From NCBI GenBank assembly GCA_021324915.1, contig JAJPIC010000012.1, forward strand, positions 62,001 to 126,000: a DNA stretch of 64,000 bases, given 5' to 3'. Source of the DNA: Beijerinckiaceae bacterium (lineage in GTDB: Bacteria; Pseudomonadota; Alphaproteobacteria; Rhizobiales; Beijerinckiaceae). A program made the translations under genes and the position numbers. Positions 1-64,000 of this stretch are shown here, piece by piece. The notes beneath the pieces were generated by a model. That model saw only the letters and a program-made list of their open reading frames with translations. It was not told the origin of the DNA and made no database searches. How positions within the stretch are numbered: the first letter of the stretch is position 1; the number at the start of each line of letters is the position of its first letter.

Positions 1-26
1 GGCTGATCGATCCTAGAATTTTAGAG

Positions 27-95
27 CGGGATTTGCGCGAAAAGCCGATATCCACTTTTTCGCATCCCGCTATCCACTTTTCGCATCCCGCTCTA
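27..95. repeat. Dispersed palindromic repeat (module B) with a duplicated arm, abutting glyQ stop
   Basis: tagagcgggatttgcgcgaaaagccgatatccactttttcgcatcccgc followed by a second tatccacttttcgcatcccgctcta; same family at 2271-2323, 55686-55735 and 55788-55852. Confidence 0.9.
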
Positions 96-1073
96 AACCG
101 CCGACTCCGCCTCTGCGCCCGCCCCACCCGCCTTTGTCTTCAACCATGCCCGGCCGCAAGCCTTTGCGAGTTCCCGCACCCGCAGAATATAGCTTTGCCG
201 CTCGGTGACTGAGATTACGCCGCGCGCGTCAAGGAGATTGAAAATATGCGAGGCCCTGATGCATTGATCATAGGCCGGTAGAACCAACAGATGCTGGGCG
301 TCGCGCTCGCCTTGCTTGAGCAGAGCCTTGCATTCGGCTTCCGCGTCCTTGAAATGCTGAACGAGCGCGCCGACGTCCGCCGCCTCGAAATTATAGCGCG
401 AATATTCCTCCTCGGCCTGTTTGAACACGTCGCCATAGGTGATCTTCTCGGCGCCGTCGCGGCCGTTGAAATTGAGCTCGAAGACGTTCTCGACACCTTG
501 CACATACATCGCCAGCCGTTCGAGCCCATAGGTCAGCTCGCCCGAGACCGGCGCGCATTCAATTCCAGCGACCTGCTGAAAGTAAGTGAATTGCGAGACT
601 TCCATTCCATCGCACCAGCATTCCCAGCCGAGCCCCCAGGCGCCGAGCGTCGGGCTTTCCCAATCGTCCTCGACGAAACGGATGTCGTGCATGGATAGAT
701 CGATGCCGATGGCTTCGAGCGAGCCGAGATAGAGATCCTGCAAATTCTCCGGCGAAGGCTTCAGGATCACCTGAAATTGGTAATAATGCTGGAGACGATT
801 GGGGTTTTCGCCATAGCGGCCGTCTTTAGGTCGGCGCGAGGGCTGCACGTAAGCGGCTTTCCACGCAAGCGGCCCCAGCGCGCGCAAAATGGTTGCCGGA
901 TGAAACGTGCCGGCGCCGACTTCCATGTCATAGGGCTGCAGGATCACGCAGCCTTGCGCCGCCCAGAATTTTTGCAGCGCGAGAATAAGGCCCTGGAAAG
1001 AGCGCGTCGGATCGAGCCAATCGGAATTGCGAGCTTGGGCGGCACGGGTCATGACAATGTCGTCGGGACTCAT
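93..1073 (-). CDS. glyQ: Glycine--tRNA ligase alpha subunit
   Basis: [44 protein letters not shown] is the GlyQ N-terminal signature; full length. Confidence 0.97.
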
Positions 1074-1223
1074 TATGCGGTTGCGGCGGGAAGGATAGGC
1101 TATTATGCTCCGCGCGCGCCGGTGAACGTCAAGCTATCTGACGCGCCGTAAGCAAATTTATACCAATAACGCGCATTTCGGGGGCGGTTCGCTGGTCTCA
1201 TTCCAGCCGCCTGGGAGGATTTT

Positions 1224-1430
1224 ATGCGGTCATTTCGTGACGTGATTATTGTGGCGTGCCTTCTCGGTTTGGTGGTAAGCGCGGCGACGACTGCCGCCGA
1301 AGCCGCACCCGCGGCAGGAATCAGTCAAGCAGCCTCATCGGTCCGCTCAGCCGAAACGTCACGCCCCACCGGTTCCTTCGTCGAAAAGGCGCTTTTGCAC
1401 TTCACCTCGCATCGCCATCATTATTGGTGA
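1224..1430 (+). CDS. Small predicted secreted protein
   Basis: 68 aa with hydrophobic N-terminal signal-like segment (IIVACLLGLVVSAATTAAEA); no family recognised. Confidence 0.4.
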   Translation: MRSFRDVIIVACLLGLVVSAATTAAEAAPAAGISQAASSVRSAETSRPTGSFVEKALLHFTSHRHHYW

Positions 1431-1448
1431 ACAGCTCGCCGCCCGAAC

Positions 1449-2201
1449 TCACCAATTGATCAGCGCTTCGCCGCGATTAACTTTCTCGATTTGAGCCTGA
1501 AATCCCTGCGCGTCATGCAAGACGAGCGCGGGCGCGATTTTGAGCGGAGCGCGGCTGCCTTTTTTGGCGCGCAACAGAATTCGATGGGCCGGCGCTTCGC
1601 TGCGCGCCTGGATCGGCAGAAGGGTCAGCGCACCGGCGGAACTCGTGACGGAGGCGAGGAGCTCCGTCAGCGCATCCGGCCGGTGGATCATGAGGAAGAG
1701 GCCGCCCTCCTCCAGCAAAGCCATCGATGCGGCAATCCATCGGGCGAGCGGGTCCGTGCCTGAAAAAGGCATGGCATAGGCTGAACGCTTGGCCTCCGAT
1801 TGCGGGAGCCGGACCCGTGCCGGATCGAAATGCGGCGGATTCGTGATCACGAGGCGCGCGGAAGCTGCCGCGAGACCGGCTCTCTCGAGGCTCGCGAAAT
1901 CGAGAAGATCGGCCTCGTAGACATGGCCGCGCTCAGCAAGGCCATTCAGCGCGAGGTTCTCCCGCGCAAGCGCCGCGGTGGCCGGATCATTCTCGATGAG
2001 CCCGATTGTGATCCCCGGCCGAAGCACGGCGAGCGCAAGGCCCGCCGCCCCCACTCCCGCGCCGATATCCAGCGCAAGGCCGTCAAGGTCTTGCGGAGCC
2101 GCTGCCGCAAGCAAAATGGCGTCCGTGCCGGCACGGTGGCCTTCGACCGGCTGGCGCAATTGAAGCCGGCCCCCGAGAAAGCGATCGAGGCTGATCGGCA
2201 T
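1449..2201 (-). CDS. tRNA1(Val) (adenine-N6)-methyltransferase-like SAM methyltransferase
   Basis: LDIGAGVGAAGLAL SAM motif and NPPHFDP catalytic motif; N-terminal GGRLQLRQPVEGHRAGTDAILLAAA typical of the TrmN6/YfiC family. Confidence 0.85.
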   Translation of the reverse strand: MPISLDRFLGGRLQLRQPVEGHRAGTDAILLAAAAPQDLDGLALDIGAGVGAAGLALAVLRPGITIGLIENDPATAALARENLALNGLAERGHVYEADLLDFASLERAGLAAASARLVITNPPHFDPARVRLPQSEAKRSAYAMPFSGTDPLARWIAASMALLEEGGLFLMIHRPDALTELLASVTSSAGALTLLPIQARSEAPAHRILLRAKKGSRAPLKIAPALVLHDAQGFQAQIEKVNRGEALINW

Positions 2202-2206
2202 GGTCC

Positions 2207-2323
2207 TAGATCACGATGCTTCCGGATCGGATCGATCCAAAAGCAGTGAACGTGATCGATTCTAAAGATCTAGAGCGGGACTGGCGCGAATATCCGGAGC
2301 CCGCTTTTTCGCATCCCGCTCTA
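2207..2323. repeat. Bipartite dispersed palindromic repeat (module A + module B)
   Basis: Module A tagatcacgatgcttccggatcggatcgatccaaaagcagtgaacgtgatcg, then module B tagagcgggactggcgcgaa...tttttcgcatcccgctcta. Confidence 0.9.
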
Positions 2324-2548
2324 GCCGACATCGCGCAATTCCGCGGCAAACCCCGCCTGTAAAAGCGTTCGGCGCGCCCTTGCGGCATCTTCGCTTTGCA
2401 CGAGAACCCGGCGCGGCAGGAAGCCGAGCGAACCTTCCAGCGCACTCATGAATTGGTCGGCGACGAAAATCTCGATTCCGCTATCTGCCAGAATGGCTTC
2501 GACCGCCGAGATAAGTACGAGATCATTGGTGCGTAAAAGTTCGATCAT
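2321..2548 (-). CDS. DUF2007-family protein
   Basis: MIELLRTNDLVLISAVEAILADSGIEIFVADQFMSALEGSLGFLPRRVLV matches the DUF2007 pattern. Confidence 0.85.
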   Translation of the reverse strand: MIELLRTNDLVLISAVEAILADSGIEIFVADQFMSALEGSLGFLPRRVLVQSEDAARARRTLLQAGFAAELRDVG

Positions 2549-2808
2549 GAGTCCTTAAATTATAGCTTCTCGCGCATTCTTCCAAATGGATCCGGCCCTA
2601 TTCCAAAAAGGCTAAACCTTCTCAAAGTCCGGCGCGAGCCTCAATTCTCGGCGCTATCTTCGGGCAAAACCATCGCCTCTGGGACAATCTGTCATTCATT
2701 AGGCCGTTTCTCGCGAACTCGGCAGGTTGCAGCAAGCCCGTTGGCGCCTTAATTTGCGCTCGGGCAGGATGACGTTCGGGTGACCCACGATCCCGCTCTA
2801 GGTTTGTT

Positions 2809-2855
2809 GAGCACGACCTTTCGGAAACTGGTTCCCACTTTTCCGGGGCGTGCTT
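2809..2855. repeat. Second dispersed palindromic repeat family
   Basis: gagcacgacctttcggaaactggttcccacttttccggggcgtgctt, imperfect dyad; resembles repeats common in Rhizobiales intergenic regions. Confidence 0.7.
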
Positions 2856-2903
2856 TAATCTGCGCTTTCCTGATGGGGCGCGTGGCGGGAGGAGAGCGGG
2901 ACC

Positions 2904-3917
2904 TTGGGCGTCGTAATACCTCTCGAGGACGTGGCCCGCGAAAGCCAGGTCGAGCCGCTCGCCGCGCTTGTCGGCGCGGACATGGCGCGGGTCAATCAGA
3001 CGATCCTGCTGCATGCCGCCTCCCACGTCGAGATGATTCCGGAAATCGCCAATCATCTCATCTCTTCCGGCGGCAAGCGGCTGCGCCCGATGCTCACTCT
3101 GGCGACGGCGGGTCTCTGCGGCTATTGCGGCGACGGGCATATCAAGCTCGCCGCGGCCGTCGAATTCATGCATACGGCGACCCTGCTGCACGACGACGTC
3201 GTCGATGAAAGCGACATGCGCCGCGGCAAGCTCGCGGCGCGCATGCTCTGGGGGAACGAAGCAACCGTCCTCGTCGGCGATTATCTGCTCGGCCAGGCCT
3301 TCAAGATGATGGTCGAGGTCGGCAGCCTTCAAAGCCTCGAAGTTCTCTCCTCCGCCGCCGTTGTCATCGCCGAAGGCGAGGTCATGCAGCTTGCCGCGGC
3401 GAAGGACACCGAGACCAGCGAAGACGATTATCTCGCGGTGATCCGCGCCAAGACGGCTGCGCTTTTCAGTGCCGCCGCAGAAGTCGGCCCCATCCTCGCC
3501 CGCCGGCCGAAGGCCGAGATCGTCGCCTGCCGCGGCTATGGCCTCAACCTCGGCATCGCTTTTCAATTGATCGACGATGCGCTCGATTATGGTGGCACGT
3601 CGGCCAAGCTCGGCAAGAACGTCGGCGATGATTTTCGCGAAGGCAAGATCACGCTGCCCGTCGTCCTCTCTTTCCGCCGCGGCTCGGAGAAAGAGCGCGC
3701 ATTCTGGCGCCGCACGCTGGAAAAAGGCGAGATCGGCGAAGGCGATCTCGAGGCTGCGATCGCCACGATCCACAAACATCGCGCGCTGGAAGACACGGTC
3801 GAGCGCGCCCGCCATTACGGGGCGATGGCGCGCGATGCGCTCGAACTCTTCCCCGCGTCGGCGTGGAAATCGGCGCTGATCGACGTCGTCGATTTCTGCA
3901 TCGACCGGGTGCATTGA
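2904..3917 (+). CDS. ispB: Polyprenyl (octaprenyl) diphosphate synthase
   Basis: GGKRLRPMLTLA, LLHDDVVDESDMRRG (first DDxxD region), AFQLIDDALDYGG (second). Confidence 0.93.
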   Translation: MGVVIPLEDVARESQVEPLAALVGADMARVNQTILLHAASHVEMIPEIANHLISSGGKRLRPMLTLATAGLCGYCGDGHIKLAAAVEFMHTATLLHDDVVDESDMRRGKLAARMLWGNEATVLVGDYLLGQAFKMMVEVGSLQSLEVLSSAAVVIAEGEVMQLAAAKDTETSEDDYLAVIRAKTAALFSAAAEVGPILARRPKAEIVACRGYGLNLGIAFQLIDDALDYGGTSAKLGKNVGDDFREGKITLPVVLSFRRGSEKERAFWRRTLEKGEIGEGDLEAAIATIHKHRALEDTVERARHYGAMARDALELFPASAWKSALIDVVDFCIDRVH

Positions 3918-3941
3918 GGCGCATTTCGGCGCAGTGAAGCG

Positions 3942-4592
3942 ATGTTTGCGAGAATCACCCTCGTCGCCGTCCTCCTCATTATTCAGTTCGGCCTCGCCAT
4001 TCTCGGCTGGGGCGGATTCGAGCCGTTCTTTTCCCATCCCGCCTTCGTCGTGCTCCTCGTCCTTAGCATTCTCTTGAGCATCGTCTCGCTGTTCAGCGAA
4101 GGGAACTTGAGCTCGGGCGAGCGGGAGGATCGTTCCAATCGCTGGGTCTTTATTGCGTTCGCGATCGTTGCGCTTCTGAGCGCCTACGTGCCCGCCTATA
4201 CGGATAGAGGGAACATCTGGACCATCGACGGCGAGACGATACGCTGGTTCGGCATTTTTCTCGTTCTCACAGGAAGTGTCGTGCGGCTCTGGCCGGTTTT
4301 CGTGCTGGGCAATCGTTTCAGCGGCCTGGTCGCCATCCAGGCGGAGCATCGTCTGGTCACGACCGGAATTTACGGCACGATCCGCAATCCGAGCTATCTC
4401 GGCCTCATCATCACCGCTTTCGGCTGGGCGCTCGTCTTCCGCTCCGGCATCGGTCTCATACTCGCGGCATTCAATATTCCGATTCTGATCGGGCGCATGA
4501 ATGCCGAAGAGAGATTGCTGCGCGGACAATTCGGCGCCGAATACGACGCCTATGTCGCGCGCACTTGGCGTCTGATCCCATACGTCTATTGA
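3942..4592 (+). CDS. Isoprenylcysteine carboxyl methyltransferase-family membrane protein
   Basis: Several TM segments; C-terminal GIYGTIRNPSYLGLIITAFGWAL...EERLLRGQFGAEYDAYVARTWRLIPYVY typical of ICMT-like proteins. Confidence 0.88.
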   Translation: MFARITLVAVLLIIQFGLAILGWGGFEPFFSHPAFVVLLVLSILLSIVSLFSEGNLSSGEREDRSNRWVFIAFAIVALLSAYVPAYTDRGNIWTIDGETIRWFGIFLVLTGSVVRLWPVFVLGNRFSGLVAIQAEHRLVTTGIYGTIRNPSYLGLIITAFGWALVFRSGIGLILAAFNIPILIGRMNAEERLLRGQFGAEYDAYVARTWRLIPYVY

Positions 4593-4605
4593 TACGCAAA
4601 ATCGC

Positions 4606-4688
4606 AACCGGTACCCACTTTTGGGTCCGATGCGTTTTCTTAACATCGGATTCTTCCCAAAACCGGTACCCACTTTTGGGTCCGATGC
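4606..4688. repeat. Tandem copies of a GCATCGGACCCAAAAGTGGGTACCGGTT repeat
   Basis: accggtacccacttttgggtccgatgc occurs twice (from about 4607 and 4661); the distal copy ends directly at the ispE stop codon. Confidence 0.9.
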
Positions 4689-5564
4689 TCAATTCAGCAT
4701 CGCCGCTTTCACCCACCAATCGCGATGCGCATCGAGGATCGTCTTTTTGGCGCGCGCGACAGCGCGGCAGTCGGCGAAAATGCCGAAACATGTCGCACCC
4801 GACCCGGACATGCGGGCGAGCCGGCAACCGGGAGCAGCGGCGAGCACCGCGAGCACATCACTGACGATCGGCGCGAGCACGCAGGCCGCATCCTCCATAT
4901 CGTTGCGACTCTTGCGCAGAGCCGCGATCAATGTCTCGAAGTCGAGATTGGACGAAATCACCGGATGCGAACCGAAGGATGTCCTGGTGCCCGGCGCGAT
5001 CTTCATCCGCGCGAAAACGGATTTCGTCTCGAGCTTCTGGCGTGGATTGACGATCAAGACCGGCAGAGGCGGCAAGGAAAGGATCGGGCCAAGCTTTTCG
5101 CCGATGCCGGCCATCATGCGCGCCTGCGCATCGAGGCAGACGGGCACGTCGGCGCCGGTTGTGCGCGCCGCTTCGAGGAGCCGCGGATCGTCGGCAGAGA
5201 GCGCATTGGCACGTGCCGCGAGCCGCAGCGCCGCTGCTGCATCGGAAGAGCCGCCGCCGATCCCCGCCGCGACCGGCAGGTTCTTGGTCAGATGCAAGGT
5301 GCCGAGCTTGAGGCCTTCTACGCGCTCGGCAAGATTACGAACTGCTTTTACCGCGAGATTGTCTTCGAGCGTGCCGGAATCCGCCGCCGTCGGCCCGTCG
5401 AGGACGAAGCGCAAACTCTCGCCCGGCGTCCAGGACAAGAGATCGCCGCTGCGCGTAAAGGCTACCAGGCTTTCGAGCTCGTGATAACCGTCGTCCCGCC
5501 GCCCGAGGACATGCAGGCTGAGATTGATCTTGGCGGGCGCGCGTTCGACGAGAGAATGAGACAC
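4689..5564 (-). CDS. ispE: 4-diphosphocytidyl-2-C-methyl-D-erythritol kinase
   Basis: APAKINLSLHVLGRRDDGYHELESLV and NLPVAAGIGGGSSDAAAALR GHMP kinase motifs; MSGSGATCFGIF. Confidence 0.96.
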   Translation of the reverse strand: MSHSLVERAPAKINLSLHVLGRRDDGYHELESLVAFTRSGDLLSWTPGESLRFVLDGPTAADSGTLEDNLAVKAVRNLAERVEGLKLGTLHLTKNLPVAAGIGGGSSDAAAALRLAARANALSADDPRLLEAARTTGADVPVCLDAQARMMAGIGEKLGPILSLPPLPVLIVNPRQKLETKSVFARMKIAPGTRTSFGSHPVISSNLDFETLIAALRKSRNDMEDAACVLAPIVSDVLAVLAAAPGCRLARMSGSGATCFGIFADCRAVARAKKTILDAHRDWWVKAAMLN

Positions 5565-5636
5565 GGGCAGAAATCATGAGGGCCTGCGCGGGAGAAGCGC
5601 AAGCCCTCTTATCACGTCCGGCAAAGCGAAGAGAGT

Positions 5637-7505
5637 TCAGCCGCCGTTCTGCTTGCGATCGGCATCGGCCGCGGCGGGCTTCACATCGCTGACCGGCGTC
5701 ACCGGCTTTGCGTCCGCGGCTTTGGCCTTATCGTCGAGCCCATGCGCGATCTTGCCCAGGATTCTCGGCAGGTCCTCCTTCTCGGGCCCGAGGTCGCGCG
5801 CATGATTCCATTGGAAATGCGCTTCGAGCTTGCGTCCAACCCGCCAATAGGCATCGCCGAGATGTTCATTGATCAGCGGGTCGGAAGGCTTCAGATCGAT
5901 CGCCCGCTCCAGCTCTTTGACCGCTGCATCGTAATGACCGAGCTTGTAGTCGGCCCAGCCGAGGCTGTCGACGATATAGCCGTCGGTCGGTCTCAGCTCC
6001 ACGGCGCGCTGCAACATCGGCAGCGCCTCCTCGAGATTGACGCCCTTATCGACCCAGCTATAGCCGAGATAGTTCAGCACCAGCGGCTGATCGGGGAAAA
6101 GTTCGAGCGCGTGTTTGAAGTCGGCTTCCGCCGGCGGCCAATCCTTTTCCCGCTCATAGGCAATGCCGCGGAAATAGAAGAGCGGCCAGTTGGCTTTTTC
6201 CGGCTTGGTCGAACGGTCGATCGCTTTCGTATAGGTCGCGACCGCATCGGCGTAATGATCGTGCGCGCGCTCCAGATTGCCCAGCGCCGAAAGGGCCGAA
6301 TCGTCGCTCGGATGTTCCTCGACCAGGTTGCCGAGATATTTTATCGCATCGTCGGTCTTCCCGAGGCTTTCGAGCACCTGCGCGACTTCGACGTCTGCGG
6401 TCAGCCGCAACGGGTCGTCCTGCGGCACCGCCTGGTAGACGTCGATCGCTTGCTCATATTGCTTGATCCGCTCGTAGATGTCGCCGAGCGTGAGAATGGC
6501 GAGACTGTTCTGCGGATCGAGATAGAGCGAAAGCCGCAGGTAGATGAGACCGGCGAGATCGTCGCCCTGTCTGCCGCCTGCCGCGCCGAGCCCGTAGAGG
6601 ACTTCCGCCGCGCCCTGATCGACGTTCTTGACCAATGCAGGCAGAGTCTTGCCCGCCTTGAGATCGGCAAGCGCCGCTTTGACGATCGGGTGATCGGGCA
6701 GGATCTGATCGAAGGCCTCGTAAGCACGAATCGCTTCCTCGCGATCGCCTTGGCGGCTCATGAAGCGCGCATAAGCGTCGACGAGGCGCAGCGTGTTCTT
6801 GTCGGTGGCATAGGCTTCCTGGAACCATTTCGTCGCGTCGGTCGTATTGCCGAGCATCGCCGAGATGAGCGCCTTGTGATAGTCGCGGAACACCGCGAAA
6901 TTATCGTCGTGCAGCTGGTCGATGTTCTCGAGCGCACGCCGCGTCGAGCCCACCGCCGCATAACACCAAGCCGAAAGGAGCGTCGCAGTCAGATCGGGCT
7001 GACCGTTCGCGCCTCGGGCAAAATGACTGCGCGCGCTGGTAAATTGATGCGCCTTCAGCGCCCGTACGCCGAGCGCGAGTTGCGCCAAGCCATTCGCCGG
7101 GTCATGCGCGACGAGCCGTTCGGCGAGCCCGAAGGCCTCTTGCATATCGCCGTTCGAAACCGTGGCGACAAAGGCGCGCTCGATGAGATCCTTATTCTCC
7201 GGATCGAAACGCAAGGCCTCGCGGAAAAAAGTCGCCGCCGCAACCGTATCGCGCTCGGAGCCTGCAACAACCGCTGCGAGATAATTGCCGGCCGGGCTGT
7301 CGCCGACTTCGAACGGCGCCGCCACGGCGATGTTTTCATGGGTCTTTGCCGCCGCCGGGATCAATGTTGCGGGCAAGACAAGCGCAGCCAAGCTTATGGA
7401 AATGAGCGCGTGCGGTGCGAGACGATGCAAAGGCAAGCTCCGGTCCTCCAGGATGTTCGGGGTTCTCGGCCGGCACGCAGGCATGCGCATCGCGGCGGGA
7501 CGCAC
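5637..7505 (-). CDS. Exported tetratricopeptide-repeat protein
   Basis: Signal-like hydrophobic segment (ALISISLAALVLPATLIPAAA) and many TPR units; true start may lie downstream of 7505. Confidence 0.85.
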   Translation of the reverse strand: MRPAAMRMPACRPRTPNILEDRSLPLHRLAPHALISISLAALVLPATLIPAAAKTHENIAVAAPFEVGDSPAGNYLAAVVAGSERDTVAAATFFREALRFDPENKDLIERAFVATVSNGDMQEAFGLAERLVAHDPANGLAQLALGVRALKAHQFTSARSHFARGANGQPDLTATLLSAWCYAAVGSTRRALENIDQLHDDNFAVFRDYHKALISAMLGNTTDATKWFQEAYATDKNTLRLVDAYARFMSRQGDREEAIRAYEAFDQILPDHPIVKAALADLKAGKTLPALVKNVDQGAAEVLYGLGAAGGRQGDDLAGLIYLRLSLYLDPQNSLAILTLGDIYERIKQYEQAIDVYQAVPQDDPLRLTADVEVAQVLESLGKTDDAIKYLGNLVEEHPSDDSALSALGNLERAHDHYADAVATYTKAIDRSTKPEKANWPLFYFRGIAYEREKDWPPAEADFKHALELFPDQPLVLNYLGYSWVDKGVNLEEALPMLQRAVELRPTDGYIVDSLGWADYKLGHYDAAVKELERAIDLKPSDPLINEHLGDAYWRVGRKLEAHFQWNHARDLGPEKEDLPRILGKIAHGLDDKAKAADAKPVTPVSDVKPAAADADRKQNGG

Positions 7506-7791
7506 CCCCAGCTTCGACCCGCCAGGCGCAACGCGGTCGATTGCGCGCAGAGCTTACGCCGAAACTTGAACTTTGTGAAATGCCCCCGGTCCGATAGTCC
7601 GGCCCAGTGCCACTCGAATTATTATCGGCGTGAAAATGGCCGTTTTGCGTTGCAACGGCAAATCAAGTCTTTGGACGAAAAAATTCTCGCGGCGCCTCGT
7701 CGCGCGGGGACTTGCCCTCGGCGCCCCTGCAATCGTTTGAACATGCCCGGCTTTCGCCCAAACGGAGCTTTACCGTCGCTTCTGGCCGATC

Positions 7792-9003
7792 TCAGGTCTG
7801 TCCCGGCCGCAATTTATAAAAGATGTGATGGCCGATCACGTCGGTCTTTTTGAGCCGGTAGGACCAATAGGGGCGCACGTAATCGGCGTGATAGTGGGTC
7901 GCGTCGCCGACGTCCGCGAGATAGGTCCGCCCGCTCGTCACCGCGTTTGCGATCCGCATGGCTTTGTGCCAGGCGTCAGGCTCGGTGATCCGCAAAGAGC
8001 GGCCTTCGCAGGCGAAAGAGAATTGGCAAGCATGGTAATGCTCGCGGTTCTGGAAAACGACGCCGCAGATCGATGAAGGATAGAGCCCGCTCGAGACGCG
8101 GTTGAGCACGACTTGGGCGACGGCCGCCTGCCCTTTTTCGCTCTCGCCGCGGGCTTCGAAATAGATCGCCTCGGCAAGGCAGCGTTTCTCGCGCGAGGAT
8201 TGGTCCTCTTCGACCACGGCTTCATAATTCGGGCGATTGGCCGGCACATTGGTGAGGAGCGGCACTTTCGGCAATGCGAGCACTTCGACGGGGGTCGCAT
8301 CGGCCGGCGCCGGCGTCGTCGAAGAAAGCGCCGCGGCGCTCGGCACGAGCGGCGTTGCGCCTTGCATGGCGCGTTCGTTGATGCGCGCCGGAAGCATGGT
8401 GATGGTCGAGCCCTGCTGCATCGGGGAAGCCTGCGCATTCGAAGGCGCCGTGACCGGGGTTTCGCCGTCGGGCCAGGGTTCGAATTTGGCGCTCCCCGGC
8501 GCCGGTCCTTCCGCGTGATCGGTCGAAAAATCGCTGCTCGGCGCGACGCTCCCGAGCGAAAAAAGATCGCTCGTGCCGAGATCGGCAAAGATGAGATGGC
8601 GCGCGAGATTCGAGTTGAAGCCCGGACGCAAAGCGACGAGCGGATCGCCCTTCATCGTGCGATCGACGTCGGGTTCGCCCGAAGGCCGTTTCATGACGAT
8701 CCGCGGCTCCACTTCGTCGGAGACCCGATCGAATTCGGTCGGGTCGCCGATCATCAGGCGCGCTTCTTGTCTTGCCTCGCGCGCCGAGACTGCGCCGAGT
8801 CCGAAGCCAATGCCGCTGACGTCCGTGGGAATAAGGTCGCCGGGCGCCGTGACGTGAAGGACGCTTGCGGGCGCGATCGAGGCGCCGCTCGAGGCATCCT
8901 GGCCGGCCTCCGCCGAAATCGACACGACGAGGCCGACGCCAAGACACCAGGGCGCGACGACGCCCATTGCCCAAGAGATCGGTAACAGACTCACGCGCCG
9001 CAC
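7792..9003 (-). CDS. Cell wall hydrolase, SleB-like
   Basis: C-terminal REKRCLAEAIYFEARGESEKGQAAVAQVVLNRV...ICGVVFQNREHYHACQFSFACEG is the Hydrolase_2 (SleB) signature. Confidence 0.9.
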   Translation of the reverse strand: MRRVSLLPISWAMGVVAPWCLGVGLVVSISAEAGQDASSGASIAPASVLHVTAPGDLIPTDVSGIGFGLGAVSAREARQEARLMIGDPTEFDRVSDEVEPRIVMKRPSGEPDVDRTMKGDPLVALRPGFNSNLARHLIFADLGTSDLFSLGSVAPSSDFSTDHAEGPAPGSAKFEPWPDGETPVTAPSNAQASPMQQGSTITMLPARINERAMQGATPLVPSAAALSSTTPAPADATPVEVLALPKVPLLTNVPANRPNYEAVVEEDQSSREKRCLAEAIYFEARGESEKGQAAVAQVVLNRVSSGLYPSSICGVVFQNREHYHACQFSFACEGRSLRITEPDAWHKAMRIANAVTSGRTYLADVGDATHYHADYVRPYWSYRLKKTDVIGHHIFYKLRPGQT

Positions 9004-9205
9004 CCCTAATCATGAGCGGCGGCGTGTCCCTTATGTCACGCGCACTCGCTAAAATCCGCCCGAACTTGGTTATCGCGCTTTAAGCTTGAAGAGGCGTTTA
9101 GAGGGGTGCGGCGCGTGGCGTTTCAGATTGGGGCAGAAGAATCTTTCTCGTCTTCCTGGGCCGGGAAATTCGTGTTCGACTTCGATTGAGGCGCTGAACT
9201 GACAG

Positions 9206-11887
9206 CTATCCCTCGCCATCCGCCGCTACTCTGCCGAGCGCCGCTTGCGCAGCGGCGAGCCGCGCGATCGGCACGCGGAACGGCGAGCAGGATACATAAG
9301 TAAGGCCGAGCTTCTCGAAGAAGCCGATCGAGATGGGATCGCCGCCATGTTCGCCGCAGATGCCGAGCTTGATGTCGGGGCGTGCCTGACGCCCGCGTGT
9401 GGTGGCGATGGCGACAAGCTCGCCGACGCCTTCCTGATCGAGGCTCACGAACGGATCGTCGGGCAGAAGATGCTTCTGCTCGTAAGCGCCGATGAAGGAG
9501 CCCGCATCGTCGCGCGAAATCCCGAACGTGGTTTGCGTCAGATCATTCGTGCCGAACGAGAAGAACGCGGCCGATTGCGCAATTTTGTCCGCCGCGATGC
9601 AGGCGCGCGGCAATTCGATCATCGTGCCGACGCTATAGCGGATCTCTTCGCCGGTCTGCGCCTTCACCGCCTCGGCGACTTCGTCGATCTCTCGTTTGAC
9701 GAGATCGAACTCGGCTTTCGTCGCAACGAGCGGGACCATGATCTCCGGCTCGGGCAAAACTCCGGTTCTGCGCTTGGCTTCGATCGCGCCCTCGAAAATG
9801 GCGCGCGCCTGCATTTGCGCAATCTCCGGAAAGGCGATCGCAAGCCGGCAGCCTCGAAAGCCGAGCATCGGATTGAATTCGTGGAGCTCCGCAGCGCGAT
9901 GCTCGATCCGCTCGGCCGGTATGCCCATTGCTGCCGCGACTTCGGCGATCTCGGCCGGCCGTTTCGGCAGAAATTCATGCAGTGGGGGATCGAGCAGGCG
10001 GATCGTGACCGGATAGCCGTTCATGATTTCGAAGAGCGTGGCGAAATCGCCGCGCTGTATCGGCAGGAGCTTGGCGAGCGCCTGGCGCCGGCCCGCTTCG
10101 TCGCTCGCGAGAATCATTTCGCGCATGGCGACGATGCGTTCGGATTCGAAGAACATATGTTCGGTGCGGCAAAGACCGATGCCTCCCGCGCCGAAGCGGC
10201 GGTCCACGCGCGCGTCCGTCTCCGTCTCGGCATTGGCGCGAACCTGCATGCGCCGGCAGGCGTCGGCCCATTCCATCATCGTCGCAAAATCTCCGGAGAG
10301 CTCCGGCTGCTCCATCGCGACGCGTCCGGCCATCACCTGTCCGTTGGTCCCGTCGATGGTGATGAGATCGCCTTTCTTGAAGCTCATTCCTGCGGCGCTC
10401 ATCGCGCCTTTCACCGGATCGACCCGGATCGTGCCGGCGCCGGAGACGCAGGGCTTGCCCATGCCGCGCGCGACGACCGCCGCATGCGAAGTCATGCCGC
10501 CGCGCGTGGTCAGCACGCCTTCCGCCGCGTGCATGCCGTTGATGTCTTCCGGGCTCGTCTCGATCCGCACGAGGATCACCTTGTGCCCGGCGCCGACCAT
10601 CTGCTCGGCCTCCTCCGCGCTGAAGACGATCTCGCCGCAGGCTGCGCCGGGCGAAGCCGGAAGCCCGGTCGCGATCACCCGGCGCGGCGCATTGGGATCG
10701 ATCGTCGGATGAAGCAATTGCTCGAGCGAGCCCGGCTCGATGCGCTGAACGGCTTCTTCCCGGCTGATCAGCCCGTCACCCGCCATTTCGACAGCCATAT
10801 GCAAAGCGGCTTTGGCGGTGCGTTTGGCGGAGCGGGTCTGCAACATCCATAATTTGCCGCGCTCCACCGTGAACTCGATATCCTGCATATCGCGGTAATG
10901 GCTTTCGAGCCTATTGGCGATGCGCAGCAAATCGGCGAAGACTTCGGGCATCGCCACTTCCATCGAGGGCTTGTCGGAACCCGCGGCCGTGCGGGCCGCC
11001 TCGGTGAGATTTTGCGGCGTGCGCAAACCCGCAACGACATCTTCGCCCTGCGCATTGATCAGGAACTCGCCGTAAAGCTCCCTGGCGCCGGTCGAAGGAT
11101 TGCGGGTGAAGGCGACGCCGGTCGCAGACGTCTCGCCCATGTTGCCGAAGACCATTGCCTGCACGGTGACGGCGGTTCCCCAGTCCTCCGGAATATTGTG
11201 GAGCTGGCGATAGATCAGCGCGCGCGGGTTCATCCAGGAGCCGAAGACGGCGCCGATCGCGCCCCAAAGCTGTTCATGGGGTTCCTGCGGGAAAGGCGCG
11301 CCGCGCAGCTCCGCGGTCTTCGCTTTGAAGTCGGCGATCATCTTCTGCCAATCTTCGGCAGAGAGTTCGGTATCGAGCGAGAGGCCCTTGCGCTCCTTGA
11401 AGCTTTCGAGAATTTCCTCGAAGTGATGATGCGGAATGCCGAGCACGACGCTGGCATACATCTGGATGAAGCGCCGGTAGGTGTCATAGGCAAAGCGGCG
11501 ATCCTCGGCCGCTTCGCCGAGCGCCTCGACCGTCTTGTCGTTGAGGCCGAGATTGAGGACCGTGTCCATCATGCCGGGCATCGAGGCGCGCGAGCCCGAG
11601 CGAACCGAAAGCAGCAAAGGCTTTTGGGCGTCGCCGAACCGGCGTCCGGTGAGCTCGCTCACATGGGCAAGCGCCGCTTCGACCTGCGCGCGGAGCGTAT
11701 CGGGATATTGCTTGTCGTGCGCGTAGAAATAGGCGCAGACTTCGGCCGTGATGGTGAAGCCCGGCGGCACAGGAAGGCCCAGATTGGCCATTTCCGCCAG
11801 ATTGGCCCCCTTGCCGCCGAGGAGCGCGCGCATCTGCCGGCTGCCTTCGGCTGCGCCGTCGCCGAACATATAGACCCATTTCGCCAT
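9206..11887 (-). CDS. ppdK: Pyruvate, phosphate dikinase
   Basis: 893 aa; GGKGANLAEMANLGLPVPPGFTI, TRGGMTSHAAVVARGMGKPCVSGA phosphohistidine motif, GICGEHGGDP. Confidence 0.97.
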   Translation of the reverse strand: MAKWVYMFGDGAAEGSRQMRALLGGKGANLAEMANLGLPVPPGFTITAEVCAYFYAHDKQYPDTLRAQVEAALAHVSELTGRRFGDAQKPLLLSVRSGSRASMPGMMDTVLNLGLNDKTVEALGEAAEDRRFAYDTYRRFIQMYASVVLGIPHHHFEEILESFKERKGLSLDTELSAEDWQKMIADFKAKTAELRGAPFPQEPHEQLWGAIGAVFGSWMNPRALIYRQLHNIPEDWGTAVTVQAMVFGNMGETSATGVAFTRNPSTGARELYGEFLINAQGEDVVAGLRTPQNLTEAARTAAGSDKPSMEVAMPEVFADLLRIANRLESHYRDMQDIEFTVERGKLWMLQTRSAKRTAKAALHMAVEMAGDGLISREEAVQRIEPGSLEQLLHPTIDPNAPRRVIATGLPASPGAACGEIVFSAEEAEQMVGAGHKVILVRIETSPEDINGMHAAEGVLTTRGGMTSHAAVVARGMGKPCVSGAGTIRVDPVKGAMSAAGMSFKKGDLITIDGTNGQVMAGRVAMEQPELSGDFATMMEWADACRRMQVRANAETETDARVDRRFGAGGIGLCRTEHMFFESERIVAMREMILASDEAGRRQALAKLLPIQRGDFATLFEIMNGYPVTIRLLDPPLHEFLPKRPAEIAEVAAAMGIPAERIEHRAAELHEFNPMLGFRGCRLAIAFPEIAQMQARAIFEGAIEAKRRTGVLPEPEIMVPLVATKAEFDLVKREIDEVAEAVKAQTGEEIRYSVGTMIELPRACIAADKIAQSAAFFSFGTNDLTQTTFGISRDDAGSFIGAYEQKHLLPDDPFVSLDQEGVGELVAIATTRGRQARPDIKLGICGEHGGDPISIGFFEKLGLTYVSCSPFRVPIARLAAAQAALGRVAADGEG

Positions 11888-11994
11888 GGCAAAAGATCCC
11901 TGCCGGCTACAGCCGTTACTGGCAAAGGTGGTGCACCCTTGGGCTAGTCCAACCTATAGGTTAAAGCAGGGTCTGGTGGAAATGGGCTTCTGTC

Positions 11995-12726
11995 TCACGA
12001 ATGCGCCGCGAGAGCCTTCGCATGGGCGCGCATCCGCAGGCCCAGGCTGATCCAGCTCGCACCCCAGATCATGAGGTCCGCACCGAGCAGGATGCCAAGG
12101 ATGACGAAACTATTCGTCGGCCATGCGAAGAGGATCAACAGTCCCACGATGGCCGTGACGATGCCGGCGAGAAGGGCCGAGCTGCGAATGTTCTTGCCGA
12201 GATGGATCGCGGTATAGATGCGGATGATGCCGGTTGCGAGCATGCCTGCGCCGAGCAGCAGCGTGAAGAAGGCCGCGGCGATGAAGGGCTGCGCCAGGGC
12301 AAACGCGCCGACCACGATGTAAGCGAGGCCGCCGATGACCCAGAGAAAGAATCTGCTCCAGCTCCGAGAGCTGAACCCCAGCACGATTTCGGCGCCGCCG
12401 GCGACGATGAGGAAGACGGCGATCGTATAGACGGAGGCAATGGTTGCCGAGACGAGGAGCACAAGAGCCGCAACGCCCAGAAGCGCCATCAGACTGCCGA
12501 GAGCCAAAAACCACCCCCAGCGGTGGCGCAGCCGTTCGACGCAGGAGCCGAAAGTTTCCGGCCTCGCCTCGAGTGGCGTTGATTTACCTGGCAAACTCGT
12601 GAGATTGCGCATGTTCGTTCGGCGATTATGCGCCCCTATCGCACCGCGAGGCAAGGTTTGGGAACTTCGACGAGGCTCTACGGGTTCGAAATGGACATCG
12701 ACCTTCCGATTCGCCAGCCCCATCAT
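11995..12726 (-). CDS. HdeD/DUF308-family membrane protein
   Basis: Repeated TM pairs (YTIAVFLIVAGGAEIVLGFSSRSW, IIRIYTAIHLGKN); probable start near 12612 (MRNLTSLPGK). Confidence 0.8.
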   Translation of the reverse strand: MMGLANRKVDVHFEPVEPRRSSQTLPRGAIGAHNRRTNMRNLTSLPGKSTPLEARPETFGSCVERLRHRWGWFLALGSLMALLGVAALVLLVSATIASVYTIAVFLIVAGGAEIVLGFSSRSWSRFFLWVIGGLAYIVVGAFALAQPFIAAAFFTLLLGAGMLATGIIRIYTAIHLGKNIRSSALLAGIVTAIVGLLILFAWPTNSFVILGILLGADLMIWGASWISLGLRMRAHAKALAAHS

Positions 12727-12918
12727 GAAACATGCCGAGTCAGTAACCGGAAAGACACAACTTGCCGGGAAGGTCCCTAGACAGCAGATCCGGCAGGATC
12801 TGCGTGCATCGATCGCGTTGCCGCCCGCCCCAATCCCGGATATTGAAGGTTAACGGTAAGGCAAGGTCTCGGACTCGTTTCGCTCAACATTTCGTACATT
12901 GGGAAATTCAGCCCCGAG

Positions 12919-14886
12919 ATGAGCCATAGCCAAAGTAAAGAGGCGCCTGTGACAACAAGTTCTAATACTCCTCTCCTCGACACGATCAAAACGCCGGACG
13001 ATTTGCGCCGGCTGCCCGAATCGGCGCTGGTCCAAGTTGCGGCGGAATTGCGGCACGAGACGATCGACGCCGTCTCCGTGACCGGCGGCCATCTCGGCGC
13101 CGGGCTCGGCGTGATCGAGCTGACAGTCGCCCTGCACTATGTTTTCGATACGCCGCGCGACCGCCTGATCTGGGACGTCGGCCATCAATCCTATCCCCAC
13201 AAGATCATAACCGGCCGGCGCGACCGCATCCGCACCCTGCGCAAAGGCGGCGGGCTTTCGGGCTTCACCAAGCGGGCGGAAAGCGAATACGACCCGTTCG
13301 GCGCGGCGCATTCCTCGACCTCGATCTCCGCCGGCCTCGGCATGGCGGTCGCGAGCACGCTCGCCGAAAAACCGAACAATGTCATCGCGGTGATCGGCGA
13401 TGGGGCGATGTCGGCTGGCATGGCCTATGAGGCCATGAACAATGCCGGGGCAATGCATTCGCGCCTGATCATCATCCTCAACGACAACGACATGTCGATC
13501 GCCCCGCCCCGGGGGGCGCTCGCCAATTATCTCGCCCGCCTCGTCTCGGGCGGCGCCTATCGCAGCGTGCGCGAGACCGTCAAGCAGCTCGGCAAACATC
13601 TCCCGAAATTCATTTACGAACGGGCGCGCAAGACCGAAGAATTCGTCCGCAACTTCTGGGTCGGCGGAACGATGTTCGAGGAGCTCGGCATCTATTACGT
13701 CGGGCCGATCGACGGACATAATATCGACCACCTGCTGCCGGTGCTCAAGAACGTTCGCGACGCCAAGGTCAGCGGCCCGATCCTCGTCCATGTCGTGACG
13801 CAAAAGGGCAAGGGCTATGCCCCGGCCGAAGCTGCGAAGGACAAGCATCACGCCGTCAACATGTTCGACGTGGTGACGGGCGCACAGGTGAAGCCCAAGG
13901 CGAATGCGCCGAGCTATACGCGCGTCTTCGCCGACGCCCTGATCAAGGAGGCGCAGCACGACGACAAAATCGTCGCGATCACCGCCGCCATGCCGTCCGG
14001 CACCGGCCTCGACGTTTTCGAGAAGCAGTTCCCGACGCGCACGTTCGACGTCGGCATCGCCGAACAGCATGCGGTGACCTTTGCCGGCGGCCTCGCGACC
14101 GAGGGCTATAAGCCTTTCTGCGCCATCTACTCGACCTTCCTGCAGCGCGCCTACGACCAGGTGATCCACGACATCGCGATCCAGCATCTGCCGGTTCGTT
14201 TTGCGATCGACCGCGCCGGGCTCGTCGGCGCTGACGGCGCCACGCACGCCGGTTCGTTCGACGTCTCCTATCTCGGCATTCTGCCGGGGTTCGTCGTCAT
14301 GGCGGCGGCTGATGAGGCCGAGCTCATGCATATGGTGGCGACCGCGGCCGCCTATAACGAAGGGCCGATCGCCTTCCGCTATCCGCGTGGGGAAGGCGTC
14401 GGCGTCGAACTGCCCGAGCGCGGCAAGGTGCTCGAGATCGGCCGCGGACGCATCATCCGCGAGGGCAACAAGGTCGCCATTCTCTCGCTCGGCACGCGGC
14501 TTGCCGAGGCATTGAAGGCGGCGGAAGATCTCGCCGGCTACGGCATCTCGGCGACAGTGGCGGACGCGCGCTTTGCCAAGCCGCTCGATCTCGACCTCGT
14601 CGTGCGGCTCGCGCTCAATCACGAAGTGCTGATCACGGTCGAGGAAGGCTCGATCGGCGGTTTCGGCTCGTTCGTGGCGCAGTCCATCCTCGAAGAAGGC
14701 CTTCTCGACGGGCGTCGCGCGCATGGGCTGAAATTGCGTTCGATGGTCCTGCCGGACGTCTTCCTCGATCAGGACAAGCCGGAGAAGATGTACGCGGGCG
14801 CCGGCCTCGACGCCAAAGGCATCGTCGCCAAAGTGCTCGAGACGCTCGGCCGCGCCAAGGACGCCGCGCAGGTCATGATCGCCTGA
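12919..14886 (+). CDS. dxs: 1-deoxy-D-xylulose-5-phosphate synthase
   Basis: [48 protein letters not shown] and [18 protein letters not shown]. Confidence 0.98.
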
Positions 14887-14889
14887 TCC

Positions 14890-15384
14890 ATGTCGGCCGT
14901 ACGGACCGCCAAGATCTTTCTTGTCGGTTCCGTCGGCCTGTTCGGCCTTCTGACAGGTCTCGACAATATCATCGACTACCGGACGAATTTCGAAGTCGTC
15001 CGGCATGTCCTCTCGATGGACGCTGTGCCGGCCGACAGCGTCCTCAAATGGCGCGCGATCACCAGCCCGGCGATTCAAGCCCTCGTCTATTGGGTCATCA
15101 TCGCGCTCGAACTGCTCTACGCAAGCCTGTGCCTCCTCGGCGCGCTGCGCCTCATTGGCGCGCGGACCGCGCCAGGCGCTCGGTTCCATTCGGCCAAGGA
15201 CGTGGCGATCGCCGGGCTGGCGATCGCCTTTGCGCTTTTTTTCTTCTGCTTTCTCGTGATCGGCGGGGAATGGTTTCAGATGTGGCAGGCCGGACCATGG
15301 AACATGCAGCAACCGGCGTTTCGCTTCCTCGGCAGCATCGGACTGGTGCTCGTCTTTGTGACCCTCCCCGATGGGGATTTGTAG
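14890..15384 (+). CDS. DUF2165-family small membrane protein
   Basis: GLDNIIDYRTNFEVVRHVLSMDAVPADSVLKWRAI plus TM segments; ATG 3 nt after dxs stop. Confidence 0.8.
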   Translation: MSAVRTAKIFLVGSVGLFGLLTGLDNIIDYRTNFEVVRHVLSMDAVPADSVLKWRAITSPAIQALVYWVIIALELLYASLCLLGALRLIGARTAPGARFHSAKDVAIAGLAIAFALFFFCFLVIGGEWFQMWQAGPWNMQQPAFRFLGSIGLVLVFVTLPDGDL

Positions 15385-15425
15385 CTCAGGTGCAAATCGA
15401 TGGTCTCTGCCGCTGACAAGTTCGG

Positions 15426-15809
15426 TTGGACGTCGCCGCTGTTCTGGCTCTGCTGGCCGCGATCGCCGGCATCATTTTCATCGGGGTCCGATTCCTCGTT
15501 GCCCCGGAGCTTGCTTCTGCCGATTTTGGGGTGGCGCTCAATGGCGGAAATGGCGTGGCCTTCGCCTATACGAAGGGAATACGCGATATATTTTCCGGGC
15601 TTGTCGCGCTTCCATTTCTACTCATGGGACAACGCCGCGCGGTCGCCTGGATCTTCCTGATCGCGACGATCGTTCCCGTCGCAGACGGTTTCATCACGAT
15701 CAACTCCCATGGAATTGAGGCCAGGGATCTGGCGGTCCAATGGGGCACCGCCCTTTTCTTGCTCGTGATGAGCTGGTTGCTGTTCCGGCCGTTCAGATCT
15801 CACGAATAA
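15426..15809 (+). CDS. DUF4267-like small membrane protein
   Basis: FLVAPELASADFGVAL...YTKGIRDIFSGLVALPFLLMGQRRAVAW; start codon TTG or further upstream. Confidence 0.65.
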   Translation: MDVAAVLALLAAIAGIIFIGVRFLVAPELASADFGVALNGGNGVAFAYTKGIRDIFSGLVALPFLLMGQRRAVAWIFLIATIVPVADGFITINSHGIEARDLAVQWGTALFLLVMSWLLFRPFRSHE

Positions 15810-15837
15810 TTCTTCGCAAGAATGGAAGCGATGCGCA

Positions 15838-16287
15838 TCAATTGTCGATGAGCCGCTTCAGCGAATGATCGAGCGCCTTGTTGAGCCGCGCGGTATCGCT
15901 CTCGCCCAACAGCGTCGCGACACGCGTCTGCGCCTTGCGCCAGAGGGGATGGGCGGTGACGACGCTCTGTCGCCCTGCTGGCGTGAGACGAATTAAGCGG
16001 CGGCGGCGATCTTCCAAATCAGCGGAGATCTCAACGAGCGCGCGGTCGAGCAAAGGTTTCAGATTGCGCGTGAGCGTCGTGGGATCGGTGACCAGACCTT
16101 CCGCGAGCTCACCGACTGACAGATCTCTGCCCTCCATGAGATGCGCAAGAAGGCTGAACTGCGCGATGGTGACGCCCGCGGGCGCCAGCATCTCATCATA
16201 GATCTGCGTGACGCGCCGTGTCGCCTTGCGCAGCCGCAGGCAGGTGCAACTCGCAATTTCCTCCGCCGGTGAGCGCCGTCTCTCCAT
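15838..16287 (-). CDS. MarR-family transcriptional regulator
   Basis: GVTIAQFSLLAHLMEGRDLSVGELAEGLVTDPTTLTRNLKPLLDRALVEISADLEDRRRRLIRLTPAG winged-helix pattern. Confidence 0.93.
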   Translation of the reverse strand: MERRRSPAEEIASCTCLRLRKATRRVTQIYDEMLAPAGVTIAQFSLLAHLMEGRDLSVGELAEGLVTDPTTLTRNLKPLLDRALVEISADLEDRRRRLIRLTPAGRQSVVTAHPLWRKAQTRVATLLGESDTARLNKALDHSLKRLIDN

Positions 16288-16321
16288 GCAAACCTTCCAG
16301 CCGCGATCCCGACTCTATCAC

Positions 16322-16370
16322 TGTATATGCAGCAACGCCACTTGACGCAACGCAATTATCTGTATATACA
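16322..16370. promoter_or_regulatory. Divergent promoter/operator between MarR gene and Fe-S/SCP2 gene
   Basis: + strand TTGACG (16342-16347) N17 TATACA (16365-16370); - strand TTGCGT (16350-16345) N17 TATACA (16327-16322); each -10 lies in a TGTATATRCA dyad (16322-16331 and 16361-16370). Confidence 0.7.
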
Positions 16371-16396
16371 TCCAATGTCCTCGCTGGAGAGGCCCA

Positions 16397-17746
16397 ATGA
16401 CATCGCTGGCCGAACATCGAACCGTGCAGGCTTTTCACGCGCGCCAAGCCGCCGGAGCGACGGCCGGGCCGCAATTCCTCGATGCCGGCTGGCTCAGGAC
16501 TCTTTGTCTCGAGGCCGGCGCGGACGATGTCGGCTTCGTTTCGGTCGCAAGCCCCGACATCGTCCCGCAAAGAGACGAAATCCTCGCCGCCTTCCCCGCC
16601 ACCAAGAGCTTGATCAGCTTCGTCTGCCGGATGAACCGCGAGAATATTCGCACGCCGCAGCGCTCGATCGCCAATGTCGAATTCCACCATACCGGTGAGG
16701 CGGCGAACGAGACCGCACGTCACATCGTCACCGCGCTGCAGGACATCGGCGTTCGCGCCCTAAATGGCGCGCCAACCGGCTTTCCGATGGAAGCCGATCG
16801 CTGGGGCGCCGGCAGGATGTGGGTCGTCTCGCACAAGCCGGTGGCGGTTGCCGCTGGCCTCGGCCGGATGGGCATCCATCGCAACGTCATTCATCCCAAG
16901 TTCGGCAATTTCATCCTGCTCGGTACGATCCTGGTCGATGCCGAAATTACGGCCTATAGCGGGCCGATCGACTACAATCCTTGCCTCTCTTGCAAGCTCT
17001 GCGTCGCGGCCTGCCCGACCGGCGCCATCGGTCCGGACGGCAGCTTCAATTTTTCGGCGTGCTATACGCATAATTATCGCGAGTTCATGGGCGGCTTCGG
17101 CGACTGGGTCGAGACCATCGCCGAGAGCCGGAGCGCCAAGGATTACCGCAAGAGAATATCGGACGCCGAAACCGTCTCGATGTGGCAGAGCCTCTCTTTC
17201 GGCGCGAATTACAAGGCCGCCTATTGCATGGCGGTCTGTCCGGCGGGTGAAGACGTGATCGGTCCCTTTCTCACCGATCGCAAACATTATACGGACGAGA
17301 TCGTCGAACCGCTGCGCGCCAAAAGGGAGACGGTCTATGTAACGCCCGGCTCCGATGCCGAGACCTATGTTGCGCACCGCTTTCCGCACAAGAAGGTCAA
17401 ACGTGTGGGCAGCGGACTCTCGCGCCAGAGGTCGATCCGCGCCTTTCTCGCCGGCCTGCCGCTTGCCTTCCAGCGCGGGCCGGCGAAAGACCTCAACGCG
17501 ACCTATCATTTCACATTCACCGGCCGCGAAGAGGCCGAGGCAACCGTGGTCATTGCGAACAAGGGCTTGCGGGTCGCAGAAGGGCACCAAGGCAAGGCGG
17601 ACCTGAGCCTTGTTGCCGACAGCGAGACTTGGCTGCGATTCCTGCGCAAGGAAGCGAGCCTGCCGGTCGCGCTTTTGAGCCGGCGCATCCGCCTCAAGGG
17701 CTCACCGCGCCTGCTCTTGGCATTCGGCCGTTGCTTTCCTTCCTGA
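16397..17746 (+). CDS. 4Fe-4S oxidoreductase (epoxyqueuosine reductase/reductive dehalogenase-like) with C-terminal SCP2-like domain
   Basis: NPCLSCKLCVAACPTGAI and YCMAVCPAGEDVIG Fe-S motifs; C-terminus LNATYHFTFTGREEAEATVVIANKGLRVAEGHQGKADLSLVADSETWLRFL resembles SCP2 sterol-carrier domains. Confidence 0.8.
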   Translation: MTSLAEHRTVQAFHARQAAGATAGPQFLDAGWLRTLCLEAGADDVGFVSVASPDIVPQRDEILAAFPATKSLISFVCRMNRENIRTPQRSIANVEFHHTGEAANETARHIVTALQDIGVRALNGAPTGFPMEADRWGAGRMWVVSHKPVAVAAGLGRMGIHRNVIHPKFGNFILLGTILVDAEITAYSGPIDYNPCLSCKLCVAACPTGAIGPDGSFNFSACYTHNYREFMGGFGDWVETIAESRSAKDYRKRISDAETVSMWQSLSFGANYKAAYCMAVCPAGEDVIGPFLTDRKHYTDEIVEPLRAKRETVYVTPGSDAETYVAHRFPHKKVKRVGSGLSRQRSIRAFLAGLPLAFQRGPAKDLNATYHFTFTGREEAEATVVIANKGLRVAEGHQGKADLSLVADSETWLRFLRKEASLPVALLSRRIRLKGSPRLLLAFGRCFPS

Positions 17747-17755
17747 TCGCGACCC

Positions 17756-18628
17756 TTAAAGCGGAGACGCGATGCCGAGCTTCGCGGCAACAGCACGCGC
17801 GGTGGATAGCCGTGCCTCGGTCAACGGATGATAGGCCGCCGTGACGGTCGAAAGCACACTGCTTGGCGCGGTCTTCGGCGTGCCCGAATGAAATGGCGGC
17901 TCTGGTGCATATTGGATATCGAGCTGAATAGCCTCCGCCACGGCCTTGCCGCGCAGCAGTTCCGCGACGACTAAGGCGCCGTCGATGCCCGAGGTAATTC
18001 CGGCCGCGCTCACGAGATTGCCGTCGATCACGACGCGCTCGTCTACCGGGATCGCTCCGAAATAAGGCAGGAGGTCGAAAGAGGCCCAGTGCGTGGTCGC
18101 ACGCCGGCCCTTGAGAATTCCGGCCGCGCCGCAGATCAAGGCGCCCGTGCAGACGGAAAACAACGGCTTTCCCGCCGCCATATGCCGACGGATGAAAGCC
18201 AAGACCGGCTCGTTGGCCATCTGCGCTTGCTGCCCGGGGCCGCCCGGCACCTGCAGAAGGTCGAGTTGAGGCGCGCCGGCCAAGGCGACGTCCGGCGTCA
18301 GCACGAGCCCACGATGGTCGCGAAAAGATCCGCTCTGCGTGCCGATGACATGGAGTTTCGTATCGGGTAGGCGCGAGAGAACCTCGAACGGGCCGGTAAA
18401 GTCGATCTGATCCATGTCCGGAAAGATGAGGATCCCGATATCGATCGGCTTGTCGCGCAACCGAGCGAACGCATCGCTCGATTGGGCTTGAGCGCCGGCC
18501 GGAACGGATTTCGTCGAAAGCCCTCCTACCGCCGCTGCGCTCAGCGCCAGGGCGGATAATTGCGCAAAGGCCCGGCGGTGCACCCGCAAAGCTCCATTAT
18601 CATCGATCATGACCGAACCTGCTCTCAT
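17756..18628 (-). CDS. DJ-1/PfpI-family protein (isonitrile hydratase-like) with apparent Tat signal
   Basis: DIGILIFPDMDQIDFTGPFEVLSRLP, PLFSVCTGALICGAAGILKGRRATTHW nucleophile-elbow Cys; N-terminal HRRAFAQLSALALSAAAVGGL. Confidence 0.85.
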   Translation of the reverse strand: MRAGSVMIDDNGALRVHRRAFAQLSALALSAAAVGGLSTKSVPAGAQAQSSDAFARLRDKPIDIGILIFPDMDQIDFTGPFEVLSRLPDTKLHVIGTQSGSFRDHRGLVLTPDVALAGAPQLDLLQVPGGPGQQAQMANEPVLAFIRRHMAAGKPLFSVCTGALICGAAGILKGRRATTHWASFDLLPYFGAIPVDERVVIDGNLVSAAGITSGIDGALVVAELLRGKAVAEAIQLDIQYAPEPPFHSGTPKTAPSSVLSTVTAAYHPLTEARLSTARAVAAKLGIASPL

Positions 18629-19629
18629 TGGGGGTTAGACGGACCGATTTTTGAGTTGCGCCGTGTCAATCGCTGAAGTGATTTGGGGCTCCCAAATCCA
18701 ACCTGCGACGCAATGATCTTGGTGCCGCCGGAAAGCTCCTGAATCCGGCGCCGCGCCGCCTCGGCGCGAAGTTGGCGGACATAGGTCCCCGGCGTAATTC
18801 CCGTCTGCTGCTTGAAGAGCCGAGCGAAGTTGCGCGGGCTCATGCGAACATAAGCGGCCATATCCTCGACATTGAGGTCGCGATGAAGATTGTCGGGCAC
18901 CCATTGCTGCAAACGGCGGATCGGATCGTGGTCGGCCATCCGATAAGCGAGGGCCGTACTGAGCTGCGGCTGATCCGCTTGGCGCTGCAAAAAGACGACG
19001 AGCTCGCGCGCGATCGCCTGCGATGTGCCGTGACCGCAGTCCGCTTCGACAAGGGCTAAAGCGAGATCGATCCCAGCCGTAATGCCGGCGGAGGTGTAAA
19101 TATTCCCGTCCCGCACGAAGATTGGATCGCGTTCGACGGCAATCGCGGGAAATTGCTCGGCGAGCTGTTGCAAATATCGCCAATGGCTTGTCGCATGCCT
19201 GCCGGAGAGAAGGCCCGCATGAGCAAGATAAAAGGCGCCCGTGCAGATCGAGCCCAATCGGCGGGTGCGTGCCGATGCCTCTCTCAGCCATTGCAAAAAC
19301 ACAGGGTCGGCTTCGCCGCGGACGCCCTCCTCGCTTCCCGCGACAAGAACCGTGTCCAGCGGACCCTCAAAGTCGTAGACCGTGTGTTCGCAGGCGATCT
19401 CGAGGCCGAATTTCGTAGCGACCCGCCGCTCGCTTATCGCCGAGGCGACAATGACCTCATAGGTCCCGGGTTCGTAGACCTCCGCTCGGCAGAAAACCTC
19501 CCAAGGACCAGTTACGTCCTGCAAGGTCGCGCGCGGCGGAGCAATGATCAGAATTGCCTTCTTACTCAAGGCCCTGCTCCCCATGTATGCGAGGAGCCTA
19601 TTGTCGCGGCGCCATCCGCGCCAGGACAA
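18625..19629 (-). CDS. GlxA-family transcriptional regulator (DJ-1/PfpI domain + AraC HTH)
   Basis: GSICTGAFYLAHAGLLSGRHATSHWRY plus C-terminal AAYVRMSPRNFARLFKQQTGITPGTYVRQLRAEAARRRI; overlaps next gene by 4 nt. Confidence 0.92.
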   Translation of the reverse strand: MSWRGWRRDNRLLAYMGSRALSKKAILIIAPPRATLQDVTGPWEVFCRAEVYEPGTYEVIVASAISERRVATKFGLEIACEHTVYDFEGPLDTVLVAGSEEGVRGEADPVFLQWLREASARTRRLGSICTGAFYLAHAGLLSGRHATSHWRYLQQLAEQFPAIAVERDPIFVRDGNIYTSAGITAGIDLALALVEADCGHGTSQAIARELVVFLQRQADQPQLSTALAYRMADHDPIRRLQQWVPDNLHRDLNVEDMAAYVRMSPRNFARLFKQQTGITPGTYVRQLRAEAARRRIQELSGGTKIIASQVGFGSPKSLQRLTRRNSKIGPSNPQ

Positions 19630-19688
19630 AAACCGGACAAATCCTGCCAGTTCGCGGGGCGTGCTCGCCGCCCCGGCTATTTACTATG

Positions 19689-20441
19689 CCGGCCCCTTAC
19701 CCCCACATTGCGCTCATGCCTCAGCGCGCCGATCTCGTCCTCGTCGAACGCGGCCTTTTTGAAAGCCGCGCCAAAGCCCAAGAGGCGATTGCTGCCGGCC
19801 GCGTGCGCGCCGACGGCAGGGTTTTGCGTAAGCCTTCCGAGCCGATCGGCGCTGACGCGGAAATCGAGGCGACAGCACCCTATCCGTGGGTTTCGCGCGG
19901 CGGCGTGAAGCTAGAGGCGGCGCTCGTCGCCTTCGGCTTCGATGTGGCGGGCGCGACCTGCCTCGATGCCGGCGCTTCGACCGGCGGCTTTACCGACGTG
20001 CTCCTCACTCGCGGCGCCGTAAAGGTTTACGCTGTCGATGTGGGGCACGGGCAATTGCATCCGCGCCTCGCCGCCGATCCGCGCGTCGTCTCCTCTGAGG
20101 GACGGGACGTGCGCACACTGTTGCCGAGTGATTTTTCCGAGCCCCCGAGCTTTCTGACTTGCGACGTGAGCTTCATTTCGCTCTCGCTTGTTCTGCCGGC
20201 GATTCTTGCAGTTGCATCGCCGCGCGCCCGGCTCGTCGCCTTGATCAAGCCGCAATTCGAGGTCGGCCCCGCGCATGTCGTCAAAGGGATTGTGCAGGAC
20301 GCGGCCTTGCATCGCGATGCCTGTATTAAAATCGAACGCCTTCTGCGCGAGGCAGGTTGGCAGATCGCCGGCCTCGTCGATTCGCCGATCCGGGGCGGCG
20401 ACGGAAACCGTGAATATTTGATCGGCGCGAGCAAACTCTAA
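19689..20441 (+). CDS. tlyA: TlyA-family rRNA methyltransferase/hemolysin-like
   Basis: RADLVLVERGLFESRAKAQEAIAAGRVRADG (S4-like) and CLDAGASTGGFTDVLLTRGAVKVYAVDVGHGQLH. Start may be 19689 or 19716. Confidence 0.92.
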   Translation, partial: PAPYPHIALMPQRADLVLVERGLFESRAKAQEAIAAGRVRADGRVLRKPSEPIGADAEIEATAPYPWVSRGGVKLEAALVAFGFDVAGATCLDAGASTGGFTDVLLTRGAVKVYAVDVGHGQLHPRLAADPRVVSSEGRDVRTLLPSDFSEPPSFLTCDVSFISLSLVLPAILAVASPRARLVALIKPQFEVGPAHVVKGIVQDAALHRDACIKIERLLREAGWQIAGLVDSPIRGGDGNREYLIGASKL

Positions 20442-20444
20442 TTC

Positions 20445-21695
20445 ATGCGTGAAAAGCTTCATGTGATCCGCCTCGGCCAGCGCGGCGAAGGCATGGCAGA
20501 AGGTGCTCGCGGGCCGGTCTTTGTGCCCTATGCGCTGCCTGGCGATACGATCATCGCCGATGTCGAAGGCGAACGCGGGCGTCTCGTCGAAATCCTGGAG
20601 CCGAGCGCCGACCGGATCGCCGCCTTCTGCCCGCATTACGGAATCTGTGGCGGCTGCGCGGTTCAGGCACTGGCGCCCGGCGCTTATGCCGAATGGAAGC
20701 TCGGCCTTGTTGCCGATGCGCTGCGCCACGCAAAGCTCGAACCGAGGGTCGGAGCGCTGGTCGATGCGCATGGCGAAGGGCGCCGGCGTGCGACGTTTCA
20801 TGCGCGAACGCGAGCTAAAGAGGTACGCGTCGGCTTCATGCGGGCCCGCGCGCATGAGGTCGTTGATCTCGACTCCTGCCCGATCCTTGCGCCAGGGATG
20901 ACCGGCGCGCTTGATGCCGCGCACGCACTTGCGGAAGTGCTGGGCGGCCCGCTCGACATCTCGATCACCGCCACGCGCACGGGTCTCGATATTGACATCA
21001 AGGGCCATGGACCGCTCACGGCAGAGGAGACCGAACGGCTCCTCGCCATTGCGAAGAAACAGGATCTGGCGCGGATCTCGAACGATCGGCTTTGCGTCAT
21101 CGAGCGGCGAGCGCCGCTCCTCAAAATGGGCGAGGCGGACGTTCTTCCGCCGCCCGGCGCTTTCTTGCAGGCGACGGAAGCGGGCGAAGCGGCGCTAGCG
21201 GAAAAAGTCTGCGAGGCGCTCGCGCAGGCCAAACATATCGCCGACCTCTTTGCCGGGATCGGAACGTTTACCTTGCGGCTCGCAAAGACGGCGCGCGTTC
21301 ACGCCATAGACAATGACGTCGCGGCGCTCGCGGCACTGACCAAGGCAGCTGCGAATACAATCGGCTTGAAGCCGGTCACGAGCGAAGTCCGCGACCTCTT
21401 CCGCCGCCCGCTCGTCCGCGAGGAGCTTGCGCGCTACGACGCGGTCCTGTTCGATCCCCCGCGCGCAGGTGCGCAGGCCCAGGCGCAGGCTCTGGCTGCC
21501 TCCGACATTCCGCTTATCGTCGCGGTCTCCTGCAATCCGCAAAGCTTCGCCCGCGATGCCGCCTTGCTCGCTGCCGCAGGCTATGAGATCGAAAGCGTCA
21601 CGCCTTTCGACCAGTTCCGCCATTCCCCACATGTGGAATCCGTGGGGATTTTACGCCGCAACCCGAAAAAGCTCCGTCGTCCGCTCCTCGGCTGA
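20445..21695 (+). CDS. Class I SAM-dependent RNA methyltransferase (TrmA/RlmD family)
   Basis: CPHYGICGGCAVQAL Cys cluster, DLFAGIGTFTLRLAKTARVHAIDND, FDPPRAGAQAQ, VAVSCNPQSFARDAALL. Confidence 0.92.
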   Translation: MREKLHVIRLGQRGEGMAEGARGPVFVPYALPGDTIIADVEGERGRLVEILEPSADRIAAFCPHYGICGGCAVQALAPGAYAEWKLGLVADALRHAKLEPRVGALVDAHGEGRRRATFHARTRAKEVRVGFMRARAHEVVDLDSCPILAPGMTGALDAAHALAEVLGGPLDISITATRTGLDIDIKGHGPLTAEETERLLAIAKKQDLARISNDRLCVIERRAPLLKMGEADVLPPPGAFLQATEAGEAALAEKVCEALAQAKHIADLFAGIGTFTLRLAKTARVHAIDNDVAALAALTKAAANTIGLKPVTSEVRDLFRRPLVREELARYDAVLFDPPRAGAQAQAQALAASDIPLIVAVSCNPQSFARDAALLAAAGYEIESVTPFDQFRHSPHVESVGILRRNPKKLRRPLLG

Positions 21696-21774
21696 CCGGC
21701 GAGGCAGGAGCAGCCGGTGCAAGAATTGGGATAAAATCATCGATTGAACGCCTCACTTTGGCTTAGGATCACGT

Positions 21775-23205
21775 ATGGGCCCCAAGAACGAAGCCGTGAA
21801 ATTGGCCATCGACGTTCCCGCGCGGCTTGCCGCGATCCTGGGCCGGGAGAACGTGATCGCCGATCCCGCCGAGATGCGCTCCTATCTCATGGAGCCACGC
21901 GGTCTCTTCAAAGGCATGGCGCGCTGCATTGCCCTTCCCGCTTCGACCGAAGAAGTTGCAGCCGCCGTCGCGCTCTGCGCCGAGAGCGGGACGAAGATCG
22001 TGCCGCAAGGCGGCAATACGGGACTTGTCGGCGGGCAGACACCGTCCGAGCACGGCGATGAAATCATCCTGTCGCTGCGGCGGATGGACAAAGTCCGCGA
22101 GGTCGACCTCGCCTCGAACACGCTGACGGTCGAAGCCGGCATGACTTTGGCACGCGTACAAACCGAAGCCGAAAAAGCGGGCCGGCTCTTCCCGTTGTCT
22201 TTACCGGCCGCGACGGCCTGCACGATCGGCGGCAATCTCGCGACCAATGCGGGCGGGGCCGCGGCGATCGCCTATGGAACGGCGCGCGATCTGACGCTCG
22301 GGCTCGAAGTCGTGCTCGCCGACGGGCGCATTCTGTCCGATCTGAGCAAGCTCAAAAAGAACAATACCGGCTATGATCTGAAGGATCTTTTCATCGGCTG
22401 CGAAGGTACCCTCGGCATCATCACTGCCGCGGTCCTCAAGCTCTATCCCCGGCCGCAAGCGCTCGAGACCGCGTTCATCGGGATCGATGATCCGCAAGCC
22501 GCGCTGCGGTTTTTGGATTTCACGCGCGAGACTTTCGATTATGAGCTCAAGACGTTCGAGCTCATTCCGCGGATCGCCATGGAATTTGTGCTGAAGCACG
22601 GAAATTCGGTCCGCGAGCCCCTGCCCACGCCCGCCCCCGTTTATGTCCTGCTCGAACTCGCCGGACAGAGCGCGGATGTGCGCGAGCGGCTTTGCGCTTT
22701 TCTTCGCGTTGCCGAGGAACGCGGCATGATGCGCGCGGCGATCATTGCCGCTTTGCCCGACGAGCGCGCGCTTTTCTGGCGCATCCGCTCGCAGATCCCG
22801 GACGTCCAGGCGCAAGAAGGCGGCTCGATCAAACATGATATTTCGGTGCCGATCGCCGAAGTGCCGGCTTTTCTCGATGAGGTCGAACGCGCGGTCGGGA
22901 TGCGCGTGCCGGGCGCGCGGCTCGTCGCCTTCGGCCATCTTGGCGACGGCAATATTCATTGCAATGTCTCGCAGCCGGTCGGCGCGGACAGAGCCGCATT
23001 TCTCGCCCGCTGGGACGAAATCAACGAGATCGTCCATGCGATCGTCGCCAAACATGGCGGAGCCATCTCGGCCGAACACGGGATCGGTCAGCTGAAGCGC
23101 GCCCTTTTGCCTAAGGCGAAAGATCCGGTGGCGCTCGACGTGATGCGCGCGCTCAAGCGCACCCTCGATCCGCAAGGCATCCTCAATCCGGGGAAGGTGA
23201 TTTGA
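21775..23205 (+). CDS. FAD-binding oxidoreductase, GlcD/D-2-hydroxyglutarate dehydrogenase type
   Basis: VPQGGNTGLVGGQTP FAD-binding motif, GNLATNAGG, FGHLGDGNIHCNVSQP, SAEHGIGQLKR. Confidence 0.93.
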   Translation: MGPKNEAVKLAIDVPARLAAILGRENVIADPAEMRSYLMEPRGLFKGMARCIALPASTEEVAAAVALCAESGTKIVPQGGNTGLVGGQTPSEHGDEIILSLRRMDKVREVDLASNTLTVEAGMTLARVQTEAEKAGRLFPLSLPAATACTIGGNLATNAGGAAAIAYGTARDLTLGLEVVLADGRILSDLSKLKKNNTGYDLKDLFIGCEGTLGIITAAVLKLYPRPQALETAFIGIDDPQAALRFLDFTRETFDYELKTFELIPRIAMEFVLKHGNSVREPLPTPAPVYVLLELAGQSADVRERLCAFLRVAEERGMMRAAIIAALPDERALFWRIRSQIPDVQAQEGGSIKHDISVPIAEVPAFLDEVERAVGMRVPGARLVAFGHLGDGNIHCNVSQPVGADRAAFLARWDEINEIVHAIVAKHGGAISAEHGIGQLKRALLPKAKDPVALDVMRALKRTLDPQGILNPGKVI

Positions 23206-23246
23206 TGCTGAAGGCGCTTTTCGCGCGACCAACTCCACCCTATGAT

Positions 23247-23477
23247 ATGCGCGTGACAAAGCTGCTCGAAATAGCGATAGCGAAAATCCGCGAGCTACCG
23301 GCCGAAGATCAGGACACGGTTGCGGCAGTTGTTCTCTCCATCGCGGAAGAGTTGCCGGGCATGGATCTCGACGATCAGACGCGCGCGGCAATTCGCCAGG
23401 GACTCGAAGAGGCGCGGCGGGGCGAATTCGTGCCCGATCATGCAATCGACGCCCTCTGGAAACGACACGGATTATGA
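23247..23477 (+). CDS. Type II toxin-antitoxin antitoxin-like protein (orphan)
   Basis: MRVTKLLEIAIAKIRELPAEDQDTVAAVVLSIAEELP...ARRGEFVPDHAIDALWKRHGL; ATGA-coupled to a truncated toxin start. The ORF extends upstream to 23202. Confidence 0.65.
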   Translation: MRVTKLLEIAIAKIRELPAEDQDTVAAVVLSIAEELPGMDLDDQTRAAIRQGLEEARRGEFVPDHAIDALWKRHGL

Positions 23478-23542
23478 GAATTCGCTATACGATTCGAAAA
23501 GCGGACAGCGGTTTTCGCGCAACGATCACGTTCATGATGTAG
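23474..23542 (+). pseudogene. RelE/ParE-like toxin remnant truncated by dispersed repeat
   Basis: ATGAGAATTCGCTATACG encodes MRIRYT, a ParE-like start, then sequence runs into a repeat (reverse complement CATGAACGTGATCGTTGCGCGAAAACCGCTGTCCGCTTTTCGAATC) and a stop. Confidence 0.55.
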
Positions 23543-23563
23543 CGCCCCGAGACGCACAAGTTC

Positions 23564-24538
23564 TTACTCGTCCTTCACCGCCGCGCGCCTTAGCCGATCG
23601 TTGATTGCTTCGCCGAGCCCTATCTCCGGAATCGGCGCCACAGCGATGATCTGGGGGTGCTGCCGGTCGAGATCGCGCAAATAGCGGAAGAGATTAGCCG
23701 CGGCTTCGTTAAGATCCGCGCCGGGCGATAGATCGAGAATATTCGCCGCAATCCCAAATCGTCCGCCGAAATCGAGCCCGGCTTCACCCTCCTCCAGGTC
23801 CCTCGCTTCGAGCCGCAGCCGGGCACGCGGGGCGTAATGCGAAGCGAGCTGGCCTGGTGCGCGCGGCGTGGCCTCGGTCGCATAGGCGGCCAAGGGCCGC
23901 CCGAGCACGCTTTCAATTGCAGCGCGCGCAATGCCGCCCGGCCGCAGCAGCTGCGGTTCAGGCCCTAGGCAAGAGATGATCGTCGATTCGAGACCGACTT
24001 GTGCCCGGCCCGCATCGATGATGGCGTCGATTGCGCCCCCGAGGTCTTCGCGGACATCGGCCGCAGTCACCGGGCTGACGCGGCCCGACAGATTGGCTGA
24101 TGGTGCCGCGAGCGGCACGCCGGTCGCGGCAATGAGCATTTGGGTGATGCGATGGGCCGGCACGCGCAGCCCGACGCTGGGCAGGCCCGCGCGCGCCGAC
24201 TCGCAAATCGTCGCGCCAGCTGCAAGCGGCAGAACAAGGGTGAGCGGTCCCGGCCAGAAGGACTCGGCGAGAATCGCGGCCTCTCTGGTAAAAATCCCCT
24301 GTGCCTCGGCTGCCGCGCGGCTCTCCACGTGGGCGATCAGCGGATTGATGCGCGGCCGACCCTTCGCTGCGTAGATTTTGGCGACGGCAACATCTGACGT
24401 GGCATCCGCCCCGAGCCCATAGACGGTCTCGGTCGGAAAGGCGACAAGTCCGCCGGAGCGCAAGATATGTGCGGCTTTCCCGAGGCCCGCCGCGTCGGGC
24501 GCCAACGACAGAGTTTGGAGCTTCATGCGAGGGATCAT
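23564..24538 (-). CDS. Threonylcarbamoyl-AMP synthase (Sua5/YciO/YrdC)
   Basis: LRSGGLVAFPTETVYGLGADATSDVAVAKIYAAKGRPRINPLIAHV; C-terminal Sua5-like domain. Confidence 0.95.
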   Translation of the reverse strand: MIPRMKLQTLSLAPDAAGLGKAAHILRSGGLVAFPTETVYGLGADATSDVAVAKIYAAKGRPRINPLIAHVESRAAAEAQGIFTREAAILAESFWPGPLTLVLPLAAGATICESARAGLPSVGLRVPAHRITQMLIAATGVPLAAPSANLSGRVSPVTAADVREDLGGAIDAIIDAGRAQVGLESTIISCLGPEPQLLRPGGIARAAIESVLGRPLAAYATEATPRAPGQLASHYAPRARLRLEARDLEEGEAGLDFGGRFGIAANILDLSPGADLNEAAANLFRYLRDLDRQHPQIIAVAPIPEIGLGEAINDRLRRAAVKDE

Positions 24539-24589
24539 CCGCCGCAGAGGCGCAATTTGGCGGCACTCGTCAAGAAAATCGCGAGCGGC

Positions 24590-25192
24590 TCAGCCGACCT
24601 TGCGCAGCTTGCCGTAGATGAGCCGGTCGGCACGTTCTTGTTCGGATTCGCGCGACACGCGCGTGCCGTGATTGACAAGGTCGGTCGCCTTGAGCAGGAC
24701 TTCGCGCAGCGCCTGGCCGGCGCGGGCGCAAATCTCCATCATTGCCGCGGAGGTGCAGCCGCCCTGCAGTTTGTGCTGGCGCCTGATCGCCACAACGGCT
24801 CCGACGGCGCGCCGGTCGAGATCGGCGACCACGGCCTCGAAGTCGCGGCGGAAATTGGCGTCGAGCGCGCGATAGGCTTCGAGCGCCGAGGCGCGGCCCG
24901 GCAGGATCGATTTGGCGAAATAGTCCTGATAGCTCGTCGGGCGCCATTGCAGGATGTCGTCGATCAATTCCGGCATAGTCGGCAATTGCTCGATCATCAT
25001 CACGATCTCATTGAAGAGATTGAGATAATCGTTCGCTAGACCGGAAGCCGGATTGACGATGGCCTCCGCCCTCTTCTGGCGCTCGATATCGGCGGCAGAG
25101 CCGCTCGTCCGAGAATTTTCGGTAAGGTTGTCGCCCATAGCCGACGGCATGCTCCGTTTCGGAAACGAATTTAATGGGCCGGAGGATAACAA
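24590..25192 (-). CDS. Conserved hypothetical protein
   Basis: Coherent 200-aa ORF with strong coding character (NPASGLANDYLNLFNEIVMMIEQLPTMPELIDDILQW); start may lie internal (MPSAMGDNL). Confidence 0.7.
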   Translation of the reverse strand: MLSSGPLNSFPKRSMPSAMGDNLTENSRTSGSAADIERQKRAEAIVNPASGLANDYLNLFNEIVMMIEQLPTMPELIDDILQWRPTSYQDYFAKSILPGRASALEAYRALDANFRRDFEAVVADLDRRAVGAVVAIRRQHKLQGGCTSAAMMEICARAGQALREVLLKATDLVNHGTRVSRESEQERADRLIYGKLRKVG

Positions 25193-25302
25193 TCGGTTTC
25201 CAAATTCTTGTTTGGATTAAGGGGGCGCATGAAAACGCCGTACATGGGACCGGCCGCAATCAGGCGCGCCGGTCAAGGCTGCCGCACCGTCAAAACTTAA
25301 GC

Positions 25303-25377
<75 letters not shown>

Positions 25378-25563
25378 CGGCCGTGCGGCAGCCGAACGCT
25401 ATCTCGCATGTGGCGGGGCGATAGGCAAGTGAGGCGCAGGTCACTGAAAATCCCTGTAATCTTGGGGATTTGCAGTGCACAGCTTGTCGGGCCGTCAGCA
25501 AAGTCTTAATATTTGTTCATGAACATTTCAGAAAGCCTTCTTCCGGAAGGATCAGGAGTCGGC

Positions 25564-25722
25564 ATGGCGCCTAAAGCTGAACCGGGAAAGAAGGCGCGCG
25601 AAGACGCGCAAAAAGATGCGGCCAAGGAACGTTTGGCCAAGGCTTTGCGGGAGAACCTCCTCCGTCGCAAGGCGCAAGAACGCGGCCGGCGCGCCGCAAC
25701 GCCGGACAAATCGCGGGGCTGA
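25564..25722 (+). CDS. Small charged conserved hypothetical protein upstream of murA
   Basis: MAPKAEPGKKAREDAQKDAAKERLAKALRENLLRRKAQERGRRA; directly precedes murA. Confidence 0.65.
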   Translation: MAPKAEPGKKAREDAQKDAAKERLAKALRENLLRRKAQERGRRAATPDKSRG

Positions 25723-25739
25723 TTGCCTCAGGGGGGATA

Positions 25740-27035
25740 ATGGATCGAATCCGAATTGTAGGCGGCCAATCGCTCGAGGGGACAATCCCGATCTCGGGAG
25801 CCAAGAACGCGGCCTTGCCGCTGATGATCGCGTCTCTGCTGACGCAGGAAACGCTGACGCTTGAAAATACGCCGAGCGTCGCCGACGTCGGGATGTTGCT
25901 GCAGATCTTGAGCCATCATGGCGTCGATTACAGCGTCGATGGGCGCAGGCCGGGCGATGCGCCGCAGGCCGCCCGCACGCTCCACCTCTCGGCGCGACGT
26001 ATCGTCGATATCACCGCCCCTTATGATCTCGTCGCCAAGATGCGGGCAAGCTTCTGGGTCGTTGCGCCTCTGCTCGCCCGTATGGGCGAGGCGCGCGTCT
26101 CTCTCCCCGGCGGCTGCGCCATCGGCACGCGGCCGGTCGATCTGCTCATCATGGTGCTCGAAAAATTGGGCGCCAAGATCGATATCGAGGCGGGCTATGT
26201 CCATGCCCGCACAAAGAGCGGGCTCAAAGGCGCCGAAATCCATTTCCCCAAGGTCACCGTCGGCGGCACGCATACGGCCTTGATGGCCGCCTCGCTCGCG
26301 CAAGGCCACACGTTGATCACCAATGCGGCCTGCGAGCCGGAAGTCGCAGATCTTGCGGCCTGCCTCATCAAAATGGGCGCCAAGATCAAAGGCGCCGGCC
26401 GGCCGACAATCGAAATCGAAGGCGTCGCTTCGCTGCAAGGTGCGCACCATGCGGTGGTGCCCGACCGGATCGAGACCGGAACTTATGCAATAGCGGTCGC
26501 GATGACCGGCGGCGACGTCCTGCTCGAGCGGGCCTCGCCCGAACTTTTGCAGAATGCGCTCGACGCCCTCGCCCAAGCCGGCGCTGACATCAGCCATAGC
26601 AATGAAGGCATCCGTGTTCGCCGTAACGGCTCGGGCATCGAACCGGTCGATATCGAGACCGCGCCCTTCCCGGGCTTTCCGACCGATCTTCAGGCCCAGT
26701 TCATGGCCTTGATGACGAAGGCCAAGGGCCGCTCGCGAATCACCGAGACGATTTTCGAGAACCGCTTCATGCACGTCCAGGAGCTCGCAAGGCTCGGCGC
26801 CCGGATCAAGCTCGACGGGGACGTCGCCCATGTCGAAGGAGTCGCCGAATTGCAGGGCGCTCCGGTCATGGCCACGGACCTGCGCGCCTCTGTTTCGCTC
26901 GTCATTGCGGCGCTTGCGGCGCGGGGAGAGACCATCGTCAACCGGGTCTATCATCTCGACCGCGGCTTCGAACATCTCGAGAAGAAGCTCGGCCGTTGCG
27001 GTGCAATCGTCGAGCGGATTTCAGGAGCGGGCTAG
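25740..27035 (+). CDS. murA: UDP-N-acetylglucosamine 1-carboxyvinyltransferase
   Basis: [62 protein letters not shown]-like loop; full length. Confidence 0.97.
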   Translation: [431 protein letters not shown]

Positions 27036-27096
27036 CCGCTTGAACTCCGCGATACCGATGCACAAATGTTCGGCAACGCCGGTTTGAGGATCGCCG

Positions 27097-27552
27097 ATGC
27101 CTTGTTCTCTGCGCCTCGTCGCGCTCGACTCGGAAGACCTTGCGGTGATCTCCGCCAATCTGCAGGATTCGCTCGTGCGGATCGGCGATATGACTTATCT
27201 GCCGAGGTCCAAGCGCTTCGCGCTCGTCGCTTCCCGCTTCGATTGGGTTTCGGCGGCTGAGGGAAAGAACGAACGCTGCCGAACCGGCCTTCATTTCGAG
27301 CGCGTCCTCAAGGCGACCTGCACCGGTTTCGACCAGAAAAGCAAAGATCTTTGCCTGAGCTTGCTCAGCATCGCCTTCATGCTGAAGGACGCGCCCGCGG
27401 GACATGTTATTCTGACCTTTTCGGGAGGCGCTGCGGTACGACTCGAAGTCGAATGCCTCGAAGCACAGGTCGCCGATCTCGGCCCGCGCTGGCCGGCAAG
27501 GACCTGTCCCGAGCATAAGTTCGAGGATGCAGCGGAATCGCAGGCGAGCTAG
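27097..27552 (+). CDS. DUF2948-family protein
   Basis: LVALDSEDLAVISANLQDSLVRIGDMTYLPRSKRFALVASRFDW; located after murA as in other Rhizobiales. Confidence 0.85.
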   Translation: MPCSLRLVALDSEDLAVISANLQDSLVRIGDMTYLPRSKRFALVASRFDWVSAAEGKNERCRTGLHFERVLKATCTGFDQKSKDLCLSLLSIAFMLKDAPAGHVILTFSGGAAVRLEVECLEAQVADLGPRWPARTCPEHKFEDAAESQAS

Positions 27553-27555
27553 AGG

Positions 27556-27610
27556 ATCCGGCTCGACTGGCTGCTCAAGTATAGATGAGTATCCGGCCCG
27601 ACGTGGCTGC
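27556..27610. repeat. Imperfect ~20-bp direct repeat pair
   Basis: ATCCGGCTCGACTGGCTGC (27556-27574) and ATCCGGCCCGACGTGGCTGC (27591-27610). Confidence 0.7.
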
Positions 27611-27639
27611 GAAACGCGAATAGAGGTTTTGACGCTCGG

Positions 27640-29463
27640 GTGCTAGAAAAGCCCATGTTCGAAAGCCTCTATCAATCCTTCACCGACACTGCCGATTCTT
27701 CTCGATCGGCCGCGCGGCTCGCCGCTTTGCGTGAAGAGCTTGCGCGCCATGGTGTCGATGGTTTCCTCGTGCCGCGCGCCGACCGGCATCAAAATGAATA
27801 CGTGCCGGCGTCGGAAGAACGGCTCGCCTGGCTCACCGGATTTACCGGCTCTGCCGGCTTTGCCATCGTCTTGCAGGATCGCGCGGTTCTCTTTGTCGAT
27901 GGCCGTTACACGCTGCAAGCCCGAGAGCAGCTCGATCTCTCCCTCGTCCGGCCCGTGCCGAGCGCCGAAACAAGCCCGGAGAAATGGCTCGAAGAGAATC
28001 TGAAGGAAGGGTCGAAGCTCGCCTATGATCCTTGGCTCCATACGCCGGGCCAGATCGAGAGATTCGAAAAGACCGGCGCCGAGCTGGTCCCGCTCGCTGA
28101 AAATCCCATCGATGCGATCTGGAACGACCGGCCGGCGCCGCCGCGGGCCGCAGTGACCCGTCACCCTTTGCGCTTCGCCGGCGAGCCTGCCGAAAAGAAG
28201 CTCGCCCGGATCAAGGGCGCGCTCGGCAGGGCCGATGCGTTGCTCGTCAGCGATCCGCATGCAATCGCCTGGGCCTTCAACATCCGAGGCAAGGACGTCT
28301 CCTACACGCCCCTGCCGCTCGCCTTTGCCTTGATCCCGAAAGACGGCATCCCGCGTCTCTACTTCGAGAGCGCCAGATTGGGGCCGCAAGTCGCGGCCTA
28401 TCTCAAAGACCTCGCCGAGGTCGCCGATCCTTCGCAGCTCGAAGCCGATATCGCCGGGCTCGGTAAGCAGGGCAAATCCGTTCTTTTCGATACGGCGAGC
28501 GCGCCGGCAAGGCTTACGCGTTTGCTCAAGGAAGCGGGCGGCAAGCCGCAGGTCGCCCAAGATCCGATCGCGCTCATGAAGGCGCGCAAGAACAAGACCG
28601 AGCGCGAAGGCGCGCGCCAGGCGCATCTGCGCGATGCCGTCGCGGTGCTGCGCTTTCTCCATTGGTTCGAAAATGAGGCCCCCCGCGGCAAGCTAACCGA
28701 GATTGATGCGGCTGAAGCGCTCGAGACCTTTCGGCGCGCCGCGCCCGAACTGAAGGACCTCTCGTTTCCGACGATTTCCGCCGCCGGGCCCAATTCGGCA
28801 ATCCCGCATTATCGCGTGACGGTGAAGTCGAACCGCAAGATCAAGAAAGGCATATTCCTGATCGACTCGGGCGCTCAATACGAAGACGGCACGACGGACA
28901 TCACGCGCACGCTTGCGGTCGGCGCCCCGACGCAGGAAATGCGGGATCGCTTTACCCGCGTGCTCAAGGGCCATATTGCAATCGCCCGCGCCGTATTCCC
29001 GAAAGGCACGTCAGGCTCGCAAATCGACGCTTTTGCGCGCCTCGCGCTCTGGCAGGCTGGGCTCGACTTCGATCACGGCACGGGCCATGGCGTCGGCTCC
29101 TATCTCTCGGTCCATGAAGGGCCGCAGCGCATCTCGAAGATCGGCAGCGTTCCGCTCGAAGAGGGCATGATCCTGTCGAACGAGCCGGGCTATTATAAAG
29201 CCGGCCAATTCGGGATCAGGATCGAAAATCTCGTGCTGGTCGAGCCGCGCAAGATCAAGGGCGCCGAACGCGACATGTTCGGCTTCGAAGTCCTGACGCT
29301 CGCTCCGATCGATCTGGCGCTCGTCGAGCCTCGTCTTCTCACCGCGGAAGAAATCGATTGGCTCAATGCCTATCACGCGCGGGTGCGCAAGACGCTGTCG
29401 CCGCTCGTCGGACCGAAGCTGCGCAAATGGCTTGTGCGCGCAACGCGCGCGATCCGCGAATGA
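27640..29463 (+). CDS. Aminopeptidase P family protein (Xaa-Pro aminopeptidase)
   Basis: GVDGFLVPRADRHQNEYVP, IDSGAQYEDGTTDITRTLAVG, DHGTGHGVGSYLSVHEGPQ, EEGMILSNEPGYY metal-binding motifs. Confidence 0.95.
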   Translation: MLEKPMFESLYQSFTDTADSSRSAARLAALREELARHGVDGFLVPRADRHQNEYVPASEERLAWLTGFTGSAGFAIVLQDRAVLFVDGRYTLQAREQLDLSLVRPVPSAETSPEKWLEENLKEGSKLAYDPWLHTPGQIERFEKTGAELVPLAENPIDAIWNDRPAPPRAAVTRHPLRFAGEPAEKKLARIKGALGRADALLVSDPHAIAWAFNIRGKDVSYTPLPLAFALIPKDGIPRLYFESARLGPQVAAYLKDLAEVADPSQLEADIAGLGKQGKSVLFDTASAPARLTRLLKEAGGKPQVAQDPIALMKARKNKTEREGARQAHLRDAVAVLRFLHWFENEAPRGKLTEIDAAEALETFRRAAPELKDLSFPTISAAGPNSAIPHYRVTVKSNRKIKKGIFLIDSGAQYEDGTTDITRTLAVGAPTQEMRDRFTRVLKGHIAIARAVFPKGTSGSQIDAFARLALWQAGLDFDHGTGHGVGSYLSVHEGPQRISKIGSVPLEEGMILSNEPGYYKAGQFGIRIENLVLVEPRKIKGAERDMFGFEVLTLAPIDLALVEPRLLTAEEIDWLNAYHARVRKTLSPLVGPKLRKWLVRATRAIRE

Positions 29464-29469
29464 TCCGGA

Positions 29470-30192
29470 TCACGACGGCTGCAAATTGTCTTTGATGATT
29501 TCGCGCAGCGACCATTGTCCGTTCTGGCCGACGATCTCGCCACGAATATCGTCGATTTTCCAGCCGCCGGCTTCTTTCACGAAATCATAATGGACGATCG
29601 AGGAATCCCGTCCCGAGCTGAACTTCGCTGCAACGATCACATGATCTGGGGTTTGCGATTCGACCGCAATGTCGAGATCTTCCACGTCTGAACCCGCCGA
29701 ATTGGTGATCGGGTCGAAATTGATCCCCGCTCCGCCTGATTTCTTGCTCAGGGCCGCCAGGCCCGCGATGAGCTCCTTCGAAAAATAGAGGTGGCGGACA
29801 TGCTCGTCGAGAAAAGCCGAAGGACCGGAATAGTCGCCGTCCGACCCGGCCGCGACTTTATAGATCTCTCGCACGACATCGCGCGGTGCATGCGCGCCTT
29901 TCGCCTTTGAGCTCGCGATATGTTTGGCTGCCGGCTTGCGCGCTGCGGTTTTGGCGGGCGGCTTGGCTTTGGCGGCCTGGGCCGCCTGCGCAGGCGCGGG
30001 CGGCGGTGCCGGACTGGCGGGAGCCGGCGAAGCGGGAGCCGGCGCTTGATCGGAGGGTTGCGCCGGCGAAGACTCCGGAAAGGCCATGGGAGGGCTTTGG
30101 ATGAGGCTGGGCGGCAATCCGGTCTGACCAAAAACAGGGCCCGTGAGCAGGACGGCCGCTCCGAGCGCCAAGATCGGCGGCAAGTGGCGCAT
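29470..30192 (-). CDS. Exported protein with Ala/Pro-rich linker and DUF3828-like C-terminal domain
   Basis: Signal MRHLPPILALGAAVLLTGPVFGQ, low-complexity AP/K region, VVREIYKVAAGSDGDYSGPSAFLDEHVRHLYF. Start adjusted to the internal Met at 30192. Confidence 0.65.
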   Translation of the reverse strand: MRHLPPILALGAAVLLTGPVFGQTGLPPSLIQSPPMAFPESSPAQPSDQAPAPASPAPASPAPPPAPAQAAQAAKAKPPAKTAARKPAAKHIASSKAKGAHAPRDVVREIYKVAAGSDGDYSGPSAFLDEHVRHLYFSKELIAGLAALSKKSGGAGINFDPITNSAGSDVEDLDIAVESQTPDHVIVAAKFSSGRDSSIVHYDFVKEAGGWKIDDIRGEIVGQNGQWSLREIIKDNLQPS

Positions 30193-30313
30193 ATCTTCCC
30201 CCGTCAAAGACGATAGGCTGCCGGTTCCCGGCAGAGCAACCGACCGGCAAATTGACGGGAACACTGCACTTTTTCGGGCCCAAGCTCCAGCGCGAACTTG
30301 CAAAACCCACCGC

Positions 30314-32449
<2,136 letters not shown>

Positions 32450-32471
32450 TTATCGTGCTTCTCGGTGGTGA

Positions 32472-33269
32472 TCAGTATCGCGCGACGACCGGCTGCGGCG
32501 TAAAAAGATCGAATTGGTAATTCAAGCCGAAACGGACGACGTGAAAAGTCGCGCGCGAAGCAAACTGGACCTGCGTGCCTGGCGCTGGCGCATAATCGTT
32601 CCAGTTCGCTCTGATGTAATCGTATAAATATTCGGCTCTAAACGTCCAATTCTGGGCAAAGGCGTATTCTCCGCCGATGCTATAGGCGGCAAAACGCGGC
32701 GGGACGCGAAGCACGCTCGCCGAACCCGAAAAGCCGGGCACGCTGTAATAATTCTCGGTGGTAGCATAGGAGAAGCCGGCGCTGACATAGAGAAGCAGCC
32801 GGTCGAAACTATAGCCGAGGCGCCCTCTTATCGTTCCGAAATCCTTGATCCTCGTGCCGAATACCGCCGTGCCGAGCGGAGTGACCGCCGTCGCCCTGCC
32901 GTTGATATCCGCCCAGTCGGAATCAGCCTCGACGCCGACGACAACATTATTGAGGAGCGGCATGCCTTGCGTCAGAGAGGGAATGCCGGAGAGCTGATAA
33001 AGATAGCCGATCTGGCCGCCGAACAGCGGGCCTCTTTCGGTCATTCCGGTCGTGCCGCCGGCAAAGGCGGCCGGATACGTCAAGACATAGGGAACGGAGG
33101 CATGGTCGAGCCCGAAGCCGCCATTGACGCCGACGTAGAAGCTCGTCCAGGTAAAAACAGGCTCCGGCGCGGGAGGCGGAACGGGCTCTTTCAAATTGGG
33201 CAGATCCGCCGCACCGGCCGATCCGGCAGCGAGCAACGCCGCGCCCGCGAGAATTTTCCTTATCGCCAT
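32472..33269 (-). CDS. Outer-membrane beta-barrel protein (Omp25/porin-like)
   Basis: MAIRKILAGAALLAAGSAGAADLP signal, FTWTSFYVGVNGGFGLDH, terminal VRFGLNYQFDLFTPQPVVARY. The ORF extends to 33476 but the signal peptide starts at 33269. Confidence 0.88.
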   Translation of the reverse strand: MAIRKILAGAALLAAGSAGAADLPNLKEPVPPPAPEPVFTWTSFYVGVNGGFGLDHASVPYVLTYPAAFAGGTTGMTERGPLFGGQIGYLYQLSGIPSLTQGMPLLNNVVVGVEADSDWADINGRATAVTPLGTAVFGTRIKDFGTIRGRLGYSFDRLLLYVSAGFSYATTENYYSVPGFSGSASVLRVPPRFAAYSIGGEYAFAQNWTFRAEYLYDYIRANWNDYAPAPGTQVQFASRATFHVVRFGLNYQFDLFTPQPVVARY

Positions 33270-33556
33270 GAAGGTGCCTTGCGCGCGTCGCTCGGCCGGC
33301 GGCGCGGAACGGCGATCTTGCGCCGCGGATCTCCACGAAGGTGAGATTAGGCTTGTTCCGAATCCGAAGCGCCAGCTCATGCGTCTAAGAAGCCTTTTTC
33401 TGCCGATTTGGGCAAGACCATTTGCGTGCGCCGTGGAAAAGTTTGCCGCCTGTTGCTCCCTGCCAACAGACTGCACTCGCCTTTAATTTCAACCTCTTGA
33501 CTCGCCCCATTCGCAAAAGCCACACGGGGCGGCAATCTGCGAAGACGGGCGGTGGC

Positions 33557-34042
33557 TTAAGGCGAGACGCGCTTGCGCCGGGTGGCGGGTGCCGGTCCGA
33601 AATAAAATTTTCTGCGCAGCGCCGTTATCTCGGCTTCGGTCAGCGGCGCGGTCTCGGGGCGGTTGAGAATCACCCCGACGCTATGACCGCGCCTCCACGC
33701 AATTTCCGCCTGCAGCAGGTGCGCGGCCCGCTCGTCGAAGAGCAGGATCTGGCGCGGGAGCTCGACTTCCGCCGCAAGCCGCAGACGCGCGCCGCGCCGA
33801 GAGCGATCGTAAACCTGGCAATCGATGAGGAATCTTTTGTGCCTGTCGAGCACGATGCCGCATTGGAGGTGCGTGCGTCGGCGCGCCTCGAGCCTTTTGT
33901 TGCGCGCCCCGCGTTCGATGACGGCGTATCGGGCCTCTGAGCCGGAAAGAAAATTCGGGTCATCGACCTTGATTGCCTCGAGGACGGCCCCGTCGCCCTC
34001 GCGCGAGCCCTTCCGGCGGGTCTCACCGGCTTGAGGCGCCAT
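33557..34042 (-). CDS. PilZ-domain protein
   Basis: RLEARRRTHLQCGIVLDRHKRFLIDCQVYDRSRRGARLRL has RxxxR and DxSxxG-type motifs. Confidence 0.7.
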   Translation of the reverse strand: MAPQAGETRRKGSREGDGAVLEAIKVDDPNFLSGSEARYAVIERGARNKRLEARRRTHLQCGIVLDRHKRFLIDCQVYDRSRRGARLRLAAEVELPRQILLFDERAAHLLQAEIAWRRGHSVGVILNRPETAPLTEAEITALRRKFYFGPAPATRRKRVSP

Positions 34043-34222
34043 GCTCTCTCCGTTGCATTCCGGCGATCGCGGCTTAAACTCGCCGCCCGACCTATACGCA
34101 GCGCGGGCTCAGCCCCACTCCATCAGGCCAACCTGCCAGTTGCGTGTTAATCTTTACTTACGACCCGCCCAGAGGCCACGCGCTTCGACGCCCGTTCGGC
34201 CAGCCGCTGCGAGAGGAAATCC

Positions 34223-35014
34223 ATGAACTTATTCATCAAGTGGTTTGTTGCTTCAGGCCTTCTCTTGCTTGCCGCGACAGCCCCGGCAGCAGCGCAAAGC
34301 GCGAGCAAGCTCGTCGTCTTTGCCGCCGCCAGCATGCAGACGGCGCTCGACGCCATTACACCCATCTTCGTCCAGCAGAAAACCACGGCTGCCGCAGTTT
34401 CATATGGTTCCTCGGCGATTCTCGCCAAACAGATCGAACAGGGCGCCCCGGCCGACGTCTTCATTTCCGCCGACGTCAAATGGATGGACTACCTCGAAGC
34501 CAAGAAATTGCTGGCACCGGGCACGCGCCGCAATCTTCTCGGCAACAACCTCGTCCTCGTCGCGCCCAAGGATCAAGATGTCTATCTAAAGATCAAGCCG
34601 GGCTTCGATCTCGCCGGCGCAGCCGGCGACGGCAAGATCGCCGTCTGCACGGTTGAATCCTGCCCCGCCGGCATCTACGCCAAGGAAGCCTTCCAGAAAC
34701 TCGGGATCTGGCAGAAGGTCGAGCCCAAGCTCGCGCAGGCCGGCAATGTCCGCGATGCATTGGCGCTCGTCGCGCGCGGCGAAGCCAGGTTCGGGATCGT
34801 CTATGCGACCGACGCCAAGGCAGAGCCGCGGGTGAAAGTCGTCGATACGTTTCCGGCCGATAGCCACAGCCCGATCATCTATCCGGTCGCCGTCGTCGCC
34901 TCCTCCAAAAATCCGGACGCGGCGGTCTATGCCGCCTTCCTCACCTCGCAGGCCGCAGTGAAGATCCTCACGGCACAAGGTTTCACCATTCTCTCGAACG
35001 CGGTGACCCGGTGA
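34223..35014 (+). CDS. modA: Molybdate ABC transporter substrate-binding protein
   Basis: [53 protein letters not shown]; signal peptide present. Confidence 0.93.
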
Positions 35015-35931
35015 CGCACGTTGCCGTCTTGATGGGCGGGTTTTCGGCCGAACGGGAGATTTCGCTCCGCTCCGGCGCGGCCTGCGCGAAGGCACTCGAA
35101 GCGGAAGGTTTCAAGGTGAGCCGCGTCGACGTCGACCGCAGCGTAGCCGAGGTCCTCGCCCGCATGCGGCCGGACGTCGCCTTCAACGCGCTGCATGGCC
35201 CCTATGGCGAAGACGGGATCATCCAGGGCGTGCTCGAAATGCTGCGCATTCCCTATACTCATTCGGGCGTCCTCGCCTCGGCGCTCGCCATGCGCAAGGA
35301 TCGTGCGAAAGACGTTCTGCAAGCTGCTGATATTCCTGTCGCGCCTTCGGTGACCATCGACCGGTTCGCCGCGTCGAAGGCGCACGCGCTCCCACCGCCC
35401 TATGTGGTAAAGCCGCTCGCCGAAGGCTCCTCCTTCGGGGTCCTGATCGTAAAGGAGGATCAGGAATATCCCCCGCAAGAATTGACGCGGGAGGATTGGC
35501 CCTACGGCAAAGACGTGATCGTCGAACATTATGTCGCGGGCCGCGAGCTCACCTGTGCCGTGATCGGCGACAAGGCCTATGACGTGATCGAGATCAAAGC
35601 CAGCGACGGCGGCTGGTACGACTACAACGCCAAATATGCCAAGGGCGGGTCCGTCCACGTACTTCCGGCAAATCTTAAAGAAAATATTTACCACTTTGTC
35701 CAAGAGTTGACCCTCAAGGCGCACAAGGCGCTGGGTTGCCGCGGCGTGAGCCGCGCTGACTTCCGCTATGACGACCGCCCCGGAGGTACGGGCGAGCTCG
35801 TCATACTGGAGGTCAACACGCAGCCCGGCATGACCGAGACATCCCTCGTGCCCGAGATTGCGGCGCATGCCGGCCTGTCGTTCGGTGAGCTTGTCAAATG
35901 GATGGTGGCAGACGCCTCCTGCGACCGGTGA
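35011..35931 (+). CDS. ddl: D-alanine--D-alanine ligase
   Basis: [70 protein letters not shown] start overlaps the modA stop. Confidence 0.97.
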
Positions 35932-36830
35932 AGGAGGTCATCGAAGGTCTCCAACCCTCCTTGCCGGCCTCTGCTGGAGCTTCGAAGATAGATTTGCGGG
36001 CGCGCCGGCAATCGCGAGGCGTGGCGTCTTGGTTCGCCCGCTCTCTGAAGCTGCTGAATGCGCCAGGCGTCAGCGCCACGCTCGTCTTTGCTTTCTTCGG
36101 CGGTATCGGCCTCTATGCATCGACCCTCAACGGCGAATATTCCGCTTTCGTTGCGACGCAAGGCACGGTGCCGGACTTTCTCGCCCGCGCCGCCGGCTTC
36201 GGCGTCAAGGGCGTGACGATCTCCGGAGCCCATGAGCTCCCCGACCGGCAAATCCTCGATGTGGTCGGGATCAGGCCCACCAATTCCCTGCCCTTCCTCA
36301 ATGCCGCGCAATTGCGCGACAAGCTGATCGCCCTTCCGATTATCAAGAATGCGAGCGTCAGCAAGCTCTATCCCAATCGGGTCATGATCGAGGTCGAGGA
36401 GCGCAAGCCCTTTGCGCTTTGGCAAAAGGACGGCGTCCTCAAAGTCATTGCCGCGGACGGAACGCCAATTCCGGGGCTCGACGAATCCCGTTTCACCAGC
36501 CTGCCGCTCGTCGTCGGCGACGACGCCAATCTGCGCATTTCCGACTACGCCGCCCTGCTCGACGCCGCCGCCGATCTGCGCCCGCGCATCAAGGCCGGCA
36601 TGCTGATCGCCGATCGCCGCTGGACCTTGAAGATGACAAATGGGATCGAGGTCAAGCTGCCCGAGGACCGAGCGCCCGCGGCTATCGCCGAGCTCGTGAC
36701 GCTGCAGCATAAGTTCGGCGTGCTCGACAAGAACATCGTGGCGCTCGATCTGCGCTTCCCGGGCAGGCTCATCGCCCGTCTGCCGGAGCCGCTCTTCGAT
36801 GCACAGAACGCGAAAGGCAGCCAGACATGA
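35928..36830 (+). CDS. ftsQ: Cell division protein FtsQ
   Basis: Single TM then POTRA domain ([26 protein letters not shown]); GTG start overlaps the ddl stop. Confidence 0.93.
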
Positions 36831-38125
36831 GAGCGCTGCCGCCCCGCATGCGGGCCCTTTCGATGCGCAAAAGCGCGCTCCTCTGTGCGCTCGACATCGG
36901 CACGTCGAAAATCGTCTGCCTCGTCGCGCGGCTCGATCCGCTGCCTGAAACGTCGCGCGGGCGCACGCATCGCTGCCGCGTTCTCGGCATCGGCCATCAG
37001 CGCTCGGCAGGAATGAAGGGCGGTATCGTCGTCGACCTAGACCAAGTCGAGGGTGCGATCCGCCGCGCGGTGGATGCCGCCGAGCGCATGGCCGGCGTCC
37101 AGATCGAGAGCGTGATCGTCAACATCACCGGCGGCCGGATCGGTTCCCAACGCTATAGCGGCGAGATCAATATCGGCGGGCGCGCCGTGACCGAGGCCGA
37201 CGTCGAGCACGTGCTCGAAGCCTGCGCCGCGCGCACCAACGTCCAGGGCAAGGCGGTTCTCCATTCCTTGCCGACCGGATTTTCACTGGGCGAAATGCAT
37301 AACATTCGCGATCCGAAGGGCATGGTCGGCCATGTCCTCTCGGCCGATATGCATGTCGTCGCCTGCGATGCGACCGCAGTGCGCAATCTGCTGCTCGCCG
37401 TCGAACGCTGCCATCTCTCGGTCGAAGCCATGGTGACGACGCCCTACGCCTCGGGCTTCGCGGCGCTCGTCGAAGACGAGGCCGAGCTCGGCACCACCTT
37501 GATCGATATGGGCGGGGGAACGACGTCGCTTGCCGTCTTTGCCGGGGGCAGCCTCGTCCATGTCGATGCCTTGGCGCTCGGCGGCAATCACATCACCTTC
37601 GATGTCGCTCGCGGGCTGAGCACGCGGCTTGCCGATGCCGAACGGCTCAAGACGCTTTACGGCGCGTGTCTTCCCTCGATTTCAGACGAGCGCGAAGCGG
37701 TCGCCGTGACGCTTGCCGGCGAAGACGGCGATCAGCCGACCCATGTGCCGAAATCGCAGCTCGTGCGGATCATCAGGCCGCGCGTCGAAGAAATCCTCGA
37801 ACTCGTCCGCGATCGCTTGAAGAGCGCCGGTTTCGCGGCCAATGCGACCTCGCGCTTCATTCTCACCGGGGGCGCCAGTCAGCTCACCGGCATGCCGGAA
37901 GCGGCCAAGCAGATCCTCGCCGGACAGATTCGGCTGGGCCGGCCGCTCGGCATTCAAGGGCTTCCGGAGTCGGCGAAAAATCCGAGCTTCTCGGCTGTCG
38001 TCGGCCTGCTCGTCTATCCGCAGGCTGCAAGAATCGAATATTTTCGCTCCGGGAAGCGTGCCGAAACAGCAACAGGAACAGGCTATATCGCGCGTGTCGG
38101 GCAATGGTTGAAGGAAAGCTTTTAG
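36827..38125 (+). CDS. ftsA: Cell division protein FtsA
   Basis: LLCALDIGTSKIVCLVARL, GTTLIDMGGGTTSLAVFAGG, ILTGGASQLTGM. Confidence 0.97.
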   Translation: MRALPPRMRALSMRKSALLCALDIGTSKIVCLVARLDPLPETSRGRTHRCRVLGIGHQRSAGMKGGIVVDLDQVEGAIRRAVDAAERMAGVQIESVIVNITGGRIGSQRYSGEINIGGRAVTEADVEHVLEACAARTNVQGKAVLHSLPTGFSLGEMHNIRDPKGMVGHVLSADMHVVACDATAVRNLLLAVERCHLSVEAMVTTPYASGFAALVEDEAELGTTLIDMGGGTTSLAVFAGGSLVHVDALALGGNHITFDVARGLSTRLADAERLKTLYGACLPSISDEREAVAVTLAGEDGDQPTHVPKSQLVRIIRPRVEEILELVRDRLKSAGFAANATSRFILTGGASQLTGMPEAAKQILAGQIRLGRPLGIQGLPESAKNPSFSAVVGLLVYPQAARIEYFRSGKRAETATGTGYIARVGQWLKESF

Positions 38126-38139
38126 TGATATGAGAAAAA

Positions 38140-38163
38140 CGAATCAGCGCGGCGGTTGATTCG
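38140..38163. promoter_or_regulatory. Inverted repeat with two GANTC sites upstream of ftsZ
   Basis: CGAATCAgcgcggcggtTGATTCG; GAATC 38141-38145 and GATTC 38158-38162. Confidence 0.55.
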
Positions 38164-38228
38164 GTTCCGGGGGTTTAAACAACAATGCGGGCGACCTTGA
38201 CCGGCGCTCCAACGTCGAGAGGCCACAC

Positions 38229-39857
38229 ATGTCGATCAATCTCAAAGCGCCTGAGCTCAGGGAACTGAAACCGCGCATCATGGTGTGCGGCATCGGAGGC
38301 GCGGGCGGCAATGCCGTCAACAATATGATCGTCTCCGGCCTGATCGGCGTCGATTTCGTCGTCGCCAACACAGATGCACAGGCGCTCACCTCCTCGCGTT
38401 CGGAGCGGATCATCCAGATGGGCCTGCAAGTCACCGGCGGATTGGGCGCCGGCTCGCAGCCCGAGGTCGGCCGCGCCGCCGCCGAGGAAGTGCTGGAGGA
38501 GATCCGCGATCATCTCTCCGGCGCGCATATGGTCTTCGTGACCGCCGGCATGGGTGGCGGTACCGGCACGGGCGCTGCGCCGATCGTCGCCCGCACCGCG
38601 CGCGACATGGGTATCCTGACCGTCGGCGTCGTGACCAAGCCCTTCCAATTCGAAGGCATCCGCCGCATGCGCATCGCCGAAGCCGGCATATTGGAGCTGC
38701 AGAAATCCGTCGATACGCTGATCGTCATTCCCAATCAGAACCTGTTCCGCGTCGCGAACGAGAAGACCACGTTCGCCGATGCCTTCGCCATGGCCGACCA
38801 GGTCCTTTATTCGGGCGTCGCCTGCATCACCGACCTGATGGTGAAAGAGGGCCTCATCAATCTCGATTTCGCCGACGTGCGCGCCGTGATGCGCGAGATG
38901 GGCAAGGCTATGATGGGCACGGGCGAGGCGACCGGCGAGAAACGCGCCGTGCTCGCCGCCGAGGCGGCCATCGCCAATCCGCTGCTCGACGAAGTCTCGA
39001 TGAAGGGCGCCCGCGGGCTCCTGATCTCGATCACCGGCGGCAATGACCTCACGCTTTACGAAGTCGACGAGGCGGCCAGCCGCATCCGCCAGGAGGTCGA
39101 CGAAGAAGCCAATATTATTCTCGGCGCCACCTTCGATCAGAACCTCGACGGAATGGTGCGCGTCTCGGTGGTCGCGACGGGCATCGAGGCGGTGCCGCAC
39201 TTGCGCGAGTACGAGGCGGCCGAAGCGCGCGTTACCCAAGCTGCCGACCGGCTGCGCGTGCAGACCCAGATCCGGCACGATTCCCCCGTGCACCATGACT
39301 CCATGGAGAGCGAGGTTAAAGCAGCCGGGCATGTGGCTCACGAGCCCGAACCGGTCGCCGCGATGAACCCTGCGCCGACCCCCATCAAGCGCGGCGTCTC
39401 CCTTCAGCCCATCACGCCGCAACCGCGCCACGCGGAGCCGATTGCTCCGGCGGCAGACCCGCAAGCGCCTTTCATCCCGCCCGCCCCGGAGTCGCCGCAC
39501 GTACGGCCGCAGCGTATGCCGCAGATCGAAGATTTGCCCATTCCCGCGCAAAAGCAGATCCGCGCGCATCGCGGCGAACAAGTGCCCGAGCCGCATCCGG
39601 ACTCGAAGCGCCGCACTCTGCTCGAAAGACTGGCTGCATTCGGCGTGAGCCGGCACGAGGACCCGCCGCCGGCACGCGAGATCAGGCCGCAGCCGCCGCG
39701 GATCGCTCAACCGAGCTCGGTCCATGCGGAATATGGCAAGCGTCCGCCCCAGCCGATGCGCCAGCCGGCGCTCGATTCACAGGGCCGCGTCGTCCCGCGC
39801 TCGGTCGAAGAGGATCAGCTCGAAATCCCCGCCTTCTTGCGTCGGCAGTCGAGCTGA
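38229..39857 (+). CDS. ftsZ: Cell division protein FtsZ
   Basis: [33 protein letters not shown] tubulin signature, conserved C-terminal [10 protein letters not shown]. Confidence 0.98.
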
Positions 39858-39881
39858 GCACAACGCCCTCAGGCAATTGCG

Positions 39882-39901
39882 CTCGGGCGATTTCGCCCGA
39901 G
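39882..39901 (+). terminator. Hairpin downstream of ftsZ
   Basis: CTCGGGCG-ATTT-CGCCCGAG perfect 8-bp stem; a T6 run follows ~18 nt later. Confidence 0.55.
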
Positions 39902-40221
39902 TAAATTCACTTGGGCGATTTTTTGGGCGAGATGTAACAGAGCGCAAGAAAGCTTGATTCTCGTAGCGCTTTCCGCAGTCGTGCGACTTTGCGGCCACAT
40001 GCCCTCCGGTATTGCACTGCGCCTCCCGAGCCGGTCGCAACAGGTACGCCGGCGCGGCTTCCACAATTTCCCGTCTGCGCTGTCCCCGAGGCGCCGCGGC
40101 GCGAGTGCTCGGATGGCCACAGAATTGCCGTTTATCGGGCCGTAGCATCGCGCGGCGTCTTACGCTATGGCACTGGCGTCCCCTCTTTGCGCTATGCAGG
40201 ATTGGCTCCGAGTTGTTCTCA

Positions 40222-41142
40222 ATGTCCTTCGCTCCGCTCACAGCCCGTGCTTTTTCCCTCGAAGGCAAATTTGCGAACTGGCCAGCACGGTTCGCCGTGC
40301 TCGCCGCGCTCACCTTGCCGGTCGCCGCATGCGGGTCCTCGTTCGATTCGCTCGACTCTTTGAGTTCATTCAACCCGATGAACCTTTTCGGCGGCGAAAA
40401 GTACTCGCCCAAGGTCGAACCCGATACTGCCCCCGAGCTTCTCTATGACGAGGGTCTCGCCGACATCAACAAGAAGGACTACGACAAGGCGACCGACAAA
40501 TTCAAAGCGCTCGAAAAACAATATGAATATTCCCAATGGGAGCGCAAAGCGCTGCTCATGGAGACGTTCAGCCAATATCAAAACGGCAATTTCGATGACG
40601 CGATCGGCACTGCCCAGCGCTATATCGGCCGCTATTCCACCGCGCCCGACCTCGATTATGTCTATTATCTCGAGGCGATGTCCTATTATAACCAGATCCC
40701 GGACGTTTCCCGCGATCAGGATCGCGCGCAGAAGGCTTCGGTCGTCTTCGGCCAGATCGTCGACAAGTTCCCCAAATCCCAATATGCGGACGATGCGCGC
40801 TATAAATTGCAGGTCACGCGCGACCAGCTTGCCGGCCAGGAGATGATGGTCGGCCGCTTTTATCTGAACCGGCACGAATATACCGCGGCAATCAACCGGT
40901 TCCGCGACGTGCTCGCCAAGTATCAAACGACGCGGCATGCCCAGGAGGCGCTCGAGCGTTTGACGGAAGCCTATCTCGCTCTCGGGATCACGAATGAGGC
41001 GCAGACCGCGGCGGCGGTGCTCGGCCACAATTTCCCGGATTCGCCCTGGTACAAGGACGCCTATGCCCTTTTGCAAGGTGGCGGGCTGAAACCGCACGAA
41101 GACCCGACATCTTGGATTTCCAAGGCTTTCCACCTGAGCTAG
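40222..41142 (+). CDS. bamD: Outer membrane assembly lipoprotein BamD
   Basis: Lipobox-like LPVAACGSSFDSL; LLYDEGLADINKKDYDKATDKFKALEKQYEYSQWERKALLM TPR signature. Confidence 0.93.
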   Translation: MSFAPLTARAFSLEGKFANWPARFAVLAALTLPVAACGSSFDSLDSLSSFNPMNLFGGEKYSPKVEPDTAPELLYDEGLADINKKDYDKATDKFKALEKQYEYSQWERKALLMETFSQYQNGNFDDAIGTAQRYIGRYSTAPDLDYVYYLEAMSYYNQIPDVSRDQDRAQKASVVFGQIVDKFPKSQYADDARYKLQVTRDQLAGQEMMVGRFYLNRHEYTAAINRFRDVLAKYQTTRHAQEALERLTEAYLALGITNEAQTAAAVLGHNFPDSPWYKDAYALLQGGGLKPHEDPTSWISKAFHLS

Positions 41143-41219
41143 CCGGTTTTGCCGGCGACGCCCGCACGCTGCGCCCAAGACCGCTTGAATTCTTGCCCGA
41201 TTCGGGGTTCTGATCCCGC

Positions 41220-41234
41220 GTTCTCGTTTTCTTC
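41220..41234. promoter_or_regulatory. Candidate LexA-like box upstream of recN
   Basis: GTTC-TCGTTTT-CTTC, one mismatch from the alphaproteobacterial GTTC-N7-GTTC consensus. Confidence 0.35.
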
Positions 41235-41367
41235 CAGCGCGCGTGATCTCGCGGAAGGCGGAATCGCCGCAAGCCCGAGCCGCGGCGCTCAAAGTCAGGG
41301 AGAGAGCTCGATGGCTTCGTCTTTCGAAGCGTCGGGCTCTCCGCGCATATCGGCATAGGGTGGCCCC

Positions 41368-43038
41368 ATGCTCGTTCAGCTCGCAATTCGCGATATTGTG
41401 CTGATCGACAAGCTGGATCTCGAATTCGGCCGCGGCCTTACCGTGCTGACCGGAGAGACGGGCGCCGGAAAATCGATCCTGCTCGATGCGTTCGCCCTGA
41501 GCCTCGGGGGACGCGGCGACGGGTCCCTTGTGCGCCAGGGGGAACCGCAGGGCCAGGTCACCGCTGTGTTCGATCTGCCCTTGGACCACCCTGCAATCGC
41601 TGCCGCCCGCGCACAAGATATCGAGACCGAAGGCGAGCTCATCCTGCGGCGCCTGCAGATGGCGGACGGGCGCACCCGCGCCTTCGTCAATGATCAGCCG
41701 GTCAGTGCGCAGGCTTTGCGGGGAATTGCGCGCGAGCTCGTCGAGATCCACGGCCAGCACGACGATCGCGCGCTCATCAATTCCGACGTCCATCGCCAGC
41801 TGATCGACGCTTATGGCGGCCTTGGCCCGCAATGCGGGCGTGTACGCAGCGCATTCGGCCAATTGCGCGCCGCGCAAGCGGAGCTCGCCGCCGAGCAGAA
41901 ACGGCTCGAAAAGGCGCAGGCCGAGGCGGATTATCTACGCCACGCCCATCAAGAGCTTGTCGCGCTTGCACCGAAGCCGGAAGAAGAAGCAGCTTGCGCC
42001 ACGCGGCGCGCCGAGATGATGCAGGCCGAAAAGGTCAGCGCGGAATTGCGCGATGCAGCCGAAGCGGTCGGCGGCGAAGGCGCCCCACTCGCCGCAATGT
42101 CTTCGACGCTGCGGCGGCTGGAGCGGCGGCAGGCGCAAGCACCGGATCTCATCGGCCCGATTCTGTTGGCGCTCGATACGGCTCTTACCGCTTTCCATAA
42201 TGCAATCGAGGCGCTGGACGCGGCATTGCGTGCGGCAAATTACGACGCGGGCGAATTGGAGCGCGTGGAAGAACGGCTCTTTGCGCTACGCGCCGCAAGC
42301 CGCAAATATTCAGTTGCGGTCGATGACTTGCCGGCGCTCGCAGAACGGATCGCCGCCGATCTTGCCGCTCTCGATGCGGGTGAAATGCGCCTCGAATCGC
42401 TGCGCGAAACGGCGAAAGCAGCGCAGGCGGCCTATGACAGCGCCGCGACCGATCTTTCGGCGGCCCGTAAGCGCGCCGCGCGCGATCTCGAGCGCGCCGT
42501 CAACGCCGAGCTCCCGCCCCTAAAGCTCGAAGGCGCCGAATTCACCGTCAAGTTTCACAAAGAGTCCGCGGCACCGGGTCCCGACGGGATCGATCAGGTC
42601 GAATTCTGGGTCAAGACGAATCCCGGGACCAAGCCCGGGCCGCTCGGCAAGATTGCTTCGGGTGGTGAGCTTGCGCGATTCATGCTGGCGCTGAAAGTCG
42701 CCCTCGCCGACCGCGGCTCAGCCCCGACCCTCGTCTTCGACGAAATCGATGCAGGGGTTGGCGGCGCGGTCGCGGACGCGATCGGTCAGCGGCTTGCGCG
42801 CCTGGCTGCAGACGTTCAAGTGCTCGCGGTCACACATGCGCCGCAAGTGGCGGCGCAAGCTTTCGGCCATTTCCGCATCGTAAAAGACGCATTGGAGAAA
42901 GGCGCGCGCGTGGCAACGCGCGTCACCCATCTCGCGAAGGAGGCGCGCCGCGAGGAGATTGCGCGCATGCTGGCCGGTGCGACGATCACCGAGGAGGCGC
43001 GCGCCGCTGCCGGCCGGCTGCTGGAGCGAACCGGCTGA
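41368..43038 (+). CDS. recN: DNA repair protein RecN
   Basis: LVQLAIRDIVLIDKLDLEFGRGLTVLTGETGAGKSILLDAFALSLGGR, LVFDEIDAGVGGAVADAIGQRL. Confidence 0.97.
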   Translation: MLVQLAIRDIVLIDKLDLEFGRGLTVLTGETGAGKSILLDAFALSLGGRGDGSLVRQGEPQGQVTAVFDLPLDHPAIAAARAQDIETEGELILRRLQMADGRTRAFVNDQPVSAQALRGIARELVEIHGQHDDRALINSDVHRQLIDAYGGLGPQCGRVRSAFGQLRAAQAELAAEQKRLEKAQAEADYLRHAHQELVALAPKPEEEAACATRRAEMMQAEKVSAELRDAAEAVGGEGAPLAAMSSTLRRLERRQAQAPDLIGPILLALDTALTAFHNAIEALDAALRAANYDAGELERVEERLFALRAASRKYSVAVDDLPALAERIAADLAALDAGEMRLESLRETAKAAQAAYDSAATDLSAARKRAARDLERAVNAELPPLKLEGAEFTVKFHKESAAPGPDGIDQVEFWVKTNPGTKPGPLGKIASGGELARFMLALKVALADRGSAPTLVFDEIDAGVGGAVADAIGQRLARLAADVQVLAVTHAPQVAAQAFGHFRIVKDALEKGARVATRVTHLAKEARREEIARMLAGATITEEARAAAGRLLERTG

Positions 43039-43072
43039 TCGCGGGCAATCGAGCCGGAACGTCGGAGCACCA

Positions 43073-43415
43073 ATGAGCGTCAGCCCCGAGCGCGCGCGAA
43101 CCTTGGCTTTATCTTTGCCCTTCGGCGAGCGAGACGCCGCATTGGCATAGATCTGCCTTTCGCACGCCCCGCAAGATATTCGCGACGCTCGACAAAGAAG
43201 CGCGCGACCTCAACTTGATGTTCAACCAGGATCTTCGCGATTTCTATTGCGAACAAGCACCGCTCGCCTTCAGTCCCGTGCTGGGCGGTTGGGGACGCAT
43301 GGGCGCCACCCGCTGCGACCTCAAATCCGTGGACGAGCCTACGTTAATGTCTGCTTTGAAAGCGGCCCACCAGCTCGCCGCGCCGAAACCGAAGAGCCGG
43401 AAGGTCCGCGCCTAA
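43073..43415 (+). pseudogene. MmcQ/YjbR-family protein, frameshifted
   Basis: Two frames: MSVSPERARTLALSLP... then ETPHWHRSAFRTPRKIFATLDKEARDLNLMFNQD...LGGWGRMGATRCDLKSVDEPTLMSALKAAHQLAAPK; removing one nt near 43122-43128 restores a continuous ~113-aa ORF. Confidence 0.8.
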
Positions 43416-43948
43416 GGAGAGCCGTCGGTGATGAGGCCGCGCGGCGTCACGACGACCCATTTGTCACGGCGTTTCTCGATCGCCAGAACTTCCCCGACTC
43501 CCGGCAGCAACGATCCCCGCCTGATGCGATAGACATCGTCGCCGGCCACGACAATCGCCGCGCCGTCCTGAGCTTCGCGCAGCACATAAGTGCCGATGAT
43601 CGGCTCCGGCAGATCGCTAGCTTGGACCGATGGTTTCGCGGGGATGGCGCCAGTGGCCGTATAATCGATGTCGGCCTGTTCGCTCGCCGGCCTCCTCCCA
43701 TAATTGTTCGGCTCCGCGAAAATCATCAGGTGCTCTATGCCGCCGAACATCGGATGCGGATGATCGGTCGAGACCATGTAAGTCGCAAAGCTCGCCGAAA
43801 CCACGGCAGCGCAAATGCCGCCGCTGACGATCACCTTGTCGACGAAAGGAATGCCGCGCGGCCTCGGGCGGGCAAAGCCCTGCGCGGCAGATCGCATGAA
43901 GCGATCCGCTTTGGATTTGCGCCCTGAATTTCGCAGCGGTCCGGCCAT
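43412..43948 (-). CDS. Conserved hypothetical membrane-anchored protein at edge of flagellar cluster
   Basis: One TM (VIVSGGICAAVVSASFATYMVS) and C-terminal GDDVYRIRRGSLLPGVGEVLAIEKRRDKWVVVTPRGLI. Confidence 0.7.
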   Translation of the reverse strand: MAGPLRNSGRKSKADRFMRSAAQGFARPRPRGIPFVDKVIVSGGICAAVVSASFATYMVSTDHPHPMFGGIEHLMIFAEPNNYGRRPASEQADIDYTATGAIPAKPSVQASDLPEPIIGTYVLREAQDGAAIVVAGDDVYRIRRGSLLPGVGEVLAIEKRRDKWVVVTPRGLITDGSP

Positions 43949-43958
43949 TCAACCTGCC

Positions 43959-44003
43959 TTAGATCACGATGCTTTTTGAATCGGATCGATCCAAAAGCAC
44001 GCA
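43959..44003. repeat. Dispersed repeat module A
   Basis: ttagatcacgatgctttttgaatcggatcgatccaaaagcacg. Confidence 0.8.
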
Positions 44004-44009
44004 TTCGCG

Positions 44010-44426
44010 CTAGCGTCCGATAAACTCATGCGCCTCTTTGAACGACGCAAAGCGGCGCAGGCCGAGCAACGTCTCGACCTCCACCGAGCCGTCGCCGAAG
44101 AGGACATAGGGGCGGTCCTTGAGCCGGCCGCGCTGCACGACATTGACCGGACGAGAAAGGTTCTGCTGACCGGGCTTGGCCGTGCGTTCAAGCACGGTAT
44201 CGAAGAAATTCTTCAATGCACCGAAACCCGTCTGCAGCGCGCCGAGAACCGCAAGTCCGAAGCCGGTGAGAATCGTGGCCTGCGCGATGACAGGCAGATC
44301 GAACGGCAGAGCCCCGTGGCCGAGCAATTTTGCGACGATCTCGACGGTCGGTGCGCCGGAAAGAAGCAGCGCCCAGCCGAGCGCCACGACCATGAGACCG
44401 ATCCAGGTCATTTTATCAAAAGACAT
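44010..44426 (-). CDS. Hypothetical two-TM membrane protein
   Basis: WIGLMVVALGWALLLSG and ATILTGFGLAVLGALQTGFGALK hydrophobic segments; strand-consistent with the flagellar cluster. Confidence 0.6.
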   Translation of the reverse strand: MSFDKMTWIGLMVVALGWALLLSGAPTVEIVAKLLGHGALPFDLPVIAQATILTGFGLAVLGALQTGFGALKNFFDTVLERTAKPGQQNLSRPVNVVQRGRLKDRPYVLFGDGSVEVETLLGLRRFASFKEAHEFIGR

Positions 44427-44451
44427 TCTAGCCTCCGTCCTGCGACGCGGT

Positions 44452-44901
44452 TCACTTGGAAATCTCGTTCTTCGGAACGAAATTGAGCGCTTGCACGAGC
44501 ACGTCCTTGATCACTTTGGCGTTGAGCCTCTGATTGACCTTTTGCACGAGCGCCGCGGTCAATGCGCCGACGTCGTATTTTTCCAGATGATGGAAATCGA
44601 GATTGGGGTCGGAATAGATGATGCGGAAGGCTTCGTCGTCGAGATAGACTTCCGGCGGGATCGTATCGCGCGGCGCGTTATCGGCGTAAGTGTAGCCGAG
44701 CTGCACCACGACATAGCCTTGAACGGCGCCACCCGCGATCATCGGCACATTGATGGGCTGCATTTTCTCATATTGCAGCTTCTCGGCTGGATGGTCGGGA
44801 ACGACGACGTCCACGTGGTTCAGCTTCCAGGTCGCCGCCGCATAGGCGCTCGCCGCGGTCAGCAGCGAAATCCAGACGCAGCTTGCGATGACCTTCATCA
44901 T
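44452..44901 (-). CDS. Exported FliL-like protein (tentative)
   Basis: Signal-like N-terminus; VPMIAGGAVQGYVVVQLGYTYAD...DEAFRIIYSDPNLDFHHLEKYDVGALTAALVQKVNQRL resembles FliL C-terminal region. Confidence 0.5.
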   Translation of the reverse strand: MMKVIASCVWISLLTAASAYAAATWKLNHVDVVVPDHPAEKLQYEKMQPINVPMIAGGAVQGYVVVQLGYTYADNAPRDTIPPEVYLDDEAFRIIYSDPNLDFHHLEKYDVGALTAALVQKVNQRLNAKVIKDVLVQALNFVPKNEISK

Positions 44902-45305
44902 GGCCGCCGCACCATCTTGTTGGCCGAGGCCGTATAGGTTCCGTCGGAGTCGTTCTCCTCGATCGTGCGCGCAATCAGTGCGCAGACCTGGCGCACCGCT
45001 TTGAGATGAATGTCGAGGACCGCGAGATTCTTTTCCAGCTTGGCGCGCAGGCGTTCGAGATCGGATACCATTTCAGCATCGAGCTGCGCCTGGCCAAGCG
45101 CGCGTATGACGCGGTTGAATTCGAGAAGCGCATGAGTCTTCTTGTGATTGAACTCGGCGAAATCGATCGGATGATAGCGTTGCAGGCTTTCGGTCTCGAG
45201 CTCGATGAGGCGCTCGATGCGCTCGATCGTGCGCGCGAAGGCGTCGCGCGCAGCCGCGGCGCGAAGCCTTTCCCCCGTTCCAACTCCGCTGTCCTGCCTG
45301 ATCAT
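44898..45305 (-). CDS. FlgN-like flagellar helical protein (tentative)
   Basis: All-helical 135 aa (RIERLIELETESLQRYHPIDFAEFNHKKTHALLEFNRVIRAL); operon position. Confidence 0.45.
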   Translation of the reverse strand: MIRQDSGVGTGERLRAAAARDAFARTIERIERLIELETESLQRYHPIDFAEFNHKKTHALLEFNRVIRALGQAQLDAEMVSDLERLRAKLEKNLAVLDIHLKAVRQVCALIARTIEENDSDGTYTASANKMVRRP

Positions 45306-45327
45306 GCGTGCGAATCCGTCAATTCAT

Positions 45328-45834
45328 TCACGAACGTCTTGATGCCGCCGCGCCGGCCGCGGCGAGCGAACTATTGAGCTCTATATGATGAGACCGGTGC
45401 GCCCCGCGTTTCGGTCCTACGCCAAGGTCGACATGTTTCGACAGATCGGTTCCCAATTCTTGGGCCAACATGGATTTCCAAACGCTGGCGCCGGCCTCTT
45501 CGCCGAAAAATTCGTCGCTGTCAGGCAGCATGTTTTCAACGAGGCTCTGCAGAACGAGCGCCTCGATTCCCCGATAGGCCTGGACCTCCGCCTTGTTCGG
45601 CTGATCCGCATCCGTCGCGGCGGGCATCTTGGCAGCAAAGCTCAGCTCGGTCGTTGGAAGAGCGGGCGTGGGAGCCGGCGATTCCACGCCGTCCAGCACC
45701 CCTGTGAAACCTTCCTCATCTACGCTCGGATCGGCAGCGATCCGCGCGAGCCGCTCTGCCGCCGCCGAGGATTTGGTCGGATCGGCGGCCCGCGCAACAT
45801 CGAGCAGAAGGTCGGAAGGCGGCTTGATCGACAC
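45328..45834 (-). CDS. Rod-binding protein (FlgJ N-terminal-like)
   Basis: YRGIEALVLQSLVENMLPDSDEFFGEEAGASVWKSMLAQELGTDLSK matches the rod-binding domain pattern. Confidence 0.75.
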   Translation of the reverse strand: MSIKPPSDLLLDVARAADPTKSSAAAERLARIAADPSVDEEGFTGVLDGVESPAPTPALPTTELSFAAKMPAATDADQPNKAEVQAYRGIEALVLQSLVENMLPDSDEFFGEEAGASVWKSMLAQELGTDLSKHVDLGVGPKRGAHRSHHIELNSSLAAAGAAASRRS

Positions 45835-45939
45835 GTGGCACTCTCTTCGCGCGAGCCCCTGCCCCGCGGCTCGCTGGGGCGGAACGCCTCCGGCCGCGCC
45901 GAAGCGCCTTCCGCTTCGAGTGAGGATGTGGCATCGACC

Positions 45940-46335
45940 TTACGGGAGGCTTGCGCGGCGACGGTTGGTCTCGGCTTCGATCGCCTCGTCGAGTTCCCGC
46001 CGCTCTTTGAGCCTGCGCCAATCCTCGGCGACTTCTTCGAGCAGACGTTCGGTCTGGTGCACGCGCCGCATGGATTGGAGGAGGCGCTCGGCTTCCTCGT
46101 CCCTCTCCTGCTCGAATCGCTTCCTGGCGCGCCCGAGCGCTCGCAGCCTATCCGTGATCGTTTTGGTATAGGCGGGGGTGAAGACGTGGTCTTCGTCGAG
46201 ATAGGAGACGAGCCGCTCTTCATTTGCCTGCACCGTCTGAAGTTGCGTGTTCAGTGCGGCGAGTCTCAGTTCCGCGATCCGGCGAAGATCGCGCTGAACG
46301 GCCAGGATGCGACGGAGAGAGTCGAGCCTTTGCAT
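45940..46335 (-). CDS. FliJ-like coiled-coil flagellar protein
   Basis: Highly charged coiled coil next to fliR/flhA. Confidence 0.5.
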   Translation of the reverse strand: MQRLDSLRRILAVQRDLRRIAELRLAALNTQLQTVQANEERLVSYLDEDHVFTPAYTKTITDRLRALGRARKRFEQERDEEAERLLQSMRRVHQTERLLEEVAEDWRRLKERRELDEAIEAETNRRRASLP

Positions 46336-46338
46336 GCG

Positions 46339-47094
46339 TCAGCCGTGGCGAAGCCAGGCTGTAAACCCGGCCATGAAGAGATCCATGATCTGCCTGAAGG
46401 TGAAATAAAGGAGGAAGAGCCCGCCTGCGACTACGAACGGCGCCGAGACGAAATAGACTTGAACCTGCGGGGTGAGCTTGTTGAGCAAGCCGATCGCGAG
46501 GTTCACGATCAGCGCGAAGAGAATGAACGGGCTCGCGATCCGCAGCGCGAGAAAAAAGGCCTTGGAAAAGCAATCTGCCACCTGGATGAGACCGAATTGC
46601 GCGCCGAAACCGGCCGCGACGGGCAAAGCGCGATAGGAGGCCACAAGCCCGCGCAGCACCTCCCAATGCTGATCGGTGATGAAGAGCAAGGTCGTCGCAA
46701 AGAAGGTCAGAAGCGTAGCGACCGACGGCAAAGGCTCGTTCTCATCGATCGGCGCGCCTAGCCCATTGGCGAGACCGATCTGCATGGCGATTGCCATGCC
46801 CAAAGTTTCGAGCGCCGCGAAGAAAACGCGCCCCATCAGCCCGATCATGCCGCCGATCATCAATTCGGAGATGATGAGGCGCGCGAGGCCCAGAAGCGGA
46901 ATGCCGGTCACGATCTTCTCGAGCGGGGGCCCAAGGAAGGGCGTGAGCGCCAGAGTGACGGCAAGGCAGAGGAACAAGCGAACGTTCACGGGGATGCGCG
47001 GGCTCGAGAAACCGGGCATCAGCATGAGGCAGGCGCCGATGCGGCAGAAGAGAATGAGCGCGGGAAGAACAACGGTAGCGCCGATTGAATTCAA
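46339..47094 (-). CDS. fliR: Flagellar biosynthetic protein FliR
   Basis: [42 protein letters not shown]. Confidence 0.95.
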
Positions 47095-49175
47095 GAGATC
47101 GTCCCGAGCGACTTGATCTCGACTCCGCGCGCGATTTCGAGATGCGAGAGGACCGGCAGAGTGGCAAAGAGCCGCTCGACCACCATGCGCACGTAAGGCC
47201 GGGCCTCCGGAGTCGTCACCAGAACGAAGATATGGCCCTTGTCCATGCGTTCGCGGATTGCGACCGATGCCTCATGGCCGAATTGCTCGACCATGCCCGG
47301 GTCAAGGTCGAATTCGACGACTTCTCCCTTCGCGTCGCGTTTGAGGCTTTGATGGAACGCAAGATCCCAGCGGTTGCCGAGCCGCAGAACCTTGAGCACG
47401 CCGCCGTCCAAGAGGTCGCCGCAAATCTGCTGCGCGATCCGCATGCGCACATGTTCCGTGACCTGTTCGGCGCGCCGCACATGCGGCGCGATCTCGGCGA
47501 TCGCCTCCAAGATCAAATGCAAATTCCTGATCGAGACACGTTCGGCAAGCAGAAGCTTCAGGACCGCTTGCAGGCCGGAATAAGAGATTTGCGAAGGGCA
47601 AATGTCGTCGAGCAGCCGCTTATACTCGGGCCCCAGCCGATCGAACAGCGCTCGCATGTCCTTGTAAGAGAGGAGCTGCGAAAGATTGTTGCGGATGACC
47701 TCGCTCAAATGCGTCAGAAGGACCGACATGTTGTCGACGCCTTCGAAGCCCTGCCGCTTCAGTTCTGCCGCATAAGCTTCCGATACCGAGACGGCCTTCA
47801 TGCCGAAGGCCGGCTCGCGCACGTCTTCGCCCGGCAAGTCCGGCTTGCGCCCGTCGCCCACGATGACGAGGAGATGGCCGATCTGCACGCTCTGCGAGGC
47901 GACCACGGTGCCATGAATTTTGATCTGATAGGATTTCGCCGGGATCGCGAGGGAATCCGCGACTTTGATGTCGGGAACCACGAAACCATATTGTTGCGCG
48001 AACTTGCGCCGCATCTTCGTCACGCGCACCGCAAGTTCGCCTTGCGCTGCGAGCAAGCGAGTTGCGAGCTGCTTGCCGAGGCAGAGCTCGATCTCGACCG
48101 ACTTCAAGGATTCTTTGATCGATTCCTTGGCCTCTTTCTGCGCGCGCTGTTCGGCAAGCGCCGCCGAGGCGCTTTCGGCCGCGCGTTGCCGGGCGAGCTG
48201 GTTCGGAATCGCATAAGCGGCAAAGCCCAACAGCCCGCCGAGCAGAGCAAAGGGAAAGAACGGCAGGCCCGGAATGCAGCCGAGCATGAACATCAGCGCC
48301 GAGGCAACGTATAGGGCCCTCGGATATTTCACCAATTGACCGAGGACCGCCTGATGCGCCGACCCCCTCGTCCCGCCCTTCGAGACGAGGAGACCGGCGG
48401 CCAGCGAGACGATCAGCGCCGGGATTTGCGTCACGAGACCGTCGCCGACCGAGAGTTTGGTGAAGACATCCGCCGCCTCGGAGAGCGGCATGTTGTGGCG
48501 CGTTGCGCCGATCACGATGCCGCCGAAAATATTCACCGCCAGGATGATGAGCCCGGCAATGGCATCGCCGCGCACGAACTTGGAAGCGCCGTCCATGGAA
48601 CCGAAAAAGGCGCTCTCTTCCTCGAGCTCGCGGCGTCTGCGCTGCGCTTCCTTCTCGTCGATCGTGCCGGCCGAGAGGTCCGCGTCGATCGCCATTTGCT
48701 TGCCGGGGATGGCGTCGAGCGTGAACCTTGCGCCGACTTCGGCGATGCGGGTCGCGCCCTTCGTGATGACCACGAAATTGACCGTGATCAATATCGCAAA
48801 GACGATGAGCCCGATGACGAAATCGCCGCTCATCACAAGTCTTGAAAATCCGGCGATGACATAGCCGGCGGCCGTCGTTCCCTCCGGCCCGTTCGACAAG
48901 ATGAGGCGCGTCGTTGCGATGTTGAGCGATAGGCGCAACAGGGTTGCGACAAGCAAGACGGTCGGGAAGGAAGAGAAATCGAGCGGGCGCTGAATCCACA
49001 GCGCAACCATGAGAATCAAGACCGCGAAGGCGATCGAAAACGCGAGCCCGACATCGATGATGAAGGGCGGGATCGGCAGAAAGAAGACCGAAAGAATGGC
49101 AATGATGCCGGCGGCGAAGCCGAGATCCTTGCCACCTTTTCCTTCGCTCAGCGCAGGCGCGTCGGCCGCTGCCAT
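47091..49175 (-). CDS. flhA: Flagellar biosynthesis protein FlhA
   Basis: [62 protein letters not shown] and [17 protein letters not shown]-type motif. Confidence 0.97.
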
Positions 49176-49203
49176 GCTTCACCCTTCCCCGACGCGCGGC
49201 GGC

Positions 49204-49470
49204 TCAATAGCCCATCTGGATGCGCGAATAGACCTGCTCGGTAAAGACATACATCTGCCCGCCGATGAACGAGGCCGCCAGAGTCAACGCAACGAGCACG
49301 ACGACGATTTTCGGCACGAAGGTCAGCGTCATCTCCTGGATTTGCGTCAGCGCTTGGAAAAGCGCGACGCCGAGTCCGACGACCATAGCCGCACCCACGG
49401 CAGGCCCCGAGACGACGATGATCGTCCAGATTGCCGAACGTGCGAGTTCGAGCGCGTCCGCTTCGTTCAT
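49204..49470 (-). CDS. fliQ: Flagellar biosynthetic protein FliQ
   Basis: 88 aa, two TM; LGVALFQALTQIQEMTLTFVPKIV. Confidence 0.95.
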   Translation of the reverse strand: MNEADALELARSAIWTIIVVSGPAVGAAMVVGLGVALFQALTQIQEMTLTFVPKIVVVLVALTLAASFIGGQMYVFTEQVYSRIQMGY

Positions 49471-49472
49471 GG

Positions 49473-49940
49473 TTACTCGATGGTCACGCCGACCGGCAAA
49501 GTGAATTGGCTGGCATCGCTCAGCGTCGTGCTTGTCGCCGCGCTGCTGCCGGTCGTCAGCGAAATCGTGCTGCCGTCGCTCAACGTGCCGGTGACGCTTC
49601 CGTCGGAGGCCAGATTGACCGAGACGATCGTGCCGGTGGTCTTGCCGTCGGCGGAGGTCACCGTCTGCCCGATCATCTGTTCGGCCTGCGTGAGCGCGGT
49701 CGAAGTCAGCAAAGTGTCGAGCTTCGAATTGGTCTGGATCTGCTGCTCCACCTGCGAGAACGACGCGAGCTGGCTCATATATTGAGTTGGATCGGTCGGA
49801 TTGGTCGGATCCTGGTTCTGCAACTCGGCAACGAGCAATTGCAGAAACTGATTGTAGTTGACGGATGCTGCGGCTGCCGTGCTCGCGTTGGGCGAGGAAT
49901 TGGAGCTCGACGAAACCGGAGTGGTGGCGCCTACAGTCAT
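49473..49940 (-). CDS. flgD: Flagellar hook assembly protein FlgD
   Basis: NYNQFLQLLVAELQNQDPTNPTDPTQYMSQLASFSQVEQQIQTN. Confidence 0.95.
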   Translation of the reverse strand: MTVGATTPVSSSSNSSPNASTAAAASVNYNQFLQLLVAELQNQDPTNPTDPTQYMSQLASFSQVEQQIQTNSKLDTLLTSTALTQAEQMIGQTVTSADGKTTGTIVSVNLASDGSVTGTLSDGSTISLTTGSSAATSTTLSDASQFTLPVGVTIE

Positions 49941-49950
49941 GTTTGCCTCC

Positions 49951-50361
49951 TCAAGCCGCCGCTTCCGGCACGGCCGAATTGCTCTTGTTGAGGATTTCCG
50001 CCTCCATCGGCAGGAGCGCGCGGATCGCCTTCAATGCATCGAACTTGCGGTTTTCTGCAACGAGCCTCTCGGCATTGGAGAGGCCCGCCTGCATTTCCGG
50101 ATCTTCGAAATTCTCTCTGTTCGTCTTCAAGGCCTGCGCGAACATCTCGCGAGCGGCGGGCGTGTCGGCCGGATTCATGAGCATGATCTGCACGATGAAA
50201 TAGAGCTGGCGCAACGGCGTCGTCACGTCGCCGACATTCATCACATGCGCTTCGAGAAGGAACGTCGCATCATTGAGCAGTTCGAGCGAAACTTTGCGGT
50301 CGGCCCGCAGGACCGCTCCGTTGATGTAGAATTTCTCGCCGGTGCGCAGGGAAATGTGCAT
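49951..50361 (-). CDS. flbT: Flagellar biosynthesis repressor FlbT
   Basis: HISLRTGEKFYINGAVLRADRKVSLELLNDATFLLEAHVM is the FlbT signature. Confidence 0.95.
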   Translation of the reverse strand: MHISLRTGEKFYINGAVLRADRKVSLELLNDATFLLEAHVMNVGDVTTPLRQLYFIVQIMLMNPADTPAAREMFAQALKTNRENFEDPEMQAGLSNAERLVAENRKFDALKAIRALLPMEAEILNKSNSAVPEAAA

Positions 50362-50369
50362 TCATCGCC

Positions 50370-50735
50370 TCATTTGAGACCGTCGCGAATGATCGTGCAG
50401 ATTTCGATCAAGCCGCTGAAATTGTCGGATTGGCCGCGTCTTATGCGGTTTACTTCGTTGGTGATCCAGATTCCGATCGAGATCAATTCCGCGCGCAGCG
50501 CTTCCGGCAGATCATTCTCGGGCTTCGCGAGATCATCGATAAAGACCTGCCAGAGCCGATTGACGTAATCGAGCCCCTGCGCGGCTTCGATCGAGCGGAC
50601 GCCCTTTTTCTCCGCGAGTTCGAGGAGTTCGATCGCACGCTCGATTGCCTGACGTTCGCGCATGCGCGCGTCTTGCGCGCTGTCCTCGAGAATTTCGGCG
50701 TAAGAGAATTGATACATCGCATCCTTAACCTTCAC
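50370..50735 (-). CDS. flaF: Flagellar biosynthesis regulator FlaF
   Basis: FSYAEILEDSAQDARMRERQAIERAIELLELAEKKG...LWQVFIDDLAKPENDLPEALRAELISIGIWI. Confidence 0.95.
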   Translation of the reverse strand: MKVKDAMYQFSYAEILEDSAQDARMRERQAIERAIELLELAEKKGVRSIEAAQGLDYVNRLWQVFIDDLAKPENDLPEALRAELISIGIWITNEVNRIRRGQSDNFSGLIEICTIIRDGLK

Positions 50736-50741
50736 GACGGC

Positions 50742-51794
50742 TCACAAATACTTCACGAGGCTGAGCTGGGAGAGCTGGGAAGTCAGCGTATAGGCCGTCT
50801 CGATTTGCGTCTGGAGATCGGTGACCTGAGTCGAGGCTTGGTAGGTGTTGACGTTTTCGAGATTGCCGATCTGCGTCGAGAGCACGTTCATTTGCACCGA
50901 CATTTGACTGTTCGCGGCTGTGATCGCCGACTGCACCGTGCCGAGTTGCGACTGGAGATCGGTGAGCCCGGTCAGTGCGGAATTGATGAGCGATTGAGCA
51001 TTGCTCGAAAGCGTCTGATAAGCGCTCGAGCTCAAGTTCTGCGTTCCGAGCTCGGCGACCATCGTATAGGCCTGCGCCAACTCCTGGAATGCAGGCTGGT
51101 TGGCGCTCACTGACGTCGTTACCGTCTGGGACGGCGAGATTTCAGCCGTCGTCGCCGTATTCGAGGCCGATGACCAATCGCTCGTCCAATTCGATCCCTG
51201 GAACAAAGGCGCGAATTGGTTGGTCAGAAAGCTCTGCATCTGACTGGAGGTGATCGTCGATACGTTGGAGCTCGATTGCGAGAACCCGAACGTGCTCGAG
51301 AAAGCGGTATTGACCGCCGATTGGTTGGGAGCGCCCGCGCCGTAATAATCGGTGATCGGCGCGACCGACGTATTGATGCCGGCAAAAATATAAGAGCCGT
51401 TCACATTGGTGTTCAGCTCGGAAATCAGAGACTGGAGCGCGCTTTGCGCGTCCTGCTGCACGGAGGCCGCGCCATCGCTCGCGCCATTGTCGCCGGATGT
51501 GCCGACGAGAGACTTGAGCAAATTCTGCGCCGTGGTCTGAAGGGTCTGCAGCGCATTCTGCGCCGTGCTCAGATTTGTCGAGACGAGATTATTGGTCGTG
51601 TTCAGCGTCTCCAGCAGCGATTGTTCGCTGCGCAAGGAAATATCTTGGCTCGTCTGAGCGCCGAGAGTCAGCCCGACGTCGGCATAAGTGCCGGTCGAGA
51701 CCTCCTGCTCCGCCTGGGCAAGATTATTCTGCGCCGTCAGGATCGACTGCATCAGATTGGTCGAAAGCGCGTAGGAGGAAATGAAAGGGGTCAT
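50742..51794 (-). CDS. flgL: Flagellar hook-associated protein FlgL
   Basis: Flagellin-like ends; N-terminal AQNNLAQAEQEVSTGTYADVGLTLGAQT; position after flgK. Confidence 0.9.
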   Translation of the reverse strand: MTPFISSYALSTNLMQSILTAQNNLAQAEQEVSTGTYADVGLTLGAQTSQDISLRSEQSLLETLNTTNNLVSTNLSTAQNALQTLQTTAQNLLKSLVGTSGDNGASDGAASVQQDAQSALQSLISELNTNVNGSYIFAGINTSVAPITDYYGAGAPNQSAVNTAFSSTFGFSQSSSNVSTITSSQMQSFLTNQFAPLFQGSNWTSDWSSASNTATTAEISPSQTVTTSVSANQPAFQELAQAYTMVAELGTQNLSSSAYQTLSSNAQSLINSALTGLTDLQSQLGTVQSAITAANSQMSVQMNVLSTQIGNLENVNTYQASTQVTDLQTQIETAYTLTSQLSQLSLVKYL

Positions 51795-53269
51795 GCGGTC
51801 ACGATATTGTTGAGCTCATTGACGAGCGTCGAGAACATAGAATTGAGGCTCGAGAGCAATTTCGCCGAGGCGCCATAGGAATTCTCGATGTCGAGCATTT
51901 GCGACATCTCATCGTCGAGGCTGACCCCGGTGGCGTTGGAAAGCGCCGTCGTCGATGTCGAGAGCAGCGTGCTCTGATAGGTGCTTTCGGACGAGACGCT
52001 CTGCTGCTGCGCATCGAGCCAGCTCACCGAAGCCGCCGCATAGCCGCTGAGCGTATTGCTCGTGCCTATATCGCCGGCGGAATTGAAGGTCTGAGCGGTC
52101 GAGAGATTGGTGATATATTCCTCGAGCTGCGTATTGTAGCTCGCGGCGTTGCTCGTATTGTAATTGAAGTTGATGCCATTGCCCAAGAGGCTCGGATTGC
52201 CGCCCTGGCTCGGATCGACCGCGGCATTGACCGCGATCTGCCCGGAAAGTCCCGGCACACCGCTTGCCGAAGGCAGCGCAGTGCTCCCCGCATTGGTGAA
52301 CAGGCCTGCCAGAGTTGTTCCGGAACCGGACGGATCGGTTTCGGCGAAAGCGTCGATGAGACCGCGCGCCGTCTCGTCCAATTGGGTCTGGTAAGTGACG
52401 CTTATATTGTCGCGCAGGTTGGCGAGCCCGGCGAGCGCACCGGATTGAACGGGCATGACGGCGGAGCTTCCGGTGACCGGCACGCCATCGATATAGACCG
52501 CATTGCCCGTGGTCGTCGCCGAATATGCGCTGGTCGGCTGGAACGTGACGGAGCTCGCGACGCCATTCTCGAACAACGGCAGTCCGTTATCGGCATAGAT
52601 CGACATCTCTCCGTTCGGCGCGGTGCTCGTCGTGATCCCGATCTGCTGCGACAACTGGGTGAGGATCGAGTTGCGCGCGTCGACGAGATTGGTGACGTCG
52701 CCGCCGGTCGCGTTTCCCGCCAGGATTTGCGCGTTCACGCCCTGGAATTGCGAGAGCAGGGAATTGATCGTCGAAACGGATGAGGCCATTTGCGAGTCCG
52801 CTTGTTCGCGAACCTGCTGGACCGTCGCGCTTGCATTGTTCAACGTGCTCGCCAAATTCTGTGCGGCGGTGATCGCCGCAGTGGCAAGACTGGTGTCGCC
52901 GGGAGAAGCCTCATATTGTTGAAGCGCATTCGTGAAATCGCTCAGCTTGGCGGCCGGTGATGTGTCGCCGCTCGGCTGGCCGACGATCGTCTTGAGCGTC
53001 GTCAGCCCCGCAGATATGGCGGACTGCATCGACGATCCGGACGTAGCGCCGAGCACGTTGTTGAAGAGAGCCTGGTTTTGGGCGTTGCTGATCGAAGCGA
53101 CTTCCGAGCCGCCGTCGAGGGTCGTGACGACATTGCCGATCTTCTGCGAGAACCCGCTGGTATTCGCGCCCGAAATATTGCGCGAGATGATGTCCGACAG
53201 AGCCGTCGAGGTTTCCACGCCCGATTGCGCGATGTTCAGGGCGCTCGAAAGGTTCATCGGAAAGTTCAT
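51791..53269 (-). CDS. flgK: Flagellar hook-associated protein FlgK
   Basis: LSSALNIAQSGVETSTALSDIISRNISGANTSGFSQK and C-terminal VSLDDEMSQMLDIENSYGASAKLLSSLNSMFSTLVN. Confidence 0.95.
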   Translation of the reverse strand: MNFPMNLSSALNIAQSGVETSTALSDIISRNISGANTSGFSQKIGNVVTTLDGGSEVASISNAQNQALFNNVLGATSGSSMQSAISAGLTTLKTIVGQPSGDTSPAAKLSDFTNALQQYEASPGDTSLATAAITAAQNLASTLNNASATVQQVREQADSQMASSVSTINSLLSQFQGVNAQILAGNATGGDVTNLVDARNSILTQLSQQIGITTSTAPNGEMSIYADNGLPLFENGVASSVTFQPTSAYSATTTGNAVYIDGVPVTGSSAVMPVQSGALAGLANLRDNISVTYQTQLDETARGLIDAFAETDPSGSGTTLAGLFTNAGSTALPSASGVPGLSGQIAVNAAVDPSQGGNPSLLGNGINFNYNTSNAASYNTQLEEYITNLSTAQTFNSAGDIGTSNTLSGYAAASVSWLDAQQQSVSSESTYQSTLLSTSTTALSNATGVSLDDEMSQMLDIENSYGASAKLLSSLNSMFSTLVNELNNIVTA

Positions 53270-53299
53270 CGGACTTCAGCTCTCGCCACGTTGGAGCGG

Positions 53300-54547
53300 T
53301 TACTTCAGCAGGTTGACGAGATCGCCCAAGAGGTTCGACCCGACCTGGAAGGCCTTGGAATTGGCCTCGTAGGCGTTTTGCGTCACGACCATATTGGTCA
53401 ACTGGGTTGCAAGATCGACCGTCGAGGCCTCGACGTTCGAAGACTCGACCGATCCGAAACCGGAAGAATTGGGCAGGCCGAGGCTGATGTTGCCCGATTT
53501 GCTGTTCGCCGAAAACACATTGCCGGCCTGCGAAGTGAGATTGTCGACGCTCGGCACGCTCGCAAGCGGAATCTGGAATACCGGGGTTTGCGTCCCGTTC
53601 GCATAGACCTCCGAGACGACGCCCGCGGTACTGATCGACAGACTCTGAAACGAGGACGGCGCATTGCCGTTGACCGTGTTTTGAATTCCGAAGGAGCTCG
53701 CGAGCTGCGTGACCGACGAGAGATTGAGACTGAGCGTTTGTCCGTTCGGCACCGCGACCGAAATTGGCGAGCCGCTCGTCAATGCACCATTGGTCGCGCT
53801 GAAATTGATCGTCTGCGTCGTGATCGGGCCGGACGAATAGGGAAATCCGCCGCCCGAGGCCGCATTCGCGGCGTTGAACACGTCGACCTGCCATTGATTG
53901 GCGCCGGTCTTGGTGAAGTAGACATTCAGGGTAACGGCATTGCCCAGATTGTCGTAGGCGACGACCTGCGTCATGTCGGTATAGGTCGAGCCGGCCGTAT
54001 TGGCGCTGGGCAGGGTCCCCGTGTCGACAGCCGCACTGGAGGGGAGATTGCCGGTGAGCGTTCCGGAGGTCGAGGCCTGAGCCGAAAGCCCGCTCGTCGG
54101 AACATTGACCGGCACCAATTGGCTCAGGGCGGTGACTGTCGTCGAACCGGACGTGGACGTAATTGGATAGCCCATCAGCGTGAAGCCCGCGTCATTGACG
54201 AGATCGCCATTGGCGGCGGGCGCGAAAGAACCGTCCCGCGTCAGAAAGGTCTCGCCATTCGGGCTTTGCACCACGAAGAAGCCGTTGCCCTCGATGGCCA
54301 TGTTCGTGGGGGTAGAGGTCCCGGTCGGATTTCCTTGCTGCGAGATATTATAGCCAACGATGGTCGCGACGCCGCCGGCATTATATTCGCTGCTGCTGAA
54401 TTCGTTCAGCATGTCCTCGAACTGGGTCGTCGCCTCTTTGTAGCCGGTGGTATTGGAATTGGCGATATTGTCCGAGATGGTCGACAGCGTGTTCGACTGG
54501 GCGTTCATCCCCGAGACGCTCGCCATCAATGCGCTATAAAGGCTCAT
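53300..54547 (-). CDS. flgE: Flagellar hook protein FlgE
   Basis: MSLYSALMASVSGMNAQSNTLSTISDNIANSNTTGYKEATTQFEDML and C-terminal NVEASTVDLATQLTNMVVTQNAYEANSKAFQ. Confidence 0.96.
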   Translation of the reverse strand: MSLYSALMASVSGMNAQSNTLSTISDNIANSNTTGYKEATTQFEDMLNEFSSSEYNAGGVATIVGYNISQQGNPTGTSTPTNMAIEGNGFFVVQSPNGETFLTRDGSFAPAANGDLVNDAGFTLMGYPITSTSGSTTVTALSQLVPVNVPTSGLSAQASTSGTLTGNLPSSAAVDTGTLPSANTAGSTYTDMTQVVAYDNLGNAVTLNVYFTKTGANQWQVDVFNAANAASGGGFPYSSGPITTQTINFSATNGALTSGSPISVAVPNGQTLSLNLSSVTQLASSFGIQNTVNGNAPSSFQSLSISTAGVVSEVYANGTQTPVFQIPLASVPSVDNLTSQAGNVFSANSKSGNISLGLPNSSGFGSVESSNVEASTVDLATQLTNMVVTQNAYEANSKAFQVGSNLLGDLVNLLK

Positions 54548-54723
54548 CGCAGCTCTCCTGCTTCGCGTCGCGATTAAAGAGCGACCAACTTGTGCGGGGC
54601 TTGCGCAGGGGAGCGCTTTCGATGGGCCGCAGCGGGCGATCGGATCCGCATGCCGATGGACGCGCGAAAACGAGGCAAGCGCCGGCCGCGCTTGCCTCGC
54701 CTGACAGACATCACGGATACGGA

Positions 54724-55398
54724 TTACTGCAACTCGCCCAGGCGATAGCCGAGGTAGCGAACCGAATTGATCGGATCATAGCCGAGATGCCGGCGCAGCT
54801 TCTTGCGCAACTTGCTGATATGACTCTCGACGACGTTCTCTTCGACGTTTTCGTCGAAAATGCCGTAAATGGAATTGAAAATTTGCGACTTGCTGACCCT
54901 GCGGCCGCGGTTTGCGACGAGATATTCGAGAATGCGCCGTTCGCGCCGCGGCAGCGGCACGACGAAGCCTTTGATCTCCGGATCGCGTCCGTCGAAGAAG
55001 ACCCGCATCTCGCCGACGATCGCATGATCCTGCTTGGCTTCGAGCCGCCGCCGGATGGCTCCGACACGCGCGAGGATCTCGCGGACATGGATCGGCTTGC
55101 GGACGACGTCATCGACGCCGGCGGCGAACATATTGAGCGTCAGCTCGAGAGAAGGTCCCTCGTTGAGCGCAATTACGGGCGCTCGCGAGCGCTCGCGGAT
55201 GAGCCTGGGCAAGACCTCCCTATCCCGACAATCGCCCAGAAGAAAAGCTTCGACCGCATAAAGGTCGGTATCCGCGACGGTTTTCATCCATTCGCGGAAT
55301 TCGTTCGTACAGAATCTGGCCGCCGATACGCCTTCGCTGCCAAATCGGCACGCGTATCCCGCGGTCACGATTTCTCGTTCATCCACGATCACCAGCAC
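54724..55398 (-). CDS. ftcR: Flagellar transcriptional regulator FtcR (OmpR-type response-regulator-like)
   Basis: [26 protein letters not shown]-terminal winged helix [52 protein letters not shown]. Confidence 0.9.
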
Positions 55399-55628
55399 CT
55401 GAATCGCCCCCCGAATCAGTTGTTTAGGCTGTGATTAAGTTTTAGGAAACTCTTACCCTTCGTCAAACGTTATTCGGGGTTTGGATGATTTTCCTGAAGC
55501 CGCGTGTAGCGCGCGACACGGGCCGTTCGGCTTGCCGCCAATCTAGCGAGTCTTATCAAGGGCCTGCGATTTCGAGCGCCGCTCGCGCGCTTAACTCGTT
55601 AACGCCGGGACCGGCATCCGCTGGATCG

Positions 55629-55852
55629 CGATGCTTTTGGGTCGAATCGTGCCAGAACCATAAACCTGATTCGATTCAAAAGATTTAGAGCGGGATTTGC
55701 GCGAAAAACCGGCGTTCACTTTTTCGCATCCCGCATTAGATCACGATGCTTTTGGATCGGATCGATCCAAAAGCATGAACGTGATCGAGCGGGATTTGCG
55801 CGAAAAGCCGGTGTCCACTTTTTCGCATCCCGCTCAATCGCATCCCGCTTTA
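55629..55852. repeat. Compound array of dispersed repeats (A-B-A-B-half B)
   Basis: Degenerate A (55629-55685), B (55686-55735), A (55737-55788, near-perfect dyad gatcacgatgcttttggatcggatcgatccaaaagcatgaacgtgatc), B (55788-55833), extra half-arm aatcgcatcccgctttag. Confidence 0.9.
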
Positions 55853-56452
55853 GCGGCAGAAGGCGCGGGCACTGGCCGTCCATTGGCCGAAGCCGCTCGC
55901 GACCATGTTGGCGATCACCGCGCAGACATATTGCTTTTGCGCCGGATCATTATTGGGCCCGGCGTGATAGCGGGCCGCGGCCAACGTCCAACTGCCTTCC
56001 TCGGCGTCGAGCTCCTTGAGATAGCGCGCGGCATAATCGACGTTCTCGTGCGGGTCGAACATATCGGCGACCGACCGGAAGTCGCTCGCGTGATAATAAT
56101 GGTTGATCTGCATACAGCCGATATCGATCAGCTTGGCGCCGTTGCGGCGCGCCTTGTCGAAGAGCTGCATGGCTTCGCTGAGATCGGCCGGAAAATAGGA
56201 TGGCCCCTCGATATTGAGCGCATAAGGACTCAGCGAGCCCCGCCTTCCGGTCTCGGTCAGACCCACCGCATAGAGCACGCCGAGCGGCACGCCATATTTT
56301 GCCGCAGCCCGAGTCATCTCCCTTTCGCAAAGCAGCGCCGGCTCACCCGGCATCGCGAAACTAGACGTAGAGATCAGCAGTGTGGCGCCGAGCAGCGCCG
56401 TCCTGGGATAAACCAGGATTTTGCGAATTGCGGCCACGAGCCGAAGAATCAT
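55850..56452 (-). CDS. Lytic transglycosylase-like protein in flagellar cluster
   Basis: CEREMTRAAAKYGVPLGVLYAVGLTETGRRGSLSPYALNIEG...KLIDIGCMQINHYYH; signal peptide starts at 56452 (ORF extends to 56551). Confidence 0.88.
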   Translation of the reverse strand: MILRLVAAIRKILVYPRTALLGATLLISTSSFAMPGEPALLCEREMTRAAAKYGVPLGVLYAVGLTETGRRGSLSPYALNIEGPSYFPADLSEAMQLFDKARRNGAKLIDIGCMQINHYYHASDFRSVADMFDPHENVDYAARYLKELDAEEGSWTLAAARYHAGPNNDPAQKQYVCAVIANMVASGFGQWTASARAFCR

Positions 56453-57905
56453 TGGAGCCCCCGCTTGTCGATCCGCCGCTCGATCCACCCCCTGTCTGAG
56501 CATTACCGAATCCGCTCGCCGCATCGGAAACCTGGGGCGCCGGGGCGGCAAGCCGAATCTCGACTCCCGAGACCGTATAGCCGGACTGGCCGAGCTGGTC
56601 GGAAAGCGACTGCTTTTCCTTCTCTATGAGACTGACCGTCGAACTCTCGGTCGCCTGCATTTGCAGGCTGAGCTCTCCGGCCGAGAGACTGAGCCTTATC
56701 GTGACTTGTCCGAGGCTTGCGGGTTCGAGCTGCAGATCCAGTGTCTTGATGCTTGACGCGCTCTGCCGTGTCGAGACCGGCAGAGCAACATCGGGCGAAG
56801 CAGAGGCCGAGGAACCGGAAGACGGATCGGCAGATGAGGCCGCCACTGTTATGAAGTCGGCAATTTGCTGTACGGGAGAGAGGGTCGCGACCGGAGCGAA
56901 ATGGGTTGCCGCCGATATCACATTGGCCTTCATCTCGATCGATTGGCCCTGCCCGCCCAATTGACTGGCTTGCCCATCTCGATTCTGCAAATTGATCTGC
57001 CTCTGCGCCGGCGCCGAGCTGCTTCCATCCGGTGTTTCGACCGGCAGAGGCGCCGAGACCGGGAGCGCGAAATTAGGCAGAATGGGAACCGCAACAACCG
57101 GGCCGGTATTCGACGCCGAAGCCGGCTGACTTGCTTCGGTGGCGCGCCGCTTCGAGGGGGTGACGGAGGTTGGCGCGACAGAGGAGTCCTGCGATCCCCG
57201 GCCGTTCCGCGGCGCGGCAGTCGCATTCTGCGCCATGGCCTGTGTCCCGTTCGACAGAGACACCGGATTGAAGCTCGCAATCGCGCGGGTCTTTGGAGAA
57301 AAGAAGGCCGGATTGTTCTGGACCGAGTTCGTCGCCGTCTGCGGCGCAGATTTCGATGCTGAATTTGGGATTTTCGGGAGATCTTTTGCGGTGATTGCAG
57401 CCTGCGATGCTTTTATCGCCGGCGCGGACTTCGATGCGGGAAGATCGGGCGCCGAAACGCCCATGCTCGCCGCATCGGCAATCGAGGCTGCCAAGGGTGA
57501 TTCGCCATCAGCCGATACCTTTTGATCGCGGGCCCGGTTCAAAGATCCGCCCGTCTCGGGAAAGTCCGGAAAGACGCGGGAGCTCGCCTGGGTCTCGGCA
57601 AGGCCAGCAAGGCTACCCGTGAACGTCCCGAGCCGGAACTCGAGTGAGCCGACGTCCTTTTGGCCGGAAGAGCCGACGCCCTTCTGCGCGGCAGAATCAG
57701 CCTGGGACCCGGCCTGCTGCGGCGTCGAAAGCGGGGCTTGGCGCGCCTCACGATCATTACCTTGCGAAACGCCGGTAAGAACGGATTCGAAAATATTCGG
57801 TCCGCTCCCGGCCTCCGGCAGTTCCGGCACTCCATTGCGCGCCTCGGCTGTAGGCGCAGCATCGCGGGTCGGCACGTTATAAGAAAACCCGCGGATATTG
57901 TTCAT
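56361..57905 (-). CDS. fliK: Flagellar hook-length control protein FliK
   Basis: Long low-complexity N-terminus and LDLQLEPASLGQVTIRLSLSAGELSLQMQATESSTVSLIEKEKQSLSDQLGQSGYTVSGVEIRLA Flg_hook domain. Confidence 0.92.
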   Translation of the reverse strand: MNNIRGFSYNVPTRDAAPTAEARNGVPELPEAGSGPNIFESVLTGVSQGNDREARQAPLSTPQQAGSQADSAAQKGVGSSGQKDVGSLEFRLGTFTGSLAGLAETQASSRVFPDFPETGGSLNRARDQKVSADGESPLAASIADAASMGVSAPDLPASKSAPAIKASQAAITAKDLPKIPNSASKSAPQTATNSVQNNPAFFSPKTRAIASFNPVSLSNGTQAMAQNATAAPRNGRGSQDSSVAPTSVTPSKRRATEASQPASASNTGPVVAVPILPNFALPVSAPLPVETPDGSSSAPAQRQINLQNRDGQASQLGGQGQSIEMKANVISAATHFAPVATLSPVQQIADFITVAASSADPSSGSSASASPDVALPVSTRQSASSIKTLDLQLEPASLGQVTIRLSLSAGELSLQMQATESSTVSLIEKEKQSLSDQLGQSGYTVSGVEIRLAAPAPQVSDAASGFGNAQTGGGSSGGSTSGGSNDSSARGRNSQNPGLSQDGAARRHTADLYV

Positions 57906-59095
57906 GGCGCCTGGTCCTTCAAAAACGGATCCCTGCTTTCCCGGAGCAATGCATCGCTCTCCGCGAGGCTCTTTTGCGCGAGCGCAATCGCCGCATTGCT
58001 TGCTTCCATTGGACCTTTGAGGTCTGGCGGCATTTCGGTGCCCTGCTCCTGTTCGCCAGCCGCTTCCGGCAATTGCCGTATCTGTTGGGCGACGGCGAGC
58101 GCCGCCTGTCTCAACGAGCGGTCGTCCTCCGACAAGCGCGCCGCATCGAGCGCTTCGAGCTGAGTAAGGCCGCGCTCATAATTATTGGTGAGGATCGAAG
58201 CCGCGCCGTCATAGAGTTCGGCACGCGAAGCCTCCGGAGTTTCAGGCTCGGCGAGCTTTTCGGCCTTAGCCGCGGCAAAGCGGGAAATGCCGGCCTTTCC
58301 GTTGAGCAGGGAAGATTGCGCAATCAGAAGATAGAACTGCAATTGTTCGTTGGTTCCGAAGCCGCCCAGGACATCGTCGAGCTCCCCCAACTGGTCGGGT
58401 GTCCCGGCAATCTCGAGCCTTCCCAAGGCTTCGGAGAAATGCATCCGGAAATTGTCGGCATAGGCGGAATTCCCGAACCGCCGCACATATTCGCCGGACA
58501 TGGCAGTAAACTTGTCGAAATCGCCCGTGGCGTTGAGGAGAAAGATTTCGCGCCGCAAGGCGGCTTCTTCGACCAGGGTTCCCGGTGCCAGCACGCGCGC
58601 GAGATCGAGGAGGCGAATGGCGTCTCCCATATTGTCCTTGGCGATGAGCGCCGCCTGGACGAGCGCAATATGGCCGCCGAGGATCGGTTCGAGCGAACGC
58701 GGGTCGATGCCCTTCAGATAATTCTTTGCCTTGCTCTCGTGGCCCTCGACATAGGCGAGCGCACCCTGCAAAAGGTTCTTGTCCTCAGCCGGACAATAGC
58801 CGCTCTCGAGAACCTTTCGGGCGACTCTGGGCGAGCCGCCGCTCAAGACGTAAGTTACGGCGGCGCGCGCATTGCGCGGCTCCCGCCAGACCGTCCGATT
58901 GAAAGCCAGCAATCTCTGCGCGAGCTGCGCCGCGAACGAGGGCATCGCCGCCCGCGCCACCCTATTGCCGAGCACCATTTGGTCCTGCAAAACATGCAGC
59001 GAGCGGACGATCTCATAAGGGGGCTGTGCCTCGCCGGCACATGCGGGAAGCGCGGAAAGGCAGAAGAAGATCGCTGCGAGAGGAGATTTCATCAT
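57902..59095 (-). CDS. motC: MotC-like flagellar motor protein
   Basis: PPYEIVRSLHVLQDQMVLGNRVARAAMPSFAAQLAQRLL; between motB and fliK as in rhizobia. Confidence 0.88.
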   Translation of the reverse strand: MMKSPLAAIFFCLSALPACAGEAQPPYEIVRSLHVLQDQMVLGNRVARAAMPSFAAQLAQRLLAFNRTVWREPRNARAAVTYVLSGGSPRVARKVLESGYCPAEDKNLLQGALAYVEGHESKAKNYLKGIDPRSLEPILGGHIALVQAALIAKDNMGDAIRLLDLARVLAPGTLVEEAALRREIFLLNATGDFDKFTAMSGEYVRRFGNSAYADNFRMHFSEALGRLEIAGTPDQLGELDDVLGGFGTNEQLQFYLLIAQSSLLNGKAGISRFAAAKAEKLAEPETPEASRAELYDGAASILTNNYERGLTQLEALDAARLSEDDRSLRQAALAVAQQIRQLPEAAGEQEQGTEMPPDLKGPMEASNAAIALAQKSLAESDALLRESRDPFLKDQAP

Positions 59096-60345
59096 TCGCC
59101 CTTTCGCAGGAAGATCTCGATCCGCCGATTTTCGTCGGCCAGGGGATTGTTCGGAACCTTCAGCTTGCGGTCCGCATAGCCTTCGACCCGCTCGATGCGC
59201 TTTTCATCGACGCCGCCGCGCACGAGCATGTAATAGGCCATTTGCGCCCGCGCAGTTGAGAGACGCCAATTGTCATAGGTCGCAGACTTATATTGCCGCC
59301 CGTCGGTATGGCCGCTGACGATGATCGCGCCCTTCTCCTTTCTGAGAACCTGGGCAATCTTGTCCATGATTCTCACGGTTTTGGGCTGCGGCTCCGCCGA
59401 GCCGATCGCGAACATGGCGAAATTGGCCTTATCCGTGAGCCGGATGAGAATTCCCTCCTCGGTGGCTTTGACTTCGATGTTCGGCGCCGCCTGGCCCTTG
59501 GCCGCCTGACCGACGAGATTGGCGATTTCGGCTTTGACCTTGCTCGCTTCCATATCGGCCGACGAGGACTGCGGCTTGGCAGGGGGTGATGTTTCATTGG
59601 CCTTTGCAGCCGCCGAATTCGCCGGTGCCTCGCTCAGCTTTGCATCGATCTTCGCGGGCGAGGCCTTGTCCGCGAGAGCCAGCTTATCGCCGGCGGGCGT
59701 TTGCGTCTTAGGGCCGCTCGCCGCGGCCGGGATAGGCGCGGTCTTTGTCGCCTGCGGAGCCGGCAATAACGCATTCGGCGGCGCCGGCACGTTCGACGCA
59801 TTGGCGGGAACAGGTTTGAACGGGTCCTTATAAGTATCGTCGTCGCTGCCGCCCGCATCGCCCATGCCTTGATCGGAATTGCTGACGGGCTTGCCCGCAC
59901 CGTCAGCCGCTGCAATCTCCGCCAAGACCGCATAGGGGTCGCGGAACAGCGCGGCCTCCGAATAGGTCGGCGGCCGTTCCGCCGAATTCGGATCGGGCGA
60001 TTGGACTACGGGGGGAAAGTCGTTGGGCTTCGGCCCTTCTTCATCTCCCGGATTGAGCGCCTTGCCATTGCCCTTGCCGTTCGATTCCGACGAATCTTGC
60101 GGATCGTGGACGCCGCGCTGAGTGGTCGACATGTCGACCAGATTGACCGGATTGAAATAGCGCGCCAATGCCGCCTTGGTCTTTGGGTTGGTCGCATTGA
60201 TCAGCCAGAGCACCAGGAAGAGCGCCATCATGGCAGTCATGAAATCGGCGAAGGCGATTTTCCAGGCCCCGCCATGATGGTGGCTCGATTCGCCGCGCAC
60301 CCGCTTGATGATCAGGAGTTCGGGCTTTTTGTCCGAATCGGACAT
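59092..60345 (-). CDS. motB: Flagellar motor protein MotB
   Basis: GGAWKIAFADFMTAMMALFLVLWLINATNPKTKAALARYFNPVNLVD and OmpA-like IVSGHTDGRQYKSATYDNWRLSTARAQMAYYML. Confidence 0.96.
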   Translation of the reverse strand: MSDSDKKPELLIIKRVRGESSHHHGGAWKIAFADFMTAMMALFLVLWLINATNPKTKAALARYFNPVNLVDMSTTQRGVHDPQDSSESNGKGNGKALNPGDEEGPKPNDFPPVVQSPDPNSAERPPTYSEAALFRDPYAVLAEIAAADGAGKPVSNSDQGMGDAGGSDDDTYKDPFKPVPANASNVPAPPNALLPAPQATKTAPIPAAASGPKTQTPAGDKLALADKASPAKIDAKLSEAPANSAAAKANETSPPAKPQSSSADMEASKVKAEIANLVGQAAKGQAAPNIEVKATEEGILIRLTDKANFAMFAIGSAEPQPKTVRIMDKIAQVLRKEKGAIIVSGHTDGRQYKSATYDNWRLSTARAQMAYYMLVRGGVDEKRIERVEGYADRKLKVPNNPLADENRRIEIFLRKGE

Positions 60346-60969
60346 CTATACGGCCTCGGCGTTGATCAGATTGATCCAGGATTCGAGCTGCGTTTCGATC
60401 GCCGTCTGTTCCGCGCTGACGCTGACGTCGACGCAGTCCTGCGGCACATAGTCGATCGACGCGGGCATGGACTCGAGCCTCTCCCGCAAGGTTGCGAGCA
60501 AATCGGCTGGACCGGCGATCCTTATGGCGATCTTGTCATTGTTGCCGATCATCGTCGCAATGTGCTCGATCAGGCCGCCGATCATCCGCCGGCGCAGCGA
60601 ATCGACAATGAACGGACGCAGAATGCGCGAAAGGCTGGATGCGATATTTTCTTCGAGCTCGCGCAGTGCCGCCGCGAGCCGCTCGCGCAAGGGCTCGGCT
60701 TCTTCGCGCAGCCATTTTTCCCGCTCGCTCGCAAGCTGCCGAGCGAATTCTTCTCTCTCTTGCTCGAGGGCGGCGGAAAATTCCGCCCGCGCTTCCTCCA
60801 GCCCCTCCGCTTTGCCGCTTTCGCGCGCTTCCGCCAGAGCCCGTTCGTGATCTTCCTGCGGCTCGACGGTCCAGACCGGATCGGGCGGCGCATCGCCACA
60901 AAGTTCGAGCGCAGGTTCCGTCTCTGGCTCGAAGCGCATGAGATAATCGGCGATCGGCCGGGCCGTCAC
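60346..60969 (-). CDS. FliH-like flagellar assembly protein
   Basis: Charged coiled coil, then SSLSRILRPFIVDSLRRRMIGGLIEHIATMI; directly after fliF. Confidence 0.65.
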   Translation of the reverse strand: MTARPIADYLMRFEPETEPALELCGDAPPDPVWTVEPQEDHERALAEARESGKAEGLEEARAEFSAALEQEREEFARQLASEREKWLREEAEPLRERLAAALRELEENIASSLSRILRPFIVDSLRRRMIGGLIEHIATMIGNNDKIAIRIAGPADLLATLRERLESMPASIDYVPQDCVDVSVSAEQTAIETQLESWINLINAEAV

Positions 60970-62609
60970 GCGCTGCCTCCCTGCCCCTGCCGCATCCAGA
61001 GCCGCAGGATTGCAACGGCCTGTTCCTCATCGAACTCGACGATCTGCTCGAGCCTTTTGAGCGGTGTGCGCTTGGCGTTGTCGGCGAGGTCCTCGATGAG
61101 ATTTGGCTCCTGCGCCATGGCTCCGAAGCCGCCCATCCCTTCGAGTGCGGGCAAAGGTTCGGGAGCCGCAAAACTGTCGCCGGTGAGGAGCGGGAGAGAT
61201 GCGCTCGGCGAGCCGGCGAAGGCCTTTACCGCCGGACGAATGCCGAACCAGATCAGCAAGAGCGCGGCGACGAGCACAACCGCGCCGTTGACGATCGTCC
61301 CGATTTGCCGAACGAGAAGCTCTCGCCAGTCCGGCGGGGGCACGGGGGTCAGGTCTTGGCCCGATTCGACGAAATCGACCGCGGAGATCTTGATCATGTC
61401 GCCGCGATCTTTGCTCGCGCCCGCCGCAGAAGAGACGATTTGCTCGATATCGGCCAATTGGGCATCGACCGCTTGCCGGCTGGGAGAGCCGCCCAGCGCT
61501 GCGATGAGACTGGCCTTGTTGATGAGCACGGCGACCGAAATGTGCTCCACCGCGAACCCGCCGCTGACCGTCGTGATCGTTTTCGAGGAGACTTCGTAAT
61601 TCGTGAGCTCTTCGCGCTTCTGGTTTTCTTCGTTGGATTGTTTGCCCTGGTCCGAGTTCGTGTTCTGTTGCGGCAGATTTTGGGTGACGGTCGTCGGCGC
61701 CTGGTTGCTCGAATTCTGCGAGCTCTCGTTCTGCCTGACGACGCGGACCGAGCGCTCGACTCGCGAATCCGGATCGTAGACCGTCTCGTTCATCTGCTTC
61801 TTGTCGGTGTTGAGCCGCGTTGCGACGCTGACCTCGAAATTGCGCAGGCCGAAATAGGGCGTCAGGGTCCGGCTGATATTGTCCTGGATCTCCTTTGCGA
61901 AGGTCTGTTCGAGGCTCAGCATCTGGCCGGGCGCCGAATCGCCCGTGTCGTCGCCGGAGGCGAGCAACATTCCGTCCGTATCGAGCACGGTGACTTGCTC
62001 GGGCTTCATCCCGGGCACGGCGGCTGCGACGAGATGGCGAATCGCCTTGGCGACCGAGACGTCGTCGGGCGTCTCGGTCCGCACGACGACCGAGGCGGAA
62101 GGGGGTTCGCTCTCGCGCCGGAACGAGCCGTCGTCGGGCATGACGAGATGTACGCGCGCCGCCTTGACCGGGCGCATCAATTGGATCGTGCGCGCCAATT
62201 CCCCTTCGAGCGCCCGCACCCGCGTCACCTCCTGCATGAAGGAGGTGAGGCCGAGCGAGCCGAGCTTGTCGAACAATTCATTGCCCGCGTCGGGATTGTT
62301 CGGAAGCCCTTTTTCGGCGAGCAGCATGCGCGCCTGCGCCGTCTCGCCATAGCGAACATAGATCGAGCTCCCGTCCGAGCTCAGATCGAAATCGATATTC
62401 GCTTCTTTGAGGGCCTCGGCGATCCGGCTCACGTCTTGCCGATCGAGTCCGCCGTAGAGCAGCTCGACCGAGGGCCTGCTGAGATAATAGCCGGCCAGTC
62501 CCGTGATTGCGAAGACGGCAAGGCCGATCACGGCCAGCCCGACGAGCCGTCGCGCTCCGAGCTTGGCAAGATTCGCCCAGATACGCTTCGCCTGATCGAG
62601 CGCCGTCAT
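60966..62609 (-). CDS. fliF: Flagellar M-ring protein FliF
   Basis: LLYGGLDRQDVSRIAEALKEANIDFDLSSDGSSIYVRYGETAQARMLLAEKGLP and VTRVRALEGELARTIQLMRPVKAARVHLVMP. Confidence 0.97.
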   Translation of the reverse strand: MTALDQAKRIWANLAKLGARRLVGLAVIGLAVFAITGLAGYYLSRPSVELLYGGLDRQDVSRIAEALKEANIDFDLSSDGSSIYVRYGETAQARMLLAEKGLPNNPDAGNELFDKLGSLGLTSFMQEVTRVRALEGELARTIQLMRPVKAARVHLVMPDDGSFRRESEPPSASVVVRTETPDDVSVAKAIRHLVAAAVPGMKPEQVTVLDTDGMLLASGDDTGDSAPGQMLSLEQTFAKEIQDNISRTLTPYFGLRNFEVSVATRLNTDKKQMNETVYDPDSRVERSVRVVRQNESSQNSSNQAPTTVTQNLPQQNTNSDQGKQSNEENQKREELTNYEVSSKTITTVSGGFAVEHISVAVLINKASLIAALGGSPSRQAVDAQLADIEQIVSSAAGASKDRGDMIKISAVDFVESGQDLTPVPPPDWRELLVRQIGTIVNGAVVLVAALLLIWFGIRPAVKAFAGSPSASLPLLTGDSFAAPEPLPALEGMGGFGAMAQEPNLIEDLADNAKRTPLKRLEQIVEFDEEQAVAILRLWMRQGQGGSA

Positions 62610-62731
62610 CCCCTTCCCCGCCCAAAGCTTTGTGCAATGTGCGGCGCCAAGCTTGCCTGGAGATTGCCCCGGACGCGAAAACGGCTCCGCCCGGCAGAGC
62701 GGAGCCGTCCTTCAGAATTTCTACGCGGCTC

Positions 62732-63634
62732 TTAGAGGCCGAAGAGCTTCAGGATCATCTGGGTGTTGGAATTGGCGATCGCCAAGGCCTGAACGCCCAG
62801 TTGCTGTTGCACTTGGAGAGCCGAGATCTTGGTCGAAGCCTCATTCATGTCCGCATCGACGAGAGAGCCGACGCCAGCCGTGAGCGAGTCCGTCAGGTTG
62901 GAGATGAAATTCTGCTGGGAGGTGACGTTGTTCTGATCGGCGCCGAGCGTGCTCGCCGCGGTGGTGAGCGAGGTGATCGCCGATTGGACGTCCTTCAGCA
63001 TGTTGCTGATGTCGCCGGCGGTCGCCGAAGTGACGCTGAGCGTCAGGATCGAGGCGGAGGTATAATTGGTCCCCTTGGCACCGAGGACGCCCTGGGTGGC
63101 CGTCGTCGCAGCCGTCTCGAACAATTGGGTGCTCGAGGTATTGACCGAAATATAGCTCGCGCCGGTCAATTGGTTGTACGACGCCAAAAGCTGAACGTTG
63201 CCGCCGGTCGTATCGAGGAAGTTCACGCCATTGAACACCGACGAGCCGCCGATGCTGATGAGCTGCTGCTGCTGCTCGCTGATCATCGATTGCACGTTCG
63301 CAAGGTCGCTGGTCGATCCTTCCGAAGCGTAGCTCAGCGCGGTCGTGAGGTTCTGCTGGAGGCCGTTCATCACCGAGACGACCGAGTTCAGCGCCGCGCT
63401 CATAGTCGAGAGCAGCGAAGAGCTTTCCGAGAGAGAAGCGGAGACGGCGTTCAGCGAGCCGACCTGCGAGCTCATCGTGGTCGCGATCGACCAATAAGCG
63501 GCATTGTCGGCGGCTGTGGCGACCGACTTACCGGTCGAAACCTGGTTTTCGTAGGTGGCAAGACTCTGCTGGGTCTGATTGAGCGCCAGAAGGGCGGTCA
63601 TCGCAGACGTATTTGTAAGGAGGCTGTCGGTCAT
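62732..63634 (-). CDS. Flagellin
   Basis: TSAMTALLALNQTQQSLATYENQVSTGKSVATAADNAAYWSIATTMSSQVG and C-terminal DADMNEASTKISALQVQQQLGVQALAIANSNTQMILKLFG. Confidence 0.97.
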   Translation of the reverse strand: MTDSLLTNTSAMTALLALNQTQQSLATYENQVSTGKSVATAADNAAYWSIATTMSSQVGSLNAVSASLSESSSLLSTMSAALNSVVSVMNGLQQNLTTALSYASEGSTSDLANVQSMISEQQQQLISIGGSSVFNGVNFLDTTGGNVQLLASYNQLTGASYISVNTSSTQLFETAATTATQGVLGAKGTNYTSASILTLSVTSATAGDISNMLKDVQSAITSLTTAASTLGADQNNVTSQQNFISNLTDSLTAGVGSLVDADMNEASTKISALQVQQQLGVQALAIANSNTQMILKLFGL

Positions 63635-63635
63635 T

Positions 63636-63672
63636 GTATGTCCCTAGGGTTGGCCGGGTTTTGGGGACATAC
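63636..63672 (-). promoter_or_regulatory. Hairpin in flagellin 5' leader covering the Shine-Dalgarno
   Basis: GTATGTCCC (63672-63664, minus strand) pairs with GGGACATAC (63644-63636); AGGGA SD sits at the 3' arm, just before ATG at 63634. Confidence 0.65.
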
Positions 63673-63806
63673 CGGATTTGCGCCGGTACGACAGGGCGGC
63701 GTAATGCCTTTGGGCGGCTGCGGCCCAACCTGGCGTCGTGAGGAACCGTAACCCGCAAAGCTTACCGGAAACTTAACTTTCTTTCCGCGCAGGCCGAAAG
63801 GAGCGC

Positions 63807-64000
63807 TTAAGAAAAGGACCTCACGAGACTGCCGATCAAAAGGTTCCATCCGTCGATAAGAACGAAGAATAAGATCTTGATCGGCAATGCGATGACCGAC
63901 GGCGGAAGCATCATCATGCCCATCGACATTGTCAGGGTCGAGACGATCATGTCGATGACGAGGAACGGCAGCGCGATCAGAAAACCCATCTCGAAGCCGC
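63807..64000 (-). CDS. fliP: Flagellar biosynthetic protein FliP (partial, runs off window)
   Basis: GFEMGFLIALPFLVIDMIVSTLTMSMGMMMLPPSVIALPIKILFFVLIDGWNLLIGSLVRSF. Confidence 0.96.
   Translation of the reverse strand, partial: GFEMGFLIALPFLVIDMIVSTLTMSMGMMMLPPSVIALPIKILFFVLIDGWNLLIGSLVRSFS

Follow-up and report, generated by a model that had tools for sequence, protein, structure and literature searches.

A two-armed repeat with a probable CTAG target preference on stop codons of a Beijerinckiaceae genome

Repeat tips at gene ends in the window

We analyzed a stretch of 64,000 nucleotides (the window) from the genome of a soil alphaproteobacterium (Beijerinckiaceae), G000, whose assembly comprises 3.07 Mb in 28 contigs. 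On the minus strand, glyQ ends in GCG GTT TAG, and its TAG (93-95) coincides with the three outermost bases of a repeat tip, TAGAGCGGGATGCGAAAA. The DUF2007 gene ends in GGC TAG with the stop at 2321-2323 on an X tip of the repeat, and the SLT transglycosylase gene ends in CGC TAA with the stop at 55850-55852, again on a repeat tip. An earlier note on this DNA had described these three coincidences, and we found all of them in the sequence. The features are as follows.

4..95, minus strand: repeat copy at glyQ (from the sequence; HMM match 4-71), made up of a duplicated X tip (~72-95), an X arm (~22-71) and a truncated Y-arm start (~4-21)
93..1073, minus strand: glyQ, glycyl-tRNA synthetase alpha subunit (Pfam PF02091, 1-277/278, complete)
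1449..2201, minus strand: methyltransferase gene with MTS domain (Pfam)
2207..2323, minus strand: full-length element with both arms, running from its X tip (2323) to its Y tip (2207) and flanked by TA at either end
2321..2548, minus strand: DUF2007 gene (PF09413)
43961..44003, minus strand: Y-arm-only fragment (TAGATCACGATGC...; HMM match positions 73-114)
55622..55852, minus strand: two head-to-tail elements (~55624-55734 and ~55738-55835) plus a duplicated X tip
55850..56452, minus strand: SLT-domain transglycosylase-like gene (PF01464; longer ORF), ending FCR-TAA on the repeat tip

At glyQ the base before the TA is T, not C. The copies at glyQ and SLT carry partly duplicated X tips at their outer edge (~23 bp and ~15 bp, respectively), of which that at SLT ends in the TAA at 55850-55852; both are perhaps remnants of nested insertions. 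The motif TAGAGCGGGA was found 11 times in the window with at most one mismatch, compared with 3.65 times in shuffled sequences, and no Rfam family matched the repeats within the window.

Anatomy and distribution of the repeat

The earlier note had taken the palindrome TAGAGCGGGA...TCCCGCTCTA for a full-length copy. This palindrome is arm X only, and the whole unit is larger, i.e., about 112 bp plus TA, with arm X, a linker and arm Y ending ...CATCGTGATCTA (consensus TA-GAGCGGGATGCGAAAAAGTGGAcACCGGTTTTTCGCGCAAATCCCGCTCTAAATCTTTAGAATCGATCACGTTCATGCTTTTGGATCGATCCGATCCAAAAGCATCGTGATC-TA). The full-length element in the window (2207..2323) measures 115 bp including one TA. As had been proposed, each outer end reads TAG inwards, i.e., TAGAGC at X and TAGATC at Y, and the two ends, GAGCGGGATGC and GATCACGATGC, agree at 8 of 11 positions.

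Folding and an alignment of 50 copies confirmed an element of ~110 bp with two inverted-repeat arms and a linker. Arms X and Y each fold into a long hairpin; that of arm X is strong and begins at the stop codon itself, and the full unit reaches -61.8 kcal/mol. Arm pairing was kept through two-sided changes at 9 of 23 predicted pairs in the alignment, a count dominated by two lineages with differing arm sequences; palindromic mobile DNA may preserve pairing for reasons besides RNA function. The linker of the G000 consensus holds GAATC, and some G000 copies have a GANTC in the arm-Y loop as well, where the consensus of genomes G019 and G006 also has GATTC. GANTC was not over-conserved in G000 copies (0.85-0.89, compared with a mean of 0.887).

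A profile search in 305 kb of G000 around repeat matches gave 59 pieces at 49 loci. The whole-genome search scored 40 of 76 candidates, hence copy numbers are lower bounds. Copies also form head-to-tail arrays with a period of 114 bp, and assembly contigs C4, C17, C21 and C25 break at ends inside such arrays. TA is retained at only ~60-80% of the element ends, and an insertion model with TA as target has to put its absence from the remaining ends down to decay. The element also occurs in Methylovirgula and other Beijerinckiaceae MAGs (named records), and further hosts of the same element are Sinorhizobium/Ensifer, Nitrobacter, Aestuariivirga, a Caulobacteraceae MAG and others.

Stop codons and empty sites

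Genome-wide, among sampled copies, the offset of the repeat to stop codons was non-random; the earlier note had suggested a comparison of this kind. A stop lay exactly at the outer edge at 15 of 44 sampled loci with at least one intact end, compared with 0.3 loci under uniform placement (P ~1e-22), and we rejected this null. The sampled regions were the 305 kb of G000 around repeat matches, and gene ends came from our own caller, a codon-usage scorer trained on the window, not from a curated annotation. Thirteen of the 15 stop-making loci were assigned automatically, whereas glyQ and SLT, with their duplicated tips, were assigned by hand. Among intact ends facing the 3' end of a gene, 14 of 32 form the stop, with the two duplicated-tip cases additional. 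The 16 stop-making ends genome-wide comprise 11 X and 5 Y ends, a bias that is not significant (simple binomial ~0.2, an estimate). At C18:54841-54955, a single element separates two convergent genes and each of its ends provides the stop of one of them; in the joined site their stops share one TA, and insertion supplied TA plus G to each gene.

Genes ending on the element include, besides glyQ, those for pdhA (E1 component), tolQ (MotA/TolQ/ExbB), a tRNA-synt_1c protein, an M23 peptidase, an ABC ATPase, an HNH nuclease, an HpcH/HpaI aldolase, a SIMPL protein, a DyP peroxidase, a DUF1993 protein and the DUF2007 protein (all by Pfam). Their Pfam domains are essentially complete, and we therefore regard the ends as natural and not as truncations. 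With one TAG per inward end, some in-frame stops are bound to arise, and our gene calls are home-made, so one might suspect chance or an annotation artefact, with ORF calls ending at the first TAG, supplied by the repeat. The excess over uniform placement, the complete hosts (glyQ, pdhA, tolQ, DyP peroxidase and others) and the orthologues ending at the same residue (see below) make this explanation extremely improbable.

To reconstruct an empty site, we excised the element between DUF2007 and the methyltransferase gene. Keeping one TA gave a continuous methyltransferase, MSARTMPISLDRFLGGRLQLRQ..., with 13 codons to FLGG, equal to relatives G009, G008 and G001. Removing both TAs broke the methyltransferase frame, and we hence rejected the assignment of both TAs to the element; this result, together with the native TAG stops of relatives at SIMPL and HNH (see below), supports a TA target-site duplication. 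The ancestral methyltransferase start, ATGTCGGC, overlapped the DUF2007 end, as in relatives, where the TGA of DUF2007 and the start of the following gene overlap. The current start is probably the ATG after the element. The old ATG opens a 41-codon frame through the element, and 4 nt separate the TAG of this frame from the new ATG (TAG GACC ATG). This frame might encode a re-initiation peptide and so preserve the translational coupling of DUF2007 and methyltransferase; it is probably accidental, because the element consensus does not preserve it.

For tolQ, pdhA, DUF2007, SLT, HNH and SIMPL, the proteins of relatives without the repeat stop at the same residue as here; at SLT this residue is followed by TGA or TAA. 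Because these relatives end at the same codon position, we conclude that the stop positions predate the element, which replaced or duplicated the TA of the stop. The earlier note had stated that a TAG context shared by repeat-free relatives would speak against its reading. They do share it at SIMPL (G009, CAC TAG) and HNH (G005, CCC TAG) and, more loosely, at pdhA in G005 and G007 and at tolQ in G003, but not at DUF2007 and SLT, where relatives use TGA or TAA; the pre-insertion TAG at these two loci is a reconstruction. The C-terminal tail of GlyQ varies in length among repeat-free relatives, so that its exact end before the insertion is uncertain. At each of seven compared loci, the repeat at the stop was absent from every relative examined. 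Orthologous sites within the genus were located in one search, for which the flanks had been joined. The intergenic gaps at tolQ in G002 and G008 are of like length, but their aligned sequence differs and we rejected them as the same element.

These comparisons bear on a second suggestion of the earlier note, namely that insertion reshapes gene ends. Proteins would then be truncated or extended, with the gene using the stop of the element. A precedent is an amidase gene of Erwinia whose 3' end is fused to RU-1 (PMC2759123). In the window, the overlapping start of the methyltransferase gene downstream of DUF2007 was lost, and elsewhere the genes at C4:129753 (L206) and C19:56404 (L224) read through the whole element, while the copy at C15:190403 (L218) lies inside a dus gene. 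Reshaping is real at the methyltransferase start and in a few read-through copies. As a general rule it is very unlikely: the proteins at the six stop-making loci compared above end at the orthologous residue, the host domains are complete, and random TA insertion near gene ends would place two thirds of the copies in the other two frames, of which very few were seen. By product, the read-through and internal copies concern an IF-2B family protein (C4:129753), an RNase_T exonuclease (C19:56404), a dihydrouridine synthase (C15:190403) and an unnamed gene (C21:149477, L229); in the IF-2B gene, ~43 C-terminal residues would derive from the repeat.

Probable CTAG targeting and a possible IS630-type origin

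Directly outside the terminal TA, 46 of 64 intact ends carry a C (P 6e-12 vs 0.30), as do 69% when stop-making ends are excluded. The flanks thus follow the pattern C-TA-[G...C]-TA-G, and in other genera C was found at 45 of 65 readable ends. CTAG itself is depleted, with 121 sites compared with 264 expected (second-order Markov model; 305 kb of G000, elements masked). Of these sites, 40 are intragenic, 53 are intergenic and 28 form NNC-TAG stops, i.e., outside gene interiors 28 of 81 (35%, roughly 25-46%) are stops. A null model drawn from these 81 sites, from the same sampled regions and on the assumption that insertions into gene interiors are lost, predicts 15.2 of 44 stop loci. We observed 15 of 44, therefore no excess beyond CTAG targeting is needed. 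Insertion at any TA would give 4.3 loci (9.7%) and was rejected (P 9e-6), and insertion at YTAR, with 9.1 loci expected (20.7%, P 0.03), fits worse than CTAG. In small samples from two other genomes, the stop share was lower both for the element (4 of ~29 loci in G019, 1 of ~11 in G006) and for CTAG (1/15 and 1/12, respectively); in G019 the flanks show less specificity for CTAG, with an exact match at 15 of 57 tips. The terminal CTAG of elements away from stops is often changed to CTGG or CCAG.

We propose, with a probability of roughly 0.85, that the repeat, with its two arms and ~112 bp, is mobile but non-autonomous, that it inserts at TA, preferably within CTAG, with duplication of the TA, and that this would explain the stop coincidence. 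Insertion into C-TA-G with TA duplication would proceed as in IS630/Tc1/mariner-type elements. Each end of the element begins with G (TA-GAGC..., TA-GATC...), and CTAG would hence be recreated on either side. Outside gene interiors, the commonest functional CTAG of this GC-rich genome is the stop NNC-TAG. Insertion there would leave the protein unchanged, because target choice and the terminal G regenerate the stop from the TA of the target and the first base of the element. Such insertions could then persist as nearly neutral, and tandem arrays may arise by insertion into a regenerated CTAG. It hence looks as if the stop coincidence follows from the CTAG target habit, with stops as harmless landing sites and the repeat not being a built-in stop device.

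The earlier note had suggested such a device, a stop-plus-hairpin 3' cassette, as one possibility. On this view, copies at stops would be kept for an effect on the mRNA such as 3' stability, termination or ribosome stalling. The strong arm X hairpin starting at the stop codon, the folding energy of the full unit and the two-sided changes in the arms speak for it, and E. coli REPs at most 15 nt from the stop have been reported to stall ribosomes (PMC12306157, PMC5082802). We nevertheless consider the cassette unlikely and do not uphold it. The CTAG preference accounts for the frequency at stops without remainder, both ends are used, the insertions are not conserved across the relatives at the seven compared loci, the sequence holds no U-tract terminator structure after the arms, and the remaining copies are intergenic, intragenic or placed upstream of start codons. 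A hairpin abutting the stop (0 nt) may still act on termination, as reported for the REPs, although nothing in our analysis requires it.

As to mobilization, members of the IS630 family insert at TA with TA duplication (PMC2170065); the title of Tenzen and Ohtsubo 1991, cited there, gives the TA in 5'-CTAG-3' as the preferred site of IS630, a preference that the flanks of the present element share. G000 and relatives contain IS630-family insertion sequences of ~1,050 bp with TA-GAGC ends and mostly C outside the TA. One such ~1,050-bp sequence on contig C8 of G000 (L261, ~1381-2430) has C-TA-GAGC at both ends and is a candidate helper. We found no long terminal repeat common to the element and the resident IS630, the match being limited to GAGC(G). 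Since only the tip matches, we infer, and do no more than infer, that an IS630-type transposase acting in trans would be the mobilizing enzyme.

Among known repeats, the CcrM-associated intergenic repeats (CIR) of Caulobacter, Brucella and other alphaproteobacteria (Chen and Shapiro 2003, reviewed in PMC2229807) are alike by their description in that review: ~110 bp, two long inverted-repeat arms with a linker, TA termini, GANTC, alphaproteobacterial hosts and dispersal between genes. In contrast to the present element with its CTAG targeting and TA duplication, CIR are listed in PMC2229807 without a mobility mechanism; moreover, GANTC in the G000 consensus lies in the linker and is not extra-conserved. 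RUP of Streptococcus pneumoniae and other IS630-type MITEs share a length of ~107-112 bp, TA ends and the TA target, and mobilization in trans by a resident IS630 has been proposed for them (PMC2229807). Their sequence is unrelated, however, and the present element has two internal arms and matches its resident IS630 at the GAGC(G) tip only. E. coli REP/BIME are likewise palindromic repeats near stop codons with a potential translational effect. REPs lie downstream of the stop, whereas the edge of the present element is part of it, the cause being target choice. The element hence fits an IS630-type, MITE-like repeat related to the alphaproteobacterial CIR/RIME-like repeats, CIR being compared by description and membership of CIR or RIME being putative. 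Rhizobium intergenic mosaic elements (RIME) have mosaic palindromic arms like the present element, and the arm X form of G019 and Sinorhizobium (core GAAAAGTGTGAGCGGTTTTC) may resemble RIME1.

With this reading, an apparent stop-codon cassette becomes a quantitative consequence of target-site choice. The two-armed alphaproteobacterial repeats, for which PMC2229807 lists the mobility mechanism as unknown, gain a testable insertion mechanism, i.e., at TA within CTAG. Repeats on stop codons need not be selected regulators, and they should be judged against how the target motif is distributed instead of against uniform placement. Essential genes are among the landing sites, so that a hairpin effect at 0 nt from the stop is directly testable. 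We suggest more tentatively, and with clear doubt, that the widespread two-armed CIR/RIME-like repeats are IS630-type miniature elements for which CTAG stops form a protein-neutral safe harbor, and that the hairpins placed on the stops of glyQ, pdhA and tolQ may tune translation.

A second, unlike palindrome, GAGCACGACCTTTCGGAAACTGGTTCCCACTTTTCCGGGGCGTGCTTTA, adjoins copies of the first in the window (~2806-2856) and on contig C7 of G000 (~108060). It may resemble RIME1-type repeats.
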